A DNA stretch of 64,000 nucleotides. Origin: Anaerobaca lacustris (lineage in GTDB: Bacteria > Planctomycetota > Phycisphaerae > Sedimentisphaerales > Anaerobacaceae). Position numbers and translations under genes: made by a program. The stretch covers positions 248,001 to 312,000 of the forward strand of contig NZ_JASCXX010000002.1 of NCBI RefSeq assembly GCF_030012215.1. The letters are read 5' to 3'. This document shows, piece by piece, positions 1 to 64,000 of this stretch (its first letter is position 1; the number at the start of each line of letters is the position of its first letter). The notes beneath the pieces are model-generated. The model ran no database searches, was not told where the DNA came from, and was given only the letters and a program-made list of their open reading frames with translations.

Positions 1-168
1 CGTCACGGCGCTCATTCAGCCGAGCCGGTCCCCTTTGCGATGGCGGGCACGGGAGTCACCGGCGTTGTCCAACTCGGTTTCGGCGAATCCAATGCCGCCA
101 GGTCGGGGGTTCGAATCGAGAACGGACACGAATTGATGGAGTACTTCCTCAAGAGCGCGGTTCGATGA
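1..168 (+). CDS. apgM: C-terminal end of ApgM-type cofactor-independent phosphoglycerate mutase (5' end outside window)
   Basis: The first 168 bases read in frame 1 without a stop as 55 residues and end at TGA 166-168, so this is the tail of a gene that starts before the window. The segment HSAEPVPFAM followed by a final GHELMEYFL helix matches the C-terminus of archaeal-type, metal-dependent phosphoglycerate mutases of the alkaline phosphatase superfamily, which interconvert 2- and 3-phosphoglycerate. lysC follows 61 bases later on the same strand. In several bacteria an ApgM relative sits with aspartate kinase and homoserine dehydrogenase and has been proposed to replace homoserine kinase; the position here fits that idea, but the catalytic part is not visible, so either role is possible. 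Confidence 0.75.
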   Translation, partial: RHGAHSAEPVPFAMAGTGVTGVVQLGFGESNAARSGVRIENGHELMEYFLKSAVR

Positions 169-229
169 AGCGCGCGTCAATCACAGAAGCCCTGCCGCAA
201 TCGCGGCTGACGTTGTTGAAGGGGACGAG

Positions 230-1594
230 ATGAAAGTCGTGAAGTTCGGTGGCTCTTCTCTGGCGGACGCCAGACAGATACGAAAGGTGGTCGATATCGT
301 CAAGGCCGATCCGGATCGTCGGATCGTTGTGGTCTCGGCGCCGGGCAAACGGTCCTCCGACGACATCAAGGTCACGGATATGCTCATCGCTTTGGCGAAC
401 GCCGTTATTGCCGGTGGTTCGTATACGACGGAGCTGAACGCCGTGGTCGAACGGTACGCCGGGATTCAGCGGGAGCTGGGTCTCCGTGACGCCGTCGTCA
501 GCGAGATCGAGGCGGACCTGCGAGGCCGGATCGAGCAACGCTCCGACCATGATGCGCAGTTCATGGATACGATCAAGGCATCGGGCGAAGACAACAACGC
601 GAAGATCGTCGCGCAGGTCTTCGCCGAGCAGGGAGTGCCGGCCCGGTACGTCGATCCGAAAGAGGCCGGCATGCTCCTCAGCGACGATTTCGGCAACGCC
701 CAGGTCCTGCCGGAGTCCTTTGCCAACCTCAAGGCCCTGCGCGACGAGAAAGACGTCGTCATCTTCCCCGGGTTCTTTGGCTACACGCGGCATGGGCAGG
801 TCGCGACGTTTCCGCGCGGCGGCTCGGACATCACGGGCGCCATCCTGGCGGCTGCCGTCGAGGCGGACGTCTACGAGAACTTCACCGACGTCGATTCGGT
901 CTTCGCGCTGGACCCGCGCATCGTGTCCGATGCGCCGGCGATCGAGCTGCTGACGTTCCGTGAGATGCGCGAGCTTTCCTATGCCGGTTTCGGGGTGTTC
1001 CACGATGAGGCCGTCGTCCCGGCGGTCCGCGCCAGGGTCCCGATCTGCATCAAGAACACCAATCGGCCGGAGGCGCCCGGGACGATGATCGTGGCCGAAC
1101 GGAAATACGAGCAGGGTGAGGTCACTGGCATCGCCAGCGCCGACGGGTTCAGCGCGATCTTTCTGAGCAAGTACATGATGAACCGGGAAATGGGCTTCGG
1201 CCGCCGGTTGCTTCAGATTCTGGAGGATGAGCGGCTGTCCTTCGAGCACGCGCCATCGGGAATCGATGACATGTCCGTGATTCTCCGTAGCGCGCCGCTG
1301 ACGCCGACCAAGGAGGCGCAGGTGCTCGATCGCATCCGCACCGAGCTGGAGGTGGACGATGTGACGATCGAGCACGGCCTTTCGCTGATTATGATCGTCG
1401 GAGAAGGCATGCGGTACGCCGTAGGGGTGGCCGCCAGGGCGTGCGCCGCGCTGGCCGATGCCGGCGTCAATATCGAGATGATCAACCAGGGCTCCTCCGA
1501 GATCAGCATCATGTTCGGTGTCAAGGAGGTCGACCGCAAACACGCCGTCTATGCCTTGGGTCATGCCCTGCTCAGGATCGGCAAGAGACATTGA
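230..1594 (+). CDS. lysC: Aspartate kinase
   Basis: A 454-residue protein that phosphorylates L-aspartate with ATP, the first step to lysine, threonine, methionine and diaminopimelate, in the cytoplasm. The N-terminal kinase domain starts with KFGGSS (residues 5-10) and carries RGGSDITGA near residue 196, both diagnostic of the amino-acid kinase fold of aspartokinases. From about residue 305 two ACT domains follow, the second with a GVNIEMINQGSSEISI segment, the usual allosteric site for end-product inhibition. Length fits monofunctional aspartokinases. The ATG start is preceded by a GGGGACGAG-type Shine-Dalgarno. It is probably co-transcribed with the upstream ApgM gene, and the nuclease gene downstream overlaps its stop codon. 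Confidence 0.96.
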   Translation: MKVVKFGGSSLADARQIRKVVDIVKADPDRRIVVVSAPGKRSSDDIKVTDMLIALANAVIAGGSYTTELNAVVERYAGIQRELGLRDAVVSEIEADLRGRIEQRSDHDAQFMDTIKASGEDNNAKIVAQVFAEQGVPARYVDPKEAGMLLSDDFGNAQVLPESFANLKALRDEKDVVIFPGFFGYTRHGQVATFPRGGSDITGAILAAAVEADVYENFTDVDSVFALDPRIVSDAPAIELLTFREMRELSYAGFGVFHDEAVVPAVRARVPICIKNTNRPEAPGTMIVAERKYEQGEVTGIASADGFSAIFLSKYMMNREMGFGRRLLQILEDERLSFEHAPSGIDDMSVILRSAPLTPTKEAQVLDRIRTELEVDDVTIEHGLSLIMIVGEGMRYAVGVAARACAALADAGVNIEMINQGSSEISIMFGVKEVDRKHAVYALGHALLRIGKRH

Positions 1595-2244
1595 CCGGAC
1601 CGCGAAGACAGCCCCGCGTATTGAGCCGACGCTCGCGGGCCGTCCTCATTGGCGTGGCCTGCGCCGGACTCGTTCTCCTCGTGTGGCTCGATCGCGTCAG
1701 CATCGCGCCTCGCCGGGTCGCACGGGACCGCTCCTCTCAACACGCGGCGGCCCACGATGTTGCTCGTTATGATGGAAAGACCTTCAACGTGGCCGGCGTC
1801 GTGGATGGCGACACCGTGGACGTCGCCGCACGCGACGGCGACCGCCCGACGACCAGGGTGCGGCTGCTGGGGATCGACGCGCCGGAGACGCATGTGCCGG
1901 ACGATCGGCCGGCATATTTCGCAGCGGAGGCAACGGTGTTTGCACGCAAGCGGCTTCTCGGCCAGCGTGTCACCCTGCACCTCGACGAGGACGGTCGCAC
2001 TCGTGGCAACTACGGAAGACTGCTCGCCTATGTCGTATTGTCCGACGGTGCGGTGCTCAACGAGATGCTGGTCGCCGAAGGCTATGCCTATGCCGATCTC
2101 CGATTCACGCACGGCTTCTACCACAAATACCGGCAACTGGAAGCCAGTGCGCGATCGCTCAGACGAGGGCTGTGGGCCGAGGCGACACGAGACGATCTGC
2201 CCGCGTGGCTTCAGCGGATGCGGCCCGACCTGTTGAAGGATTGA
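1591..2244 (+). CDS. Membrane-anchored thermonuclease-family (SNase-like) protein
   Basis: Staphylococcal-nuclease-fold protein, expected to hydrolyse DNA or RNA outside the cytoplasmic membrane. The SNase domain shows VVDGDTV, then VRLLGIDAPET, YGRLLAYV, a VLNEMLVAEGYA segment and the closing YRQLEASAR...GLW, the normal order for the family, including the Asp and Glu/Arg positions of the active site. A single hydrophobic stretch (AVLIGVACAGLVLLVWL) precedes it and acts as a signal anchor. No ATG fits: the likely starts are TTG 1591, which overlaps the lysC stop as TTGA, or TTG 1621 just before the hydrophobic segment; I used 1591. The gene ends 24 bases from the convergent response-regulator gene. 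Confidence 0.85.
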   Translation: MTGPRRQPRVLSRRSRAVLIGVACAGLVLLVWLDRVSIAPRRVARDRSSQHAAAHDVARYDGKTFNVAGVVDGDTVDVAARDGDRPTTRVRLLGIDAPETHVPDDRPAYFAAEATVFARKRLLGQRVTLHLDEDGRTRGNYGRLLAYVVLSDGAVLNEMLVAEGYAYADLRFTHGFYHKYRQLEASARSLRRGLWAEATRDDLPAWLQRMRPDLLKD

Positions 2245-2268
2245 GGGCGTGCGGCCGGACGCGATGCG

Positions 2269-3636
2269 TTACAGGTTGTACTCTTTGATCTTGCGATAGA
2301 GAGTACGCTCGCCGATGCCGAGAATTCTGGCGGCCTTCTCACGGTTTCCCTCCGTCTTCGTGAGGGTATCGAGGATGGCTTTCTTCTCGAGGTCGTTGAG
2401 CGAAACGCCGGCCAGGTTCGCGGACGCGGCGGTGCCGCCGGTCAACTGGCGTCGGCGAGAAATCTCCGGCGGGAGGTCCTGGACGTCGAGGCGGTCGCGA
2501 TCGCACATCACGACCATCGTCCGCACGACGTTCTTGAGTTGGCGGATGTTGCCCGGCCAATCATGGTTCGTCAGGACCTGCATGGCGGCATCGGTCACCC
2601 CGCTGACGCGGGAGCCGATCTCATCGGCCGCCTCCTGGAGAAAGTGCTGGACGAGCAAGGGAATGTCCTCCGGACGTTCCCGAAGGGCCGGCAGAGAGAC
2701 GTTGACTCCCTTGATGCGAAAATAGAGGTCCTCGCGGAACTTGTTCTGCCCGATCAACTCGTTCAGAGTGTGGTTGGTCGCGCTGATGATGCGCACGTCC
2801 ACGGAGACCGGCTTGTTGGAGCCGACCGGGATGACCAGGCCGTCTTCCAGGACGCGGAGCAACTTGGCCTGCATGGTCAGCGGCATGTCCCCGATCTCGT
2901 CGAGAAACAGTGTGCCCTCGTCGGCGATCTCGAACAGGCCCTTACGGTCCGTATTGGCGCCGGTGAAGGCGCCCTTGACGTGCCCGAACAGTTCGCTCTC
3001 CAGCAGCGTTTCGGTCAGCCCGGCACAGTTGACCGGCCGAAACGCCTTGTTCCGGCGTCGTGAATTGGAGTGGATCGACCGGGCCAACAGCTCCTTGCCC
3101 GTCCCCGAAGGGCCTTCGATCAGCACGGAGATATTCGTGGGGGCGACGCGGCGGACGATCTCGAAGATGCGTTGCATGGCCGGGCTGTCGCCCATGATGC
3201 CTTCGAAGATGAAGTGTTCCTGGCTCCGTTCGCTCTGCACACGTCGGGTGCCGGCTCCGGCGGCCCGGCGGCTCGCCTGCTCGACCAGAGTCCTCAACTG
3301 ATCGATATCGAGCGGTTTGACCAGGTAATCGAACGCCCCCTGCCGGATCGCTTCTTTGCAGTTCTCAATGGTCCCATAGGCGGTAATCAGAATCACCTCG
3401 GTCGAGTCGCTGTTCTGCCTCGCGGCGTGCAATACGTCCAGACCGTCCGCAGCGCCCTCCAGCTTGAGGTCCGTCACCACCACGTCCACACGACGACTCC
3501 GCAGCACCTCGATGGCGTCTTCGCCCGTGTAGACCGCCAGCGCCTTGACCGGCAGTCTCTCCAGGGCCTCGACGATCCCGTCGGCGTGGTCGCGCTCGTC
3601 GTCAACGACGAGAACCACGGGTTTCTGTTCTGTCAT
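2269..3636 (-). CDS. NtrC-family sigma-54-dependent response regulator
   Basis: A 455-residue transcription activator with three domains: a receiver (residues 1-120, acidic pair D12/D13, phospho-acceptor D56 in [10 protein letters not shown]), an AAA+ sigma-54 interaction domain (about 145-385) and a Fis-type helix-turn-helix at the C-terminus ([20 protein letters not shown]). The AAA+ part has the Walker A GPSGTGKE and the GAFTGA loop that contacts sigma-54, so it should activate RpoN promoters on phosphorylation. The start ATG overlaps the stop of the upstream histidine kinase by ATGA (3633-3636), marking them as a cognate pair. Its target genes cannot be named from the sequence; I did not find a convincing sigma-54 (-24/-12) site next to it. 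Confidence 0.95.
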
Positions 3637-4487
3637 GCGCTCACCTCACTCGATACGCTTTCGAAGCCGGCCAACGGCAGCTCGATGGTGAACTGGCTTC
3701 CCTTGCCCGGTTCGCTGTGTACGGAAATCGTGCCACCGTGCGACTCCACGATCTTCTTGGCGGTGGCCAGTCCGAGGCCCGTGCCGCCGGAACGAGAAGA
3801 GTGATACGGACGGAAAAGCGTCGGCAGTTTCTCGGCGGGAATCCCCCTGCCGGTATCGCTGATCTCGACGACGGCCTTTCCCGAGCGTCGGTGCGTTCGA
3901 ACCATCAACTCGCCGCCGGCCTCCATGGCCTGCTGCGCGTTGATCAGCAGGTTCAGAAGGACCTGTTTCAGTGCCCCTGCATCCACCCGGCAGACCAAAG
4001 GCTCGCCAGCCAGACTATGCCGCAGCGTCAGCAAATGGCTGCACGCCTGGGGCAGATAGAAATCGACCATATCGCCGACGAGTTCGTTCAGGTCCATGGT
4101 CGCCAGTTGCAAATCGGGCCGCTTCACATAGCAAAGGAAGCCGTCGACAATCTGTTCGAGCCGGTCCGTCTCCTTTTCGATGATTGTGATCTTCCTCTTG
4201 GCGCCGGACAGGCTGTGCTGGCAACGATCCAGAGCGAGTTTCTGCGCCTCGCGAAAGTCGATGCCCTCCAAGGCCTCTCGCGTGAGTTTGAGGTTGACTT
4301 TGATCGTCGAGAGCGGGTTCTTGACCTCGTGGGCCAGTTCGCCCGTCAGACGGGTCAGTGTCTCATCGGAATCGACCTTCGCGGCACGGGCGGCCGTCTC
4401 CCGACGCCTGGCCCTGCGAAGCAGAAGCGCAGCGGCCGGGACAACGATCAGAAGAGTCAGGATGACTCCACTCATGAACGGTCTCAC
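3633..4487 (-). CDS. Short sensor histidine kinase, partner of the NtrC-type regulator
   Basis: A 284-residue histidine kinase. One N-terminal membrane helix (residues 6-23) is followed directly by the dimerisation/phosphoacceptor domain with H53 in LAHEVKNPLS, and by a HATPase domain with N box LLNLLINAQQAME, G1 box DTGRGIP and G2 box GGTGLGLATAKKIVE. There is no periplasmic, PAS or HAMP sensing domain, so the signal is probably received through the membrane helix or another protein. It phosphorylates the regulator whose gene overlaps its 3' end. The start is GTG 4487 with GGAG ten bases upstream; ATG 4475 (four codons in) is an alternative that keeps the membrane helix. Confidence 0.92.
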   Translation of the reverse strand: MRPFMSGVILTLLIVVPAAALLLRRARRRETAARAAKVDSDETLTRLTGELAHEVKNPLSTIKVNLKLTREALEGIDFREAQKLALDRCQHSLSGAKRKITIIEKETDRLEQIVDGFLCYVKRPDLQLATMDLNELVGDMVDFYLPQACSHLLTLRHSLAGEPLVCRVDAGALKQVLLNLLINAQQAMEAGGELMVRTHRRSGKAVVEISDTGRGIPAEKLPTLFRPYHSSRSGGTGLGLATAKKIVESHGGTISVHSEPGKGSQFTIELPLAGFESVSSEVSA

Positions 4488-4533
4488 GCGTCTGTCACTC
4501 CGCCTGGCTTACACCTGCTGTCCCCAAACACCA

Positions 4534-4600
4534 AGAGCCGAACGACCAGAAGGCCCCGTCCGGATTCGTCCGGCACCGCGCCCTTCCGACCTTCGGCTCT
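4534..4600 (-). terminator. Long imperfect hairpin downstream of pnp
   Basis: Inverted repeat with outer arms AGAGCCGAA (4534-4542) and TTCGGCTCT (4592-4600), a second paired block GAAGG/CCTTC and an inner hairpin CCGGA-TTCG-TCCGG. It lies 47-113 bases after the pnp stop and before the histidine kinase start on the same strand, and on the minus strand the stem is followed by TTGGTGTTT. It fits a terminator or 3' processing stem for the rpsO-pnp transcript; the U-tract is weak. Confidence 0.5.
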
Positions 4601-4646
4601 GACCGATGCTCTTGCGCTTCGACGGACCTTACGCCGACGAAACGAC

Positions 4647-6788
4647 CTATCGCTTGTCGTGGGGCCGCGGTCTCTTTTCTTCCTTAATGCCGAGTTCGGC
4701 CAGGGCGGCACGGCGCGAAAGCTTGAGCCGGCCCTGATCGTCGATCGAGATGAGCTTGACCGGGACGATGTCCCCGAGCTTGCAGACGTCATCGACCTGT
4801 TTGACGTAGCCGTCGCTCAATTCGCTGATGTGGCAGAGCCCTTCGACGCCGGGCACGATCTCGACGAACATGCCGAAGTCCTTGATCGAGACCACCTTCG
4901 CGTCTTTGTAGAGGCGTCCCACCTCGGGCGGCTGGGTCATCGCCTCGATCATCGCCTTGGCCCTGAGATGCCCGTCGCCGCCAACGCAACTGATGAAGAC
5001 GGTGCCGTCCTCCTCGATCTCGATCGTGGTGTTGGTCTGCTCCTGGAGGCTCTTGATCATCTTGCCGCCGGGACCGATGACCTTGCCGATGAACTCCGGA
5101 TCGATCTCCACCGTGATGAGCTTCGGTGCATACTGGCTCAGCTCCGGCCGCGGGGTGCTGATGGCCTGATTCATGGTCTCAAGGATGTGAAGTCGCGCGT
5201 TCCTGGCCCGCTCCAGGGCCTCGACCATGATCTGATGCGGAAGGCCCTCGGCCTTGATGTCCAGTTGGATGGCCGTGATCCCCTCGGTCGTTCCGGCCAC
5301 CTTGAAATCCATATCCCCGAAGTGGTCCTCTTCGCCGAGGATATCGGTCAGCAATTCATAACGACCGTCGTTGCCGCTGATCATACCGACCGAGATGCCG
5401 GCCACGGCCCCATTGATGGGCACGCCGGCGTCCATCAGGGCCAGCGAACCGCCGCAGACCGATGCCATGGAACTCGATCCGTTGGACTCGGTAATATCGG
5501 AGATGAGCCGTACGGTGTACGCAAACTTGTCGGACGCCGGCCGCACGTTCTCGAGCGCCCGCTCGGCCAACGCTCCGTGCCCGATCTCCCGACGGCCCGG
5601 TCCGCGAATCGGTTTGACCTCACCGACGGAGAACGGCGGGAAGTTGTAGTGGTACGTGAAGCTCTGGCTGTATTCTTCCATGAGCCCGTCGATGATCTGC
5701 GCGTCCCGGATGGTGCCAAGAGTCACGCTGACCAGCGCCTGGGTCTCACCCCGTGTGAAGAGCGCCGAACCGTGTGTCCGGGGCAGCAATCCGACCTCAC
5801 AGAAGATGGGACGGATCTCGTCATAACCGCGACCGTCGGGTCGCTTGCCCTCGAGAATCATCTGCCGAACGACGTCACATTCGACCTTCCCGAGAATCCG
5901 CTTGACGATGCCCGGATTGGCCTTGGCCTCACCCGCCTCATCGCCACAGTACCGGGTCTTCACCTCGTCCAGCAACGCGTTGACGGCGTCATTGCGATCC
6001 CGTTTGCCGTGAATCGTCTTGAGTTCCCGAAGCGGTTCGGTGATCTCTGCACGGATCTTCTGTTCGAGATCCGCGTCGATTTCGGTCAGCGGAATCACCT
6101 TCTCCACGCCGGCCTTCTGCTGGAGTTCCTCGATCATCTCGATGACCTGTCCGGCCGCTTCGTGCGCCGTGCGAATGGCCTGGGCCACGACGTCTTCGGC
6201 CAGTTCCTTGGCGCCGACCTCGAGCATGTTGATGGCCTCTCTTCGGCCGCCAACGAGGACGTTGATGTCGCTTTCGGCGAGTTGCTGATACGTCGGGTTG
6301 ACGACGAACTCGCCGTTGATTCGGCCCACGCGACAGGTGCCGATGGGACCCTGGAACGGGATGCTGCTGATGCACAGCGCCGCACTGGCGCCGATCATGG
6401 CCGGCACGTCCGGATCGTTGTCCTGGTCCGCACTGAGCACGGAGGCCATGATCTGCACTTCCTGGAAATAGCCCTCTGGGAAGAGCGGGCGAATGGGTCG
6501 ATCGATCATGCGCGCTGTCAGGATCTCCTTCGTTGTCGGTCGTCCCTCGCGTTTGATGAAGCCACCCGGGAACTTGCCGGCGGCGCTGTGTCGTTCACGG
6601 TAATCGACACTCAGAGGAAAGAAATCGATATCCTCAAATCTTGGCGGTGCGCTGGTCGCCGCGACGAGGACAACGGTTTCGCCGTACCGGACCATGACCG
6701 CTCCACCGGCCTGTCTGGCGATCCGCCCCGTCTCGATGGTGAGCGTCCTTCCGCCGATTTCTCTGGAAACACTATGAACATCCGACAT
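4647..6788 (-). CDS. pnp: Polynucleotide phosphorylase (polyribonucleotide nucleotidyltransferase)
   Basis: A 713-residue 3'-5' phosphorolytic exoribonuclease that degrades RNA to nucleoside diphosphates and can also add heteropolymeric tails; cytoplasmic homotrimer and degradosome partner. Two RNase PH domains (first opening with GRIARQAGGAVMVRYGETVV, second with PIFCEVGLLPRTHGSALFTR and the GDMDFKVAGT active-site motif) flank the helical linker. They are followed by a KH domain with IGPGGKMIKSLQE (about residue 580) and an S1 domain near 640-700, then a basic tail. Domain order and length are those of bacterial PNPase. GAGGT lies five bases before the ATG. It follows rpsO, the conserved arrangement. 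Confidence 0.98.
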   Translation of the reverse strand: MSDVHSVSREIGGRTLTIETGRIARQAGGAVMVRYGETVVLVAATSAPPRFEDIDFFPLSVDYRERHSAAGKFPGGFIKREGRPTTKEILTARMIDRPIRPLFPEGYFQEVQIMASVLSADQDNDPDVPAMIGASAALCISSIPFQGPIGTCRVGRINGEFVVNPTYQQLAESDINVLVGGRREAINMLEVGAKELAEDVVAQAIRTAHEAAGQVIEMIEELQQKAGVEKVIPLTEIDADLEQKIRAEITEPLRELKTIHGKRDRNDAVNALLDEVKTRYCGDEAGEAKANPGIVKRILGKVECDVVRQMILEGKRPDGRGYDEIRPIFCEVGLLPRTHGSALFTRGETQALVSVTLGTIRDAQIIDGLMEEYSQSFTYHYNFPPFSVGEVKPIRGPGRREIGHGALAERALENVRPASDKFAYTVRLISDITESNGSSSMASVCGGSLALMDAGVPINGAVAGISVGMISGNDGRYELLTDILGEEDHFGDMDFKVAGTTEGITAIQLDIKAEGLPHQIMVEALERARNARLHILETMNQAISTPRPELSQYAPKLITVEIDPEFIGKVIGPGGKMIKSLQEQTNTTIEIEEDGTVFISCVGGDGHLRAKAMIEAMTQPPEVGRLYKDAKVVSIKDFGMFVEIVPGVEGLCHISELSDGYVKQVDDVCKLGDIVPVKLISIDDQGRLKLSRRAALAELGIKEEKRPRPHDKR

Positions 6789-6857
6789 AACTACCTCACT
6801 GGTTTGTGCGTATGTGCGCTACACGGAAGACGTCCTGCCGTCCATAACAAGCCCACC

Positions 6858-6878
6858 CCGTTCACGTCGGGTGAACGG
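6858..6878 (-). promoter_or_regulatory. Stem-loop in the rpsO-pnp intergenic leader
   Basis: Perfect 8-bp inverted repeat CCGTTCAC/GTGAACGG with a five-base loop, placed between the rpsO stop and the pnp start. In enterobacteria the pnp leader carries a stem cut by RNase III and used for PNPase autoregulation; location and symmetry here suggest a comparable processing or control element, but function is inferred. On the minus strand it is not followed by a U-run, which argues against simple termination. Confidence 0.4.
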
Positions 6879-6911
6879 CTCCGGCTCGTCGCAGCGATAC
6901 ACGGGATTATG

Positions 6912-7178
6912 CTATTTTCGCAGCCCAAGGCGGGAGATGACGGCCTGGTAGCGCTTGACGTCCCTGTCACGAATGTACCTCAGCAGTGCGGAGCGGTTGC
7001 CGACCATCTTGAGCAGACCACGACGGGAGGAGTGATCCTTCGGGTGGGCCTTGAGGTGTTCGGTCAGGTCGTTGATCCGCCGGGACAGAAGTGCGATCTG
7101 CACCTCCGGGGACCCGGTATCCCCTTCGTGCTTCTCGAAATCGGTGAGAATCTGGCCTTTTTGTTCTTTCGTCAGCAT
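6912..7178 (-). CDS. rpsO: 30S ribosomal protein S15
   Basis: An 88-residue protein of normal S15 length. It carries the family signatures [38 protein letters not shown] and [14 protein letters not shown], which bind helices 20-22 of 16S rRNA at the centre of the small subunit. Start ATG 7178 has AGGA five bases upstream. The gene leads the rpsO-pnp unit and has its own upstream promoter candidate; a 12-base perfect palindrome CCTCAATTGAGG (7205-7216) lies in its leader. Confidence 0.98.
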
Positions 7179-7246
7179 GTTTTCCTAATGCCCTTCCTGG
7201 TTCGCCTCAATTGAGGTTGGCTTAACACTCGGATTATGAATCCTTT

Positions 7247-7276
7247 AATCTAAACGACTTGCGGCGATTTTGGCAA
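7247..7276 (-). promoter_or_regulatory. Sigma-70-type promoter candidate for rpsO-pnp
   Basis: On the minus strand TTGCCA (7276-7271) and TAGATT (7252-7247) are separated by 18 bases, giving five and four matches to the -35 and -10 consensus. Transcription would begin about 60 bases before rpsO, in an AT-richer stretch than the surroundings. Confidence 0.5.
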
Positions 7277-7308
7277 GTACTTTTTGCCGGAGGCGAGCCA
7301 AAAATCGC
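7264..7308 (-). terminator. Hairpin after ruvX
   Basis: Inverted repeat GCGATTTTGGC (7264-7274) and GCCAAAAATCGC (7297-7308), eleven pairs with one bulged A and a 22-base loop, 44 bases beyond the ruvX stop. It may end the pcrA-GH10-manC-ruvX transcripts; it overlaps the -35 box of the rpsO promoter, so the two could interfere. No clear U-tract. Confidence 0.4.
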
Positions 7309-7351
7309 CCTGTCCTCCCATTTTGGGGGTCCGGACGGCCTTGGGCGGCGG

Positions 7352-7774
7352 CTATTGCCGACACTCGTCGGCGCCCCTTTCGTCAAGGAAGGCCTGCAGG
7401 ATCTCGGCGGCGGCCACGGCATCGAGCCGGTCCCGCCTGTGGGCCCTGGACAGCCCGGCCGATTCGAGCTTCTCGGCGGCCCCAAAACTGCTCAGTCGTT
7501 CATCCTGCATGTAGATGGGAAGGCCGATCCGGCGGGCGAGCTGCTCGCCGAAGGCCTTGGCCTTTGCCGCCTGGGGGCCTTCCGAGCCGTCCATATTCAG
7601 CGGCAGGCCCAGTACGATACCCTCGACGCCTTCGGCTTCGACGATCCCGGCAATCTCGGCCAGGACGTCCCTGCGGCCGTCCAGCACGCACAGAGGGGAG
7701 GCGATGGTCTCCCGGGCATCGCAGATGGCCAAGCCGATGCGTCTGCTTCCATGGTCGATTGCCAGGTATCTCAT
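7352..7774 (-). CDS. ruvX: Putative pre-16S rRNA nuclease / Holliday-junction-resolvase-fold protein (YqgF family)
   Basis: A 140-residue RNase H-fold protein of the YqgF/RuvX family, implicated in maturation of the 5' end of 16S rRNA. The family pattern is complete: opening LAIDHGSRRIGLA (catalytic Asp), VLGLPLNMDGSEGPQA in the middle, MQDERLSS with the catalytic Glu, and the final RLDAVAAAEILQAFL helix with the third acidic residue. Length is normal. It follows the guanylyltransferase gene by 33 bases on the same strand, probably as the last gene of that unit. Confidence 0.93.
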   Translation of the reverse strand: MRYLAIDHGSRRIGLAICDARETIASPLCVLDGRRDVLAEIAGIVEAEGVEGIVLGLPLNMDGSEGPQAAKAKAFGEQLARRIGLPIYMQDERLSSFGAAEKLESAGLSRAHRRDRLDAVAAAEILQAFLDERGADECRQ

Positions 7775-7807
7775 CGCAGTGGTTTTCGCCCCGAAAGCAC
7801 ACGAATC

Positions 7808-8896
7808 CTACAAAAACTCACTGTGATTGTGCGACTCGATCAAAGCCAGAAGCTCCTTGAGCCGCTCCGTCTGGTCCGCTCGGCAGACCAGGGTCGCATC
7901 CTGCGTGTGGGCGACCACGATGCCGTCGAGGCCGATCGCGGCGATCAGGTGCCCCTTGTCCTCGGTGACGACGATGCTGTTGGTGCAGTCCAGCAACTCA
8001 CTGGCGCGGGCGATCACGACGTTGCTGCGGCCGTCCGATTCGATGATATCGGCCAGCGCCGCGAACGAGCCCACGTCCCGCCATCGGCAGTCCAGCCGGA
8101 TCGTGCAGACCTGCTCGGCCCGTTCCATTACCGCGTAGTCGATACTGATCTTGGGCAGACGGAGGAATTGCTCCCGCAGCACGGCCTGCTGATCGGGCGT
8201 ATCCCAGGCCGCCGCGATGCGACGCAACGGATCGACGGTCTCGGGCACGAAGTCCGCCAGGTTTCGCAGGATCGTTCCGGCCCTCCACACAAACATCCCC
8301 GAGTTCCAGAAATACCGGCCATCCGCCACGTAGTCGCGGGCCGTAGAAAGGTCGGGCTTCTCCTTGAAGGCTTCGACCGAGTAAACGGTGTTCTTGCACC
8401 CGTTGCGCTCGCGTGGATCGCCGCACTTGATATAGCCGAACTGCGTGCTGGGAAACGCCGGCTGGATCCCGAATGTGATGAGCGCCTCGGGATTGGCTGC
8501 GATGAACGCGAAGGCATCGTGCAGGGCATCCTGCAGGACCGCCGCCGGTTCGAGCAACTGGTCGGCAGTGACGACCGCCATCGTTGCGGCCGGGTCGGCC
8601 TTGGTCAGTACTGCGGCCGCCAGGCCGATCGCACCGGCGGTATCTCGCACCGCCGGCTCGGCGATCACATTGCCCGGCGGCAGCCCCGGAAGGTCCTCGC
8701 GGACCACGTCGACGTAGTCCGCGTTGGTCAGGACGATGATGTTGCGGGCATCGAAAACCGGCCCGATCCGCTCGAAGCAGCGTTCGAGCAGCGTCCGCCC
8801 ATCGAGGAGCTTGAGGACCTGCTTGGGCCTCTTCTGCCGGCTCAGCGGCCAGAGCCTCTTACCGGTGCCGCCGGCCATGATTACAGCGTAATTCAT
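7808..8896 (-). CDS. manC: Mannose-1-phosphate guanylyltransferase
   Basis: A 362-residue nucleotidyltransferase that makes GDP-mannose from mannose-1-phosphate and GTP for glycans. The N-terminus has the pyrophosphorylase signature MAGGTGKRLWPLSR (from residue 7), followed by KQVLKLLDG, then VTADQLLEP in place of the more usual TPADH-type motif, FKEKPDLSTA and FWNSGMFVWRA, characteristic of the GMP family. It ends after the sugar-binding region without the second isomerase domain found in bifunctional ManC/AlgA enzymes. The start chosen is ATG 8896, which has GGAGAAGG upstream; the open frame continues further upstream but runs toward the GH10 gene. Confidence 0.92.
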   Translation of the reverse strand: MNYAVIMAGGTGKRLWPLSRQKRPKQVLKLLDGRTLLERCFERIGPVFDARNIIVLTNADYVDVVREDLPGLPPGNVIAEPAVRDTAGAIGLAAAVLTKADPAATMAVVTADQLLEPAAVLQDALHDAFAFIAANPEALITFGIQPAFPSTQFGYIKCGDPRERNGCKNTVYSVEAFKEKPDLSTARDYVADGRYFWNSGMFVWRAGTILRNLADFVPETVDPLRRIAAAWDTPDQQAVLREQFLRLPKISIDYAVMERAEQVCTIRLDCRWRDVGSFAALADIIESDGRSNVVIARASELLDCTNSIVVTEDKGHLIAAIGLDGIVVAHTQDATLVCRADQTERLKELLALIESHNHSEFL

Positions 8897-8942
8897 CTCG
8901 CGATCCTTCTCCAACCTGCATCGGGGGCGGCGACAGGCCGTG

Positions 8943-10283
8943 CTATGCCAGAACCATTCGGACTTCGGCCAGCTCCGCGGCGTCCTTGGCCAGCGTGAAC
9001 CGCCCGGAAAGCCGCCGGCCGCCCTGCTCGGCGGCAACCTCGTAATCGCCCAGAAAACCCTCGATTGGGGCCCGGCCGTCGACCCCGTTTTCCACCGTGT
9101 CCTGCGTCCACCATTTGCGTTTGACCAGATCGGCAAGCCGCTCGTATACCGGCTTGGGCGACATGTCGTCGCGGATCAGGCCTGCCGGCGCTCCCTGCCA
9201 GGCGCCCTGGTCGCTGAAATCCCACCACGTGACGGCTTCAACGGCCGGGTGGCTGAAGAGTACGGTGTAGAACTCGGCCGCACGTTCGGCTTGCTGCTCT
9301 TCACCTTCGGCCGTCGTTGTCCAGCCCGACGCACTCTTGGGTCCGGAGACCAGGGTCGTCTCGGTGAAGTGCAACGGCTTGCCATATCGGGCGAACCGCT
9401 CGCACACCTCCCACGTTCGAGCCGGCCCCCAGTAGCCTCCGTGCATGTGGGATTGGATGCCGATGACGTCATACAGGGGCTGCTGGTCCTCGTCCACAAG
9501 CTGCGAAATCACCTTCTCCTCGAAGGTGGGGTCCGTCCGGTAGTCGTTGATGATGAGCGTTGCGTCGGGGTCGGCTTCTCGGGCGGTTCGATAGGCGGCG
9601 CGGACGTACGGTCCGACGCCCATCCTCGAGATCGCTTCCGTCAGGAGAGGCGCGTTGCGTTTGGTTTCGTCGCGGTCGTGGTGCGTCGCCTCGTTGACCA
9701 CGTCCCAGATCCCGATGTCTGCCTTGAACCGCTTCATGCACCGGGCGATCCGCTCGATCTGAAGCTGCATCACCTCTTCCGGCGTGCCCGTCAGCCACCG
9801 GGGGTCAACGTAGTTCCACGCCAGAGGATGCCCTTTCGTCGTGATGCCATGACGACGACACCACCGAACGGTCTCGTCCGTCCGATCGTCGGCGGGCTGG
9901 CCCTTCTGGCGTTCGTACGACCACCAGTAGAACGGCAGCGTGGCGAAGTTCAGCAATTCGGCAAACTGATCGGCATAGGCGGTGTTGTCTTCGGGCGTTC
10001 GGCAGCGACCCAGCCGGAAGATGTTGCATCCGAAGAGAAATGCATGTCTGGTCTGACGAATGAGCAGCTTCGTTCCCGTCGGCAAGGGTTGCCCGTCGGG
10101 ACCGAGGACTCGCAGAGTGGCTTTGCCCTTGCGGTGCTTTGCGATTCGCGCATCCGCCTCGCCGAGTATCTCGGCAGTCGGCGACGGCACGGCCCGGCCG
10201 ATGCCGGACGTGCCCATCATCCAGGCCGCCCCTGTGCCTGCGGTGAGCCGCAAGAATCCCCGGCGATTGACGTCTCCAGCCAT
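8943..10283 (-). CDS. Tat-exported glycoside hydrolase family 10 protein (endo-1,4-beta-xylanase-like)
   Basis: A 446-residue secreted enzyme predicted to cleave internal beta-1,4-xylan bonds. The N-terminus NRRGFLRLTAGTGAAWMMG is a twin-arginine signal. A small beta domain with FLFGCN precedes the GH10 barrel, where GHPLAWNYVDPRW, WDVVNEATHHD (acid/base Glu), IIGIQSHMH-like GIQSHMHGGYWG and HFTETTLVSG (nucleophile Glu) occur in the family order, followed by WWDFSDQGAWQG. A C-terminal segment of about 60 residues may be a small beta module. Start ATG 10283 has GAAGGG eight bases upstream; a TTG at 10313 would add ten residues before the Tat signal. It lies 46 bases from manC and 38 from pcrA. 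Confidence 0.9.
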   Translation of the reverse strand: MAGDVNRRGFLRLTAGTGAAWMMGTSGIGRAVPSPTAEILGEADARIAKHRKGKATLRVLGPDGQPLPTGTKLLIRQTRHAFLFGCNIFRLGRCRTPEDNTAYADQFAELLNFATLPFYWWSYERQKGQPADDRTDETVRWCRRHGITTKGHPLAWNYVDPRWLTGTPEEVMQLQIERIARCMKRFKADIGIWDVVNEATHHDRDETKRNAPLLTEAISRMGVGPYVRAAYRTAREADPDATLIINDYRTDPTFEEKVISQLVDEDQQPLYDVIGIQSHMHGGYWGPARTWEVCERFARYGKPLHFTETTLVSGPKSASGWTTTAEGEEQQAERAAEFYTVLFSHPAVEAVTWWDFSDQGAWQGAPAGLIRDDMSPKPVYERLADLVKRKWWTQDTVENGVDGRAPIEGFLGDYEVAAEQGGRRLSGRFTLAKDAAELAEVRMVLA

Positions 10284-10321
10284 AGTCAAGCCCTTCAATG
10301 ATGGATCCGACAACTGACGCC

Positions 10322-12484
10322 CTACACCCGGGTCAGATGGGCGTATTGTAGCAGGAGCGACTTGGTTTGTCCCGTGTTGAACTGGATTGTGACCACGCTG
10401 TTGGCGCCCATGTCGGCGTACTTGCGGACGCGACCGAGTCCGAAGGTCTTGTGACGCACGAGCTGCCCAGGAGCGAATTCCGGCTCCGCCTGTTTCGCGG
10501 GCACCGGCCGCGAGGCCAATCGCGGCCGACGGCCGTACCCGCCGAAGGCATCCTCGTCGTCTTCCGGCTCCTCGTCCTTCTGGGTGATCGAATCGAGCCC
10601 CAGCTCGAACAGGAATGGAGAGGCCACGGTGCGAAGGAACTGCCCTCGGACCGTGCGGTACCGCGCATAGCTCAGGTACAGATTGATCCGGGCCCGCGTG
10701 ACGCCGACGAAGAAGAGCCGGCGTTCCTCTTCGAGCTCGTCGCCGTCGCCGTTGCCCCGCTCGTGCGGGAGCAGCCCGTCTTCGAGTCCGATGATGAAGA
10801 CATGGTCGAACTCAAGCCCCTTGGCGGCGTGGAGCGTCATCAGGGCGGCCCGTTCGCTCGTCGCCTCGTAGGCATCGGTGTCGCTGAACAGGGCGATCTG
10901 CTGGAGGTAATCGAGCAACGACGGCTCGGTCGTCTGCTGGTCGTAGGCGGCCGCGGCATTGATCAGTTCGCTGATGTTCTCCAACGCGTCCTGGCCGTCC
11001 TGGCCGGTCCCTTTGAACGACTGTTCGAGGCCCGATTCGCGGAAGACGCGTTCGGCCAGCGGCGCAACCGGGCCCACGATGTCTCGCCGCAGCTTGTCCA
11101 GCAGACAGGAAAAGGCCATGAGTTTGGTCCTCGCCGCCCCGCTCACCTCCGGGACCTGGTCGGCCCGGGCCAACGCCTGCGACAAGGTCAGTCCGTGGCT
11201 GACGGCAAAGGCCTTGACGCGGTCCACAGTGACTTTGCCGATTCCGCGCGTCGGTGTGTTGATGATCCGCAGCAGCGCGACCTCGTCGGCCGGGTTGGCC
11301 AGCACCTTCAGGTAGGCCAGCAGGTCGCGAATCTCTTTGCGATTGTAGAACTCCACGCCTCGGACGACCTGATAGGGAACGCGACGCCGAACGAACGCCT
11401 CTTCGAGGGCCCGGCTCATCGCGTTGACCCGATAAAAGACTGCGATCTGTCCGGCCGGAACCTTCTGCGAGAGCAGGGCATCGACCTGTCGCGCCACCGC
11501 GTCGGCTTCGGCCGCCTCGTCTTCATGGCCTTCGACGCAGACCTTGCCTTCGTCGGTCCGGACGGCGACGAGGGCCTTTTGTTTGCGATTCGTGTTGCGA
11601 GCGATCAGGCTGTCGGCCGCCCGGAGAATGGCGGCGGTGCTGCGGAAGTTCTCTTCGAGCTTGACGACCACCGCCTCGGGCCAGTCCTTCTCGAAGGCCA
11701 GGATGTTGCGGATGTCGGCGCCGCGCCAGCGGTAGATCGACTGGTCGGGGTCGCCGGTCGCACAGATATTGCCGTGCGGCAAGGCAAGGGCCTTGGCCAG
11801 GCGATACTGCGCGTGGTTGGTGTCCTGGTACTCATCGATGAGCAGGAACTTGAAGCGATTGGACAGCTCGCCGCAGACGGCCGAGTCGGTCTCCAGCAGA
11901 AACGCGACCTTCATCAACAGGTCGTCGAAATCCAATCCGTTGCGCTCGGCGAGGATCTGCTGATACCGCGTGTAGACCTGGCTCAGGGTCCGCGAGAAGA
12001 AGTCTTCGGCTCGCTCCTGAAACGCTTCCGCGTCGATCAGCTTGTTTTTCAGCGTGGAAATGGCGTCGAGCATCCGGGCCGGCGGGAAGTTCGTTCCGTC
12101 GAGACCGCAATCCTTGACCGCCTGCTTGACGCATTTGCTCTGATCGGCCGAGTCGTAGATGCTGAAGTTCGAGTGAATCCCGGCGGCCTCGGCATAGCGG
12201 CGGAGAATGCGCACGCACAGCGAATGGAACGTGCTGATGTGGGCCCCGCCGGACGGCCCGAGGGCGGCGGCCCGCTGGCGCATCTCCTCGGCGGCCTTGT
12301 TGGTGAAGGTGATCGCGCAGATGTTGTACGGCCGGACGCCCGAATCGACCAGGGCAGCGATGCGGCACGTGATGACCCGCGTCTTTCCACTGCCCGGTCC
12401 CGCCAGGACCAGCAGAGGACCGTCTCGGTGCGAGACCGCCTTGCGCTGCGACGACGTCAGTTGTGCCAGAAGTGCCTCATCCAT
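10322..12484 (-). CDS. pcrA: ATP-dependent DNA helicase of the UvrD/PcrA/Rep family
   Basis: A 720-residue superfamily 1A 3'-5' helicase for DNA repair and replication restart. Motifs in order: Q-motif LTSSQRKAVSH, Walker A AGPGSGKTRVIT (about residue 30), TFHSLCVRILRRYA, Walker B LLIDEYQDTNHAQ, GDPDQSIYRWRGAD, LEENFRST, VFYRVNAMSRALEEAF, TLHAAKGLEFDHVFIIG and the VGVTRARINLYLSYA motif VI. The C-terminal tail ends in FAPGQLVRHKTFGLGRV, the Tudor-like domain of PcrA that contacts RNA polymerase. Length fits. Start ATG 12484 gives the expected N-terminus. Confidence 0.95.
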   Translation of the reverse strand: MDEALLAQLTSSQRKAVSHRDGPLLVLAGPGSGKTRVITCRIAALVDSGVRPYNICAITFTNKAAEEMRQRAAALGPSGGAHISTFHSLCVRILRRYAEAAGIHSNFSIYDSADQSKCVKQAVKDCGLDGTNFPPARMLDAISTLKNKLIDAEAFQERAEDFFSRTLSQVYTRYQQILAERNGLDFDDLLMKVAFLLETDSAVCGELSNRFKFLLIDEYQDTNHAQYRLAKALALPHGNICATGDPDQSIYRWRGADIRNILAFEKDWPEAVVVKLEENFRSTAAILRAADSLIARNTNRKQKALVAVRTDEGKVCVEGHEDEAAEADAVARQVDALLSQKVPAGQIAVFYRVNAMSRALEEAFVRRRVPYQVVRGVEFYNRKEIRDLLAYLKVLANPADEVALLRIINTPTRGIGKVTVDRVKAFAVSHGLTLSQALARADQVPEVSGAARTKLMAFSCLLDKLRRDIVGPVAPLAERVFRESGLEQSFKGTGQDGQDALENISELINAAAAYDQQTTEPSLLDYLQQIALFSDTDAYEATSERAALMTLHAAKGLEFDHVFIIGLEDGLLPHERGNGDGDELEEERRLFFVGVTRARINLYLSYARYRTVRGQFLRTVASPFLFELGLDSITQKDEEPEDDEDAFGGYGRRPRLASRPVPAKQAEPEFAPGQLVRHKTFGLGRVRKYADMGANSVVTIQFNTGQTKSLLLQYAHLTRV

Positions 12485-12503
12485 GCCCGATATCGGGTGA
12501 TCC

Positions 12504-14312
12504 TCACCGCGTTCCCTGCTCCTGCATCTGCCTCAGTTGTGTTTCGGTCTGTTCCAGTTGATCGTACAGCTCAGGCTTCTCCACCTGAATACGGTTCAAC
12601 AGGCCCTGCCGAACGTAGTCGGGATAGGCGGCGCTGTTGAGGAACTGACCGACTGCGAAGTAGCGTAGCACGGACATGGGGGGCAGGTCAACACGAAACT
12701 CGGGCTCGTTTATCGCGTTGTAGTAGTCGTAGACCTGCTGGGCCATCTGCTCTCGCCCGGCCGCGGCGTCGTCGTCGCGTATCGCATAGAGATAATAGCC
12801 CTCGGTCAGCAGCATCGCGATCTGCTCTCTCGCATCATTGATGCCCAGACTCTCCAGCTCCTCCCGCCAGCGATGGACGACATACTGCTCGAGCGAGACC
12901 CGGAACTCGTTGTGCGGGTAGCGTTGACGCAACTGGTTGTAGATCTTCGTCGCCTCTCCTTTGAGCCCGGCCTGATAGAACGACAGGACGGCGTTCTTGA
13001 GCATGTTGCGATGGCCGTTCTCGAGCGATTCCCGCGTGGTGGTGTCATCCTCGTATCCGGCGATGATCGCAAGAATGGCTTTGTTGTAGGGGGCAAACAT
13101 GCGCAGGTCGGGACCGAGGAAGATGTCGTTGTGCAAGATCGGCACGCCGGGATCGGCAGCCTGTATCTCTCGCTCGATCACCTCGGGAGGGCGCGTCAGA
13201 ATCATGATCTTGCCGTATCGGAAGAGATTCTGCAGGCTGTGAGCTACGATGCGCTGCGTGTTCGTCTCGTATCGCTGAACCTCAGGGTCGTTGATTTCTC
13301 TGGCCACGCTGAGCCCCTTGAGCGCCCAGTAAATGGCATGACTGTCGGGGTGTCGCCAATCCAGGGGCAGATGCACGTTGGGATCGGCAAAATCGATCGG
13401 CCCATATTCCCGGCTGACCTCCCGCATGCGAGCCGGCTCCAGCTTCCAGGTCTGACGCAACTCATAAGCCTTGGCGAAGAGATCGAAGCGCTGCATCGCC
13501 GTTGTGCCCCGGAAACGATCCACGGCGTCGAATGCGGCCTGGGGAAATTGCGTGGCGTTGCTGCCGCGCAGCGCCAGGTAGTTCTGGATGAGTTTCTGCT
13601 CGCCGGTGAAGGGCTCGCCGACTTCCTGGAGCGCCCGGATGAACGGGGCCACGTTCGGATCGGCGACGATCTCGGCCCATTCGGTGGGCGTGGTGATGAG
13701 GGCATCGAAGAACGCGTTGTCGTTGGCCGAGAGATGGTTGTCTTCGGACCCGAGCAGCGGGCGGATCGCCTCGGCCAACTGGAGCTTGTAGTACTTGTGC
13801 GCGTCGTCCGAGACACCCCCGAGTTTGTGCTGAAAAATACGGGCCAGTTCCCGATAGAGCGGAAGGGCCCTGGGGTTGATGGGAATTCCCTTGTCGCGGA
13901 GCAGTTCATAGCCGTTCCTGACCCAGCGCCAGCGTTGCTCGGGCTGGGAGGCGGGGATCGCAACGGAGATGTTGTAGGCCATGTTCCAGGCGTGGAACTC
14001 CCAGACTGCTGCGAAGCGCGGTTGCAGCGTCGTGATCCACTCGGCAAGCTGCTTGGCGTCGAAGAACTGCCCCTCTTCCTTCAGCTTGTCGGCTCGCATC
14101 CACAGGATATCGACGACCAGGCCGCGGAAGGCCCCCATCGCCACCGTGGCGAACGCCAGAGACGGCGGCGCATTCTCGAGCGGCTCGTTGACCACGAGCC
14201 CCATCTCCTGCCGCTGCGCGTTGATGTAATCGAGCTGCGCGCCCGCGGTATAGAGCAAGCCGGCGGCCATCGCCAGACAGATCACCATGATGAGGATGTC
14301 ACGTCCACGCAT
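12504..14312 (-). CDS. Hypothetical membrane-anchored helical-repeat protein, 602 residues
   Basis: I do not recognise a named family. The N-terminus has one hydrophobic helix (ILIMVICLAMAAGLLYTAGAQL) and then a long, mostly alpha-helical region rich in W, Y and R, with segments such as LAEWITTLQPRFAAVWEFHAWNMAY that resemble TPR-like solenoid helices; LQPRF followed by a W-rich helix is typical. A predicted coiled region ends the protein (QVEKPELYDQLEQTETQLRQMQ). Topology suggests the bulk is outside the cytoplasmic membrane. It lies after the ABC-2 ATPase and permease genes with the same polarity, so it may be the extracytoplasmic partner of that transporter. Confidence 0.75.
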   Translation of the reverse strand: MRGRDILIMVICLAMAAGLLYTAGAQLDYINAQRQEMGLVVNEPLENAPPSLAFATVAMGAFRGLVVDILWMRADKLKEEGQFFDAKQLAEWITTLQPRFAAVWEFHAWNMAYNISVAIPASQPEQRWRWVRNGYELLRDKGIPINPRALPLYRELARIFQHKLGGVSDDAHKYYKLQLAEAIRPLLGSEDNHLSANDNAFFDALITTPTEWAEIVADPNVAPFIRALQEVGEPFTGEQKLIQNYLALRGSNATQFPQAAFDAVDRFRGTTAMQRFDLFAKAYELRQTWKLEPARMREVSREYGPIDFADPNVHLPLDWRHPDSHAIYWALKGLSVAREINDPEVQRYETNTQRIVAHSLQNLFRYGKIMILTRPPEVIEREIQAADPGVPILHNDIFLGPDLRMFAPYNKAILAIIAGYEDDTTTRESLENGHRNMLKNAVLSFYQAGLKGEATKIYNQLRQRYPHNEFRVSLEQYVVHRWREELESLGINDAREQIAMLLTEGYYLYAIRDDDAAAGREQMAQQVYDYYNAINEPEFRVDLPPMSVLRYFAVGQFLNSAAYPDYVRQGLLNRIQVEKPELYDQLEQTETQLRQMQEQGTR

Positions 14313-14394
14313 TGTCTATTCCATGACGCCGTCGAGCACCGCTCCACGGGCGTCTTTCGAATTCCTTATTTGTCCGTTCCGCCTCGACGCCTCA

Positions 14395-15768
14395 TCAGAC
14401 GACGATCCGGGCCAGCTCGCGGAAGCTGAAGACGATCAGGGCCAGCACCAGCAGGAGAGACGCCTTGATGCAGACCATGAACAGCAGAACGTGCCCAAGG
14501 AACGACCACGCGATCAGGCGGCCCGGGACCAGGAACGTCGTGGGGTTGTATTTGTCGAACTGCGGCAGCAGGCGGACCAGGGCCCCGATGGTGTACGAGT
14601 AGATCTGCCACGCACCGGCGCCCAGTTGCTCGAAAGATTCCAGGATGAACCCGCTGACGGTGCCCGTGAAGAAGATCACCAGGCAGAACAGGATCGCGAC
14701 GGGAAACGACAGAAAGCTGGCCGCCAGCAATCCGAGACACGCCAGGAAGATGAGGCGGAACAGGATCAGCAGCGCGCCCCGGATGAAGTTGCCCGTGAAC
14801 GTATCGGCCTTGTAGAGAATCTCCAGGCCGTCTTCGAGCGGGAAGATGACCGTGGTATTGTTGTACGGGACGTTGAGGAACCCCACGGCGAGGTAGCCGT
14901 CGGCGGCAATGACGCGCGCGGGCACCTCGATCTCGCGAAAGGTCCGGACCGGATCGGCGCGATCCTCGGGCCAGATCGGCGTCTTGAAATCCCAGCCATA
15001 GCGGACCTGTCGCATATCGCCGATCTGCCAACGGCCGTAGACCTGGCCGTTCGGGGGATCGACCGCCACGTCATACTTGAACCGGATGAACACGCTCTGG
15101 TCCGGATCGAGCGGTCGGACGTTCTCAAACTCCCAGACCAGCCCTTCTCCCACCCCCGTCGCGCGCTTCTCCAACTGCTTGCGCAGGGTCAGCTCCTTGA
15201 GGATCTGGTCTCGCGGCAGCGTGGGATAGGCCTCGCGCAACTGCCCGGTCCTCTCCAGCCGGTTGTAGAGGGCGATCACTTCCTCCTGGACGTCCGGCGC
15301 CGCTGGCACGAGACCGGCCCGGGCGGTATAGAACTCGTTCTCGATCTCTCGAAGCGTGCTCTCGGAGGCATTGTAGAAGCCGGGCAGGAACACCACCACG
15401 GCATAGACAATGCCCGCGAAGAGCGTCACCAGGGCGACATTCAACACGACCACGCCCAGCAGCTTCCCGAGCAGGAGTTGGTACCGTCGGATCGGCTTGG
15501 TGACGACCGTGTAGATCTGTCGCTGCTCGATATCGCTGGTAATGGTGAAGACCGACACGATGATCGTCAGCAGACACAGCAGAAGGCTGGTCAGGGACAG
15601 GCCGTAACTGACGAATGTTTGAAGCCGGCCCTTGAGCGTCCCGTCCCCGGTGGCCGTCAGTCCCATGACGGGCAACAAGATGAGCAGCAGGACGATGAAC
15701 ATCACGGCGATCTTCATCCGCAAGGCCTGCCGAATCGTGTTGACTGCCACCGCCCAGACCTTACTCAT
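14395..15768 (-). CDS. ABC-2-type transporter permease with large external loop
   Basis: A 457-residue integral membrane protein. An N-terminal helix (IAVMFIVLLLILLPVMGLTA) and a second (LLCLLTIIVSVFTI) are followed by TKPIRRYQLLLGKLLGVVVLN, a coupling-helix-like segment typical of ABC-2 permeases, then an external domain of about 170 residues (roughly 125-310), and four further membrane helices to the C-terminus. The large insertion is like that of GldG/NosY-type permeases. The gene start overlaps the end of the ATPase gene by eight bases, so the two proteins form one transporter. Substrate cannot be told from sequence. Confidence 0.87.
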   Translation of the reverse strand: MSKVWAVAVNTIRQALRMKIAVMFIVLLLILLPVMGLTATGDGTLKGRLQTFVSYGLSLTSLLLCLLTIIVSVFTITSDIEQRQIYTVVTKPIRRYQLLLGKLLGVVVLNVALVTLFAGIVYAVVVFLPGFYNASESTLREIENEFYTARAGLVPAAPDVQEEVIALYNRLERTGQLREAYPTLPRDQILKELTLRKQLEKRATGVGEGLVWEFENVRPLDPDQSVFIRFKYDVAVDPPNGQVYGRWQIGDMRQVRYGWDFKTPIWPEDRADPVRTFREIEVPARVIAADGYLAVGFLNVPYNNTTVIFPLEDGLEILYKADTFTGNFIRGALLILFRLIFLACLGLLAASFLSFPVAILFCLVIFFTGTVSGFILESFEQLGAGAWQIYSYTIGALVRLLPQFDKYNPTTFLVPGRLIAWSFLGHVLLFMVCIKASLLLVLALIVFSFRELARIVV

Positions 15769-16999
15769 GACCGGCCTCTCCGTCCTTCGGTTCCTCGTGC
15801 GGCCTCTCGGTCGTCGTCGGCGGAGTCTTTCCGGTCAGCGCGTCCAGGACGCCTTTGCGAACCTGTCCATCGTCGGCGGATTGGGGCACCTCGGGCGGCG
15901 ACGGCTTGGCCGGCGCCACGTGCTCGGTCTGCGGCGTGGACATGGGCTTGGTCAATTCGCTGAGCAGGTCTCTGTCCGGTTCGGGGGTGGCGACCTCGGT
16001 CGGCTGGGGATGCTCCGTGTGAGGCGGTTCGACGGGCTTCTCTTCGGCCACCGGCGCCGAGACCAGCTTGTCGAGAATGCTGGCCTGCGACTTCTCGGCC
16101 ATCAGGAAGTCGCCGATCTGCGTCGTGCTGACCGCCCCGCTGGTCGGGCGGGCCTGCTGCTGGGCCTCGACCACCGTGTTGATGAAGAACGTCTCGAGTC
16201 TCTCCATCGGGCTGGTGATCTCACACTCGGCGTGCTCGTCGGCGAGGATCTGTTGGATCTTGCCGATGGCGGCGTCGCTGACGGCGCTGGTGACGATCTG
16301 CCGCTTGCCGCTCTGCTGAAGGAGTTCTTGGACCCGGCCCTCGGCCTGGATGCGGCCGCCGTAGAGGATCGCGATGCGGTCGCACACGTCTTCGACGTCG
16401 GCCAGCAGGTGGCTGCAGAGCAGGATGGTCTTGCCCCGCTCGGCCAGTTTGATGATCAGGTCTTTGATCTGGCGGGTCCCGATGGGGTCCAGTCCGGTGG
16501 TCGGTTCGTCGAGGATCAGCAGGTCGGGGTCATTGATCAGCGCCTGGGCCAGACCGATGCGACGGGCCATGCCCTTCGAATACATGCCGACGGGCCGGCT
16601 GGCGACGGCGCGCAGCCCGACCATCTCCAGCAGGGCTTCGATTCGCATCTTTCGCACCTTGGGCGCCAGTCCGAAAAGCCGGCCGTAGAAATCGAGCGTC
16701 TCGCGCGCGTTGAGGAACCGGTACAGATACGACTCCTCCGGGAGGAACCCGATCCGCCGGTTGATCTTCGGGTCCGTGCCATCCCCGCCGAGCAGCAGAG
16801 CGTGGCCCTTCGTCGGGTGCAACAGGCCGAGCAGCATCTTGATCGTGGTCGTCTTGCCCGATCCATTCGGTCCGAGCAGGCCGAACACCTCATTGTAGCG
16901 AATCTGCAGGTTCAGATCGTCGACCGCATAGGCCTTGGCGCGCCCCCACCAATCGGAGAACACCTTCGTCAGCGAGATTGTCTCAACGGCGTAGTCCAT
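15761..16999 (-). CDS. ABC transporter ATP-binding protein with long disordered C-terminal tail
   Basis: A 412-residue protein. Residues 1-225 form an ABC ATPase: Walker A GPNGSGKT (43-50), a YSKGMARRIGLAQAL signature (from 141, the variant seen in GldA/NatA-type ABC-2 ATPases), Walker B LLILDEPTTGLDP (160-172) and the switch His in LLCSHLLADVED. Residues 226-300 are the usual regulatory segment. Residues 301-412 are Pro, Glu and Thr rich and presumably disordered, but contain three similar short hydrophobic motifs (ILDKLV 308, LLSELT 345, VLDALT 384). It energises the permease encoded next. Confidence 0.92.
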   Translation of the reverse strand: MDYAVETISLTKVFSDWWGRAKAYAVDDLNLQIRYNEVFGLLGPNGSGKTTTIKMLLGLLHPTKGHALLLGGDGTDPKINRRIGFLPEESYLYRFLNARETLDFYGRLFGLAPKVRKMRIEALLEMVGLRAVASRPVGMYSKGMARRIGLAQALINDPDLLILDEPTTGLDPIGTRQIKDLIIKLAERGKTILLCSHLLADVEDVCDRIAILYGGRIQAEGRVQELLQQSGKRQIVTSAVSDAAIGKIQQILADEHAECEITSPMERLETFFINTVVEAQQQARPTSGAVSTTQIGDFLMAEKSQASILDKLVSAPVAEEKPVEPPHTEHPQPTEVATPEPDRDLLSELTKPMSTPQTEHVAPAKPSPPEVPQSADDGQVRKGVLDALTGKTPPTTTERPHEEPKDGEAGHE

Positions 17000-17068
17000 A
17001 ATCTATCGTGCGTTATCCAAACGAACCACTTGCTGCCGGGAACGGCCTTCGCCGCCTCCTCACGTCTT

Positions 17069-19006
17069 CTACGATCGAGATGCCGTCGGGTGGGACTCGT
17101 GGTCGAGATTCTCGCCAAAGCGGACCAGTCGCGCACTGTTGAAGACCACCACCAGGGAGCTGGCGAAGTGCAGGAACGCCGCCATGCTCGGCGGAATGAA
17201 TTTCGCCAGCGAAATGCCGACCACAATGAAGCCGATGCCGAAGCCAAGATTCTGGTTGATGACGTTTCGCGTCTTGCGCGAGACCTGGACCAGGAACGGG
17301 ATACGCCGCAGATCGTTGTTCATCAGTGCAATCGAGGCCGAGTTGATGGCGACGTCGCTTCCGGCCGCACCCATGGCGATGCCGAGGTCTCCGGCCGCCA
17401 GGGCCGGCGCGTCATTGATGCCGTCTCCGACGACGACCACCGTGTGCCCGTCGCGCTTGATCTGCTCGACGATGGCCAGCTTGTCCTGGGGCAGGCAGTG
17501 GGCTTTGTAGTCGGTGCAGCCCAACTCCCCTGCCACTCGATTGGCGACCTCGCTGCGATCGCCGGTGAGCATGGTTACCCGCTTGATCCCGATATCGACG
17601 AGTTCCTTGACGGCCCGTTGGGCCTCGGGCCGCGTCTTGTCTTGCAGGCCGATCCAGCCGATGCACCGCTCGCCCTTGGCCACATAGAGCGTGCTGAACC
17701 CCTGCTCCTCATCCAGGGCCGGGTCGGTAACGCCGGCGATGTCGACGCCGTTCTCCCGCAGAAACGTCTCGCGACCGACCATGATCCGGGCCGAATCGAC
17801 GGTGGCCGTGACGCCCTTGCCCGGCGTCTCCTGAAAGCCTTCGGCCGCCGGGAGCGAGAGGTTGGCTTCCTTGGCCACCTCCTGGAGGGCCCGGGCGGCC
17901 GGGTGCTTGCTCAACTGCTCGGCTGCCGCCGCTTCGGCCAGCAACTCGGCGGGCTCGACCCCCTCGGCCGGCGTCAGTTTCATAACGTAGAGTCGGCCGG
18001 TCGTGACGGTGCCGGTCTTGTCGAAGACCAGGGCCGTCATCTTGCCGGCGATCTCGAGGTCGGCCACGTTCTTGACAAGGACACCCAATCGCGCGGCAGC
18101 CGAGATGGCGGCCACCATCGCCGTCGGCGTCGCCAGAATGATCGCACAGGGACAGGAGATCACCAGGATGGTGATGGCCTGATTGATGTCCCGCGTGAAG
18201 AACAGAACGATGGCCGCGATCATCAGAACGGTGGGGATGTACCACATGATGTAGCGGTCGATGATCCGCATGATCGGGATCTTCGTGTGCTCGGCCTGCA
18301 TGATCAACGACTGGACCTTGCCGAGGGTCGTGTCCTGGCCGGCCTTGGTCACGCGGATGTCCATCGCGCCGGTCAGGTTGTTGGTGCCGGCGAAGACCTG
18401 CATGCCGGGTACCTTGTCGACCGGCAGCGATTCGCCCGTGATGGTCGCCTCATTGACGGAACTGAGCCCGCTGGTGACCTCGCCGTCGGCCGGGATGTTG
18501 TCCCCCGGGCGCACGCGAATGAAGTCGCCCGCCTTCAGGGCGCTGACCTTGACTTCCTGCTCGACGCCGTCGCCTGCCAGCAGATTGGCCTTCGTCGGCG
18601 TCAGTTTGATTAGTGACTCGATGGACGCGCGGGCGCCCAGCGCGGTGCGGGTCTCCACCAGTTCGCTGAGCAACATGAAGAACCCGATCAAACCGGCGGC
18701 AATGTACTCGCCCGTGGCGAAAGCCGCCACGATGCCCAGCGCCGCCAGTTCATCCATGTGCGATTGGCCGCGGATCAGGCTGACCATCGCGTGAATGACG
18801 ATCGGCAGGCCGAGCAGCAACGCGCCGAGCATGGCGAAGATCTCGGTGTTGAAGCTGTCGGGGCCGTAGATGAATCGGCCGACGCCGCTGTTGATCAGGA
18901 GGACCCCACCCGCCAGGGTCCCCAGCAGGGCCAGGCTGATTCGCCATTGCTGGCCTCGCGTTTCGTCGGCGGCGTCCTGTTGAAAATGCAAATGCTGATG
19001 GGCCAT
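17069..19006 (-). CDS. P1B-type heavy-metal-translocating ATPase without N-terminal HMA domain
   Basis: A 645-residue ATP-driven metal exporter or importer. The N-terminus is short and His-bearing (MAHQHLHFQQ) with no CxxC metal-binding domain. Membrane helices are followed by the actuator loop with TGESLPVDK, the ion-path motif CPC (residues 285-287), phosphorylation site DKTGTVTTG with D329, the nucleotide-domain HP motif (SKHPAA), MLTGDR and GDGINDAPAL. The last helix pair reads HFASSLVVVFNSARL, which does not fall cleanly into the Cu (MxxSS) or Zn/Cd classes, so the metal is uncertain. It follows three SPFH genes with 78 bases of spacing; see findings. Confidence 0.93.
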   Translation of the reverse strand: MAHQHLHFQQDAADETRGQQWRISLALLGTLAGGVLLINSGVGRFIYGPDSFNTEIFAMLGALLLGLPIVIHAMVSLIRGQSHMDELAALGIVAAFATGEYIAAGLIGFFMLLSELVETRTALGARASIESLIKLTPTKANLLAGDGVEQEVKVSALKAGDFIRVRPGDNIPADGEVTSGLSSVNEATITGESLPVDKVPGMQVFAGTNNLTGAMDIRVTKAGQDTTLGKVQSLIMQAEHTKIPIMRIIDRYIMWYIPTVLMIAAIVLFFTRDINQAITILVISCPCAIILATPTAMVAAISAAARLGVLVKNVADLEIAGKMTALVFDKTGTVTTGRLYVMKLTPAEGVEPAELLAEAAAAEQLSKHPAARALQEVAKEANLSLPAAEGFQETPGKGVTATVDSARIMVGRETFLRENGVDIAGVTDPALDEEQGFSTLYVAKGERCIGWIGLQDKTRPEAQRAVKELVDIGIKRVTMLTGDRSEVANRVAGELGCTDYKAHCLPQDKLAIVEQIKRDGHTVVVVGDGINDAPALAAGDLGIAMGAAGSDVAINSASIALMNNDLRRIPFLVQVSRKTRNVINQNLGFGIGFIVVGISLAKFIPPSMAAFLHFASSLVVVFNSARLVRFGENLDHESHPTASRS

Positions 19007-19084
19007 AGTTCCGTTCTCGTCGTCCGGTGTTCGCCGCTCGCCCTCGCCGGGCGAAAACGCGGCGGCTTCGTTTGTGTTGGGCGC

Positions 19085-20422
19085 CTACGGTGTCTGTCTG
19101 GGTCTTAGGGTCTGGTCGCGGTTGACCAGGATGCGAATCTCCTGTCCCTGCGACGTTGTCGCCGGCTCCAGAATGAATTTCTCGTCGGCGTTCTGAAGCA
19201 CCTTCTGGATCGCGTCCAGGTAGATCCCCTGGACGACCAGTTCGGGCCACTTGCGATACTCGGGCAGTATGCTCATCAAGTATGTGGCGTTCGCTTTGGC
19301 CCCTTCGACAACCTTGGTGCTCTGCGCCTGGGCTTGGGCAAGTGTGTTCTGGGCTTCGCCGGCCACCTGGGTCCACAGAGACTCCTGGCGACCGTCATCG
19401 CCGTCGGGCGCCATCAGGGCGGCGTACAGCGTCTCAGCGACCTGGCCGGCCGCGTCGGTGAGCGTCTGCTCGGCGTAGTTTCTCGCATTGCTGATCGCCA
19501 TGCCGCTTCTCTGGCTGGCGGCGATGAATTCCTCAAAGGCCCTGTCCACCTGGCGAGGCCATGTGGACGCCACCAACTGGACCTTGGTCACACGGATGCC
19601 GCTGTCGATGGCGTCCAGCTTCTGCTGGACCAACTGCTCGACGTGGCGGGGAATCGTGTCGGTGCTCTGGATCGCCTCGTCGATGGTGTACCGGACCATG
19701 GCCGTGACGACGGCGTCCTCGACCACACTTCTCAGCAACGGCGTGACCCAATCCTGCATGACGTCGAAGTAGATTTCCCCGGGCCGGGCGTCCCGGACGT
19801 AGACGTTCGTATAGAACGCCTCGGCATTGCCCACCTGGTAGTCGATCTGCCAGTTCGTATGCACGATGCTGTAATCGCTTACCTCACGGTCGAACGCCGG
19901 CCCCGAAGTTCCCTGGACGGCCCCGGGCAGCCCCGGAACGGGGCGAACGGCATCGCCCCGACTGCGCGTCAGACAGTAGCCTTCCGTCAACGGATTGAGC
20001 TTCTCGGGCACCATGTTTCGAGGCTTCGGGCCCTGTCCGATGAGGTCATCTCGCGTCTGCCGATACCAGAAGGACGTGACGGGCAGCCGGATTTGTGCCT
20101 CGACCGGGATCTTGACCAGTTCATCGATCGGATACGGAAAGACCCAGTGCCAGCCGGGGCCCAGAACGCGCTCTTCGCCGACGCCGCGGATGGCCCCGAA
20201 ACGCAGAACCAGGGCCCGTTCACCCGAATCGACCGTCTTGAAGCCCGAAACCAGGAAGGCGACGACCAGCACGATCATAATCACCTTCAGAATGGCAAAG
20301 CTGATCCGCAGCGCATCAGACAGGGATTTGCCGGCCGCATCCAGCTCCCGAGACTCGACGGCCTCGGGATCGCCTGGCGTCACGTGCTCGTGGCCATGTT
20401 CGTGTTCGTGTTTCTGTGCCAT
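19085..20422 (-). CDS. hflK: HflK-like SPFH/band 7 membrane protein with His-rich N-terminus
   Basis: A 445-residue SPFH protein. A cytoplasmic N-terminus with alternating His and Glu (KHEHEHGHEH at residues 4-13) precedes one membrane helix (AILKVIMIVLVVAFLVSGF) and the SPFH domain, which opens ERALVLRFGAI and PGWHWVFPYPIDELVKIP. An insert of roughly 60 residues with Pro/Gly-rich sequence interrupts the early domain compared with HflK. The C-terminal half is coiled coil rich in Ala and Gln, ending with FILEPATTSQGQEI. HflK/HflC form a cage around FtsH protease in other bacteria; no ftsH is in this window. It follows the hflC-like gene by 45 bases. Confidence 0.85.
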   Translation of the reverse strand: MAQKHEHEHGHEHVTPGDPEAVESRELDAAGKSLSDALRISFAILKVIMIVLVVAFLVSGFKTVDSGERALVLRFGAIRGVGEERVLGPGWHWVFPYPIDELVKIPVEAQIRLPVTSFWYRQTRDDLIGQGPKPRNMVPEKLNPLTEGYCLTRSRGDAVRPVPGLPGAVQGTSGPAFDREVSDYSIVHTNWQIDYQVGNAEAFYTNVYVRDARPGEIYFDVMQDWVTPLLRSVVEDAVVTAMVRYTIDEAIQSTDTIPRHVEQLVQQKLDAIDSGIRVTKVQLVASTWPRQVDRAFEEFIAASQRSGMAISNARNYAEQTLTDAAGQVAETLYAALMAPDGDDGRQESLWTQVAGEAQNTLAQAQAQSTKVVEGAKANATYLMSILPEYRKWPELVVQGIYLDAIQKVLQNADEKFILEPATTSQGQEIRILVNRDQTLRPRQTP

Positions 20423-20467
20423 AGGTCCTCAAGGAGAAACGGAAGGGATCGCCGTACCCAACGCAGA

Positions 20468-21367
20468 TCACTTTCCCGGTTCCAGTGACGGCATTTCGCG
20501 AAGATACTTGAACGGTTCGACATTGGCCGGGATGATGAGAGTCGTCCGCTCCTTCAGACTTGTCAACAGCGTCTCCAGATTCCGCAGGAGCATGGCCAGT
20601 TCCGGCGCCTCTTCCATCATCTGATAATACTGGGCCGCCTCGGCGTCCCCCCGCCCGCGGATGGCCTTGGCCCGCCCCTCGGCCGCCGCCAGCAGCGTCG
20701 CTCTCTTGGCGTCGGCATCGGTTCGGATCTTGATGGCCTCGGCGTTGCCCTGGGCGACGGTGGTCTCCGTCCGGCGGCGCCGCTCGGCCCGCATTCGCTC
20801 GAAAACCTCCTTCGTCACATCTTCACTGATCTTGAGCTGCTTGATTCCGAGCGTCTTGATCTCGATGCCATAGTCATTTCGCACCGGGCCCTGGAGGTCC
20901 GCCAGCATCTCGGCCTGGATCTGTCCAAGCTTGATTTTCTCCGGGTCGCTGTTGACGATCTCGCCGAACGTGTGCTCGCCGAGGACCCGGTTCTGCGCGT
21001 TGTTGAGCCGATAGCGAATGGCGTCGTTGGCGTCCGCGACGGTCCCGACCGCATTGAGGAATTTGAGCGGCTCGGCGACGCGCCAGACGACATACGTGCT
21101 GACGATGATGGGCACCGCCCCTCGCGTGGTGGTCTCGGCCGGAGGGGCATCGAGAACCCTCATGCGCGAATCGAATCGGTGGACCCGCTCGATCGGGGTG
21201 GGCCACTTGAAATACAGGCCGGGACGAGTGATCTCACGATCCTCCAGCGGACGGCCGAAGCGCGTGATGAACGCCGCCTCCGTCTCGCGAACCTGAAATG
21301 AGACGAGGTAGAGCGCCATAATGCCGAAGATGACGGCGATCAGTATGGGAATAGCGATCTTCTTCAT
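20468..21367 (-). CDS. hflC: HflC-like SPFH/band 7 membrane protein
   Basis: A 299-residue protein of normal HflC length. One N-terminal helix (IAIPILIAVIFGIMALYLVSF) leads into FQVRETEAAFITRFGRPL and PGLYFKWPTPIERVHRFDSR, the HflC signature. The distal SPFH region has NAQNRVLGEHTFGEIV, GIEIKTLGIKQLKISEDVT and the charged RAERRRRTETTVAQGNAEAIKI helix, then YYQMMEEAPELAMLLRNLETL, all as in HflC. It presumably pairs with an HflK-type partner to form an oligomeric membrane ring. Its ATG overlaps the stop of the upstream 690-residue SPFH gene (TAATG), so translation is coupled. Confidence 0.9.
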   Translation of the reverse strand: MKKIAIPILIAVIFGIMALYLVSFQVRETEAAFITRFGRPLEDREITRPGLYFKWPTPIERVHRFDSRMRVLDAPPAETTTRGAVPIIVSTYVVWRVAEPLKFLNAVGTVADANDAIRYRLNNAQNRVLGEHTFGEIVNSDPEKIKLGQIQAEMLADLQGPVRNDYGIEIKTLGIKQLKISEDVTKEVFERMRAERRRRTETTVAQGNAEAIKIRTDADAKRATLLAAAEGRAKAIRGRGDAEAAQYYQMMEEAPELAMLLRNLETLLTSLKERTTLIIPANVEPFKYLREMPSLEPGK

Positions 21368-23439
21368 TATCTGATGGTCTCCTCTATGCCGCCAATATCC
21401 AACAGACTGGTCGGGAGCCTGTCCTGAAGGTCTACAATAACCACCTGACTGTCGTTGGGATCGACAGCCACGACGTACTTGCGTATGCCCGGCAGCGCTT
21501 CGTCGAACACCGCCAGACGCTGTTCTTCCTTGAAGATTCTCGGGGCGGCCTTGAACGCCTTGATCTGCCCGGCGAAGCGTTCTCCCGTGGCCTCGGCCAG
21601 CGTGGCTCTCTCGAAGGCGTAGCTCTGGGCCTCGCGGAGGATCTTGAAGACTTCGCCTTTGGCCTGGGCAAGCGCCTCGTCGAACTGCTCGCCGAGTCGC
21701 TCGGCGTCGTCGGTTCGCCCTTCCGTCTGGGCGCTCTGGTATGCGGTCGCCAGGTCGGCCAGTTCATATGCCTTTTCCACCGAACCGATCAGTTCGCCCA
21801 GTGTGGCGTTCCGTTCGGCTTCGGCGTTGAGGACGAGCGCATGCTTTCTCTGCACCGCGCCAATGACGGCCTGGTAATCCGGCGCCACTTCCGGGGGCGG
21901 GTGGATGCCCTGGACGCCGAGAAACACCAACTCGATGCCCAGACCCTGCTCGTCGGCGGCCTCCTGAATCCTCTCGGTAAGGATCTCCTTGGCCCGGGTC
22001 CGCCCGGCGCCGAGCAGACTCTCGTTGTCCACCTGACCGGTGGTCACCATATCGACCTCGATCTCCGCGCTGGCGGCGAATTCCGTCAGCTCTCTGTAGC
22101 AGATGGCTTCGAGCAGAGCGGCCGGGTCGCGATGACCATAGATATACGTGTACAAGTCCTTGATGCGGTACTGAATCGGCATGTTTGCCTTAACCAGGCT
22201 GACCGGCACCGCCCCTTCCGCAAGAGTCTCCGTGCCCTGTTCGCTGGCCACCAGAAAGCTGAATTCGCTTTCGTAGTGGGTCTGCCCCCACAAGAGTGCC
22301 GGTTCGGCCATGGGCCGACCGGTCTTGGGGTCCCTGTGGGGAACGTAGCCCACGTAGAGTTCCATGATTTGCTTGGTGGGGTGCTTGTAGGCGGTGTCGA
22401 TGGGCCAAGGCAGCTTGAAATGGATGCCCGGCACGAGGTGGCGAACCTGGCCGTTGCCGGCGGTGGGACTGCCGAAGCGTTCGACGATGACCTCTTCATT
22501 CGGCAAGACCACGACGATGCAACTGGCCAGATAGAGCGTCGCGATCGAGAAAAGAACGAGCGGCACGACAGCCTTCTCCAACAGCTTGTAGAACCACGTC
22601 TGGGAGACCTGAAAGCCGAACTGATAGTCGATGGCCGCTGCGAGACTGCGGAAGACACCTCCGGGTTCGTTGATGATCCCGAGCAGTCGGCTGTCAAAAG
22701 CGGAGCGGCTGTACTGGCCCTTCAGCCGAGGGCGATAGATGTCCAGCACGGTGTTCAGCGCGGTCTCGGCGCCGAGCACGATCAGAAGGATCGGCACGAC
22801 GTATCCCATGACCAGCAGGGGCATGCGGAACTGGAAATGCGTTCCGGCCAGGGACAACGCCAGGGCAAAACAGACGACCGCCACGCCGAGAAGGAAGCTG
22901 CCCCCCGCTCGCAACGGCTTCCACGCGAGTTCGGCCGACATCCCCGTAGCATAGCGTGACAGCAGAAAACTGACGAACGCCACCACCGTCAGGAGGATGG
23001 CACAGACCAGCGGCTGCTGGGTCGGAACCGACACCGCCGGCGTCAGACCACGCAGCAGGTACAGACCCAGGGCGATCTCATAGACGGCGATCAGGGCGCT
23101 GAAGATCGGGAGGAACCATTTCTCCAGCAAATCGAGCCGGCGTTGGGCCGCCGCCAGCAGCGTCGCCCGCTCGCCCTTGCCTTCAAACAGGCTCGATCCG
23201 CTCTTGTCCTGGGCCAGTTGCGTCATGTCCAGCCGCTCTTGTTCGGCCAGACTGCGCTGGTGAAACTGGATCGCCAGCACCAGCCAGATCAGCGCGGCGC
23301 CGAGGATCTGCCATGCCACGGCCGAGACGGAGAAGAACCCGCTCCAGCGGCCGAGAAAGAAAGCGATCCCGAAAAAGATCAGGCTCAAGACCAGGGAGAC
23401 CCAGGCCACGTGCTCGGGGCGTTTCGACGATGTCGTCAT
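21367..23439 (-). CDS. Polytopic SPFH/HflK-type protein, 690 residues
   Basis: An unusual SPFH protein. Before the band 7 domain come about 300 residues with six or more predicted membrane helices (for example WVSLVLSLIFFGIAFFLG, ALIWLVLAIQF, ILLTVVAFVSFLLSRYA, MPLLVMGYVVPILLIVLG). A further helix (VVPLVLFSIATLYLASCIVVVL) then leads into the SPFH domain with NEEVIVERFG and PGIHFKLPWPIDTAYKHPT. The distal part has LGIELVFLGVQGIHPP and long Ala/Glu-rich coiled coil (YELADLATAYQSAQTEGR), as in HflK. Standard HflK has a single helix. It is the first gene of the SPFH-ATPase run and overlaps hflC, so it likely assembles with it. Confidence 0.85.
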   Translation of the reverse strand: MTTSSKRPEHVAWVSLVLSLIFFGIAFFLGRWSGFFSVSAVAWQILGAALIWLVLAIQFHQRSLAEQERLDMTQLAQDKSGSSLFEGKGERATLLAAAQRRLDLLEKWFLPIFSALIAVYEIALGLYLLRGLTPAVSVPTQQPLVCAILLTVVAFVSFLLSRYATGMSAELAWKPLRAGGSFLLGVAVVCFALALSLAGTHFQFRMPLLVMGYVVPILLIVLGAETALNTVLDIYRPRLKGQYSRSAFDSRLLGIINEPGGVFRSLAAAIDYQFGFQVSQTWFYKLLEKAVVPLVLFSIATLYLASCIVVVLPNEEVIVERFGSPTAGNGQVRHLVPGIHFKLPWPIDTAYKHPTKQIMELYVGYVPHRDPKTGRPMAEPALLWGQTHYESEFSFLVASEQGTETLAEGAVPVSLVKANMPIQYRIKDLYTYIYGHRDPAALLEAICYRELTEFAASAEIEVDMVTTGQVDNESLLGAGRTRAKEILTERIQEAADEQGLGIELVFLGVQGIHPPPEVAPDYQAVIGAVQRKHALVLNAEAERNATLGELIGSVEKAYELADLATAYQSAQTEGRTDDAERLGEQFDEALAQAKGEVFKILREAQSYAFERATLAEATGERFAGQIKAFKAAPRIFKEEQRLAVFDEALPGIRKYVVAVDPNDSQVVIVDLQDRLPTSLLDIGGIEETIR

Positions 23440-23510
23440 TTCGTGCTTCGACTCCCGACAGCGAACAAAAATCCGCTCAACCAGTATCTACTAATCAAAG
23501 GCCTTTGCCC

Positions 23511-23539
23511 TTTACAGGCAGGAAGTTCGGTACTATAAC
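23511..23539 (+). promoter_or_regulatory. Sigma-70-type promoter for the orphan ABC-2 permease
   Basis: TTTACA (23511-23516) and TATAAC (23534-23539) are separated by exactly 17 bases, five matches of six in each box. It lies in the 203-base divergent gap between the SPFH operon start and the permease start; transcription would begin about 95 bases before the permease ATG. Confidence 0.6.
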
Positions 23540-23642
23540 ACCCAATGTGAGTCTCGTGTAGTGACAATCACGAAAAAATACGCTCCACGGGGTCCGTCGC
23601 CGGAGAAACGACGACAGGCGCCTGCGGACATCAGGGTCAGAA

Positions 23643-24608
23643 ATGCTCAATAAGCTCGCTGCGATTGCCAGGAATACGTTTGTCGAAACCATTCGACAAC
23701 CCGTGTACGCGGTCATCATCGGGATTGCCCTTCTGTTGTTCCTTCTCAGCCCGTCCCTGTCCATGTACACCTTCGACGATGACAACAAACTCTTGCGTGA
23801 GCTCGGCCTTTCTACGCTTTTCCTGATGAGCTTGTTCGTGGCAATCTTCTCCGCGTCCGGGGCAGTGGCCGTGGAGCTGGAGAACAAGACGATCCTGACG
23901 GTGCTGACCAAACCGGTTCAACGTCCGATATTTATGGTCGGCAAGTTCCTCGGTGTGGCCGCCGCCGTGGGCATTGCCCACTACGTCGGCACGATCGCTC
24001 TGCTGATGACCATCCGGCACGGCGTCCTCGAAACGGCCGCGGACACGCACGACTGGACCGTGGTGGGCGCCGCCATCGCGATCGTGGCGATCACCCTCCT
24101 TCTCAGCACGTTCTTCAACTACACCTACGACTGGAAGTTCACCTCGACGGCGGTGATCGTTCTGGCGGTGCTCGCCACATTCGGCATCGTGTTTCTGGCG
24201 TTGATCGACCGCAACTGGCAGTTCAACCCGGCCGAGAACGGAATCCACACTCTTGACGTCTACGGGGCGACGCTGCTGTTCCTGGCGGCTGTCGTCATCG
24301 CGGCCCTGGCGGTCGCGATCTCGGCGCGATTCAACACCGTGGTGACTCTTTCGGCCTGCATCGGGCTGTTCCTGCTGGGGCTGACGAGCGACTATGTGTT
24401 CGGCCGGTTTGCCGAGATCCACCTGTGGGCTCGAATCGGCCGGGCGCTGGTCCCGAACCTGCAGGTGTTCTGGATCAGCGACGCCATTTATGAGGGCAGT
24501 ACCGTACCCGCCAAGTACATCCTCGTTGGTGGGGTCTACGCGATCTGCTACGCGGGGGGCATCCTTGCTCTGGCCGTGGCGCTGTTTCAAAGGAGGCAGG
24601 TCGGCTGA
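23643..24608 (+). CDS. ABC-2-type transporter permease, no adjacent ATPase
   Basis: A 321-residue membrane protein. The N-terminus NTFVETIRQPVYAVIIGIALLLFLLS and the segment ELENKTILTVLTKPVQRPIFMVGKFLGVA are the coupling-helix region of ABC-2 permeases of the NosY/GldF type; six membrane helices follow the usual spacing, with a long helix pair near 220-260. No ATP-binding gene is next to it: the neighbour downstream is a convergent acetyltransferase 12 bases away and upstream is the divergent SPFH operon. It may use the ATPase encoded at 15761-16999 or one outside the window. Start ATG 23643; the Shine-Dalgarno (GGGTCAG) is weak. Confidence 0.85.
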   Translation: MLNKLAAIARNTFVETIRQPVYAVIIGIALLLFLLSPSLSMYTFDDDNKLLRELGLSTLFLMSLFVAIFSASGAVAVELENKTILTVLTKPVQRPIFMVGKFLGVAAAVGIAHYVGTIALLMTIRHGVLETAADTHDWTVVGAAIAIVAITLLLSTFFNYTYDWKFTSTAVIVLAVLATFGIVFLALIDRNWQFNPAENGIHTLDVYGATLLFLAAVVIAALAVAISARFNTVVTLSACIGLFLLGLTSDYVFGRFAEIHLWARIGRALVPNLQVFWISDAIYEGSTVPAKYILVGGVYAICYAGGILALAVALFQRRQVG

Positions 24609-24620
24609 GAACCGGGCGCC

Positions 24621-25085
24621 TCAGTCTGCATCCGTCAACGGCTTGGCCACGGCGATTTCGTCGCACTCCTGTTGTTTCGGACAGCGTGCGCAATCGCTCC
24701 AGACCTTCATGGGCAGGTCCTCCTTCTTGACGACGGCGAACCCCACCCGCTCGAAGAACCGCGGCTCGAGAGTCAGGGCGAAGACACGGGGTACGCCGAG
24801 CTGCCGCGCCTGCTCCACGGCGGCGGCGACCAGGGCGCGTCCGAGGCCCTTGCCCTTCTGGCCGGGAGCCACGGCCAGCGACTTGATCTCCGCCAGGTCC
24901 GACCAGATGATCTCCAGCGCGCAGCACCCGACGACGGCGCCGTCTTCTTCGGCCACCAGGAACATCTGGAGGTTCTCATAGATCTCCGCCAGCGACCGAA
25001 AGAGCATCTTGTCGTGCTCCGCGTAGCAGTTGATCAGAGCCGAGATCGCCTTGGCGTCCGAGATTTTCGCGTTGCGTACGTCCAT
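24621..25085 (-). CDS. GNAT acetyltransferase of the short N-acetylglutamate synthase type
   Basis: A 154-residue GNAT-fold acyltransferase. It shows FLVAEEDGAVVGCCALEI, then LAEIKSLAVAPGQKGKGLGRAL (acetyl-CoA pyrophosphate loop Q/R-x-x-G-x-G/A) and RVFALTLEPRFFERVGF. The C-terminus has VWSDCARCPKQQECDEIAV, a Cys cluster C-x2-C-x5-C that is characteristic of the short, stand-alone N-acetylglutamate synthases, which make N-acetylglutamate for arginine biosynthesis without the amino-acid-kinase domain. The substrate is therefore a family-level inference; no other arginine gene is in the window. Start ATG 25085 removes an upstream extension that reads into the promoter region of the divergent acyl module. 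Confidence 0.85.
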   Translation of the reverse strand: MDVRNAKISDAKAISALINCYAEHDKMLFRSLAEIYENLQMFLVAEEDGAVVGCCALEIIWSDLAEIKSLAVAPGQKGKGLGRALVAAAVEQARQLGVPRVFALTLEPRFFERVGFAVVKKEDLPMKVWSDCARCPKQQECDEIAVAKPLTDAD

Positions 25086-25171
25086 ATGACCTCGCAGTAT
25101 ACCGGCCTTTCGGCCGTTTGCAACGGCGATTCCGGCACTCCGGGGGATACGCAAAAAAGGCGAAAAAAGGA

Positions 25172-25200
25172 CTGGCAAAACCGCGCGTCGCCACTACAAT
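25172..25200 (+). promoter_or_regulatory. Sigma-70-type promoter for the FabZ-ACP-FabZ-KS-KS module
   Basis: CTGGCA (25172-25177) and TACAAT (25195-25200) with 17-base spacing, in an A-rich stretch directly before the first dehydratase gene. Transcription would start near 25207, giving a leader of about 27 bases to ATG 25234. Confidence 0.5.
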
Positions 25201-25233
25201 AGCGCGGATTTGGGGCTGGATGCCGTAGGTGGA

Positions 25234-25707
25234 ATGAAGTTCGTATTGATAGACAGAATCGTGTCGTTGGAGATGGGCCGCCGTCTCTGCGCGGTCAAGA
25301 ACGTTTCCTTGGCCGAAGAGTACCTGGCCGATCATTTTCCCGCGTTTCCGGTCTTGCCGGGCGTCTTGCTCCTGGAGGGACTGGTGGAGTCGGCCGGTTG
25401 GCTTGTCCGAACCAAGGAAAACTTCGCCCACAGCATGGTCCTGCTGGAGTCGGCGCGGAACGTCAAGTACAAGAGCTTCGTGGCCCCCGGCTCGCAGGTG
25501 GTGTACACCGTCGAGGCCAAGGCCATCGAGGATCGCGCCAGCAGCTTTTCCGGCTGCGGCACCGTGGACGGCACAACGATCCTGGAGGCGCGCTTCGGCC
25601 TGAGGCATTTCAACCTGGCCGAGCGAGAGCCGGCGTGGGCGGCGGTCGACGCGCGGCTCAAAGAGGAGATGAAGAACCGATACAAGCTGCTGTCTCAGCA
25701 GGATTGA
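25234..25707 (+). CDS. FabZ-type 3-hydroxyacyl-ACP dehydratase, first copy
   Basis: A 157-residue hotdog-fold protein that should dehydrate beta-hydroxyacyl-ACP to the trans-2-enoyl form. The active-site run YLADHFPAFPVLPGVLLLEG contains the catalytic His and, in LLEGLVESAGWL, the catalytic Glu of FabZ; the ARNVKYKSFVAPGSQV segment is the strand that lines the acyl tunnel. The usual FabZ Gly after HFP is Ala here. Start ATG 25234 (MKFVLIDRI) fits the family; a TTG at 25210 is possible but would leave almost no leader after the promoter. First gene of a five-gene run; the ACP gene starts 58 bases downstream. Confidence 0.88.
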   Translation: MKFVLIDRIVSLEMGRRLCAVKNVSLAEEYLADHFPAFPVLPGVLLLEGLVESAGWLVRTKENFAHSMVLLESARNVKYKSFVAPGSQVVYTVEAKAIEDRASSFSGCGTVDGTTILEARFGLRHFNLAEREPAWAAVDARLKEEMKNRYKLLSQQD

Positions 25708-25765
25708 ACGAAGCGTTTTGGATAAGGATGTTCACAGGATCGCAGGACCGGAGGTACCAGAAGCC

Positions 25766-26161
25766 ATGACCATGAGTCGCGACGAGATTTTTCAAAAGGT
25801 CCAGGAGGTATTGGTGGACGCCCTCGGGGCGGACGACGACGAAGTGACGCCCGATGCCACGCTCATGGGCGACTTGGGCGCCGAGAGCATCGACTTCCTG
25901 GACATCGTGTTTCGCCTGGAGAAGGCGTTTGCAATCAAGGTGCCCCGTGAAGAGCTGTTCCCCGCCGAGAGTCTGCTGAACAATCCGGATCTGGTCAGCA
26001 ACGGCAAACTGACCGAGCAAGGCCTGGCCGAGTTGCGGGCCAGCGTGCCCCATACCGATTTGACCGAGTTCGAGAAGGACCCCGATATCAACAAGCTGGC
26101 CAATCTGTTCACCGTCAATGCCATCGTCAACTACATCGACGGCAAGATCAATGCCGCCTGA
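25766..26161 (+). CDS. Acyl carrier protein with extended C-terminus
   Basis: A 131-residue carrier protein, longer than the roughly 78 residues of housekeeping AcpP. The phosphopantetheine site is in LGAESIDFLDIVFRLEKAF (Ser in G-A-E-S-I-D), about residue 42. Helices II and III follow but with an insert of about 40 residues (NPDLVSNGKLTEQGLAEL and neighbours) before the final NAIVNYIDGKINA helix. The start was chosen as ATG 25766 because GGAGGT sits ten bases before it; ATG 25772 is too far from that site. Placement between two dehydratases and two ketosynthases suggests it carries the chain for this dedicated pathway rather than bulk fatty-acid synthesis. Confidence 0.9.
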   Translation: MTMSRDEIFQKVQEVLVDALGADDDEVTPDATLMGDLGAESIDFLDIVFRLEKAFAIKVPREELFPAESLLNNPDLVSNGKLTEQGLAELRASVPHTDLTEFEKDPDINKLANLFTVNAIVNYIDGKINAA

Positions 26162-26224
26162 GACGTCGGACAGCGGCGGGATCGAGTCGAAGAGATCTGC
26201 CGTTGCCCGTATCGTGAATTGTCT

Positions 26225-26719
26225 ATGCGTTGGATCTGGATCGACAAATTCCTGGAGTTCGAAAGCGGCCGTCGTGCCGTGGCCCTCAAGAATGTGACGT
26301 TGGCGGAGGACCATCTGCACGATCACTTTCCGGGCTTTCCGATCATGCCGGAGTGCCTGATGATCGAGGCGATGGCCCAGACGGCCGGGATCCTCGTCGG
26401 TCAGGCGAATGACTTTCGCGAGAAAGTCGTTCTGGCCAAGATCAGCAAGGCCGTCTTCTTCGATTTCGTCCGGCCGGGCGACAGCCTGCGGATCGAGGCG
26501 CAGATCAGCTCGATCGCGCCGGAAGCCGCGAGCACGACCGGGTGCATCCTGCGAGATGGCCAGGTCATCGCGGAGATCGAGCTGATGTTCAGCCACGTCG
26601 ATCAGAATCTCGCGGGCAAGAAGTTCCCCGAGGAGAATTTCGTCTTCACGGGGTTGTTTACGTCGCTTCTGCGCGACATCGTCCTGGATGCGGCCGCGTC
26701 GCCGGCGGAGACAGGCTGA
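26225..26719 (+). CDS. FabZ/FabA-like 3-hydroxyacyl-ACP dehydratase, second copy
   Basis: A 164-residue hotdog dehydratase. The active site reads DHFPGFPIMPECLMIEAMAQ, with catalytic His and Glu and the canonical HFPG, but Glu-Cys replaces the usual Gly-Val after MP. ISKAVFFDFVRPGDSL forms the substrate tunnel. About 25 residues after the fold (ENFVFTGLFTSLLRDIVLDA) are extra compared with FabZ. ATG 26225 is preferred over TTG 26219. The stop overlaps the start of the first ketosynthase (TGATG), so translation is coupled. With the first copy this may be a heterodimer or a pair acting at different chain lengths. Confidence 0.88.
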   Translation: MRWIWIDKFLEFESGRRAVALKNVTLAEDHLHDHFPGFPIMPECLMIEAMAQTAGILVGQANDFREKVVLAKISKAVFFDFVRPGDSLRIEAQISSIAPEAASTTGCILRDGQVIAEIELMFSHVDQNLAGKKFPEENFVFTGLFTSLLRDIVLDAAASPAETG

Positions 26720-28047
26720 TGGAACCGACTCGTGTCGTCGTGACGGGACTCGGTGCGGTCAGCCCGTTGGGGCTCGGTGCCGATTCGATGTGGGCCGGCC
26801 TCCGTGAGGGGCGGTGCGGCATTGGGCGAATCAAGGCGTTCGATCCCGACGGACTGCCGTGTGAGCTGGCGGGTGAGGTCCCCGACTACAGCATCCAGGA
26901 TCACGTTCCGCGCAAATACCGCAAGAGCTGCAAGCTGATGTGTCGGGACATCGAGCTGGCGGTCATCGCGGCCCGGCTGGCGGTCGTCGCCAGCGGCCTG
27001 GTGACCAAAGGGATCGATCCGGACAACGTCGGTGTTGACCCGGCTCGCATGGCGGTCAACATGGGGGCCGGTATCATCAGTTGCGAGATGCCCGAGTTGG
27101 CGCCGGCCGTGGCCGTCAGCACCGCCGACGGCCGCTTCGACGTCCGCCGGTGGGGCCGCGAAGGACTGGACCACGTCACACCGCTGTGGCTGCTGAAGTA
27201 CCTTCCGAACATGCTTGCCTGCCATATCGGCATCATCCACGATGCCCAGGGCCCCAGCAATACGATCACCTGTGCCGAGGCCTCAGCCCATCTGGCGATC
27301 GCTGAGGCGGCGCAGATCATCGCGCGCGGCGACAGCGACATCGCCCTGGCCGGCGCGGCCGAGGCGAAGGTCAACCCGGCCCTGATGGTTCGGCAGATCC
27401 TGCTGAAGCGGACGAACAACACGTGCAACGACCGGCCTTCCGAGGCTTGTCGGCCCTTTGACGCAAACGCGAGCGGTTCGGTCTTTGGCGAGGGCGGCGG
27501 CGTACTCGTGATCGAGAGCCTCGATCATGCCCGCCGTCGCGGCGCGAAGATCCTGGCAGAATTGGTGGGTATCGGCCAGAGCCACAGTCTCGGCCCGGCC
27601 TATGCACAGCTCGAACCGGACGGCCAGGCCGTCCGCATCGCCATCGAGAAGGCGCTGGACGACGCCGACATCGACGCTCGACGGCTCGATCTGCTGATCC
27701 CTCACGGAACCGGCGTCCCGCAGGACGACCTGGCCGAGGCCAGAGGCGTCGAAGCCGCTCTGGGTGAGGTGATCGACCGCGTGCCCGTCTGGCCGACCAA
27801 GAGCATGCTGAGCACGACGGGCGCCGCCTCCGGCGCGCTGGATGCGATTGCCGCCGTGCTGGCCATCACCACGGGCACGATCCCGGCCGCGAGAAATTTC
27901 GAGAAGGCAGCCGACGGCTGTCGTCTGCGCATCGCCACAGAGAGCGTCCGGCGGCCAATCGAGCATGCGATCTGTTGCAGCTACACGCACGGCGGCCAAA
28001 CCGCGGCGTTGGTGCTGAAACGATACGATGAGGGGGCCACGGAATAG
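26719..28047 (+). CDS. Ketosynthase-like subunit with degenerate active site (chain-length-factor type)
   Basis: A 442-residue thiolase-fold protein of the FabF/KS family. The fold is intact (VVVTGLGAVSPLGLG at the start, FGEGGGVLVIE, final GGQTAALVLKR), but the nucleophile is lost: in GPSNTITCAEASAHLA the position seven after GPS, Cys in active enzymes, is E187. The first catalytic His remains (LLIPHGTG), while the second, normally in KS-x-x-G-H, is replaced in KSMLSTTGAASG. Such a protein cannot condense by itself; by analogy with KS-beta/chain length factors it should pair with the intact ketosynthase encoded three bases downstream. C185, two residues earlier, is unlikely to substitute. 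The frame is clean, so it is not a pseudogene. Confidence 0.9.
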   Translation: MEPTRVVVTGLGAVSPLGLGADSMWAGLREGRCGIGRIKAFDPDGLPCELAGEVPDYSIQDHVPRKYRKSCKLMCRDIELAVIAARLAVVASGLVTKGIDPDNVGVDPARMAVNMGAGIISCEMPELAPAVAVSTADGRFDVRRWGREGLDHVTPLWLLKYLPNMLACHIGIIHDAQGPSNTITCAEASAHLAIAEAAQIIARGDSDIALAGAAEAKVNPALMVRQILLKRTNNTCNDRPSEACRPFDANASGSVFGEGGGVLVIESLDHARRRGAKILAELVGIGQSHSLGPAYAQLEPDGQAVRIAIEKALDDADIDARRLDLLIPHGTGVPQDDLAEARGVEAALGEVIDRVPVWPTKSMLSTTGAASGALDAIAAVLAITTGTIPAARNFEKAADGCRLRIATESVRRPIEHAICCSYTHGGQTAALVLKRYDEGATE

Positions 28048-28050
28048 AAT

Positions 28051-29391
28051 ATGAAGACGCCCACGACCCACGAACGCGTCGTCATCACAGGGATGGGGAT
28101 CGTCTCGCCTCTGGGCACCGACGTCGAGACGGTGTGGCAGGCGATCCTGGCCGGCAGCAGCGGCGCGGCGCCGACGACAATTTTCGACGCCTCCACGTTC
28201 CCGACCACGTTCTCGGCCGAAGTGAAAGACTACGATTTCCGACGGCATATCCGTCAGGCGGCTCGACATGAAGGGTGCAGCCGCAGTTCAGGCTTTGCGA
28301 TCGGCGCGGCTGTGCAGGCATGCCGGCAGGCGGGAATCGACGTGGAAACCCCCTCCCCGGCCGATGGGATCGACCGAACCAGAATGGGCATCTACCTTGG
28401 CGCCGGCGAGGGCTCGCTCGACAGCGATGCGTTCTTTGCCGCCATCATCGCCGGATGGAACCCGCAAACAAATGAGTTCGTCTGGCCCAACGCCAATCGC
28501 GTCGTGTTCAAGCAGATGCAGGCGACGAAGGAACTCGAACAGGAGCCCAACATGGCCGCCGCCCACGTCGCCACATTGACCGGGGCGAGGGGGCCGACCC
28601 GGAGCTGCCTGACCGCCTGCGCCGCCAGCACCCAGGCGGTGGGCGAGGCCATGATGCTGGTCCGACACGGCCAGGCCGACGTCGTCATCGCCGGAGGCGC
28701 CCATTCGATGATCCACATCCTGGGCCTGACCGGTTTCAACCGGCTCACCGCCCTTTCGAGACGGAACGACAGTCCCGAAACCGCCTCGCGTCCCTTCTGC
28801 GCCAGTCGCGACGGGTTCGTGCTTGGCGAAGGGGCCGCAATCGTCGTCCTCGAGTCGTTGACCTCGGCACGGAGACGCGGGGCGACGATCCTGGCCGAGC
28901 TGATCGGCTATGGCAGCAGTTCCGACGCCTTTCGCGTCACCGACATGCACCATGAAGGGCGCGGCGCCGTCCAGGCGATGACCTCCGCGATGGCCGACGC
29001 CGCCCTGACCTACCGTGACATCGACTACATCAACACGCACGGCACGAGCACGCAGGAAAACGATTCCGTCGAGACCCTGGCCATCAAGACCGTCTTCAAG
29101 GAGCGGGCCAAGCAGGTGCCGGCCAGCAGCGTCAAGAGCATGCTGGGCCACCTGATCGCGGCCGCCGGCGCGGCCGAACTGATCACCTGCGTCCTGGCGA
29201 TGCGCGACGCGATCGTTCCGCCGACGATCAATCTGAACGACCCCGATCCCGAGCTCGATCTGGACTACGTGCCCAACGTGCCCCGCAAGATGCCCGTCCG
29301 AATCGCCATGAACGAGTCCTTCGGATTCGGCGGCCAGAACAACGTGGTCATTCTCAAACAATACTCGGAGGCCCGGGAGAAGCAGCCTTGA
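28051..29391 (+). CDS. Beta-ketoacyl-ACP synthase (FabF-type, catalytically complete)
   Basis: A 446-residue condensing enzyme. All three catalytic residues are present: C190 in GPTRSCLTACAASTQ, His in YINTHGTSTQEND and His in KSMLGHLIAAAGAAEL. It starts with VVITGMGIVSPLGTD and ends with FGFGGQNNVVIL, standard for FabF. An insert around residues 120-165 (DSDAFFAAIIAGWNP and on) is longer than in FabF. It would extend acyl chains on the carrier protein of this cluster, most likely as a heterodimer with the preceding KS-like subunit. The gene starts three bases after that subunit's stop; serS follows after 53 bases. Confidence 0.93.
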   Translation: MKTPTTHERVVITGMGIVSPLGTDVETVWQAILAGSSGAAPTTIFDASTFPTTFSAEVKDYDFRRHIRQAARHEGCSRSSGFAIGAAVQACRQAGIDVETPSPADGIDRTRMGIYLGAGEGSLDSDAFFAAIIAGWNPQTNEFVWPNANRVVFKQMQATKELEQEPNMAAAHVATLTGARGPTRSCLTACAASTQAVGEAMMLVRHGQADVVIAGGAHSMIHILGLTGFNRLTALSRRNDSPETASRPFCASRDGFVLGEGAAIVVLESLTSARRRGATILAELIGYGSSSDAFRVTDMHHEGRGAVQAMTSAMADAALTYRDIDYINTHGTSTQENDSVETLAIKTVFKERAKQVPASSVKSMLGHLIAAAGAAELITCVLAMRDAIVPPTINLNDPDPELDLDYVPNVPRKMPVRIAMNESFGFGGQNNVVILKQYSEAREKQP

Positions 29392-29444
29392 CACACCCTG
29401 TCCGTTCCGTTCGGTAGGACCGGCCTTCTCCGGGAGGAGAGACT

Positions 29445-30716
29445 ATGATCGACATCAGAGAACTGCGAGAGCATCCCGAGATCTACATCAAAGCGGCCCG
29501 GGACAAACGGATCGAGGCCGACGTTCCGAAGCTGCTGGAACTGGACCAACAACTCAAAGACGTCAAGGCCCGGCTCCAGGACATTGCCACGGAGAAGAAC
29601 CGGATCGGCAAGTCCGTACCCAAGCTGTCCGGCGCCGAGAAGGATGCGGCCCTGAGCGAGCTGTCGTGGCTCAAGCAGGAAGAAGAGGACGACCAGGAAC
29701 GCGTCAAGCAGTTGCAGCCGCAGTTCGACGCCCTGATGCTGCAAGTGCCGCAGCCGGCCGACGCCGACGTGCCCGTGGGCAAGGACGACACGGAGAACGT
29801 CGAGCTTCGTCGCGAAGGCGACGTCCCGCCGTTCGACTTCGAGGTCAAGGACCACGTCGAACTCGGGGTCGCTCTGAACATGATCGACATCGAGCGGGGT
29901 GTGAAACTCGCGGGCACTCGAAACTACTTTCTCAAGGGCGATGGGGCCCTTCTGCACTGGGCGGTGCTCCGATTTGCGATCGACTTCATGGTCGAGCGGG
30001 GCTACGTGCCGATGTCCGTGCCTCTGCTGATGCGCGACGAGGCCATGCAGGGGACGGGCTATTACCCCGGCGCCGAAGAGCAGACGTATCGGATGGAAAA
30101 GGACGAGTTGAGCCTGGTCGGCACGGCGGAAGTCCCGCTGACGGCCTATCGCATGGGTGAGATCCTCCAGGAACAGGAACTACCGCTGAAGTTCGTCGCG
30201 CTGTCGAGTTGTTTTCGACGCGAGGCCGGTTCGGCCGGCAAGGACACCTACGGCCTGTACCGCATCCACCAGTTCGACAAGGTCGAGCAGGTGATCGTCT
30301 GCCGCAACAGCGACGAACAGAGCGCCGCCTTCCACGAGGAGATTCTCGCCAATTCGGAAGGGGTCATGAAGGCCCTGGGCCTGCCCTACCGCGTCGTCGC
30401 CGTCTGCTCAGGCGACCTCGGTCGGGGCCAGGCCAAGAAATACGACATCGAGGCCTGGATGCCGTCGCGCGGCAACTACTGCGAAACGCACAGCGCCAGC
30501 AAGTTCTACGACTTCCAGGCGCGCCGGATGAACCTGCGATACAAGGACGCGCAAACGAAGAAGAACCTCTTCTGTCACACGCTGAACAATACGGTGATCG
30601 CCTCGCCGCGCGTGCTGATCCCGCTGATGGAGCTGTATCAGAACGCCGACGGCTCGATTACGATCCCGCCGGTCCTCCGCCCCTATATGCAGGGCAGAGA
30701 ACGCATCACGGCATAG
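29445..30716 (+). CDS. serS: Seryl-tRNA synthetase
   Basis: A 423-residue class II aminoacyl-tRNA synthetase that charges tRNA-Ser (and tRNA-Sec) with serine. The N-terminal long antiparallel coiled coil that grips the tRNA variable arm spans residues 25-105. The catalytic core has GTAEVPLTAYRMGEI, motif 2 SSCFRREAGSAGKDTYGLYR followed by IHQFDKVEQ, and motif 3 near the end (NNTVIASPRVLIPLMELYQ then ITIPPVLRPYM). Length is normal. GGGAGGAGAGACT before the ATG is a strong ribosome site. It may be read through from the acyl module or from its own promoter. Confidence 0.98.
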   Translation: MIDIRELREHPEIYIKAARDKRIEADVPKLLELDQQLKDVKARLQDIATEKNRIGKSVPKLSGAEKDAALSELSWLKQEEEDDQERVKQLQPQFDALMLQVPQPADADVPVGKDDTENVELRREGDVPPFDFEVKDHVELGVALNMIDIERGVKLAGTRNYFLKGDGALLHWAVLRFAIDFMVERGYVPMSVPLLMRDEAMQGTGYYPGAEEQTYRMEKDELSLVGTAEVPLTAYRMGEILQEQELPLKFVALSSCFRREAGSAGKDTYGLYRIHQFDKVEQVIVCRNSDEQSAAFHEEILANSEGVMKALGLPYRVVAVCSGDLGRGQAKKYDIEAWMPSRGNYCETHSASKFYDFQARRMNLRYKDAQTKKNLFCHTLNNTVIASPRVLIPLMELYQNADGSITIPPVLRPYMQGRERITA

Positions 30717-30739
30717 CTCCCGATCCGGTTCCCTGTTCA

Positions 30740-30768
30740 GGGGCCTGCGAAATCGCGCGGCAGGCCCC
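30740..30768. terminator. Bidirectional hairpin between serS and gspD
   Basis: Nine-bp perfect stem GGGGCCTGC (30740-30748) / GCAGGCCCC (30760-30768) with an eleven-base loop, in the 88-base gap between two converging genes. There is no U-run on either side, so it is a terminator by position and stability rather than by full consensus. Confidence 0.5.
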
Positions 30769-30804
30769 GGACACTCGGTCGCCGAAGCGACGGTAAACGG
30801 GCGG

Positions 30805-33800
30805 TCATTTCTTCCGGGTCTTCTCCTTCAACTCGTCCCGCGTCTGCTCCAGATCGCCGGTGATCTCATCCAGCCGTTGCCGACTGCCTTCGATCTCCGC
30901 CCGCGCCCCTGCCGACATCCTCTCGGTCGTCTCGTCCATCACGAACGGAGTGACGAAGACAACCAGTTCGCTGTTGGACTGGATGACGTCGTTGTGCTGG
31001 AAGAGTCCGCCGAGGAGGGGCAGATCGCCCAGCAGCGGCAGCTTGCGTTTGACGGCGGTGTCCTTCTCGAACAACATGCCGCCGAGCATGATGGTCTCCC
31101 CATCCAGAACGACCATGTTCGTTTCCGTCTCCACCTTGCTGCGCACCGGCTGGTTGTTGATGACCTCGGTCGTCAGTTGAGACAGGTTGACGCGGATCAT
31201 CATGCTGACGCGTCGTTCCGGCGTGATGCTCGGGCGGACCTGCATGGTCATACCGACGTTCTTGAACTCGACGTTCTGCGTCACGCCCACGTTGGCCGAA
31301 CTCGTCGAGCCCGCCAGGAACGCGACCTCCTGGCCCTTGAAGAACATGGCTTCCTCGTTGTCCCCGGTCCACAGCGTCTGCTGGTTGAGGATCTTGGCGT
31401 GGGTCGTCTTGATGAGGAAATCGATCAACGCATAGACCGCGGAGGTTCCGCCGACGATCGTGCCGGTCCCCTCCGCGCCCAGCGGCGTGTCGCTGGCAAC
31501 GGCCGAGCCTCGCGTCGCCAGATTCGTCAGTTGGCCCAGAGCCGTCACGGCGTTCTCACCAAGATTACTGAAAGCCCCGGGGTTCGTCGCCAGTTGAACG
31601 CCCAGAGACGTCATGCTGCCGTGTTCGACTTCGACCACGATCGCCTTGACCAGCAGTTGTTTGCCGGGGGTATCCAGTTGTCGAATCGTCTTCTCGATGT
31701 CACCTTGGAACTGGGGCGGCGCCAGGACGAGAATCGACTTGCTTCGCGGGTCGGGAATGAACCGCACGCGCCCGATCACGTTGCTCAGGGGTTCTTCGTC
31801 CACGTTGCGTCGCGCGCCGGCCGACCACCACGGCGTGTATTCATTTGTGCCGCCCCCACCGCCTTCGCCACCCTGAGGTCGCGCGGCGGCGGGCTGGTTC
31901 TGGCCCTGGGTCCTGTCATCCATCGAGTACTCGTTGAGTCCTCGCGGGGTCCGCCGGATGCGAGCGGTGGTTCCCGGCTCGTTGAACATGGCGTTCATCC
32001 GCTCGGACAGGTCCTCGGGATCGGCGTACTGCAACTGCACCACCCTCGGGATCTCCGCCATCTCCTGCCGATCCAGCTCGTAGATCAACTGCTCGATAAC
32101 GTCGTACGCCTGCGGGATCTTGCTGATGACGATGATCTTCTTCGTGCCGGGCACTTCCTCGAAGGTAAGCTGTCCATAGAGAGGCCCGATGATCTTCTTG
32201 CGCTGGTCGCCGCCCCGGCCGTAGAAGATCAGGCGGAGCAGATTCGCCGAGCCGTCCTGTTCCTCGGTGAAGAGCTTCGTCAGCAACCGGCTCATCTGCA
32301 CGGGGTCGGAGTTCTGCAACTCGATGATGCGCGGCTTGACCGCCTCGACGTCCAGCGGCACGTCCCAGTCCGCAATCTGCTTCTCGATCTTCCGCATGTT
32401 CTCGGGCGAGGCAATCACCGTGACCTGTCCCATCGTCGGGAACGCGATCACCTTGACCGTGTCGGCATCCGGCCCTCGGCTGCCCCGGCCGTACCGATAG
32501 TAGTAGAACGAATCGTATTGCGGGATTTCTTCTCCATAGAGACTGTCGATGTGCGCCTTGATCTGTTCGGGATCGGCATATTCCAGCGTGAATCTCTTCG
32601 TCTCAAAGGTCCCAGTGGGAATGTCGATATCTGCGATCAGTCCCTTGACCATGTCCCGAAGCTCGGGCCGGCCGAAGATCATGATCTGTCGTGAGGTCTG
32701 CAGAGGCCGGACGAGAATGCTCGGCGTCAGTTGCGCCCCCGGCATGTCCCGCAGCGCCTGTTCGATGCGGCTGGCCACTTCCTGGGGATCGGCATAGGTG
32801 ATGGCGACCGTCTCCGATTCCGACGCGATCGGCTCTTCCCGGTCCAGTTTGGCAATCCATTCGCCGACCTGCTTGACGTCCTCGGCCGAGCCTCTCGCGA
32901 TGATCCATCGGGCCTTCGGAACGGGGATCAGCACGAGCGGGATATCCCCGGCGCTGATGACGACCGAACTGGCGGCACCGCTCTGCGCGGCGCCCCGGCC
33001 GGCCTGCGAAGGGCGGACGTTTCGTGTGATGCTGGTAGGGGCTCGGCCCCGACCGGCCGGCATCGGCGCTTCGCCCAGAAGCATGCGGAGCAACTGGACG
33101 ATCTCCGCGGGGTCGGCATACTTGATTTCGAAGAACTGCTCGACCGCTCGGCCGGACTCCGGCACGTCGAACTGCTCGATGATCCGCTGGATGGACATCA
33201 GGTCCCCCACGGTATCGATGACCAGGAGCATCCCGGTCCCTTCGTCGACGCTGACATGTCCGTATGCACCGACCAACGGCTGGATGATCTGGCCCATCTG
33301 GCCGGGAGGATAATTCCGCAGTCGGAAGAATTTGCGAACGATCTGATCGCGGTTTTCGACCATCGCCAACGGCTCGTCGGCGCCGATCGTCGGCACCACG
33401 CCCAGCTTGGCGTCGGCAATGGGCTTGAGGAAGAGCATGCTGTCGATCTCCTCGACGACGAAGCCCTTCATGCGCAGCGCGCTATAGATCGTTGCCAGCG
33501 CCCGCGGCCGCGGCAGCTTGTCCGGCGCGTAGATCGTGATCTTCTGCTTCATGGCATCATCGTGAGGAATCACGGTCTTGCCGGTCCACTCGGCAATCTT
33601 GTCGATGATCTTCTTCATCTCGACGTCTTTGAGGTTGACCGCCTCCATCGGATTGCCGGCCTCATCCGTTTCGTTGGGCTCGGCGACGTCGGGCGCTCGC
33701 CGCCGGTCTCCGGCAGGACGTTGTCGTGAGGCGTTCGGATCCGCCGTTCCGTTGTCCTGCGGGTCTGCATTCGGGTCGGCTGTCTCGTCCGCCTTCGAAG

Positions 33801-34002
33801 TCGCGTTGGGGTCATCCACTTGGGCTTCGGCCTCATCCGCCGGCTCGTTGGGACCAGGCCGGACGGTGCCCGACAACGCCGCCTCCGCCGTCCGTATCAC
33901 AGGGGGCAGATATGGCTCGGGAACCGAGAAACCGATGCGCCAGACAATGATCCCGGCCAGGGCCAACACCGAGGCCCACAAGAGTATTTTGGACCGTTTC
34001 AC
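30805..34002 (-). CDS. gspD: Type II secretion secretin GspD with expanded periplasmic N-domain array
   Basis: A 1065-residue outer-membrane channel subunit. A hydrophobic N-terminal helix (residues 4-22) is followed by a disordered Asp/Pro/Asn-rich stretch (about 50-115), an N0-like domain (121-195), and then six N1-type units instead of the usual three, the last five marked by YADP or NSDP at 295, 403, 475, 564 and 659. The secretin beta-barrel domain runs from about 782 to 1020 and holds LPLLGDLPLLGGLF and LVVFVTPFVMDE. A charged coiled coil ends the protein. The start is GTG 34002 with GAGGAG upstream. It is the last gene of the minus-strand secretion operon. Confidence 0.95.
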   Translation of the reverse strand: MKRSKILLWASVLALAGIIVWRIGFSVPEPYLPPVIRTAEAALSGTVRPGPNEPADEAEAQVDDPNATSKADETADPNADPQDNGTADPNASRQRPAGDRRRAPDVAEPNETDEAGNPMEAVNLKDVEMKKIIDKIAEWTGKTVIPHDDAMKQKITIYAPDKLPRPRALATIYSALRMKGFVVEEIDSMLFLKPIADAKLGVVPTIGADEPLAMVENRDQIVRKFFRLRNYPPGQMGQIIQPLVGAYGHVSVDEGTGMLLVIDTVGDLMSIQRIIEQFDVPESGRAVEQFFEIKYADPAEIVQLLRMLLGEAPMPAGRGRAPTSITRNVRPSQAGRGAAQSGAASSVVISAGDIPLVLIPVPKARWIIARGSAEDVKQVGEWIAKLDREEPIASESETVAITYADPQEVASRIEQALRDMPGAQLTPSILVRPLQTSRQIMIFGRPELRDMVKGLIADIDIPTGTFETKRFTLEYADPEQIKAHIDSLYGEEIPQYDSFYYYRYGRGSRGPDADTVKVIAFPTMGQVTVIASPENMRKIEKQIADWDVPLDVEAVKPRIIELQNSDPVQMSRLLTKLFTEEQDGSANLLRLIFYGRGGDQRKKIIGPLYGQLTFEEVPGTKKIIVISKIPQAYDVIEQLIYELDRQEMAEIPRVVQLQYADPEDLSERMNAMFNEPGTTARIRRTPRGLNEYSMDDRTQGQNQPAAARPQGGEGGGGGTNEYTPWWSAGARRNVDEEPLSNVIGRVRFIPDPRSKSILVLAPPQFQGDIEKTIRQLDTPGKQLLVKAIVVEVEHGSMTSLGVQLATNPGAFSNLGENAVTALGQLTNLATRGSAVASDTPLGAEGTGTIVGGTSAVYALIDFLIKTTHAKILNQQTLWTGDNEEAMFFKGQEVAFLAGSTSSANVGVTQNVEFKNVGMTMQVRPSITPERRVSMMIRVNLSQLTTEVINNQPVRSKVETETNMVVLDGETIMLGGMLFEKDTAVKRKLPLLGDLPLLGGLFQHNDVIQSNSELVVFVTPFVMDETTERMSAGARAEIEGSRQRLDEITGDLEQTRDELKEKTRKK

Positions 34003-34028
34003 TTCTTTCTCCTCGTATCAATGGCGGT

Positions 34029-34520
34029 TCATTTCGCGTGCTGTCCTGCGTTGCCGGCGGTGGCATTCGGTTCGTTTGTCGCCGGCACATTGGCGTCGGC
34101 CGGCACGGTACGCTCCGGCTGGTTTGCAGAACGCGTCCTGGACAGCGCCGATCGGAAGGCCTGTCGTTCCTCTTCTGTCATCTGTGACCACTTGCGGGAG
34201 ATCTCATCGAGTTCTTCGGGCGACAGATGGGGGACGCGGCCCGGCTCGCGGCGTTGGCTGCGCAACTGCGCCCGTGGCGCATCGTGCCGCTGCGGGCTCT
34301 GTTCCTCCGTCAGACCGCCGACTTCGGCGAGTTCTTCCGCTTTCGGCTGGTTCGCCGCCGGCGCTTCCGGAAGCGCCATCACAGCGGATTCCGCGACCGG
34401 CTCCGACGGAGGGTCCAGACGGCCCAGGCGCACCTGTCGGATCAACAAGCCAATACCGCAGGCGGCCAGAAGCACGGCGGCAGCCAGAATGGCCGTAACA
34501 AACGTATTGCCTTGTTTCAT
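34029..34520 (-). CDS. Hypothetical single-helix membrane protein inside the secretion operon
   Basis: A 163-residue protein of unknown function between the GspC-like and GspD genes. One N-terminal membrane helix (FVTAILAAAVLLAACGIGLLI) is followed by low-complexity Ala/Pro/Glu sequence and a short helical block, LSPEELDEISRKWSQMTEEE, resembling the DUF3106-type W-x-x-M-T/S-x-E-E-R motif, then an Asn/Pro/Ala-rich tail. The same kind of block closes the neighbouring GspC-like protein. ATG 34520 was chosen for the AAGGGA site nine bases upstream. It is probably periplasmic and could help assemble or cap the secretin; nothing firmer can be said. Confidence 0.7.
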   Translation of the reverse strand: MKQGNTFVTAILAAAVLLAACGIGLLIRQVRLGRLDPPSEPVAESAVMALPEAPAANQPKAEELAEVGGLTEEQSPQRHDAPRAQLRSQRREPGRVPHLSPEELDEISRKWSQMTEEERQAFRSALSRTRSANQPERTVPADANVPATNEPNATAGNAGQHAK

Positions 34521-34576
34521 ATCGGTGAATCCCTTTCTATCGAGGCCCCCGTCGGGCGCGGCCCGTCCTCGGTCCG

Positions 34577-35314
34577 TCACATATTCTCCATGCTTCGGAT
34601 CGCCTGCTGCTTCTGATCCTCAGACATCTTGTTCCATTCTTCCATGCCTCTGGCCTTCTCTTCATCGGACGCACTGTTCCACCGTTCGAGGAGCTTGGCT
34701 CTGAGGCCGGCGGGCAGGTCCACGCCCATCCACGCGAGCGGGTCGTCATCGACTGCTGTGACCCGGGCGGACGTCGAGGGCCTTGCTGTCACGACATCGG
34801 GCCCTGGTCGGAGGCGTCGCTCGGTGGGCCTCGGCCCGCCCGGCGCCCGCGAGGGAGGGCCCCCCGATGGCCCCTCGTCGCCCCCGCCAAGCGGCGAGAA
34901 AACCTTCTTCTGGCCGTCCCACTCGATCGTGACGCGCGTCGGCTCGACGAGCAGGATCGTGGCATCGCCGATCTTCTCGCCGACCTTATACCACTTATCG
35001 CCCACCAGGACCTCGGCGCCGAGGATTCCGTCGATCTGCTTGACCGGATGCTCCTTCGGCGCCTCCACGGTGAAGAGGTTCTTCTTCTTGAGGGCCTCGG
35101 CGACCTCGCGGGCCTTGTCGAAGTGCGTCGCCGCGTCGTTCGAGTCAGCGGCGTTGCGGGTGAGTGCCTGTGCGACGGCGTTCTCGGCCTGCGCCGGTCC
35201 GACGAAGTAGCCCACCATCCGGGCGGCCGCCCAGGCGCCAAGCAGGACCGCTGCCGCGAACAATCCGGTTCTCACGAGATCCATGTGTTTGTTCCTGTTC
35301 GTCTCAGCAGCCAT
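34577..35314 (-). CDS. gspC: GspC-like inner-membrane component of type II secretion
   Basis: A 245-residue protein with one N-terminal helix (VRTGLFAAAVLLGAWAAARMV) and a periplasmic part. Residues 80-140 look like the homology region of GspC/PilP: KKKNLFTV, IDGILGAEVLVGDKWYKVGEKIGDATILLVEPTRVTIEWDGQKKVF, a small beta barrel that contacts the secretin N0 domain. A Pro/Gly-rich linker follows and then a helical block (LPAGLRAKLLERWNSASDEE and on) with the same pattern as in the next gene's product. No PDZ domain. Position between GspM and GspD fits GspC. ATG 35314 has GGAGGG upstream; ATG 35284 is an alternative. Confidence 0.8.
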   Translation of the reverse strand: MAAETNRNKHMDLVRTGLFAAAVLLGAWAAARMVGYFVGPAQAENAVAQALTRNAADSNDAATHFDKAREVAEALKKKNLFTVEAPKEHPVKQIDGILGAEVLVGDKWYKVGEKIGDATILLVEPTRVTIEWDGQKKVFSPLGGGDEGPSGGPPSRAPGGPRPTERRLRPGPDVVTARPSTSARVTAVDDDPLAWMGVDLPAGLRAKLLERWNSASDEEKARGMEEWNKMSEDQKQQAIRSMENM

Positions 35315-35318
35315 GGCC

Positions 35319-35885
35319 CTATCGCCCTCCCATCTGCGGCACGCGGATGGCCGGCCGCTGAACGAAGCTCGAAACCACCAGATCGATCTCGACGTCCTTT
35401 CGCTTCTCGGGCGGCTGCTTGGTGTCGCAGCGAACGCGAAGCTCCTCGATGGCCACCAGGTACGGGTTCTCGTAGACCGTCGCCAGGAAGTCCAGCAACT
35501 GTGTCAGTTGGCACTTGCCGCTGCATCGGATTCGCATGACGTCGTACGGCAGGTCGGATTTCCGTCTCAGGGGCAGGATCGTCAGAGGTTCCGTCTTGAT
35601 GCCCGCCTTCTTCAACTGCTCGTGGAGCCGATCGCGAAAGAGAAACTGCTGTTTCTCCTCGATCTGCGGCATCTCCGCCGCCGGGACAATCGCCAGCACC
35701 GCCGCTTGCTTGCTCGGATCGGTGGTCAGCGAGGCGAGCTGGTTCCTCGACGATTTCAAGGACGTTCGGACGGCCTCCCATCGGTCGAGGCCTTTCAGGC
35801 CGTAGTTCAAACCGAGGATCGCCACGGCCGAGATTCCTCCGAGGATGACGATACGCAGCTCGCGTTGCGTCAGCTTTCTTGCCAT
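35319..35885 (-). CDS. gspM: GspM/PilO-like type II secretion component
   Basis: A 188-residue bitopic protein: short basic cytoplasmic N-terminus, one membrane helix (IVILGGISAVAILGLNYGL), a coiled-coil stretch with SLKSSRNQLASLTTD, and a periplasmic alpha/beta domain (FLFRDRLHEQLKKAGIK; LTQLLDFLATVYENPYLVAI) as in PilO and GspM. In related systems this protein dimerises with GspL and links the cytoplasmic ATPase platform to the periplasm. Its start lies 19 bases beyond the GspL stop and its stop is four bases before the GspC-like start, so the three are one unit. Confidence 0.8.
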   Translation of the reverse strand: MARKLTQRELRIVILGGISAVAILGLNYGLKGLDRWEAVRTSLKSSRNQLASLTTDPSKQAAVLAIVPAAEMPQIEEKQQFLFRDRLHEQLKKAGIKTEPLTILPLRRKSDLPYDVMRIRCSGKCQLTQLLDFLATVYENPYLVAIEELRVRCDTKQPPEKRKDVEIDLVVSSFVQRPAIRVPQMGGR

Positions 35886-35904
35886 AATCCGCTCCGGGCC
35901 GGCC

Positions 35905-37371
35905 CTACAGCTCGGCCCCTTTCTTCGTGAAATTCTTGTAGTGGAAGCTCATGGTGAACCGGACCTTCTTCGTCTTGCTGTCCACCGAGGTGTTCGCGAT
36001 ACTCACGTCGTCGATCCCCTTCTGTCCGAGCAGGTTTGCCTGGAATTTCCACATCTGCTCGGCGTTGTCGGCCTGCCCGGTGACGGTGACGACCTGCCCT
36101 TTTCGGAAGTGGAAGCCGTCCAGGAGCACGCCGGGATTCTCCCCGGCGCCCATCTCGGTGAGCAAGCCGAGCACATCGGGTCGATAGCGGGCGACCGTTC
36201 GTAGCAGTGCCTGGCGTTCATGGGCCTCTTTGAATTCCGGCTGGCCGACCAGCGCCGTCAACCGCTTCTCACTGGCGAAATCGACGGCGACCGACACGGC
36301 GATGAACACCGCCAACATGACGACCGCAACGGCGGCCGCCAAGGTCGTCGAGTGCCACGCCGAGCGGGTCTTTTTCTCCCGCTCCGCCCGGCGGATTGCG
36401 CCGAACAGGTCCAGGCCCGTCGCCGGGGCGTCCAGCGTCATCAGGCCCAGACCGAGCGGCTCGCGGTACCGATGGAAATCGGCGGGCGTCAAGCCCACCG
36501 GCAGCCCCAACGTCTGGGGCCGTGGCACGCTGACCCTGGTCTTCAGGCCGGCCTTGTCGAGGGCCTCGACGATTCGATCCACACCGTCCGCACCGTCGGA
36601 CAGCAGGAAGACGGGCCACGGGGCGGATTCGACCCATCCGAACGAGGTCAGGACGGTTCGCATGTCCTGGACGAACCGTTCGATAACCTCCGCCCCCTCG
36701 GGCCGATCGCCGCTGCCGTCGACGACGGCCGACAGGTCGGTCATCCCCATGTCCAGTACGGCGCTGTTCGCCACCGAGCCGTTGAGGACCAGGCAAACCT
36801 GCGTGTGCCGGACGCCGATGCTGACAATCGACGCCTGCCGTTCCCGCTCGCCGAACGTCTCGTGCCAGGTCCTGGCGGTTCCCTCACACGCCGGGACGAT
36901 GAGTTGCGGGGCAAACGGTCGCACTTCATCGGCAAATCGGTGCAGGTAATCCCGTCTCGCAGCGGCAATCGTGACGTCGGCCGTCCCGTTGGTTGAGGGC
37001 AGGGTTCGCCAGGCGACCTCGATCTGGGAGGCCGGCAGAGGCAACAGCGACTCGGCCTGCATCCTCACGATGGCAGCCGTCTCTTCGCGTCCCACGCTCG
37101 GCGCCGCGATGCGATAGAAGGCCACCGCCGTGGAATCGAGACCAACGACCGAGACCTCGCCGCCCTGGGGTTCACGCCTGGAGACCTTCGACTCTGCTGA
37201 CAGGCCGCACTCGGAAGCAAAGGCTTCCCAGCTTCCCCCTTCGATGGGCATGGACCGGGCCCAAAGGACCTCCAGGCTGTCGCTGCGCTTGCGCAGAGCG
37301 ACCGCTTTGAACGTCGCATCGTCTTTCACGGCGGCAATCACCGAATGAGCTGTCTTCGCGCTCCTGCTCAT
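35905..37371 (-). CDS. gspL: GspL/PilM-like type II secretion platform protein
   Basis: A 488-residue protein. The N-terminal 340 residues have an actin-like ATPase fold of PilM/GspL type (VVGLDSTAVAFYRIA; IVSIGVRHTQVCLVL). One membrane helix (LAAAVAVVMLAVFIAVSVAV, about residue 375) is followed by a coiled coil and a periplasmic ferredoxin-like domain (VVTVTGQADNAEQMWKFQAN; VSIANTSVDSKTKKVRFTM) like PilN/GspL. It recruits the GspE ATPase to the membrane. The start was set to ATG 37371 because it overlaps the gspK stop (TGATG) and gives the expected N-terminus; the open frame extends 66 bases further. Confidence 0.85.
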   Translation of the reverse strand: MSRSAKTAHSVIAAVKDDATFKAVALRKRSDSLEVLWARSMPIEGGSWEAFASECGLSAESKVSRREPQGGEVSVVGLDSTAVAFYRIAAPSVGREETAAIVRMQAESLLPLPASQIEVAWRTLPSTNGTADVTIAAARRDYLHRFADEVRPFAPQLIVPACEGTARTWHETFGERERQASIVSIGVRHTQVCLVLNGSVANSAVLDMGMTDLSAVVDGSGDRPEGAEVIERFVQDMRTVLTSFGWVESAPWPVFLLSDGADGVDRIVEALDKAGLKTRVSVPRPQTLGLPVGLTPADFHRYREPLGLGLMTLDAPATGLDLFGAIRRAEREKKTRSAWHSTTLAAAVAVVMLAVFIAVSVAVDFASEKRLTALVGQPEFKEAHERQALLRTVARYRPDVLGLLTEMGAGENPGVLLDGFHFRKGQVVTVTGQADNAEQMWKFQANLLGQKGIDDVSIANTSVDSKTKKVRFTMSFHYKNFTKKGAEL

Positions 37372-38705
37372 CAATAGTTCGCTCCATGATACCAGTAGAG
37401 AATCTTGCACGGCGTCTCGCTTCGGTCCACCACGCATTCGCTTTGTATTGTCGCCCCGCCGACGTCCGCCGTGGCGTAGCAGCGGACGGTGAACACGTTG
37501 GAACGTACGGTCAGCAGGCCTGCGATGCTCTTGAGTCTATCGATCGTCATCGAAGAAACGTTCAGGAGATCCGCGATGCTCTGATATCCATACAGACGCC
37601 CCGATCGGTCCACGATGATGCTCTCGGCGATCTGCTCGGCCTGATCGCCTCCCCCAAGAAGGGCCACGAGGACTTCCTTGGGGGCCGTGTTGACGTTGAC
37701 GGTTCCCTGCAACGTCGCGTCAGTGGAGGTCGTGATCTTGTCGGCGATACTGCTGAACGTCTGGAGGTCGATCGGGTCGGCCCGGTTGCCGTCGTCGCGA
37801 GAGTCCTCCGGAGGTTCTTTCGGGCTGTTCTGGTTGATCAGGCCCGCAATATTCTGGTAGCCGCCGCCGCGATTCTGCACGATCCATCGGGCCTGCGGCG
37901 CGCTGATGCCGAGCCCGTTCTGCAACTGCTGTTCGTCCGCCTGGTTGATGTTGACCCGGTTCTGGCCGTCCGCGTCGACGTTCTTCTCGTACGAGTAACA
38001 GGTCAGGTAGGCGATCCAGCCCGGATCGACACGACGATCCTGGCCGCCGATCGGCGGGCTCGGTTCGCGATCGGCCTGTGTGACGGCCGGCTGCCGGCCG
38101 AGGTCTGCCTCCTGGCCGTACAGGAGGTCCTTCGTCACGCCTCGGACTCGTAGCAACTCGCGAATGGTCCGGAAGGGCCCGTTGCGGATGGTGTACGGAA
38201 AGGGCAGGTTTTCGTAGTATCCGGCCTCGGCCCCTTCGGCCCCGGGATTGTCGTCGCCGTCCCGCCAATCCAGGATGGCGTCGGCGATCGGCATCTCCAT
38301 GTACGGCAGGGCCATCAACTGGTCCCGCGTCGCGGTGTTCACGTTGAGCTTGCCCGCTTCATCGGTGACGTGCACGTTGTAGGTGCATCGTTCCAGCGGG
38401 ACGTCGTTATAGTCTTCGTCGTTGTCGCTCCAGAGTTCCGACAGGCTGTCGGTCGCCCTGCTGTCTTCGTTGAGCAGGCCGATAGCGACTTCCGTTCCTG
38501 CCCGGCAGGCCCACTTGCAGCGGACTTCATCCGCGGCGGCGGTCGCCATCTTCATGTCCAGCCGGCCGGTCCGGCTGACAATCGCGACCGTGGTCGTCAT
38601 CAGAACGACGATCCAGAGCACCATGACCAGAACCACTCCCCTGTTGGCTCGTCCGCCACGGATCCGCACCGATCCGGTCGTTTCATTCCGCGCCGCCCGC
38701 ATCAT
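37371..38705 (-). CDS. gspK: GspK-like minor pseudopilin
   Basis: A 444-residue large minor pseudopilin that caps the secretion pseudopilus. A basic N-terminus (RIRGGRANRG) precedes the hydrophobic helix GVVLVMVLWIVVLMTTTVAI, with no Glu at position 5, as typical for GspK. The periplasmic domain has the helix-hairpin-helix-like segments LNVNTATRDQLMALPYMEM, VNINQADEQQLQNGLG and VNVNTAPKEVLVALLGG of the T2SSK family. ATG 38705 overlaps the gspJ stop as ATGA; the longer upstream frame is a shadow of gspJ. Confidence 0.9.
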   Translation of the reverse strand: MMRAARNETTGSVRIRGGRANRGVVLVMVLWIVVLMTTTVAIVSRTGRLDMKMATAAADEVRCKWACRAGTEVAIGLLNEDSRATDSLSELWSDNDEDYNDVPLERCTYNVHVTDEAGKLNVNTATRDQLMALPYMEMPIADAILDWRDGDDNPGAEGAEAGYYENLPFPYTIRNGPFRTIRELLRVRGVTKDLLYGQEADLGRQPAVTQADREPSPPIGGQDRRVDPGWIAYLTCYSYEKNVDADGQNRVNINQADEQQLQNGLGISAPQARWIVQNRGGGYQNIAGLINQNSPKEPPEDSRDDGNRADPIDLQTFSSIADKITTSTDATLQGTVNVNTAPKEVLVALLGGGDQAEQIAESIIVDRSGRLYGYQSIADLLNVSSMTIDRLKSIAGLLTVRSNVFTVRCYATADVGGATIQSECVVDRSETPCKILYWYHGANY

Positions 38706-39445
38706 CGTCGGCCCCCCGACGAATCGGGCTCTGCGCCCGGTCCGCCCGCCTGGCCGCCCTGCACCATCGACGCCGCATCGGCCGCCTCGGGCATACGCGG
38801 AAAACGCACCATGAAGGTCTCCACGACCGGGGCGCCTCGTCCTTGCGGCAGCGTCCCCAGGGTGATCTCGATCAACAGCGGAAGCGAACGCATTTCCTCC
38901 GGCCAGCTTGTCGTCCATTGTTGGCCGTCCGAGAACCGTATTTGAAAGACGTCGATGTTCTCCGCCAGCGGAGTCAGGATCCCTCCAGGCTGGCGATTCT
39001 CGTCCGGATTGGGCCAGAGCCGGCGATACAGCGTGGACGAATCGCTCTGATCGTTGTCGGTCATCTCGACGAGCGTGCTTCCGCCCAGGAGGTACTCGAC
39101 CTCGTACACGTCACCTTCCGGCTGTCCGACGCGGGCGTTGGCTCGGCCGACGACGTAGAATCGCAGAAACGCCCCCGCCGAATCGTCGGACCCCTGTGAG
39201 GAACCGACCAGACGCATGCTCCGCTGGTCCCGATCGCGATAGAAGTTGGTCAGGTCGCGAGCCAGCATTCGAGCGGCAAATCGAACTTCGGTTGCCGTCT
39301 CACTGCCGCCGGTCACCGCCGCGGCGCTGTCGGAGACGGCCTTGAGCGCGCCGACCGCGACGATCGCGATGAACGCACTGATCGTCGAGGCAACCAGCAC
39401 CTCGGCAAGCGTGAACCCTCGGTTGGCGGCCGTCGGCACTCTCAT
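38702..39445 (-). CDS. gspJ: GspJ-like minor pseudopilin
   Basis: A 247-residue pseudopilin. The prepilin peptidase site is NRG/FTLAEVLVASTISAFIAI, with Glu at mature position 5, followed by a long helix and a beta-rich domain (FYVVGRANARVGQPEGDVYE; LPLLIEITLGTL). It is placed between gspI and gspK, as GspJ is, and forms the I-J-K tip complex with them. A C-terminal Gly/Ala/Pro tail is disordered. Start ATG 39445 overlaps the gspI stop by four bases. Confidence 0.88.
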   Translation of the reverse strand: MRVPTAANRGFTLAEVLVASTISAFIAIVAVGALKAVSDSAAAVTGGSETATEVRFAARMLARDLTNFYRDRDQRSMRLVGSSQGSDDSAGAFLRFYVVGRANARVGQPEGDVYEVEYLLGGSTLVEMTDNDQSDSSTLYRRLWPNPDENRQPGGILTPLAENIDVFQIRFSDGQQWTTSWPEEMRSLPLLIEITLGTLPQGRGAPVVETFMVRFPRMPEAADAASMVQGGQAGGPGAEPDSSGGRR

Positions 39446-39861
39446 CGTTCCTGCGTCCCCAGAGTCGTCAGTGTGCTGGTCCCGTTGAGCCTTGTCTGCA
39501 CGGCAATCTGACGCGGCCGACTGCGATCCAGCCAGCGGACCGTGATGGTCACGAGATAGACGTTGTCGATCCCCTCGTATTCCGTGCTCACCGCCCAGGC
39601 GTACCCCGGCTCGAACTCTTCGACCACCCCTTCGCTTTGGCCCTGTTCGATGAACTGGTCGATTCCGACGGCATCGATCAACGTCAACTGCTTGTCGACG
39701 ACCGAGGCCGCCGTTTCGTACTGGCGGTTCAAACGCATATCCGTCAGGGCGCCCGAGGTGATCGCCCCGAGGGTGAGCACGGCGCTGGAGAGAATGACGC
39801 CGGCCACGATGGTCTCGACCAGGTTGAAGCCCGACTGTCTTGTGCAGGTTGTGCGAATCAC
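39442..39861 (-). CDS. gspI: GspI-like minor pseudopilin
   Basis: A 139-residue pseudopilin with the cleavage site QSG/FNLVETIVAGVILSSAVLTL; Asn replaces the common Thr and Glu is kept at mature position 5. The short periplasmic beta domain (YAWAVSTEYEGIDNVYLVTI; RPRQIAVQTRLNG) is of GspI size. The start is GTG 39861, overlapping the gspH stop as GTGA. Part of the tip complex with GspJ and GspK. Confidence 0.87.
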   Translation of the reverse strand: MIRTTCTRQSGFNLVETIVAGVILSSAVLTLGAITSGALTDMRLNRQYETAASVVDKQLTLIDAVGIDQFIEQGQSEGVVEEFEPGYAWAVSTEYEGIDNVYLVTITVRWLDRSRPRQIAVQTRLNGTSTLTTLGTQER

Positions 39862-40424
39862 CGTTCGTCCAGATCAATCACTGCCATTTGCATTTCCCCG
39901 GCGGCGCCCCGTCGCAGCGTCGCCTTTCCCGTCGATGCGACGACGGCAATCGTGTACTGTGTCTTGCCGTCGCCGATTTGAACGACCGCCGATTCCGCCG
40001 AGCCGTTCGGCAGAAACACGATGCGTTGCGCGGCGCCGACGTCCGAGGTCTGCTCGGCGCTCAGCGTCAGGATCCGGACGTCCTCGAACCTGACGTCCCC
40101 TTCGAACGTGACCGGCTTGGCGTAGTAATCCCTGACCGCCACCGACTCGCTCTCGGTTGTCTGCGGGTTCCGTTGCGTGGTTATCACGGCAAATCCCCGG
40201 TTTTCCTCGTCCAGGTGCAGTTCGTACGGTCGGCCTTGCTCGATCGCCATCATGCGGGCATACCGCGCGCTGAGCAGGAACTGCCGGGCCGTCCGTTCGA
40301 CCAGAAGCCGCCTGTAGCTGCCACTGTACAGGCCGCCGCCGGCGCCGGCCAGCACGGCGACCAAGGCCACGACAAGCAGGACCTCGACCAACGTGAAACC
40401 CCATCTACTCCTGGCGCAACGCAT
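39858..40424 (-). CDS. gspH: GspH-like minor pseudopilin
   Basis: A 188-residue pseudopilin. Cleavage site RWG/FTLVEVLLVVALVAVLAGA with Glu at position 5, then a helix with FLLSARYARMMAIEQGRPYELHLDE, which is the usual GspH pattern, and a beta domain (QRIVFLPNGSAESAVVQIGD). GspH links the pseudopilus tip to the major pseudopilin. Start ATG 40424; the longer upstream frame overlaps gspG out of frame and is not used. It lies 35 bases after gspG. Confidence 0.88.
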   Translation of the reverse strand: MRCARSRWGFTLVEVLLVVALVAVLAGAGGGLYSGSYRRLLVERTARQFLLSARYARMMAIEQGRPYELHLDEENRGFAVITTQRNPQTTESESVAVRDYYAKPVTFEGDVRFEDVRILTLSAEQTSDVGAAQRIVFLPNGSAESAVVQIGDGKTQYTIAVVASTGKATLRRGAAGEMQMAVIDLDER

Positions 40425-40459
40425 ACTTTTCTCCGGCCGCACACTCCGATCGAAGCATC

Positions 40460-40918
40460 TCAGTCGTTGACGATATCGGCATTCTCGCCTTCGCCGCCTT
40501 CCTGACCATCCGCACCCAGACTGATCAAGTCGAAGCTTCCCGGATTGAACTGTCCCTCGGACACGTAGAGATAAGGGTTGCCCCAGGGATCCAGCAGTTG
40601 ACTGCGTTTCAGGTACGGGCCGCCCCATCGATCTTCCAGGTCGGGCGGCGCCACCAGCAAGGCTTCCAGTCCACCTTCGGATTCGTCCGGTAGACGGCCG
40701 CAATCGAGTTGGAATCGCTGCAACGCATTCTCGATGATGACCATGCGCGGCCGGGCCAGGTCCGCCTTGGCCTTGCCCAGCCTCTGGAAGATATTCGGGG
40801 CCAGAAAGCCGGCGAGCATGGCGATGATCCCCACCACGACCAGCAGCTCGATGAGTGTGAATCCCGCGCGTCTGCACGCCGAACGTCCCCTGCGACGATC
40901 TTTCATACTGATGCCCAC
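40460..40918 (-). CDS. gspG: GspG major pseudopilin
   Basis: A 152-residue major pseudopilin that forms the pseudopilus shaft. The prepilin site RAG/FTLIELLVVVGIIAMLAGFLAP has Glu 5; the mature part carries IENALQRFQLDCGRLPDESEGGLEALL, WGGPYLKRSQLLDPWGNPYLY and FDLISLGADGQEGGEGENADI, the complete calcium-binding GspG signature. The start is GTG 40918 because AGGAGG is exactly eight bases upstream, whereas ATG 40906 would be 20 bases from that site. Confidence 0.96.
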   Translation of the reverse strand: MGISMKDRRRGRSACRRAGFTLIELLVVVGIIAMLAGFLAPNIFQRLGKAKADLARPRMVIIENALQRFQLDCGRLPDESEGGLEALLVAPPDLEDRWGGPYLKRSQLLDPWGNPYLYVSEGQFNPGSFDLISLGADGQEGGEGENADIVND

Positions 40919-40975
40919 GTGAACGACCTCCTGTACCTGTTTCCAATCGGTGCCTGTGGTTCACACAACCTTTGC

Positions 40976-42241
40976 TTACAGGGCCCCAGCGCCGAGCGAC
41001 ATCATCATGATCGGCAGCAGCGCCGCCGCGATGATGAAGCCGATGAGCAGGGCCAGAATCAGAATCAACGCCGCCGGGAAGACCGCCATAAACCGACTGA
41101 TGGCGGCATCGGCATCCGTGTCGAACGTATCGGCAGCGTTGAGAAGCAGTTCGTCGAGTTTGCCCGTCTGTTCGCCGATGGCGACGACCTGCACCAGAAG
41201 AGGCGGAAAACATTCTGACTCTTCCAGCGGCGTGGCCAGCGACTCACCTCGCTTGACCTTTTCAGCGACCTCGTCGATCCGGCGGGCCAGCATCTCATTG
41301 CCCAAGGTATCGCGAACGACGGCCAGCGCTTCGAGAATGGTCACGCCGCCCTGGGTCAAGGCGCCCAGCGTCCTGGCGAAGCGTCCGACCGCGATGGTCC
41401 GAAGGACCGAGCCCAGAACGGGGATGCGCAGCTTGAACGCATCCCACTCGAGCCGGCCGGCCGTCTTCACCCAGCGTCGAGCGCCGTATATGCCGACGGC
41501 CAAGGCGCCCAGAACGATCCATCCCCCTACGCTCGTGCCCAGAGCGCGCAGGAAATCGCTGATCCCCATGAGCACGCGGGTCGGCAGAGGCATGGCGGCG
41601 GCGCCGGCGTCCACCGTGCTCAGAATCCCCGGCAGAATCCATGTCACGATGACCACGGCCGAGATGAGGCCCATCGCCATGACGAAGATGGGATAGGCCG
41701 ATGCATTCTTCATGTTGGTCTTGATCTTCTCTTCCCGGCTCAGAATGCTTGCCAGTTGCGCGCTGGTCTGTTCGAGGATGCCGCCGGTTTCGCCCACGCG
41801 GATCATCGAGAGATACAGAGGACCGAAGACGTTCGGGTGCTCGGCCATGGCCTCGGAGAGCGACTGGCCCGAGTTGACGGCTTGGACCAGATGGTCGAAC
41901 AGGCGTTTCGTGGCGCTCTTGCGCTGTTGCTTGCGGAGCAGTTCGAGGCAGTTCAGCAGCGGCAGTCCCGCCCGGACGGCCGTGCTCAACTGGGTCGTCA
42001 TAGCCAGGATGTCCTTGCCGGCGACCCGGCCGCCGCCCAGAGAGGCAAGCGCCGGCCACGATTGCGCCAAAGAGGTCTCCTCACCGGCCTGCTGCCCTCG
42101 ATGGGCCTGCTGCATCAGGTCGGTGACGAAGTGACCGCGCTGCGCCAGCACCGCCACGGCGCTGCGGCGATCCGACGCCTCTACGGAGCCGGCCACGTGC
42201 GCGCCGGCTCGATCCACCGCCTTGTAGCTGAATTGGCTCAA
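40976..42241 (-). CDS. gspF: GspF inner-membrane platform protein of type II secretion
   Basis: A 421-residue polytopic protein of T2SSF/PilC type. It opens FSYKAVDRAGAHVAGSVEA and has two repeated cytoplasmic helical domains (LAMTTQLSTAVRAGLPLLN at about 80; FARTLGALTQGGVTILEALA at about 285) and three membrane helices ending FPAALILILALLIGFIIAAAL. The platform rotates or oscillates with the GspE ATPase to add pseudopilins. The start is TTG 42241: GGAG lies seven bases before it and it matches the family N-terminus, although no ATG is available. About 70 bases separate it from gspE. Confidence 0.95.
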   Translation of the reverse strand: MSQFSYKAVDRAGAHVAGSVEASDRRSAVAVLAQRGHFVTDLMQQAHRGQQAGEETSLAQSWPALASLGGGRVAGKDILAMTTQLSTAVRAGLPLLNCLELLRKQQRKSATKRLFDHLVQAVNSGQSLSEAMAEHPNVFGPLYLSMIRVGETGGILEQTSAQLASILSREEKIKTNMKNASAYPIFVMAMGLISAVVIVTWILPGILSTVDAGAAAMPLPTRVLMGISDFLRALGTSVGGWIVLGALAVGIYGARRWVKTAGRLEWDAFKLRIPVLGSVLRTIAVGRFARTLGALTQGGVTILEALAVVRDTLGNEMLARRIDEVAEKVKRGESLATPLEESECFPPLLVQVVAIGEQTGKLDELLLNAADTFDTDADAAISRFMAVFPAALILILALLIGFIIAAALLPIMMMSLGAGAL

Positions 42242-42308
42242 GGTCCACTCCTCGGCGACGAGCCTCCCGCTCCGCCACGAATTGTTGGCCGGAAGCCCTC
42301 GCCGTTTC

Positions 42309-44030
42309 TCAGTCGTCTTCGGTGATGCTCTTGGCCACTCTGAAGACCTCCTCGGGGGTCGTCAGGCCCTGCACCACCTTGCCGATGCCGTCGTGCACCA
42401 TGCTGATGTGGTCGGACGGGGCCTCCCGAACGATCTGCTCGGTCGTCGGCCGCGTCGCGATCAGTTCCCGCAGCTTCGTGGTGATGCGGAGCAACTCGAA
42501 GATCCCGACCCGCCCGGTCAGCCCGGTCTGATTGCACTCTTCGCAACCGGCGCCGTGGTAGAATCGGGTCCCTGGCTTGATCTCGGTCGAACCGCCCAGA
42601 TTCGCCAGGAGGGTCTCGTCGGGATGATAGGGCTCTTTGCACTTCGGGCAGATCGTCCGCACCAGACGCTGTGCGAGAATGCCTTCCAGCGAACTGGCCA
42701 GCAGGAACGGCTCGACCCCCATGTCGATCAGCCGTGTCACCGCGCCGGCCGCGTCGTTGGTGTGCAGTGTCGAAAACACCATGTGCCCCGTCAGGGCCGC
42801 CCGGATCGCGATGTCCGCCGTTTCCCGGTCGCGAATCTCGCCGACCATGATGATGTCGGGGTCGTGCCGGAGAATATGACGAAGGCCCGTGGCGAAGGTC
42901 AGTCCGCGCTTGGCGTTGACGGGCATCTGGTTGATCCCGTCGAGCTGGTATTCCACCGGGTCCTCGATGGTGATCATCTTCACAGCCGGCGAGTAGATCT
43001 TGTTCAGGGCCGCATAGAGCGTCGTCGTCTTGCCCGAGCCGGTCGGACCGGTCACGAGAACGATGCCGTGCGTCTTTCGCAGGCACTTCGCAAAGCCGTC
43101 GAGCGTCTGCGGATTCATGCCCAGGTCGCCCAGATTGATCAGCGAAGCGGTCCGGTCGAGCAGGCGCAACTCCACCGCCTCGCCGAAGACCGTCGGCACG
43201 GTCGAGACGCGGATGTCGATCTTGCCGCTGTTGCCCATGAACTCGATGTGGCCGTCCTGCGGAACGAAACGCTCGGCGATGTTCATGTCGGCCATGATCT
43301 TGATGCGGGAGACGATGGCCGCCTGGAGCCGCTTGGACGAGGGCGTCTTCTCGACGAGCATGCCGTCGATTCGATACTTGATCTTGACCTCGTGCTCGAA
43401 CGGCTCGATGTGGATATCGCTGGCGCGGGCCTCGATGGCCTCGAAGATGATCAGGTTCACCAGGTTCACCAGGGAGGGCTCGCGGGCCAGTTCGTGAAGT
43501 CTGGCCGGGGAGAAATCGCCGCTGCCGCCCTGCTCTTCGCTGCGGTGCTCGGCCGGGGCCAGATCGTCCAGCATCCTGGCGACGTTGCTGCCGTAGAATC
43601 GCAGCACCGCATGTTCGAGTTGGATGGGTTCGGCGTAGTATCGCTGGACGAGGCATCCGGTGACGAGCCTCAGATCCTCCATCACCTGCGGCCGAAACGG
43701 ATCGATCATAGCCACAGCCAGACGCCCGTTCTGCCGCCACAGAGGAAGGATGTTGTACTTGCTGACCAGGTCGGCCGGCACCAGGGCGATCACGTCGCCT
43801 CCGATCGAGATCTCGGACAGATCGACCTTCTCGATGCCCGCCTGGACCGCCAGCGCCTCGTTCAACTGGGCCTGCGTGACGTAACCCAGGTCGAGGAGGA
43901 TCTGCCCGAGACGCCTGTGCTTGACCTTCTGCTCGGCCAACGCCACACCCAGATCGGCCTCATCGAGGTATGCCTTCTCGCACAACAACTCGCCCAGTCG
44001 TTTTCTCTTTACGCTGCTACCCGCATCCAT
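42309..44030 (-). CDS. gspE: GspE secretion ATPase
   Basis: A 573-residue traffic ATPase that powers pseudopilus assembly. An N-terminal MshEN-type domain (LGELLCEKAYLDEADLGVAL; ILLDLGYVTQAQLNEALA) is followed by the N2 domain and the ATPase core: Walker A GPTGSGKTTTLYAAL, the Asp box IRDRETADIAIRAALTGHMV with EIRDRET, His box FSTLHTNDAAGAVTRL, and the tetra-Cys zinc module C-x2-C ... C-x2-C (CPKCKEPY and CEECNQTG). Basis for calling it GspE and not PilB is the operon context. It is the first gene of the secretion operon, with a promoter candidate just upstream. Confidence 0.95.
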   Translation of the reverse strand: MDAGSSVKRKRLGELLCEKAYLDEADLGVALAEQKVKHRRLGQILLDLGYVTQAQLNEALAVQAGIEKVDLSEISIGGDVIALVPADLVSKYNILPLWRQNGRLAVAMIDPFRPQVMEDLRLVTGCLVQRYYAEPIQLEHAVLRFYGSNVARMLDDLAPAEHRSEEQGGSGDFSPARLHELAREPSLVNLVNLIIFEAIEARASDIHIEPFEHEVKIKYRIDGMLVEKTPSSKRLQAAIVSRIKIMADMNIAERFVPQDGHIEFMGNSGKIDIRVSTVPTVFGEAVELRLLDRTASLINLGDLGMNPQTLDGFAKCLRKTHGIVLVTGPTGSGKTTTLYAALNKIYSPAVKMITIEDPVEYQLDGINQMPVNAKRGLTFATGLRHILRHDPDIIMVGEIRDRETADIAIRAALTGHMVFSTLHTNDAAGAVTRLIDMGVEPFLLASSLEGILAQRLVRTICPKCKEPYHPDETLLANLGGSTEIKPGTRFYHGAGCEECNQTGLTGRVGIFELLRITTKLRELIATRPTTEQIVREAPSDHISMVHDGIGKVVQGLTTPEEVFRVAKSITEDD

Positions 44031-44076
44031 CCGTATCTTAATAGCCTCATTTCAACCGTGCAGCCCCCACGAAGGG

Positions 44077-44105
44077 AGCCTAATTCAATTCGGTCCTTGC
44101 GTCAA
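44077..44105 (-). promoter_or_regulatory. Promoter candidate for the type II secretion operon
   Basis: On the minus strand TTGACG (44105-44100) and TAGGCT (44082-44077) are 17 bases apart; the -35 box matches five of six but the -10 box only three. It is the best sigma-70 pattern in the region before gspE and would give a leader of about 40 bases. Confidence 0.35.
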
Positions 44106-44849
44106 GGAGCCACAGGGACTGCGTCTGGCCCGGGCTGCCCTGCCCGGCCCCGAGGAACTCAGCGCATCACCGGGTCGCAGACAATACAGTGTCCGGATGG
44201 ACGAAGCCAGACCATCGCAGCCGGGCGCACGCCGACGTACCCTCCACAGGGTCCCCGCCGTTTCACTGTTATCAGACGCCTGTGAAGGCCGTTTTGTTAC
44301 ACAAAAATGGGTTCTTGTACGTTTATTCGTGTCACACAGGGGTGTCGGCCGGAGCCGGCGGAATCGCCCTGGGGGGCGGAAAATTGATTTGACAGTCCCC
44401 CGAACGCGTATGACAATCGCACTCAAAGCAGTGGCCGCTCCGGCGGCGATGTGGGATTTCTCCAGGAATCCACCGGGTTTTCCGGACGCGATGCATGCGT
44501 GGTCCGTGCCCGATACGGTCGTTTCGCTTGTCATTATATGTCCGTTTTGTCGACGCAAAGCTGAGGCTGCCGAAGGAAGTTGGCCGCCTCCGGACGACCA
44601 GGGTCGTGCAGATGCACGGAGAAGGCATCGGGATTTCACTGGAGGACAAGCAGGGATGCGGATATCCAGGCACAGGACGGGTGGCGACCGATCGCGCCCC
44701 TGTCCGTTTTGGGGGTCGTATCGGATCATCTACGGGGCTGGGATTTCCCGGGATATCGCCGGGCAGGCCATTGCGCGGCGGAAAATCGAACGCAGGATCG
44801 CCTTCGGCGGTCGGGATCTCCCAGTCGGTCTTCACAAGGAGGTGGCCAT
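44106..44849. other. Intergenic region between the secretion operon and the HEAT gene
   Basis: About 740 bases without a convincing gene. It contains a small hairpin CCGGGC-TGCCCT-GCCCGG near 44130, an AT-richer patch around 44285-44345 with TTGTAC and TTTATT runs, and TTGACA near 44389 whose downstream -10 is poor. A hairpin GAGGCTGCC/GGCCGCCTC (one mismatch) lies at about 44563-44591. It may be the leader of the HEAT gene, but I cannot assign a function. Confidence 0.4.
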
Positions 44850-45332
44850 ATGAGGCTGGAGAGAAGGAAACCATCGGGACGGGAAAAGGACGAGGAGGCC
44901 GTCAAGCTTCTGGCGAAGCTGCGAGAGCAGTTGTACAGCGCGAACATCTCGATCGTTCGCCAAAGCGCGTTCCGCCTTTCCTGGATGCAGGAGGATGGGC
45001 TGGACATCCTGACGGAAGCGCTATTCGGCAATTCACCTCGACGAACCAAGGGGGCGGCGGCGTACGGACTGCGGAAGATGCGGGGCCGCATGCGCAAGTG
45101 CGCCGAGGAAACGCTAATCGAAGGACTCAAACACCCCGACGCCAAGACGGCGGAGATTTGCGGTAATGCCCTGATCGTGCTCAAGAGGGGCAAACAGGCC
45201 GGCAAAGGGGGGCCGCGCAGCAAGGGCAAGAACCCCAAATTTCAGATTCGAGAGATCCCCAACAAAATGCGGCGGAAGCGGGCGCCCGTCGAGGCGAAGA
45301 AGCCGAACGACCGCGCACCCCGCAGACGCTGA
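44850..45332 (+). CDS. Small HEAT-repeat-like protein
   Basis: A 160-residue, strongly basic protein of unknown role. Residues 25-110 read as two to three HEAT-type helical pairs (VRQSAFRLSWMQEDGLDILT; RTKGAAAYGLRKMRGRMRK; LIEGLKHPDAKTAEICGNAL), spaced about 35 residues as in armadillo/HEAT solenoids. A Lys/Arg/Pro-rich tail follows (GKQAGKGGPRSKGKNPK; KMRRKRAPVEAKKP) and may bind nucleic acid or ribosome, which is inference. AGGAGG seven bases before ATG 44850 is a near-ideal ribosome site, so the start is secure. It stands alone in a gene-poor region. Confidence 0.8.
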   Translation: MRLERRKPSGREKDEEAVKLLAKLREQLYSANISIVRQSAFRLSWMQEDGLDILTEALFGNSPRRTKGAAAYGLRKMRGRMRKCAEETLIEGLKHPDAKTAEICGNALIVLKRGKQAGKGGPRSKGKNPKFQIREIPNKMRRKRAPVEAKKPNDRAPRRR

Positions 45333-45450
45333 CGCCTCGGCCTCGTTACGGAAATGCCCGAGTCGGCGTGCCAGGCCCGGACGGGCTGTGTGCCGCACGT
45401 CGGTTTCCAGACGCCCCGCTCGGCCGGCCGCAGTTTTCGGCAGTTTTGCC

Positions 45451-45479
45451 TTGACAGACGGTCGCAGAGATGGTATACG
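45451..45479 (+). promoter_or_regulatory. Strong sigma-70-type promoter in a gene-poor region
   Basis: Perfect TTGACA (45451-45456), 17-base spacer, then TATACG (45474-45479). It lies 118 bases after the HEAT stop and points at a stretch whose only candidate product is a 73-residue protein or an RNA. It is the best promoter match in the window. Confidence 0.65.
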
Positions 45480-45550
45480 AGCGACCATTGGCGTTCCCTC
45501 ATAGGAGGAGGGCCCCGCCGAAAGCCACCAACTGGGAAGGTGGTCTTCTC

Positions 45551-45772
45551 ATGGATGAAGACGCGTGTGGAGCATGCGTTGAACAGGGATCTGTCGGCGC
45601 TGGTGTGGCCGGCGGAGATCGCCTCAAGGAGGCACGGAAGTGGATTCGCAGGGAGCACGTAACGGACTACATTGGGTGGTCGGGGTCGCAGAGGAAACCA
45701 CCTCTGTGTTCCCACGGACCTTGGGGGTCGCAACGGGGGGACCGCACGCCGTCGGGCTCGGTTCCATTCTGA
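45551..45772 (+). CDS. Possible small protein, 73 residues, or part of a structured RNA
   Basis: ATG 45551 has AAGGTGG seven bases upstream, and the frame runs to TGA at 45770-45772. It lies about 65 bases after the expected start of the transcript from the 45451 promoter. The first half looks protein-like (DRLKEARKWIRREHVTDYIG); the second half is rich in Gly, Pro, Ser and Arg and contains Cys residues at the N-terminus (ACGACVEQ). The leader has a hairpin CCACC...GGTGG covering the ribosome site. Inside it are overlapping alternative hairpins (GGTGGT/ACCACC and CAGAGG/CCTCTG, 45675-45706), so an RNA gene is equally possible. Unknown function. Confidence 0.4.
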   Translation: MDEDACGACVEQGSVGAGVAGGDRLKEARKWIRREHVTDYIGWSGSQRKPPLCSHGPWGSQRGDRTPSGSVPF

Positions 45773-45956
45773 AGAATCCGTGCCAACACAACTCGCTCGT
45801 CCTTCCCGCCGAACGGCTTCGTCATCGCGCATCGTGCCGTGACCACAACGAACGATTCCTGTTCCCACAAGACAGAAATCGACATCTTCCTTTCTTGTTT
45901 CATGACGCTCGCGTCGAATGGGGTCGGTCGGCTACGGAATGCTGAGCGACCCGCGC

Positions 45957-45997
45957 GGATTGGCGCCGGAGGCCTTCGACCCCTCCGGCGCCAATCC
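45957..45997. repeat. Perfect 16-bp inverted repeat
   Basis: GGATTGGCGCCGGAGG (45957-45972) and its exact complement (45982-45997) with a nine-base loop. No U-tract on either side, so it is not a standard terminator, though it would form a very stable hairpin in RNA or cruciform in DNA. The region 45773-46164 around it holds no gene that I can support. Confidence 0.8.
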
Positions 45998-46164
45998 AAT
46001 GCGAACGCCCCTTGGTACAAGGCGGCGTGAAGGATATGAAACGATCGCGGGGATGCCCAGGCGATCGATCGCTTCGACAGAAGGCCTTAAGCCAAATGTC
46101 AACAGGGTCCTGACCCGATCCCGACGGTGTCAGGCATACCCCAGGCAATTGGCCTTTACCATGA

Positions 46165-46191
46165 AAGGGCGGACCGGATCGGTCCGCCCTT
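46165..46191 (-). terminator. Hairpin terminator after the 158-residue hypothetical gene
   Basis: Perfect 11-bp stem AAGGGCGGACC/GGTCCGCCCTT with a five-base loop, 45 bases past the stop of the minus-strand gene. On the minus strand the stem ends in CCCTTTCAT, a short U-run, so it is a plausible intrinsic terminator. Confidence 0.65.
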
Positions 46192-46235
46192 CTCGTTGAT
46201 CTGCAACCTGCCGGCCCGGACCTGTCGATCGCCGG

Positions 46236-46712
46236 TCAGAGCGAGGGCAGAAACGAAGCGCCCGCGTCCGTGTCGGACATCGCGTCCGAAGAGGCGCCTT
46301 GGCGGGGCGGATGCGTCGTCGTGATGTGAAAATGGCCGTCCTCGAAGACCATATCGTCGATATCGACGCCGCGAATCCAACCCCGGACGATCCGATTGAC
46401 GTCCACATAGAGCGTGGGATATTCCCACCGTCCGCCATGGTCGCTCAGACGCAGCGAATCGACCATTTTCTCCACGAGCCAGTCGAACGTGTCGATCAGA
46501 CGGTTGGTCACCAGTTGAAACGCGATATGACCGTCGTCGAAACCGGCGAATCGTACGCTGACCCGGACCGATTTGAGCACGGGCCACGACGTCTTGACCT
46601 TCAGCTTGATCTCCTGGCCTTCCGTCTCGATCTCGGTCACCTGGTCCGGGATCAGCTCGTTGGCGTGCAGGATATCGAGAAGCTCATCTGCCGATACAAC
46701 GATTTTTGCCAT
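46236..46712 (-). CDS. Hypothetical protein, 158 residues
   Basis: Not recognised. A soluble, acidic protein without signal peptide or membrane helix. It alternates short strands and helices (IVVSADELLDILHANELIPD; KSVRVSVRFAGFDDGHIAFQ; DTFDWLVEKMVDSLRL; YVDVNRIVRGWIRGVDIDDM) and ends with a His-containing GHFHITTTHPP and a disordered tail. The pattern suggests a small alpha/beta domain. It has its own terminator-like hairpin downstream, and the esterase gene starts its own transcription upstream, so the functional link to neighbours is unclear. Confidence 0.75.
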   Translation of the reverse strand: MAKIVVSADELLDILHANELIPDQVTEIETEGQEIKLKVKTSWPVLKSVRVSVRFAGFDDGHIAFQLVTNRLIDTFDWLVEKMVDSLRLSDHGGRWEYPTLYVDVNRIVRGWIRGVDIDDMVFEDGHFHITTTHPPRQGASSDAMSDTDAGASFLPSL

Positions 46713-46777
46713 AACCTTGGATTCCTCGAAACTCCAAGCGATATCTTACCATGTCGAAGCCAGAAATGAAGGTGCGG

Positions 46778-48805
46778 TCACAGGGGCTGGCCCATGGCGT
46801 CGAGGGGCTCGGTGACAACGATCCGATCGCCCAGAGCCCGCACGAGGTCGGGCAGGTCGTACACCCCCAGCGCTCCATGCACCACGTTCACAAGCTGGTG
46901 GTGCGACCGGCCGGATGCGATCACATCGGCCCACGAGCGCAGGCCGCCCATCAGTCGCACGGAACCGAAAAGATCCGGCTCCAACGCCGCCGCATGCAAA
47001 GCAGGCACGCAGGCGTTGCCCACGGCGATCACATCTACGGGCCCGTTGGTCCTATCGGACAGCAGAGACGCACAGATCAGGATGTCCTCGGTTCGCATCC
47101 CGACGTAGGACCGGCCCAGCAGATAGGCCGTCAGCACGTCCTTCGTGTTCGGCCCGAACCGTCCGCCGCCCCAGCCGTGCCGGGATTGTGTTTCCCCGGT
47201 GCCGCGCAGATCCACGGCCACAACCATCCGGCCGGCCTTGAGGAGTTCGTCGATCGGCCCGTCCGGCCCGGCGTCCGCCTCTTTGCCGCCTTCGTGAAGA
47301 TACAGCAGCGCGTTGCCCACGGAATCCCCCCTTGGATGGAACACCAGGGCCGGCAGGTACAAGCCGTCTTCGAGCGTGAGGACGACCTTTCGAATGCGCC
47401 GGCCGTCCTGCTCGATGAGTTCGGGTTCCTGAATCTGCGACTGGGGCAACTCCGCGAGAGGCCTCACGCCGGCAGTCCGCCGGACGTGTTCGGATAGAAC
47501 CGCCCATCCAAATATCGCCCAAAGCCCCTCACGACGCGCGGCCAATTCATCGGCGAACTGGCGATTCAGGTCGTATGTCGAACGCGCCCCGGCCAGGTGC
47601 ATCACCTGCCCATCGGGTGTGCAGCGGGCCTCGTCCTCATCGAGCAACACGATGTTCGGCTCGGCAATCGCCACGTCCTTCCCAAGCAGCCATCGCGACA
47701 TCCAGCGTGCGATGCCCTCCCGCTGGGTCCGGTTGTAGTTGTGGGTGGCGTCGTTTTCCAGCAGGTCGATCCGCTCGGCGGCATCCAGCCGCGTATACAG
47801 GCGCTTGGCCGACCGAAACGACGTCCACGTCCCATGGATGTCGAAGAAATCCTTCGTCGCCGCGCAGATGAGGATCGGCATGGGCGCCCGCATCATCAGA
47901 TAATCCGCATGATCCATCCCGAATGCCAGTTGTCCGAAGACATTCTGCTCGGCGTCCTGGGGCCCGATGGTCGAGAGCAGTGCCTCGAAGCTGGTGATAT
48001 AGCAACTCGGGGCGGCGACCCGAATGCGGTCGTCCAGCGCCATCAGGTGGGAGGTCTGCGTTCCCCCGCCGCTGTTGCCCGTACAGCCAATGCGGTCCGG
48101 GTCGATCTCCGGGCGGGATTGCAGGTAGTCCACCGCTCGCATGGAATCCCAGAGCATGAACCGAGCCGTGTTCTGGCCCAGCAGGATGCTGCCGACGCCG
48201 ACCATCGTGTGGGCGGTGGTGCCCCAGAGCCCGGGCAATTCGGCCGGCATCTGGCTGCGCTCGCCCTGATCGATCGGATCGAACACGAGGGCCGCCATGC
48301 CGTTGAGAGCCAGCAGAGCCCCCATCGTCTGATAGGCCTCATACGCTTTGGCTTGAGAGGCATGCCCGCACGGCACGAGGACGCCGGGGAATGGGGATGG
48401 GTGCCTGCCGCGATCCGGCAGAAACAGCAAGGCCGTGACATAGTGCTTCGGCTGGCTCTCGAAGATGATCTTCTCGACTGTATATCCATCGCGGTCGATC
48501 ACGCCGGTCACATGCGGATTCAGAGGCGTTCTCTCCGGCAGGCTGCCAATCGCATGGAGAAACTGCTCACGCAGGTTCTTCTGATAGGCGGCAATCTGGT
48601 CTGGCGCCGTCCGTTGCTCGTACTGCTGCCGCCACTGCTCGAACAACGGCTGCGCCTGCCGCGACAGATACCGCGACATCATTTCGTGGCTGGGACCGCC
48701 GTCGAGGGTCTCCGGCAGAACGCGCAGGCTTGCACCCGCCAAAACGACGGCTTCCATCATCAGGCACAGGGCCACAATCGTTGCGATCCTCATCTTCGTT
48801 CTCAT
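46778..48805 (-). CDS. Secreted alpha/beta hydrolase, acetylxylan-esterase-like
   Basis: A 675-residue exported protein with a signal peptide (RIATIVALCLMMEAVVLAGA). Two hydrolase-like halves are visible. In the first, the nucleophile elbow is GCTGNSGGGTQTSHLMALD, about residue 240, with VLVPCGHASQAKAYEAYQ upstream (oxyanion region) and LILICAATKDFFDIHGT downstream (acid-residue strand), as in AXE1/dienelactone-type esterases. The second half, with VVAVDLRGTGET and HDALYLHEGGKE-like segments, lacks an obvious Ser elbow. Substrate probably a plant or algal polysaccharide ester; this is inference from neighbours GH127 and GH10. Start ATG 48805 has GAGGAG upstream. Confidence 0.85.
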   Translation of the reverse strand: MRTKMRIATIVALCLMMEAVVLAGASLRVLPETLDGGPSHEMMSRYLSRQAQPLFEQWRQQYEQRTAPDQIAAYQKNLREQFLHAIGSLPERTPLNPHVTGVIDRDGYTVEKIIFESQPKHYVTALLFLPDRGRHPSPFPGVLVPCGHASQAKAYEAYQTMGALLALNGMAALVFDPIDQGERSQMPAELPGLWGTTAHTMVGVGSILLGQNTARFMLWDSMRAVDYLQSRPEIDPDRIGCTGNSGGGTQTSHLMALDDRIRVAAPSCYITSFEALLSTIGPQDAEQNVFGQLAFGMDHADYLMMRAPMPILICAATKDFFDIHGTWTSFRSAKRLYTRLDAAERIDLLENDATHNYNRTQREGIARWMSRWLLGKDVAIAEPNIVLLDEDEARCTPDGQVMHLAGARSTYDLNRQFADELAARREGLWAIFGWAVLSEHVRRTAGVRPLAELPQSQIQEPELIEQDGRRIRKVVLTLEDGLYLPALVFHPRGDSVGNALLYLHEGGKEADAGPDGPIDELLKAGRMVVAVDLRGTGETQSRHGWGGGRFGPNTKDVLTAYLLGRSYVGMRTEDILICASLLSDRTNGPVDVIAVGNACVPALHAAALEPDLFGSVRLMGGLRSWADVIASGRSHHQLVNVVHGALGVYDLPDLVRALGDRIVVTEPLDAMGQPL

Positions 48806-48862
48806 GCTGTCTCCTCGATTGTCCACGCGAACATCCTCGTTTGGCAGGCTCGTTCAGACCCC

Positions 48863-48891
48863 ATCATAGCGCCGAGGGCGGTCGTCGTCCA
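48863..48891 (-). promoter_or_regulatory. Sigma-70-type promoter for the esterase gene
   Basis: Minus-strand TGGACG (48891-48886) and TATGAT (48868-48863) with a 17-base spacer; four and five matches. It would start transcription about 50 bases before ATG 48805. The divergent GH127 gene begins at 49044; I see no clear promoter for it in the 238-base gap. Confidence 0.55.
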
Positions 48892-49043
48892 TCCAGTTCC
48901 CGCAGCAACGCGCCCGTGCCGCTTGAATCCAAGAGGGATTGCCGATAGGATTGGCGGCCAGATGATCCGACGCGGCCGGAGTCGCCCCATCGGGAGAAGC
49001 CGAGCCGCTGAACGTGGCCCAGTATCAATGAAGGGGACGACCC

Positions 49044-51071
49044 ATGAGCGCATCGTCGATCGAACGCCGCCAGTTCCTGGCCGGCATCGCCGCCGGCGCG
49101 GCCGCCGCTGCCGTATCACCACTTTCCAATGTGGGGGCGGCCCCCTCTCGTGTGACAAGCTTTCTGCGCAGCCGTGGGTCCGCATCGGGCCTCGCCGAGC
49201 CGGCATTTCGCCCGCTGCCGCTTGGATCGGTCCGTCCCGAAGGCTGGCTGCGACGTCAGCTTCGCCTTCAGGCCGACGGCTTGAGCGGGCACCTCGACGA
49301 GTTCTGGCCGGACGTGAGTCAGAGCCAGTGGTTCGGCGGCAAGGCCGAGGGCTGGGAGCGGGCCCCATATTGGCTCGACGGCGTCATCCCGCTGGCCTGG
49401 GCCCTGGGCGACGAGCGTCTTGAGGCCAAGGTGAAGAAATACGTCGATCACATCGTGGCACACCAGCGGCCCGACGGATGGTATGCGCCGTACCCGCTCG
49501 ACGCCGGCGCCCGCCCGTACGATCTCTGGGCGATCCTGCTGGCGAACAAGGTGCTCGTCCAGTACCACGAGGCCACCGGCGACGCCGCCGTCCTTCAGGC
49601 AGTGGCGCGGAACCTGCGTGTGACCCTGGATGCGCTGGATCGGACCCCTCTGTTCAACTGGGGCAGGTTCCGCTGGTTCGAGGGGCTCATCTCCGCGTAT
49701 TATGTGTACGAGCTGAGTGGTGAGGACTGGCTGCTGGACCTGGCGCGCAAGTTCTGCGATCAGGGATTCGATTACATGGGGTTCTACGACGGCGAGGACG
49801 TGACCATGCCGACACCGCGTCGCGGCCTGTGGCGGTACGACAAGCACGTCGTCAATACGGGCATGGCTCTGAAGGCCTATGCCCTCTCGTGGCGTCTGAC
49901 CCGCCGGCAGGCCGAGCGGGCCTTCCCCACCCGAATGCTGGAGATCCTCGACCGCTATCACGGCCAGGTGACGGGCATGTTCACCGGCGACGAGTGCATC
50001 GCTGGCAAGAACCCGGTCCAGGGAACGGAACTGTGCGCCGTCGTCGAGGCGATGTACTCGCTGGAACATCTCGTCTCGGTCACGGGCGATCCAGCCTTTG
50101 CCGACCGTCTGGAGCGAATCGCGTTCAACGCCCTGCCGGCCACGTTCGCCCCCGACATGTGGTCCCACCAATACAACCAGCAGGTCAACCAGATCCAGTG
50201 CACGATCAACCCGGACCACATGTGGAGCACGAACGGCCCGGAGTCGAACATCTACGGCCTGGAGCCCAATTACGGCTGCTGCACATCGAACATGCACCAA
50301 GGCTGGCCCAAGTTTGCCACGCATCTGTGGATGCGCGCCGGCGACGGGATCGCCGCTGTGGCCTACGCGCCCAGCGCGGTCCGTCTCGAGACGCGGGGTG
50401 CGGCGGTTCGCGTGGCTCTCGACACCGACTATCCGTTCCGCGAGACGCTCAAGCTCACGGTGACGACCGATAAACCGGCCCGCTTCCCGCTTCTTCTGCG
50501 CGTGCCTGCCTGGGCCGAGGGGGCGACGATCCGCGTTGCCGATGGTTCCCCCCGGCGTCTGAAGCCCGGCTCGTTCCATAAAGTCGAGCGGGAATGGAAC
50601 GGTGCCGTCGAGGTGGACTTACGCTTCCCGATGCAGGTCAAGACGTCGCGTCGCTACCACGAGGCCGTCGCCGTGGAACGGGGCCCGCTCGTTTACTCAT
50701 TGAAGCTGGGCGAGAGGTGGACCCGCGTGAACGAGGACAAGCCGCACCGCGAGCTTCCCCATGCCGATTTCGAAGTCCGGCCCACAACGCCCTGGAACTA
50801 CGCCCTGATTCTGGATGAAGACGATCCCCAGGCAAGCGTCACATTCGAAGAGCAGCGGGTGGGCGACAGACCCTTCTCACCCGACGGCGCGGGCATGGTC
50901 GCCAAGGTCAAGGGCCGCCGACTGCCCAACTGGAGGCAGGCGCACGGCTGGGCCGCCGAAGTCCCGCCGGGACCCCAGAGGTCCGCTGAGCCCATCGAGG
51001 AGCTGACGCTCATCCCCTACGGCTGCACGAACATCCGTGTGACGGAGTTTCCCCGCCTCGAACGGCAATAG
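49044..51071 (+). CDS. Tat-exported beta-L-arabinofuranosidase, glycoside hydrolase family 127
   Basis: A 675-residue enzyme expected to release beta-L-arabinofuranose from plant glycans. A twin-arginine signal (ERRQFLAGIAAGAAAAAVSP) is followed by the (alpha/alpha)6 barrel of GH127/DUF1680: WLRRQLRLQADGLSGHLDEF near the start, WFEGLISAYYVYELSGEDW, FTGDECIAGKNPVQGTELCA with the Glu-Cys zinc/catalytic site, and NYGCCTSNMHQGWPKFATHL with the nucleophile Cys pair. A beta-sandwich region ends the protein (LLRVPAWAEGATIRVADG). Length is typical. ATG 49044 has AGGGGAC upstream. It stands alone on the plus strand between divergent and convergent neighbours. Confidence 0.93.
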   Translation: MSASSIERRQFLAGIAAGAAAAAVSPLSNVGAAPSRVTSFLRSRGSASGLAEPAFRPLPLGSVRPEGWLRRQLRLQADGLSGHLDEFWPDVSQSQWFGGKAEGWERAPYWLDGVIPLAWALGDERLEAKVKKYVDHIVAHQRPDGWYAPYPLDAGARPYDLWAILLANKVLVQYHEATGDAAVLQAVARNLRVTLDALDRTPLFNWGRFRWFEGLISAYYVYELSGEDWLLDLARKFCDQGFDYMGFYDGEDVTMPTPRRGLWRYDKHVVNTGMALKAYALSWRLTRRQAERAFPTRMLEILDRYHGQVTGMFTGDECIAGKNPVQGTELCAVVEAMYSLEHLVSVTGDPAFADRLERIAFNALPATFAPDMWSHQYNQQVNQIQCTINPDHMWSTNGPESNIYGLEPNYGCCTSNMHQGWPKFATHLWMRAGDGIAAVAYAPSAVRLETRGAAVRVALDTDYPFRETLKLTVTTDKPARFPLLLRVPAWAEGATIRVADGSPRRLKPGSFHKVEREWNGAVEVDLRFPMQVKTSRRYHEAVAVERGPLVYSLKLGERWTRVNEDKPHRELPHADFEVRPTTPWNYALILDEDDPQASVTFEEQRVGDRPFSPDGAGMVAKVKGRRLPNWRQAHGWAAEVPPGPQRSAEPIEELTLIPYGCTNIRVTEFPRLERQ

Positions 51072-51142
51072 AGACGGCGTCCAGGGCACTTTCTCGCGGA
51101 CCGAAGCGGCGCCGGCCGACCGACATACGTCCGTCGCCGACG

Positions 51143-51904
51143 TCAGTTCTTGTCGAGGGGGTCGTACCAGCGTTTGGGGACGTCTTCGCCGTCGGTCTCT
51201 TTGATGCTGGAGACGTGTGCGTCGAGCCAGAGGACGTTGAGCGTGCCGCCGGTCCGGAAGTCGCCGGAGGCCCGGATGTTGTGCCGGAAGATGCCGCGGT
51301 ACCAGTTGCCGCGCCCGCCGCCTTGTCGATAGTGGGTCAGGTTGACGCCGCCGGAGCCGGGGAACAGCATGTCGGCGCTGCCGTTTTCGATTCGGGGCTC
51401 CATGTGGTCGTGCGCAAAGATCACCTCGGCGTGACGGGGGATGCGGATCGTATTCTCCTTGGTCAGCCAGCCGTTGCCCGCAAAGGCGGAGGTGTAGATC
51501 AGCTCCTGATCGCCACCGTAGAGCATCTCTGACGCCAGCATCTCGCAGAAGTTGCGAAAGGCCGCGCAGCCGAAAAGCTCTCGCTCCTTGACGTAGTCGA
51601 TGTAGGCGATCCCCCAGTAGGCATTGTGGGCGTTCGCTCTGAGCGGGTTGCCGGCCGTGTCCCACCACAAGTGTCCGTTGCTGCTGCCGGTATGCGTGTA
51701 CATGTCGGGCAGTGTGTAGTTGTTGTCCTGGAGATACATCGCAACGCCCAGGCCGATCCCCTTGAGATTGGACCGGCAGGCCTGGTCCCGGGCCTGGTCC
51801 CTCACGCGCGACAAGGTGGGCATGAGAATGCCCATGAGGACGGCGATGATGGAGATAACGACGAGCAGTTCGATGAGGGTGAAGGCTCGTGGGACACGTG
51901 TCAT
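51143..51904 (-). CDS. Prepilin-type protein of the planctomycete pseudopilin-like family
   Basis: A 253-residue protein. The class III prepilin site is RAFTLIELLVVISIIAVLMG, with Phe at mature position 1 and Glu 5, then a long helix. The body resembles the planctomycete pseudopilin-like family: CRSNLKGIGLGVAMYLQDNN, AYWGIAYIDYVKERELFGC, and a closing LNVLWLDAHVSSI, equivalent to the D-G-H motif at the end of the H-X9-DG family. Such proteins are presumed substrates of a prepilin peptidase and of the secretion platform, but their function is unknown. ATG 51904 has GGAG eleven bases upstream. The adjacent beta-helix gene has the same orientation. Confidence 0.88.
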   Translation of the reverse strand: MTRVPRAFTLIELLVVISIIAVLMGILMPTLSRVRDQARDQACRSNLKGIGLGVAMYLQDNNYTLPDMYTHTGSSNGHLWWDTAGNPLRANAHNAYWGIAYIDYVKERELFGCAAFRNFCEMLASEMLYGGDQELIYTSAFAGNGWLTKENTIRIPRHAEVIFAHDHMEPRIENGSADMLFPGSGGVNLTHYRQGGGRGNWYRGIFRHNIRASGDFRTGGTLNVLWLDAHVSSIKETDGEDVPKRWYDPLDKN

Positions 51905-52006
51905 GATGCCGGATTCTCCTCAACGGAGGCTATCGTTCCGTTGGCGGACAGCCATCCGCATCACCGATCGTTCTTCCTCCCGGCCGCATCGATCCGGTCC
52001 ATCATA

Positions 52007-52041
52007 CACCAAGCGGCCTGCTGGATGCAAGCCGCTTGGTG
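52007..52041. terminator. Hairpin between the prepilin-type gene and the beta-helix gene
   Basis: Perfect 11-bp stem CACCAAGCGGC/GCCGCTTGGTG with a 13-base loop, about 47 bases beyond the stop of the beta-helix gene. On the plus strand it is followed by AAAAAG, so its U-tract lies on the wrong side for the minus-strand gene. Terminator role is by position. Confidence 0.4.
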
Positions 52042-52087
52042 AAAAAGTCGAACTTATCCTGCGATATCCGCCGGTGCGAAGCCGTAC

Positions 52088-54826
52088 CTACTTGCGCTCC
52101 TGCTGTGCCTGCGAGACGTTCTTGCCTCGCCAGAGCCCCGTCGGCCGGACCTGCATCGAATCCACGTAGATCTCCAGCGTGTGTCCCTTGATCGTCGTCT
52201 CCAGCAGAAGGTCCTGCTGACTGCGATTCCACTGAAACGGCCCGTCCATAGCGACATCGAGCCGATCCGGATAGCCGGAATCGTCAATAGCGGCCGCGCC
52301 ATCCAGCTCGAATTCCGTGGCGCCCACCGCCAGATTCACGTCGAGTTTGCCTCCGTCAACGTTCGCCGATCCCTGGATTCGGAACGTCTCATCCTCGGAG
52401 ACGGCCTCGAAGCCGCCGGCCGTCGAGAACGTCAGGCCCCGGCTCTCCATAGGATAGGGACCTCTGGGCGTCAGGGCATCGAAGAAACCGTAGAGCGACA
52501 GCGTCACCGGGAACTGGATCACACCCACGGCGGACTGGGTCACGGTCGTGACGTGCTCGACCCATTGGGTCTCGACGTGGAACTGAGCCAGTTCGACCGT
52601 CATCGCGTCGAAGTCCAAGGCAATCTGCATCCGTCCGACCGCCGGCGTCAATTCGATGGTGGCATTGTCGAGCTGGGCCTGCTGCCCATCGACGTAGGCC
52701 CTCAACTGGAACACGTAGGAAGCCGCATCGCTGCCGCCGGTGAACTCGTATACCACAGACGAGTCGGGCGTAGAGGGGGTCGTCGATTCGTCGGATGCAT
52801 ATGACGTGTCAAATGCGTACCAGGCGATGCCCTCGAACGCCCACGTGCCGGTGTCAACGTAATACTGCGCGCGCTCGGCCTCGTCGATCGTATAGAAGTA
52901 ACTGCCGAGCCGGTTGGACCAGAAGCGATACACCGGCTTGGCCCCTTCGGGTTGGCTGCCCTCCGGATAGGCGTAGAATGCGATGCTCTCGTACACCCAT
53001 CGGTCGGTCGAATACGTGGTGATGAGGCGGTTCTTCTCCGATTCGCTGATGGTGTACAGATAGCTTTCGAGTCGGGCCGACCAGAAGCAATAGACGGGCT
53101 TCAGGTCGGCTGTTATGGCGCGCTTGTACACATAGCAGGCGACGCCTTCGAATTCCCACGTGTCGGCCTGTCGATCGATAAGCGTGTCCTTCTCACTCTC
53201 GCTTGTGGTGAACCGATGCTTGGCATCCTCACGCGAGCGGAATCGATAGACGGGTATGAGATCGTGTGTTTCGTAGGCCCCCATGTCGGGCGCAGCGCCT
53301 GTGAGGCGCGGCCTTCCGTCGAGGTCGGTATGTGCGAAGTCGTACACATAGTCCGGGTCGGCCGCATCGATGCACGGCGAACCCTCGGATAGGCGGTAAT
53401 CCCCGCCGACCCAGATTGCGTCGGAATCGTCGGACCTGGCGGCCACCTCCGGATCGCGCGCATCAGCCCAGTATCCGGCCTCCACAAAGAGAGGATCGAC
53501 GCTGATATTGCTGCGGTTCTCCTCGCACGTCTGTCCTTCCATGTCGCAGTACAGAACATTGGCGCAATCGTGCCCTTCAATCTGGTCCGAAGTATTGCCC
53601 CACAGGATGGAATTGGTGATGGTCGTTTGAGGTGTACAGGCGACGCCTCCGCCGGGTCCGACCGGTTCGGCCTTCTCGTCGATCACCTGCCCGAACGCGA
53701 CGTTGCCGACGATGGTGCAGTGGTCGATGACGCCATAGGTGCACGAAATGCCCCCGCCGCGGCCGGCCAATGTCGCCACGCTCGAATCGGCGGTCCCGCC
53801 GGCCAGTCCGGCGCGGTTGCCGGCGATCAGGCTGTTGCTCAGATCCAGCGAATCCAGGCAGACGAGCCCGCCGCCATGACCGCCCGAGCCGCCCACGCCT
53901 TTGGTCCCGGCGGTGCTGTCGCCGCCGGTCCCGGCGCGGTTGGCCTCGATCATGGTCGCGGCAATCGTGGCGCGCGAACAGTGGATGCCGCCCCCTTGGC
54001 CGCCCATGCCGCCCTGGGGTCCGGCGCCGCCCTGGCCACACGCGTTGCCCACAATCTTCGAACGGATCACGACGAGGGAATCGGCGTGGATGCCCGCGCC
54101 GTTGCCCCCGCGTCCGGCGATGGAGTCGGAATCCCCGCCGGCGCCTGTGACGTTGTCGGCAATCGTCGAATCGGATACGTGCAAGAGCGAACTGACGGCG
54201 TAGACACCGGCTCCGTCACCGCCGGAACCGGCTGATGTCTCTCGGGAATCAGCGCCCGCTCCGGTGCTGTTGTCGGTGATGTAGCAGCCGATCATCTCGA
54301 CGGTGGACGCCTCGCAATAGACGCCGCCGCCTGTGCCGCCGTCAGGGTTTCCTCGTTCCTCGCCGGGCAGCGTCGCGTTCTGGACGATGCGGCACTGCCG
54401 TAACGTCAACACGCTGCTGCGGCAGTAGACGGCGCCGCCGGACGCGGCGAGGCCGTTGGTGATGGTCAGGCCGACGATCTCGCCCGTGAAATCCTGCACG
54501 TGGAACCCACGGTGCGGATCGGCCTGCGTCCCGCCGCAATCGATGATCGTCGCTTCCACGACGGCCGGATCGTTGGGATCGGTGCTCTGAATGCGGATTG
54601 CTTTCCGCTGCAAGTCGATGTCTTGATTGCCGCGCCCGGTGTAGGTCCCAGGCTGGATCACGATGACATCGCCGTCGCGGGCGGCGTCCACCGCCGCCTG
54701 GACGTTGGAGAAGCCGGTCTTGCCGCTGTCGTCCACGTACAGCGTGGCGGCCAACGACGAAGCGGAAACGCCGAGAAGACACGTCAATACAGTCGCCAGA
54801 AACACACAACGGGGTCGCCAAACCAT
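52088..54826 (-). CDS. Secreted parallel beta-helix protein with three DUF5648-type repeats
   Basis: A 912-residue exported protein. Signal peptide RCVFLATVLTCLLGVSASSLA is followed by a right-handed beta-helix (residues about 30-420) with many Gly-rich turns and a start typical of polysaccharide-lyase-like surface proteins (ATLYVDDSG...AVDAARDGDVIVIQPG). Next come three repeats of about 48 residues with F-T-T-S-E-x-E and Y-x-x-E-G-I-A-x-Y-A patterns (RFTTSESEKDTLI; YTISESEKNRLI; YTIDEAERAQYY), i.e. DUF5648. A beta-rich C-terminal domain closes it. Start ATG 54826 has AAGGAGGG six bases upstream; the longer open frame runs into the leader. Probably an extracellular adhesin or carbohydrate-binding protein; no catalytic residues assigned. 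Confidence 0.85.
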   Translation of the reverse strand: MVWRPRCVFLATVLTCLLGVSASSLAATLYVDDSGKTGFSNVQAAVDAARDGDVIVIQPGTYTGRGNQDIDLQRKAIRIQSTDPNDPAVVEATIIDCGGTQADPHRGFHVQDFTGEIVGLTITNGLAASGGAVYCRSSVLTLRQCRIVQNATLPGEERGNPDGGTGGGVYCEASTVEMIGCYITDNSTGAGADSRETSAGSGGDGAGVYAVSSLLHVSDSTIADNVTGAGGDSDSIAGRGGNGAGIHADSLVVIRSKIVGNACGQGGAGPQGGMGGQGGGIHCSRATIAATMIEANRAGTGGDSTAGTKGVGGSGGHGGGLVCLDSLDLSNSLIAGNRAGLAGGTADSSVATLAGRGGGISCTYGVIDHCTIVGNVAFGQVIDEKAEPVGPGGGVACTPQTTITNSILWGNTSDQIEGHDCANVLYCDMEGQTCEENRSNISVDPLFVEAGYWADARDPEVAARSDDSDAIWVGGDYRLSEGSPCIDAADPDYVYDFAHTDLDGRPRLTGAAPDMGAYETHDLIPVYRFRSREDAKHRFTTSESEKDTLIDRQADTWEFEGVACYVYKRAITADLKPVYCFWSARLESYLYTISESEKNRLITTYSTDRWVYESIAFYAYPEGSQPEGAKPVYRFWSNRLGSYFYTIDEAERAQYYVDTGTWAFEGIAWYAFDTSYASDESTTPSTPDSSVVYEFTGGSDAASYVFQLRAYVDGQQAQLDNATIELTPAVGRMQIALDFDAMTVELAQFHVETQWVEHVTTVTQSAVGVIQFPVTLSLYGFFDALTPRGPYPMESRGLTFSTAGGFEAVSEDETFRIQGSANVDGGKLDVNLAVGATEFELDGAAAIDDSGYPDRLDVAMDGPFQWNRSQQDLLLETTIKGHTLEIYVDSMQVRPTGLWRGKNVSQAQQERK

Positions 54827-55035
54827 GCGTAACCCTCCTTCCAAAGAAGCCTTGAATGTCGGATGGTTCACTGTCTGGTCGATTAGTGCCATTCGACCGG
54901 AAGTTCGTAACGACGTTTTTCGCGTTTTTCCGCCCCCAGGATACGACATCAGGACAGACCATCAGCCCCCATAGGCCGCGTCCATCCGTGATCGGTGCTC
55001 CGAGTGTTCGAAAGACCTTATCCACCCAAGCGTTT

Positions 55036-55064
55036 AGTATAGCAAATCGACCTGCCTTTGTCCA
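55036..55064 (-). promoter_or_regulatory. Sigma-70-type promoter for the beta-helix gene
   Basis: Minus-strand TGGACA (55064-55059) and TATACT (55041-55036) with a 17-base spacer; five of six matches each. The leader to ATG 54826 would be about 200 bases, which is long and holds no evident gene (54827-55035). Confidence 0.6.
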
Positions 55065-55099
55065 GTATATTTACGCAGACGGCAGCAGCAAGAGCAAGT

Positions 55100-55134
55100 C
55101 CCATAGGTCCCCTTCGACCTATAGGACCTATGGG
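55100..55134. terminator. Nested hairpins after the GDSL esterase gene
   Basis: Outer perfect 11-bp stem CCCATAGGTCC (55100-55110) / GGACCTATGGG (55124-55134). The same sequence can instead pair as ATAGGTC (55103-55109) / GACCTAT (55116-55122), so two mutually exclusive stems exist. Located 11-45 bases after the stop of the minus-strand gene; likely its terminator, although the U-run is short. Confidence 0.55.
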
Positions 55135-55144
55135 GTTTCCGATC

Positions 55145-55846
55145 TCAGCGGCTGCCCGCCGGAAGTGACGACAACGCTTGGTTGAGAATCGGCGCGAGGG
55201 CCCTGTTCCAGACGGCATAGCCCTGCGGGCTGAGGTGCAGGCGGTCGGCGAGGAAGAGCTGGTCGTCGGGCTTTCCATCAGAATCCAACAAGGGCGTCGC
55301 GAGGTCAGCGAAGAACAGGCGGTCGTCTTTGTCACAGAGGTCGCGAACGAGATCGTTGGCCCTGGCCATTTCGGGCCAGAGCGCCCAGCGTTGTCCGCTG
55401 GGTTTGATGGTCACGAAGATCAGCCGCGTCTGGGGCAGCCTGGCGCCGACAAGGTCCACGAATCTGCGATAGTCATCGCGGACGCGCTGGGCGGATTTGC
55501 CGCCGGCCACGTCGTTGTCCCCGGCGTAGAACACGATCACCCTCGGCTGATACGGCAGGACGATGCGGTCGGCAAAGTGCAGGACGTCCGAGATATGGGA
55601 CCCGCCGAACCCGCGGTTGATGACGGGCTGGTCCGGAAAGCCCTGCCGCGTGCGCCACATCCGAATGCTGGAGGAGCCGACGAACAGGACCGGCTCGGCG
55701 GGAAACGCGTTCTTGCTGTCCCACTGCGCGAAGGCCTCGATCTCTCCGGCCAATCGATTGGGATCGGGGTCGGCGCTCGGGTGGCCCGCCTGAACGGCGG
55801 CGGCCGCCGACAGGATTGACAACAGAACTGCTTTCGCTACGGACAT
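55145..55846 (-). CDS. SGNH/GDSL-family secreted esterase
   Basis: A 233-residue esterase with a signal peptide (AKAVLLSILSAAAAVQAG). SGNH blocks: block I FVGSSSIRMW (Ser), block II VINRGFGGSHISDVL (Gly), block III VIVFYAGDNDVAGGK (Asn), block V DRLHLSPQGYAVWN (Asp and His). This arrangement is found in sialate O-acetylesterase-like and rhamnogalacturonan-acetylesterase-like GDSL enzymes, so it probably removes acetyl groups from sugars; the substrate is not shown. Length is normal. Start ATG 55846. Confidence 0.9.
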   Translation of the reverse strand: MSVAKAVLLSILSAAAAVQAGHPSADPDPNRLAGEIEAFAQWDSKNAFPAEPVLFVGSSSIRMWRTRQGFPDQPVINRGFGGSHISDVLHFADRIVLPYQPRVIVFYAGDNDVAGGKSAQRVRDDYRRFVDLVGARLPQTRLIFVTIKPSGQRWALWPEMARANDLVRDLCDKDDRLFFADLATPLLDSDGKPDDQLFLADRLHLSPQGYAVWNRALAPILNQALSSLPAGSR

Positions 55847-56186
55847 GCACCTGCCCTTTCAACGCCTGCGTTCCCGAATCGCGACAATCGAACCTGCCGC
55901 CGGTATGGATCGTATCTACAGATGAAACCGCACGCAAGCGCCGTGTCTTTGGCGCAGTGTTTCTCCTATCTCGTATCCGAATTCTCTGACGGACTTCGGA
56001 GGGGTTGACTTCCCCCGCCGCCGTGGTATAGTGGGCATGCACGCGTCTTGTTGTGCCAACGAGCAACTGGGGTGGATTGAGAAAAGGGGCGCCGATGGCG
56101 TGGACACAAGGTAAGGAACGGAGTGGTCGTCGTATGATGGGGTACCGGATCGACTGGTGTTTCTTCTGACGTTGTGAGGTGCAGGA
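55847..56186. other. Intergenic region upstream of the Rnk-domain gene cluster
   Basis: About 340 bases without a supported gene. It includes the plus-strand promoter at 56005-56032. The leader downstream of it is unusually long, about 500 bases to the 94-residue gene, unless the small frame at 56187-56357 is translated. No clear promoter for the GDSL gene was found on the minus strand. Confidence 0.4.
56005..56032 (+). promoter_or_regulatory. Sigma-70-type promoter upstream of the Rnk-domain cluster
   Basis: TTGACT (56005-56010), a 16-base spacer, TATAGT (56027-56032); five of six matches in each box. Points toward the small frame and the 94-residue and Rnk-domain genes. Confidence 0.55.
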
Positions 56187-56357
56187 ATGGGAATCCACAT
56201 GAGTCATATCTTCTCGGCAGTAGACGCATCACACAAGCAAAAGCTGAACTGCGTGTATCCGTGCAATCCTGCCGGCCCCGCGTTTGACAGCAAGCATCCT
56301 CATCGGCCCAGGAACGAAGACCTGCGGGCGCACGTCGTGGCAGCGGCCGACGTCTGA
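56187..56357 (+). CDS. Possible small protein, 56 residues
   Basis: ATG 56187 has GAGGT six bases upstream, inside the transcript from the 56005 promoter. The frame runs to TGA 56355-56357. The product would be basic, His-rich and contain a C-V-Y-P-C pair (LNCVYPCNPAGPAFDS), with no membrane helix. Not recognised. It may be a real small gene or a leader frame; support is only the ribosome site and promoter. Confidence 0.3.
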   Translation: MGIHMSHIFSAVDASHKQKLNCVYPCNPAGPAFDSKHPHRPRNEDLRAHVVAAADV

Positions 56358-56539
56358 TCGGGCCGGCTCCCCCTCGCACGCGACCGCATCCCCACGCATG
56401 ACGGATGCTGTCGGTCTGCCGACGCACGAACCTGAAAACACATGCCCTATGCTTCCGGCGGGGTGTCCGCGCGCTGCGCGAGGACGGGCGCCAGGCCCCC
56501 CTGCGGGAGCGAATCCTCGCAGGACAGGAGTGACGAACA

Positions 56540-56824
56540 ATGGCAACGTGGAAGATCGAACTGAAGAACGTGGGACCCGAACGAGCTTGCAGCACCTTCG
56601 TGGTCGAAGCGGAGAACCTCGTCAAGGCCAAAGTTCACGCCGTACGCGCGTGCCGCCGGCATCTGCCCTGCGGCAATATCTACCTCGAAGCCGAGGGGCA
56701 CTATGCCTATCTCGTCATCCACGATATGGACGAGGTCGGCCAGGTCCAGATGATGTGTCTGGACCCTCGCACCCGAGGCACGCCTCGACGACGACAGGTC
56801 CAGGAATCCGAATCGCTCAGATGA
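56540..56824 (+). CDS. Hypothetical small protein, 94 residues
   Basis: Not recognised. A small soluble protein with an opening beta strand (MATWKIELKNVGPERACST), a helix with VEAENLVKAKVHAVRACRRH and a second strand pair (GHYAYLVIHDMDEVGQVQMM), then a basic tail. The fold looks like a single alpha/beta domain. ATG 56540 follows CAGGAGTGACGAACA, with AGGAG twelve bases before it. Its stop lies 98 bases before the chosen Rnk-domain start, or overlaps the alternative start ATG 56821 by ATGA, so the two are probably co-expressed. Confidence 0.6.
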   Translation: MATWKIELKNVGPERACSTFVVEAENLVKAKVHAVRACRRHLPCGNIYLEAEGHYAYLVIHDMDEVGQVQMMCLDPRTRGTPRRRQVQESESLR

Positions 56825-56922
56825 CGCCCGAAACGGCGCATCACACCCTGGAACGAACTGCGGCAATCGCGACATGCATCGCCGCCGATGCGGGCGGAGG
56901 TGCCCGCCAAGGAGATGATTCC

Positions 56923-57624
56923 ATGACCGAGAAACGGATACAGCAACTCATCGCAAAAGCACTCGCGTCGACCGCTATCGATCTGACGCGATACTACCAC
57001 ATGTGTTGGTGGGAAGGCCGACTCCGGTGCCTTCACGTGCACCATACCAAGGACGTCCACCCGGTCTTCTTCGCAGCGCCCGGCGAGGCCTTTGCGGAGG
57101 CGTTGAACGAGCGTCAATGGCAACTTCTGACCGAGCGCATCGCGGCGTATTGCCGGACTCACAACGTCACGGCGAGCGGCCGGCCTCCGCGAAGCAAGGC
57201 AGGCGCCCGCGAGGAGTCGTCGTGGCAGAGACCGACGCTAACCGGGTTCGACTCGATACGTTTGCGTCGACTGCTGGCGACCGCGGGTTCGCCGGAGACT
57301 TCAACGAAGGCACACGTCGAAGGGCTTCGCTGCCTGCTCGAAACGGCGGACACGGTGTCGCCGGAGGAGGTTCCCCGCGACGTGGTGACGATGAACTCAC
57401 GGGTGCGACTGAAGAACCGCCGGGGCCGGGAGGAGATGCGTGTCTCGCTCGTATTCCCCGCGGACGCATCAGGGAACGGCGATCGTGAACCGGCAAGGGT
57501 TTCGGTGCTGACACCCACCGGACTGGCCATTCTCGGACGACGTGTCGGAGACAACGTCGAGGGCCGTGTGAGGATTCACGAGCTGCTGTACCAGCCGGAG
57601 GCGGCTGGAGACTTCGATTTGTAG
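56923..57624 (+). CDS. Protein with C-terminal Rnk/GreA-C-type domain and unknown N-terminal domain
   Basis: A 233-residue protein. Residues 105-227 match the Rnk (regulator of nucleoside diphosphate kinase) family: SIRLRRLLATAG, then EEVPRDVVTMNSRVRLKN, and the FKBP-like GreA C-domain VSVLTPTGLAILGRRVGDNV. Rnk-type proteins bind RNA polymerase near the secondary channel but lack the Gre cleavage coiled coil. Residues 1-100 are not part of Rnk; they contain TRYYHMCWWEGRLRCLHVHH, rich in aromatic residues, Cys and His, and are unrecognised. AAGGAG eight bases upstream supports ATG 56923; ATG 56821 would add 34 residues. Fusion with this N-terminus is unusual. Confidence 0.8.
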   Translation: MTEKRIQQLIAKALASTAIDLTRYYHMCWWEGRLRCLHVHHTKDVHPVFFAAPGEAFAEALNERQWQLLTERIAAYCRTHNVTASGRPPRSKAGAREESSWQRPTLTGFDSIRLRRLLATAGSPETSTKAHVEGLRCLLETADTVSPEEVPRDVVTMNSRVRLKNRRGREEMRVSLVFPADASGNGDREPARVSVLTPTGLAILGRRVGDNVEGRVRIHELLYQPEAAGDFDL

Positions 57625-57672
57625 GTTGGCCTGAGCGATGGTTGTCGTGAGGTAATGGAAAAGGAGAATTCC

Positions 57673-57861
57673 ATGGTAGATGGCCCGGATTTGCAGGATC
57701 GACGCGGGTGCATGACGCGTAGATCGTCGTCTGGACCACGAGCGGATTCGCCCTGGTGCAACTGCCATGAAGCGGACAGACATCGAGGGCACCGATGCTT
57801 GCGGTGCATGTGGAAAGCCCCGGCCCCGGTGCGACGCGGCGGACACAGGGCGACTGCCTGA
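57673..57861 (+). CDS. Very uncertain small frame, 62 residues
   Basis: ATG 57673 has AAGGAG six bases upstream. The 62-residue product would be rich in Arg, Cys and His (WCNCHEADRHRGHRCLRCMW), with C-x-C...C-x-x-C spacing. It lies in the 293-base gap before the YitT gene. I include it only because of the good ribosome site; the codon pattern is not convincing. Confidence 0.2.
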   Translation: MVDGPDLQDRRGCMTRRSSSGPRADSPWCNCHEADRHRGHRCLRCMWKAPAPVRRGGHRATA

Positions 57862-57917
57862 CAGGACCGCCTCTTCCCGCGCAGGACAAGATCCGCGTGA
57901 TTCAGGAGACCGTTGTT

Positions 57918-58769
57918 GTGAAGAAGACGATCGGCGAATTCGCGCGTCACACCGTGCTGCTGGTGCTGGGCAGCGCCCTGTGCGCGTTTGCTGTGAATGC
58001 CATCCTGGTCCCGCATGGGTTCCTGGCGCGCGGCATGACGGGGGCCGCGCTGATCGTGCATTACACGCATCCGGTGCTGCCCATCGGTGCGCTGTATCTG
58101 CTGATGAACATCCCCGTGTTCGCACTGGGCTGGCGGTTCGTCGGCCTGCGGTTCGTGCTCTATTCGCTGTGGGGCATGGCCGTCTATTCGGCCATGCTGC
58201 ACCTCATCACGATCCCTCTGGCGATTCACGACAGGATGCTTGCCACGGTCATCGCCGGAGCGATCTCCGGAACGGGCATCGCGGTGATCCTTCGTTCCTA
58301 CGGTTCGATCGGCGGAGCGGAGATCCTGTGCGTCATCCTGCACAAGTTCTTCTCGATCACGTTGGGTGCGGGGTCCATGATCCTCAATGCGGCGGTCCTG
58401 GCCGTCGCCGCCGTTCTCTTTCCCATCGAAACCGTGCTGTACACGCTCGTCTACGTCGCCGCGACCGCCCAGGTGACGAATATGGTGTTTCACGGCCTTG
58501 CCAGGCGGCAGGCGGCGCTGATCATCTCAGACAAATGGCAGGAGATCGCTCTGGAACTGACGAATGTGCATCGCTTCGGCGTCACCCGGATCAGCGGCCG
58601 GGGCGGCTACCAGGGGACCGACAGAACCATTCTCTATTCTGTCATCAACCGCAGAAACGTCTCGGCTTTGAAGCGGATCGTTCTCGAGCGGGACCCGAAT
58701 GCGTTCATTGCGCTGATGGCCGCCGAGGACGTCACCGGCGTGGAGGTGGGCAACCAGCCGCACTGGTAG
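57918..58769 (+). CDS. YitT-family membrane protein
   Basis: A 283-residue protein with five to six membrane helices (VLLVLGSALCAFAVNAILVP; AALIVHYTHPVLPIGALYLL; FVLYSLWGMAVYSAMLHLI; SMILNAAVLAVAAVLFPI; VLYTLVYVAATAQV) and then the cytoplasmic DUF2179 domain (AALIISDKWQEIALELTNVH; VTRISGRGGYQGTDRTILYSV). This is the typical YitT order; the family has no assigned function. Start is GTG 57918, with AGGAG nine bases upstream, and it gives the normal N-terminus (MKKTIGEFARHTVL). It converges with the MacB cluster 47 bases downstream. Confidence 0.85.
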   Translation: MKKTIGEFARHTVLLVLGSALCAFAVNAILVPHGFLARGMTGAALIVHYTHPVLPIGALYLLMNIPVFALGWRFVGLRFVLYSLWGMAVYSAMLHLITIPLAIHDRMLATVIAGAISGTGIAVILRSYGSIGGAEILCVILHKFFSITLGAGSMILNAAVLAVAAVLFPIETVLYTLVYVAATAQVTNMVFHGLARRQAALIISDKWQEIALELTNVHRFGVTRISGRGGYQGTDRTILYSVINRRNVSALKRIVLERDPNAFIALMAAEDVTGVEVGNQPHW

Positions 58770-58816
58770 CGATGGCGACCGATAGCACCCTGCCCCGCGA
58801 TTAGCCGACAGCCGCT

Positions 58817-60085
58817 CTACTCGTGCCGCAGGGCGATGATCGGATCGACCTTGGCGGCGTTGATGGCGGGGTAGAGCCCGAACAGGATGCCGATCCCCAT
58901 GCTGATGAACAACGGCAGCAGGATCCCGTTCAAGGTCACCACCGTGGCCATGCCGGAGAAATACGTGATCAGCAGCGGGATCAGGATGCCCACTCCCAGC
59001 CCGATCAGCCCGCCGGTTGTGGAAAGAACGACGGTTTCGACCAGAAACTGGTAGATGATCTGCTTGCGCTTGGCCCCGATGGCCCGGCGGATGCCGATCT
59101 CGCGGGTCCGCTCCGTCACGGAGGCCAGCATGATGTTCATGATCCCGATGCCGCCGACGAGCAGGCTGATGCCCGCGATCGAGCCCAGAACGATGTTGAA
59201 CGTTCGCTTGGTCGCCTCGGCCTGCTTGAGCAACGCCAGGGGAACGCTCACCGTATAGTCCTTCTTCTTGTGGAATCGCTCCAGCATGCGCTCGATGCCG
59301 GCGGCAACGGCCTCGACCCCCTTCGGGTCTTCAACCTGGACGATGACCTGGTGCAGTTCGACCTTTTCCCGTTCCTCCGCCCCGGAGGTCCGCTTCACGA
59401 AGAAATCGCCAAAGTAGCGACGCGCCACCTCCATCGGAATGTAGGCGTCGGCTTCCTGGTCGGGAATCTGGATATTCCCGGCCTGGCCGCTTTCGCTGCG
59501 GACGATCCCGATGACCTCGAACTCGTCGCCCCCGATACGGATGGTCTGGCCGACCACCGCCTCCGTGGCCAAAACCTTCCTGGCGCCGAACTCGGTCAAT
59601 ACGACAACGGGCGCCCGTCTCGCCTGGTCAGGCGGCAGGAGCACACGACCGGCCAGGACCTCGCGTGGCACGAGGTCGAACCACTCCGGCGTCGTTCCCA
59701 CGATCCGCAGCTCCATGCTGCGTTCGCGCAGGCGGGTTTCCTTTCGCGTCAGCTTCACCGGTGCGACCTGCTTGATGTTGCCGAAGGACTCGGCGATCCG
59801 CCGGTGGTCTTCATACGTCAGGCCGTAGACACTCATGAAGGACGTCGTCGTCCGCTGCTGATCGTCGGCCGAAGGCTTGACCGACGAGATGATGATGTTG
59901 TTGCTGCCGAGCTTGCGGATGTTGTCCATCGCCTCCATGCTGGCCCCCTCGCCGACCGAGAGCATGGCCACCACGCTGCCGACGCCGAACACCACGCCCA
60001 GCATGGTCAGGAACGAGCGGAGTTTGTGCAGCAGAAGGTTCTCTATTCCCAGCCAGACATTCCTGGCGATCCTGGTCTGTCTCAT
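58817..60085 (-). CDS. MacB-type ABC transporter permease, downstream copy
   Basis: A 422-residue FtsX-like permease. One N-terminal helix ([22 protein letters not shown]) is followed by a periplasmic MacB_PCD-type domain (about 60-270) and three C-terminal helices with [38 protein letters not shown] and the end [20 protein letters not shown]. It is the second of two tandem permease genes; the copy at 60283-61551 is about 93 percent identical over the last 145 residues but less alike in the periplasmic part. The start is ATG 60085. The two may form a heterodimer served by one ATPase. Confidence 0.92.
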   Translation of the reverse strand: MRQTRIARNVWLGIENLLLHKLRSFLTMLGVVFGVGSVVAMLSVGEGASMEAMDNIRKLGSNNIIISSVKPSADDQQRTTTSFMSVYGLTYEDHRRIAESFGNIKQVAPVKLTRKETRLRERSMELRIVGTTPEWFDLVPREVLAGRVLLPPDQARRAPVVVLTEFGARKVLATEAVVGQTIRIGGDEFEVIGIVRSESGQAGNIQIPDQEADAYIPMEVARRYFGDFFVKRTSGAEEREKVELHQVIVQVEDPKGVEAVAAGIERMLERFHKKKDYTVSVPLALLKQAEATKRTFNIVLGSIAGISLLVGGIGIMNIMLASVTERTREIGIRRAIGAKRKQIIYQFLVETVVLSTTGGLIGLGVGILIPLLITYFSGMATVVTLNGILLPLFISMGIGILFGLYPAINAAKVDPIIALRHE

Positions 60086-60282
60086 GTCCACGCGCTCCAG
60101 TGCGGGCCGACGATGCGTTGTTCCCGCATGCCCGGTTTCGTTCCGGGCCAATCCCTCTTGTGTGCGGCGCTATGCCCCGGGCGCCGATTCATCCGGCTTG
60201 TGGCCGTCCGTTCGGGCTGGGTTACAGTCTCGTATGATGTTTCTTTCCCGTCCCGCTGAGCCCGCGTATGGCGTCCTTTCCG

Positions 60283-61551
60283 CTACTCGTGGCGCAGGGC
60301 GATGATCGGATCGACCCGGGCGGCGTTCATCGCCGGATACAGGCCGAACAGAATGCCGATGCCCATGCTGATGAACAGCGGCAGCAGGATCCCGTTCAGC
60401 GTCACCACGGTGGCCATGCCCGAGAAATATGTGATCAGGAAGGGAATCAGCACGCCGACGCCCAGGCCGATCAGCCCGCCGAACGTGGACAGGACGACCG
60501 TCTCGATGAGGAACTGAACGATGATCTGCCGGCGTTTGGCCCCGATGGCCCGCCGGATGCCGATCTCGCGGGTCCGCTCCGTCACGGAGGCCAGCATGAT
60601 GTTCATGATGCCGATGCCGCCGACGAGCAGGCTGATGCCCGCGATCGAGCCCAGAACGATGTTGAACGTCCGCTTGGTCGCCTCGGCCTGCTTGAGCAAC
60701 GCCAGGGGCACGCTCATGCCGTAGTCCTTCTTCGCGTGGAAGCGGGTGAGCATGCTCTCGATGCCCGCGGCCGTCGCCTCGACCTGTTCGGCGCTGTTGA
60801 CGCGGACGATGATCTGGTGCAGTTCCACCTTCTCGCGCTCGTACGTGCCGGCGGCCCGGCGGGTGACGATGTCGCCGAAGTACCGCCGCGCAACCTCAAT
60901 GGGGATATAGACGTCCACATCCTGGTCGGGAATCTGCATGCTCTGGCCCTGCCCGGCCTCGCTGCGAACGATGCCGATGACCTCGAAAGCGTCGCCGCCG
61001 ATCCGAATCATCTGCCCGACGGCGCTGCGGGTGGCCAGGATCTTCCGGGCGCCGAATTCGGTCAAGACCGCCACGGGGGCCTGTCGGTGCTGATCGGACG
61101 GCAGAATGACCCTGCCGGCCAGGACCTCTCGCGGCACAAGGTCGAACCAGTCGGGCGTCGTTCCCACCAGCCGCAGCTCCATCGCCCGGTCGTGCAGGCG
61201 CACTTCCTTGCGCGTCAGTTTCACGGGGGCCACCTGGTCGATACTGGCGAAACTCGATGCGATCCGATCAAGGTCGGCGTACGTCAGTCCATAGATGCTC
61301 ATGTGCGTGCGAACCGTGCTGGACTGCTCATCTTCCACGGGCTTGACGGACGAGAGGATGATGTTGTTGCTGCCGAGCTTGCGGATCTGTTCGAGGGCTT
61401 CCTTGCTGGCCCCCTCGCCGACCGAAAGCATGGCCACGACGCTGCCGACGCCGAAGACGACGCCGAGCATGGTCAGGAACGAGCGCAGCTTGTGCAGCAG
61501 CAGGTTCTCAACGCCGAGCCAGATATTCCTGATGAGGTTGGTCTGTCTCAT
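60283..61551 (-). CDS. MacB-type ABC transporter permease, upstream copy
   Basis: A 422-residue FtsX-like permease with the same layout as the next gene: helix [22 protein letters not shown], periplasmic domain with [20 protein letters not shown] and [20 protein letters not shown], and three C-terminal helices. It follows the ATPase gene with a 44-base overlap (ATG 61551 lies inside the ATPase frame), so translation is coupled. A 197-base gap separates it from its paralogue. Together with the HlyD-type protein it makes a tripartite-like efflux or lipoprotein/peptide transport system. Confidence 0.92.
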
Positions 61552-62263
61552 GGGTCTCCGTCTCGATTCGGTCGATCAGCCCGTCCATCATGTGGAGCCG
61601 GCTTCGGGCGTGGGCGGCAATGTCCGGCTCGTGCGTGACCATGATGATGGTCTTGCCCTGCCCGTTCAGGTTGTCCAGCAATTCCATGATCTGCTCGCCG
61701 GTGGCCGAGTCCAGGTTGCCGGTGGGCTCGTCGGCGAAGATGATCTGCGGATCGTTGGTCAGGGCCCGGGCGATGGCCACCCTCTGCATCTGCCCGCCGG
61801 AAAGCTCCGTCGGACGGTGGTTGAGCCGCCCGCCCAGACCGACGACCTCCGCCAGTTCCTTGGCTCGCTGGGCGCTGCGGGCCGCGTCCCAACCGAGATA
61901 GTACAGCGGCAGTTCGATGTTTCGTTGCACCGTCAACTGGGGAATCAGGTTGAAGCTCTGGAAGATGAACCCGAGATACGACAGGCGCAGCTCGCTGAGT
62001 GAATCGTCGTCGAGCTGGCTGACGTCTTTGCCGTCCAGATAGTAAGCGCCGGAGGTGAGCCGGTCGAGGCACCCAAGGACGTTCATCATCGTGCTCTTGC
62101 CCGACCCGCTGGGCCCCATGATCGCCCAGAAACTGCCCCTCTCGAACGAGATACTTACCCCGGCCAGCGCTCGGACCTCTTCGGCTCCCATCACGTAGAT
62201 CTTGCGGGCGTCTTCGAGTCGAACGATGTCGCGGCTGTCGTGCGTTGGAGTCTGGGCGGCCAT
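61508..62263 (-). CDS. MacB/LolD-type ABC transporter ATP-binding protein
   Basis: A 251-residue ABC ATPase. Walker [22 protein letters not shown]-loop [20 protein letters not shown], signature [16 protein letters not shown], Walker [18 protein letters not shown] and the switch His in [14 protein letters not shown] are complete. The GCLDR and LPLYYLG features are those of LolD/MacB ATPases that drive mechanotransmission rather than import. Its start directly abuts the stop of the adapter gene (62264), and its 3' end overlaps the first permease. Confidence 0.95.
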
Positions 62264-64000
62264 CTACTGCGGCCCTCCCGGCCTTGGGCCGCCGGTAGCG
62301 CCTTGCCCACCCTGCGGGCGCTGGGGCGTTGGCCCGCCCTGTCCGGCCGGAGCGCTCTGCAACTGCTTCTGTCGTTCCTCGGCCGTCATGTTCTGGAGAC
62401 GCTCGCGCATCTGCTCCCGTTGCGCGTCCGAGAGCTGGGTCTGGTCCCCCTGCCCGGGCATCGTCTCCATCCCCTGACCGAGGTTGGGCCTGCCTTCATT
62501 GAGTCCGTTGGCGTTCTCCAGCCTCTCGTTGATCCTTTGCTGCCAGGCGTTGGCCTCGCCGTCGTCTCCCAGTTCGTCCCGCCGCGAGCCTTCCTGTACG
62601 GTGGCGGCTTTCAGCGGCGGCGCCAGCCAGACGACCTCACCTTCGCTCAGACCGCTGATGATTCGGACCATACTGTTGTTGTCCAGGCCGATTTCGACGA
62701 CCCTCTCTTCAACGGTCCCGTCGAGGCGAACGACGTAGACGGTCGGTTTGCCGTCGACGCGAATGACCGCCTGGATCGGGATGTAGACCGCGTCGTCGTA
62801 CTGGGCGACGATGATCTCGACTTTGCAGCTCATGCCCGTTCGCAGGGCAGGATCGTCTCCTTCCAGGTAGATGTCGGAGTTGTAGACCTTCAGGTCGGGG
62901 TTCATCCACATGCTCTGCGGATCGGGCAACGGGGCAATCCGGCCGACCGTCCCCATGAACCTCCGGCCGGGAAGGGCATCGACCGTGACAACGACCGGCA
63001 GCCCCAGGCGGACCTTTTCGAGACTGGCTTCATGGATGTCCACTTCCGCCTTCGCCGCTGCCGCCGTGGGAAGGTGAATCAACTCCTGACGCTCGAAGAC
63101 TTCGACCCCCTCGTCCAGCGGCTGGCGGTTGTCGCGCCAGCCTCCGCGCCGGGCGCTGGTCGCATAGATCACCATCCCGTCGGCCGGAGCGTAGACCTTC
63201 GCTTTGCCGATCTGGTCGTCGAGCTTGTCGAGCCGGTCCTTCTGGCGGTTGTATTCCTGTTCCCGTGCGATCAACTCGGCTCTGGCCTGCACCACGTTGG
63301 CGCGGGCTTTGGCCTTGGTGCGTTCCAGAGCCATTTCCGCCTGCCGGACGTCGCTTTCGAGTTGTGCGATCTGGCGCTGATACGTGTACGTCTCAAGGAG
63401 TTCGCGATCTCTCTGTGCCACCTGAAGGTTGACTTTGGCACGGCTATGGGCCAGTTCATCTGTCTTGAGTTCAGTGGTGGAGAGGTACTTCTCCTCATGG
63501 AGCCTCTTGGACCAGTCCGCCTTGTCCTCGGCCCGCGTCAGATCCTCCTGCGCCAGTTGGATGTCGCTCTCGGCCTTTGCCAACTGGTTGGGATACTCAC
63601 CTTCGATGTATTTGTTCAGGTCCAGCTTCGCAAATTCGAGCGTCAACTCCGCCACTTCCACGTCGCTCTGGGCCTGGTTTTCCACAATTGCCATGTTCTC
63701 GTCGGCATTGATGAATGCGGCCTCGGCGTTCTTGACCCGGATATCCTGGTCAATCCGCTGGTCCTGCATCGTGCTGGCGTCGAGCTCGACGAGCAGTTCA
63801 CCCTTCTTGACCCTCGTTCCCTCGGGAATCAGGTAGATGATGGAGGTCCGGCCCTCAAGCTGGTTCGTGATGACGACCTGCTCGCGCGCCTTGATCGTGC
63901 CCGATTCGAGCACGCTGATCGTCAACGGCCCCCGTTTGGCCTCGAACGTCGCCATCTGGGTCGTCGACGAGTCCGCCGCCCGGACCACTTTCAGCCAGAT
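62264..64000 (-). CDS. HlyD/MacA-type membrane-fusion adapter (5' end outside window)
   Basis: At least 578 residues; the frame is open to the end of the window, so the N-terminus, including the expected membrane helix, is missing. It has the adapter order: barrel-lipoyl segment (LESGTIKAREQVVITNQLEG; PEGTRVKKGELLVELDAS), a long coiled coil with repeated AEDKADWSKRLHEEKYLS-like heptads (about 70-240), the second lipoyl half (VYAPADGMVIYAT), a beta-barrel domain and a membrane-proximal part. The C-terminus adds about 90 residues rich in Gln, Gly and Pro with the helical LSDAQREQMRERLQNMTAEE. It connects the MacB permease to an outer-membrane partner; none is in the window. Confidence 0.92.
   Translation of the reverse strand: MWLKVVRAADSSTTQMATFEAKRGPLTISVLESGTIKAREQVVITNQLEGRTSIIYLIPEGTRVKKGELLVELDASTMQDQRIDQDIRVKNAEAAFINADENMAIVENQAQSDVEVAELTLEFAKLDLNKYIEGEYPNQLAKAESDIQLAQEDLTRAEDKADWSKRLHEEKYLSTTELKTDELAHSRAKVNLQVAQRDRELLETYTYQRQIAQLESDVRQAEMALERTKAKARANVVQARAELIAREQEYNRQKDRLDKLDDQIGKAKVYAPADGMVIYATSARRGGWRDNRQPLDEGVEVFERQELIHLPTAAAAKAEVDIHEASLEKVRLGLPVVVTVDALPGRRFMGTVGRIAPLPDPQSMWMNPDLKVYNSDIYLEGDDPALRTGMSCKVEIIVAQYDDAVYIPIQAVIRVDGKPTVYVVRLDGTVEERVVEIGLDNNSMVRIISGLSEGEVVWLAPPLKAATVQEGSRRDELGDDGEANAWQQRINERLENANGLNEGRPNLGQGMETMPGQGDQTQLSDAQREQMRERLQNMTAEERQKQLQSAPAGQGGPTPQRPQGGQGATGGPRPGGPQ

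Follow-up and report, generated by a model that had tools for sequence, protein, structure and literature searches.

What might three SPFH proteins have to do with a metal pump? The question is raised by a minus-strand run of four ORFs at 17069-23439 of a 64,000-nucleotide stretch of Anaerobaca lacustris DNA (the window), which encode a long SPFH protein, an HflC-like protein, an HflK-like protein and a P1B-type ATPase (Table 1). The initial annotation had described these genes as a tightly spaced series on one strand, and this was borne out, with all four ORFs in place and gaps of -1 (GATAATG), 45 and 78 bases between them. All three SPFH products contain a Pfam Band_7 domain (E 6.5e-12, 2.4e-27 and 6.2e-16), and the fourth ORF matches the Pfam families E1-E2_ATPase and Hydrolase. 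The long SPFH protein is an HflK-like paralogue with an N-terminal 6-TM domain followed by a further TM, the SPFH domain and a helical C-terminal part. The His-rich N-termini that had been pointed out are also present, namely MAQKHEHEHGHEH in the HflK-like protein and MAHQHLHF in the ATPase. Past the ATPase the run goes on with c3, c5 and c7, at gaps of 69, -8 and 82 bases.

Table 1. Features of the SPFH-ATPase locus (positions in the window)
Feature	Position	Strand	Basis
Long SPFH protein, 690 aa	21367..23439	-	ORF, Band_7 (Pfam), tree, structure model, TM estimate
6-TM domain of long SPFH protein, residues 2-239	22723..23436	-	predicted CDF-like fold
Band_7/SPFH domain of long SPFH protein, residues 310-542	21814..22512	-	Pfam
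HflC-like SPFH protein, 299 aa	20468..21367	-	ORF, Pfam, NCBIfam, tree
HflK-like SPFH protein, 445 aa, His-rich N-terminus, one predicted TM	19085..20422	-	ORF, Pfam, NCBIfam, tree
P1B-type ATPase, 645 aa, CPC motif, TM8 LHFASS...NSARL	17069..19006	-	ORF, Pfam, NCBIfam, alignment, tree
ATPase CPC motif, residues 285-287	18146..18154	-	motif check
ATPase phosphorylation motif DKTGT, residues 329-333	18008..18022	-	motif check
c3, ABC ATPase of extended cluster	15761..16999	-	Pfam; conserved neighbour
c5, ABC-2 type permease	14395..15768	-	conserved neighbour; Pfam matches below cut-off
c7, 602-aa helical-repeat protein (TPR-like in model)	12504..14312	-	without Pfam match
c4, divergent ABC-2 permease, conserved beside module	23643..24608	+	Pfam; conserved neighbour
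Divergent intergenic region upstream of operon	23440..23642	.	between long SPFH gene and c4

When the SPFH-P1B pairing was checked in related genomes, it proved to be conserved in Planctomycetota and to occur also on plasmids of Pseudomonadota. The long SPFH protein was matched in 75 of 294 Planctomycetota genomes, and in at least 51 of these 75 a related P1B ATPase is encoded on the same strand, no more than 15 kb away; because second pieces of one gene were dropped (leaving 79 SPFH places) and the best 98 ATPase matches were used, linkage may be undercounted. With an ATPase threshold of 393 bits, chosen by eye, 64 of the 294 genomes have both proteins, 11 the SPFH protein only, 3 the ATPase only and 216 neither (Fisher p 4.5e-49, a value that ignores relatedness). 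SPFH genes in fact adjoin the ATPase in two of the "ATPase only" genomes (L153; L165 and L166), and the "SPFH only" genomes include two, G119 and G165, that carry a linked ATPase scoring below 393 bits. Three or more SPFH ORFs were present in 39 of the 48 genome-contig loci in which the ATPase was found, and eight of the remaining nine start no more than 2.2 kb from the ATPase start or inside the ATPase. Trio and ATPase were found at separate places in seven planctomycete genomes. By these genome surveys, the quartet arrangement is not a matter of chance.

In many Planctomycetota an ABC-2 transporter set joins the SPFH-ATPase module. Among 91 loci that have three or more SPFH ORFs, near-identical loci being kept in the count, c3 is found at 64, c4 at 66, c5 at 56 and c7 at 42. 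The c7 family is no marker of the module, because it turns up across the phylum, in 176 of 294 genomes, many of them matching by a short stretch at the N-terminus; the model of c7, a helical repeat, matched no PDB structure with an E value of 0.001 or lower.

Outside Planctomycetota, where the comparisons covered plasmids and E. coli genomes, the quartet occurs in the same order on plasmids of Rhizobium, Paraburkholderia, Burkholderia and Klebsiella. All six plasmid records examined with an ATPase identity of at least 52% have the quartet and its order (four of them chosen by SPFH match, two by the ATPase alone), compared with none of three records at 32-37%; among the ten high-identity plasmid ATPases, the linkage of four was read from match coordinates. 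According to its annotations, the Paraburkholderia copy comes after a TonB receptor, a Fur-family regulator, the zinc metallochaperone ZigA, a zinc ABC transporter and PCuAC; it sits in a zinc-uptake island. The scanned ORFs flanking two Rhizobium modules are not zinc genes, and the SPFH genes of the Klebsiella copy had no DNA match in E. coli genomes.

Phylogenetic analysis placed each of the three SPFH positions in a cross-phylum group of its own, outside the groups of four sampled canonical HflK/HflC pairs. The 299-aa protein passes the NCBIfam hflC cut-off (TIGR01932, 145.5 versus 134.4) and despite this clusters with the HflC-like proteins of the module, apart from the four canonical HflC proteins. 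The hflK cut-off (TIGR01933, 159.4) was missed by both the 445-aa protein (105) and the 690-aa protein (81.7). The trio and the ATPase are conserved together, and the SPFH positions are separate paralogues distinct from canonical HflK/HflC.

The ATPase passes the P1B profile TIGR01525 with 553.8 bits against a cut-off of 346.25, and its TGE, DKTGT, HP, TGD and GDGxND motifs were also found in every one of the 62 linked ATPases of the tree set. In a tree of a hand-chosen subset of 92 sequences, the linked ATPases of both phyla form one group apart from CopA and ZntA (SH-aLRT 99). The catalytic core, the P1B score and the CPC motif of the window ATPase are shared with CopA, ZntA and CoaT, whereas the linked ATPases differ in their separate tree group and in the N-terminal HMA domain, which was found in none of four ATPases scanned. 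The best PDB sequence match is 7qbz, a "Cadmium translocating P-type ATPase" that we take to be sCoaT. When aligned with E. coli ZntA and CopA, the window ATPase shows neither of two subgroup signatures. The P1B-2 marks are a TM8 Asp and a TM7 Lys, at the positions seen in ZntA, and the P1B-1 (CopA-like) marks are YN in TM7 and MxxSS in TM8; the window ATPase has a TM8 His at the position of Asp in E. coli ZntA and of Met in CopA, and Ile in place of the TM7 Lys.

Taken together, these observations lead us to favor, at a probability of roughly 55%, the view that the four genes are one old module in which a three-paralogue HflKC-like SPFH assembly is dedicated to a P1B-type metal ATPase. That the quartet has been kept together in distant bacteria suggests a membrane cage serving a metal pump and not the usual protease. 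In our literature search we found no proposal of an SPFH trio and a pump as one unit. The SPFH-NfeD operons (SPFH1, 2 and 5) likewise pair an SPFH gene with a conserved partner gene, but as described in the 2009 SPFH classification that partner is NfeD and not an ATPase (PMC2636767); "P-type" and "metal" occur 0 times in the main text of that paper.

The initial annotation had read the His-rich N-termini as a sign of metal handling. In favor of this reading are the recurrence of such tails, the Paraburkholderia zinc island and the published hmtA locus of Pseudomonas aeruginosa, but the tails are common and not universal, with His-rich N-termini at 52 of 98 module loci, near-identical ones included (0 of 253 control neighbours). 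Upstream of the operon, TGTTATA recurs in 13 and TGTAAA in 19 of 20 compared regions. A genome-wide search for a Zur-like or regulon-like motif with a longer pattern gave no good copy besides the window, only four places with two mismatches, and the reversed control finds more places in the genome (9 versus 5). Homologues of ZnuA were located in the genome of the window. Among the 20 ORFs scanned in the flanks of nine planctomycete modules (of the proteobacterial type and related branches), there were no consistent zinc genes.

The published P. aeruginosa gene order runs PA2439, PA2438, PA2437, PA2436, PA2435 (HmtA) and PA2434, with PaFlo5-7 in PA14. Judged by this gene order, it resembles the window in that a trio of SPFH genes of HflK/HflC type is close to the gene of a P-type ATPase, but PA2436 lies between the trio and the ATPase, and the available descriptions of the locus do not mention an ABC-2 set. 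PA2439-PA2437, assigned to the HflK/HflC family, and HmtA are reported as up in a znuA mutant (PMC4542158), the PA2439 promoter as shifted by Zur (PMC8531726), the proteins of the PA2439-PA2437/HmtA locus as raised in low zinc, significantly for some (PMC11761036), and the SPFH genes as slightly raised in the zinc-starvation response (PMC9431628). HmtA itself is described as a proposed zinc/copper importer, with import deduced from overexpression and said to require confirmation, and its mRNA as showing no repression by zinc (PMC10393844, PMC8531726). PMC13086221 reports that deleting PaFlo genes produced no pronounced phenotype among the traits examined; its main text nowhere contains the words "P-type", "ATPase" or "HmtA". 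For the module as a whole, zinc, perhaps with copper, is most likely the metal and, by analogy with HmtA, uptake would most likely be the direction.

Most known P1B ATPases are described as exporters (PMC10393844), ABC genes accompany the planctomycete copies, and the His-rich tails lie before the first TM in our TM estimate, all of which would suit a module that works with the ABC-2 set to export metal or to load it into exported or membrane proteins, uptake in Pseudomonas being lineage-specific or misread. We consider this unlikely, given that no N-terminal HMA domain was found in the four ATPases scanned and given, in proteobacteria, the published zinc-starvation response and the zinc-uptake island.

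A second alternative concerns the protease. In E. coli, HflK and HflC form a periplasmic dome around FtsH, and canonical HflK/HflC act on FtsH. The module resembles the HflK-HflC-FtsH system in its SPFH domains, its HflK/HflC-type sequences and the fold of its long protein, which matches HflK (7vhq_E, E 6e-11), but it has three paralogues instead of two, its partner gene encodes a P1B ATPase, and its long subunit has an additional 6-TM domain. The view that HflK/HflC normally accompany ftsH does not hold for the gene neighbourhood in E. coli K-12, which is hfq-hflX-hflK-hflC. Nor has an ftsH partner been exchanged for the pump: the same genome keeps a separate hflK-hflC pair and, on another contig, a single FtsH above the family cut-off, so that the trio is an extra paralogous set and not a re-partnered one. 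PA2437-2439 have been described as FtsH modulators or interactors (PMC9431628, PMC11761036), and the presence of one FtsH over the cut-off would suit a trio that, as papers on P. aeruginosa assume, modulates FtsH or another protease in metal stress and is only co-regulated with the pump. This appears improbable to us, however, as the genome retains a separate canonical pair, its one FtsH lies on another contig and the trio tracks the ATPase, plasmids included.

The metal site of the ATPase is itself variable within the family. In an alignment of 81 sequences of 590-719 aa (77 of them SPFH-linked, 15 shorter or longer ORFs left out), the CPC motif is present in the window ATPase and its close relatives. 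Among the 56 linked planctomycete ATPases of the tree set, however, 14 lack one of its two Cys residues (CPS, CPG, TPC, CPL, CPV), and four unlinked relatives have VPA, CPV, CPS and CPT at this site. Because some ATPase matches contained one TGA, selenocysteine at the CPx site was considered; in the one case examined, the TGA is a normal stop. It is very improbable that some members of the group, with an altered CPC site, have stopped transporting soft metals and work on a different ion or serve as a structural component of the complex, since the catalytic motifs checked are kept throughout the linked members and the His-poverty of modules without CPC (at least four His in 30 residues in 2 of 18, versus 41 of 48 with CPC), although strong by raw counts, is not significant once phylogeny is considered, with only 3-6 independent contrasts.

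We return to the dedicated SPFH-ATPase module and to how it might work. The modelled 6-TM domain of the long SPFH protein matches CDF zinc transporters, with YiiP giving a Z of 20.5 and an rmsd of 2.6 over 201 residues at about 10% identity. Pfam Cation_efflux, in contrast to this predicted fold, gave no match in 33 long-SPFH members. CDF transporters have a metal site of conserved Asp/His in TM2 and TM5, whereas no Asp or His was found among the columns of the 6-TM domain conserved at 75% or more; instead Glu225 is invariant (37 of 37), and the domain, unlike YiiP or ZnT, is fused to SPFH. Profile-profile comparison with 13 CDF sequences, out of 18 loci, gave a probability of 4-8%, with controls at 0.2% (c4) and 0.1% (SPFH part) and the c5 comparison discarded as a one-column artefact. 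The CDF link is thus not established by sequence profiles and rests on the predicted fold.

Since E. coli HflK and HflC form a dome around FtsH, the trio may, by analogy, form a dome anchored in the membrane that holds the ATPase or feeds it. The long subunit would add its CDF-like 6-TM domain to the membrane, and the His-rich tails, which belong to the HflK-like protein, the HflC-like protein or the ATPase and are predicted to be cytoplasmic, would bind metal beside the pump. As the initial annotation proposed, a ring might physically organize or regulate the ATPase. A three-paralogue HflKC-type dome, one paralogue with a CDF-derived domain, that encloses the P-type ATPase and hands over metal is a tentative proposal, rather doubtful in its full form.

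The function of bacterial SPFH proteins is a long-standing question, for which the model system, HflKC-FtsH, has suggested proteolysis. With a trio linked to a single pump subfamily in two phyla, SPFH assemblies would gain a concrete second client and a simple readout, metal content. Such a trio would also supply a function for the SPFH genes that respond to zinc in P. aeruginosa, and it hints at the way in which an unusual P-type importer might operate. If the cage proposal is true, SPFH cages would house primary pumps as well as proteases.

The long SPFH protein at the head of the gene run is matched in 75 of 294 genomes of the phylum, and at least 51 of these 75 encode the ATPase on the same strand no more than 15 kb away; the pairing of SPFH and P1B ATPase genes noted in the initial annotation is thus conserved in related genomes. 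Several of the other genomes with a long SPFH match have the SPFH and ATPase genes split over different contigs, and both are kept but apart in seven (two families: G002, G034, G095, G172, G251, G270 and G278). Across all 294 genomes, with a threshold set by eye and relatedness ignored, both were found in 64, SPFH only in 11, the ATPase only in 3 and neither in 216. Used as a query against genome contigs, the window's ATPase yielded 48 loci, 39 with at least three SPFH ORFs. Eight of the remaining nine start inside the ATPase or at most about 2.2 kb upstream of it, and L092 (39% identity) is the sole locus with room for SPFH genes but without them. Gene maps place the ATPase upstream of the trio in one group (L101–L111) and reveal SPFH genes beside ABC genes, the ATPase being absent, in L112–L114 and L145.

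Genes of the run in the window and their neighbours
Feature	Coordinates	Strand	Length	Arrangement	Domain searches
Long SPFH protein	21367-23439	(-)	690 aa	first gene of run	Pfam + NCBIfam
HflC-like protein	20468-21367	(-)	299 aa	second gene; gap to long SPFH -1 base	Pfam + NCBIfam
HflK-like protein	19085-20422	(-)	445 aa	third gene; gap after HflC-like 45 bases	Pfam + NCBIfam
P1B ATPase	17069-19006	(-)	645 aa	fourth gene; gap after HflK-like 78 bases	Pfam + NCBIfam
ABC ATPase (c3)		(-)		downstream of P1B ATPase, gap 69 bases	
ABC-2-like permease (c5)		(-)		after ABC ATPase, gap -8 bases	
602-aa protein (c7)	12504-14312	(-)	602 aa	after ABC-2-like permease, gap 82 bases	
Divergent ABC-2 permease (c4)	23643-24608				

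The window is planctomycete DNA, and the nearest named loci are from Phycisphaerae, Phycisphaerales or Sedimentisphaerales. Its genome also encodes an hflK-hflC pair of its own, located on a different contig, two SPFH genes besides this pair and the trio, and one FtsH over the family cut-off; other ATPase matches (E 1e-5) are partial only, at 24–41% identity to two longer P-type ATPase ORFs.

Plasmid protein searches with the long SPFH protein and the Klebsiella ATPase as queries recovered the quartet, its order unchanged, from Rhizobium tumorigenes, Paraburkholderia sprentiae, Klebsiella aerogenes, Burkholderia ubonensis and two more Rhizobium records. No SPFH neighbours were present in three opened plasmid records whose ATPases have only 32–37% identity. 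The Klebsiella copy (L163, 7371-13097) lies on a plasmid typed as conjugative, and a mobile element can therefore carry the module. By annotation, the Paraburkholderia module is preceded by a TonB system, a TonB-dependent receptor, a Fur-family regulator, the zinc metallochaperone GTPase ZigA, a zinc ABC transporter, a DUF2946 protein and PCuAC, and that of Klebsiella has a DUF4198 protein upstream. No obvious metal genes adjoin the module in the annotation of R. tumorigenes and B. ubonensis, or in a Pfam scan of nine ORFs from the two Rhizobium records.

Ancestry was examined in quick maximum likelihood trees with SH-aLRT as the only support. In the ATPase tree (92 sequences, a chosen subset), a branch with SH-aLRT 99 separates all 62 SPFH-linked ATPases (56 planctomycete, 6 proteobacterial) and four unlinked relatives from CopA, ZntA, CoaT-like and other P1B ATPases; the next branch beyond is L168, an unlinked relative. 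In the SPFH tree (118 proteins from 36 loci plus controls), the first, second and third module genes form separate groups, each with both phyla, except that the long and last genes of the divergent L147 are misplaced. None of these groups includes E. coli HflK/HflC, the pair from the window's genome or two other canonical pairs. These results mark the SPFH set as an old trio and not an hflKC pair borrowed recently.

A His-rich N-terminus (at least 5 His in a 30-residue stretch) occurs in at least one module protein at 52 of 98 loci, as against 0 of 253 conserved neighbours. Its carrier varies (ATPase 32/84, HflK-like 21/98, HflC-like 7/98, long protein 1/98); the window's HflK-like protein has five His and its ATPase three. 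The Pfam HMA domain is absent from all four ATPases scanned. TM8 of the ATPase is unusual (LHxxSS...NSARL), with His in place of the Asp of E. coli ZntA or the Met of CopA, a pattern kept in 51/56 planctomycete and 6/6 proteobacterial linked ATPases and also in 12/30 unlinked P1B ATPases. The CPC motif is found in the window's ATPase and in 42/56 and 6/6 of these linked ATPases, respectively, and the other planctomycete ones have CPS, CPG, TPC, CPL or CPV, which suggests that the substrate may vary within the group. Among unlinked members of the ATPase group, the CPx motif is altered (VPA, CPS, CPV) in L143, L144 and L092, and the L092 N-terminus is very His-rich.

The AlphaFold2 model of the long SPFH protein (mean pLDDT 69, pTM 0.40; block means 72–89 at residues 11–70 and 101–230, 45–57 at 71–100) has six long helices at the N-terminus, another helix and an SPFH part resembling that of HflK, and its top Foldseek match is HflK. 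On re-examination of Foldseek's own matches (VIA-align), residues 2–239 fit YiiP (Z 20.5, rmsd 2.6, 201 residues); rows 1–16 are all CDF transporters, and the first row outside both CDF and SPFH has Z 10.4. None of 33 members has a Pfam match for this domain, and profile-profile comparison with CDF gave a probability of 4–8% with a roughly collinear alignment, so the CDF relation is unconfirmed by sequence. CDF metal-site residues are not conserved in the long SPFH proteins; Glu225 and Gly275 are invariant in 37/37 sequences. We take the predicted CDF-like domain to be a scaffold and not an active antiporter.

In many Planctomycetota, gene maps show the module enlarged by the ABC set downstream and by the divergently oriented ABC-2 permease. 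The ABC ATPase, the two ABC-2 permeases and the 602-aa helical-repeat protein (12504-16999 and 23643-24608) are often conserved with the trio; raw counts among the 91 loci that carry three or more SPFH ORFs, contig-end loci included as they stand, are 64 for c3, 66 for c4, 56 for c5 and 42 for c7. This ABC set stays with the trio in some clusters without a P1B ATPase. The 602-aa family, which has no Pfam name, is matched in 176/294 genomes, often via a stretch conserved at the N-terminus (in the window, WMRADKLKEEGQ..). A promoter-region element, TGTTATA(G/T)TAC...TGTAAAG, at 23440-23642 is common to many close relatives (TGTTATA in 13/20 compared upstream regions) and has no repeat elsewhere in the window's genome. 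In the planctomycete module L136 (1719-3266) a predicted permease lies directly upstream of the trio with a few bases of overlap; related ones occupy this place in two other planctomycete modules, L135 and L138, PF03773 being assigned from L136, the sole one scanned.

The literature describes a Pseudomonas aeruginosa counterpart, where a znuA mutant induces PA2439 (HflK family), PA2438 and PA2437 (HflC family), PA2435 (HmtA) and PA2434, with a weak predicted Zur site (PMC4542158). Zur shifts the PA2439 promoter, and hmtA mRNA is not repressed by zinc (PMC8531726). PMC10393844 excepts hmtA from Zur-bound genes, which fits poorly with the PA2439 result, and notes that HmtA import is based on overexpression and in need of confirmation. 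Low zinc raises proteins of the locus, some significantly (PMC11761036, preprint), and the SPFH genes, whose PA14 names correspond to PaFlo5-7 of PMC13086221, are induced slightly (PMC9431628). PaFlo deletions gave no pronounced phenotype (PMC13086221). In the open-access literature on SPFH/HflK with P-type ATPases, we found no proposal that trio and pump work as a unit.

HflKC forms a periplasmic dome around FtsH. We infer that the trio would form a similar dome, with the membrane domain of the long subunit at its base, and that this dome would enclose or border the P1B ATPase. The His-rich tails would be located on the cytoplasmic side. With metal as the presumed cargo and the direction of transport likewise conjectural, such a dome may concentrate metal for the pump.
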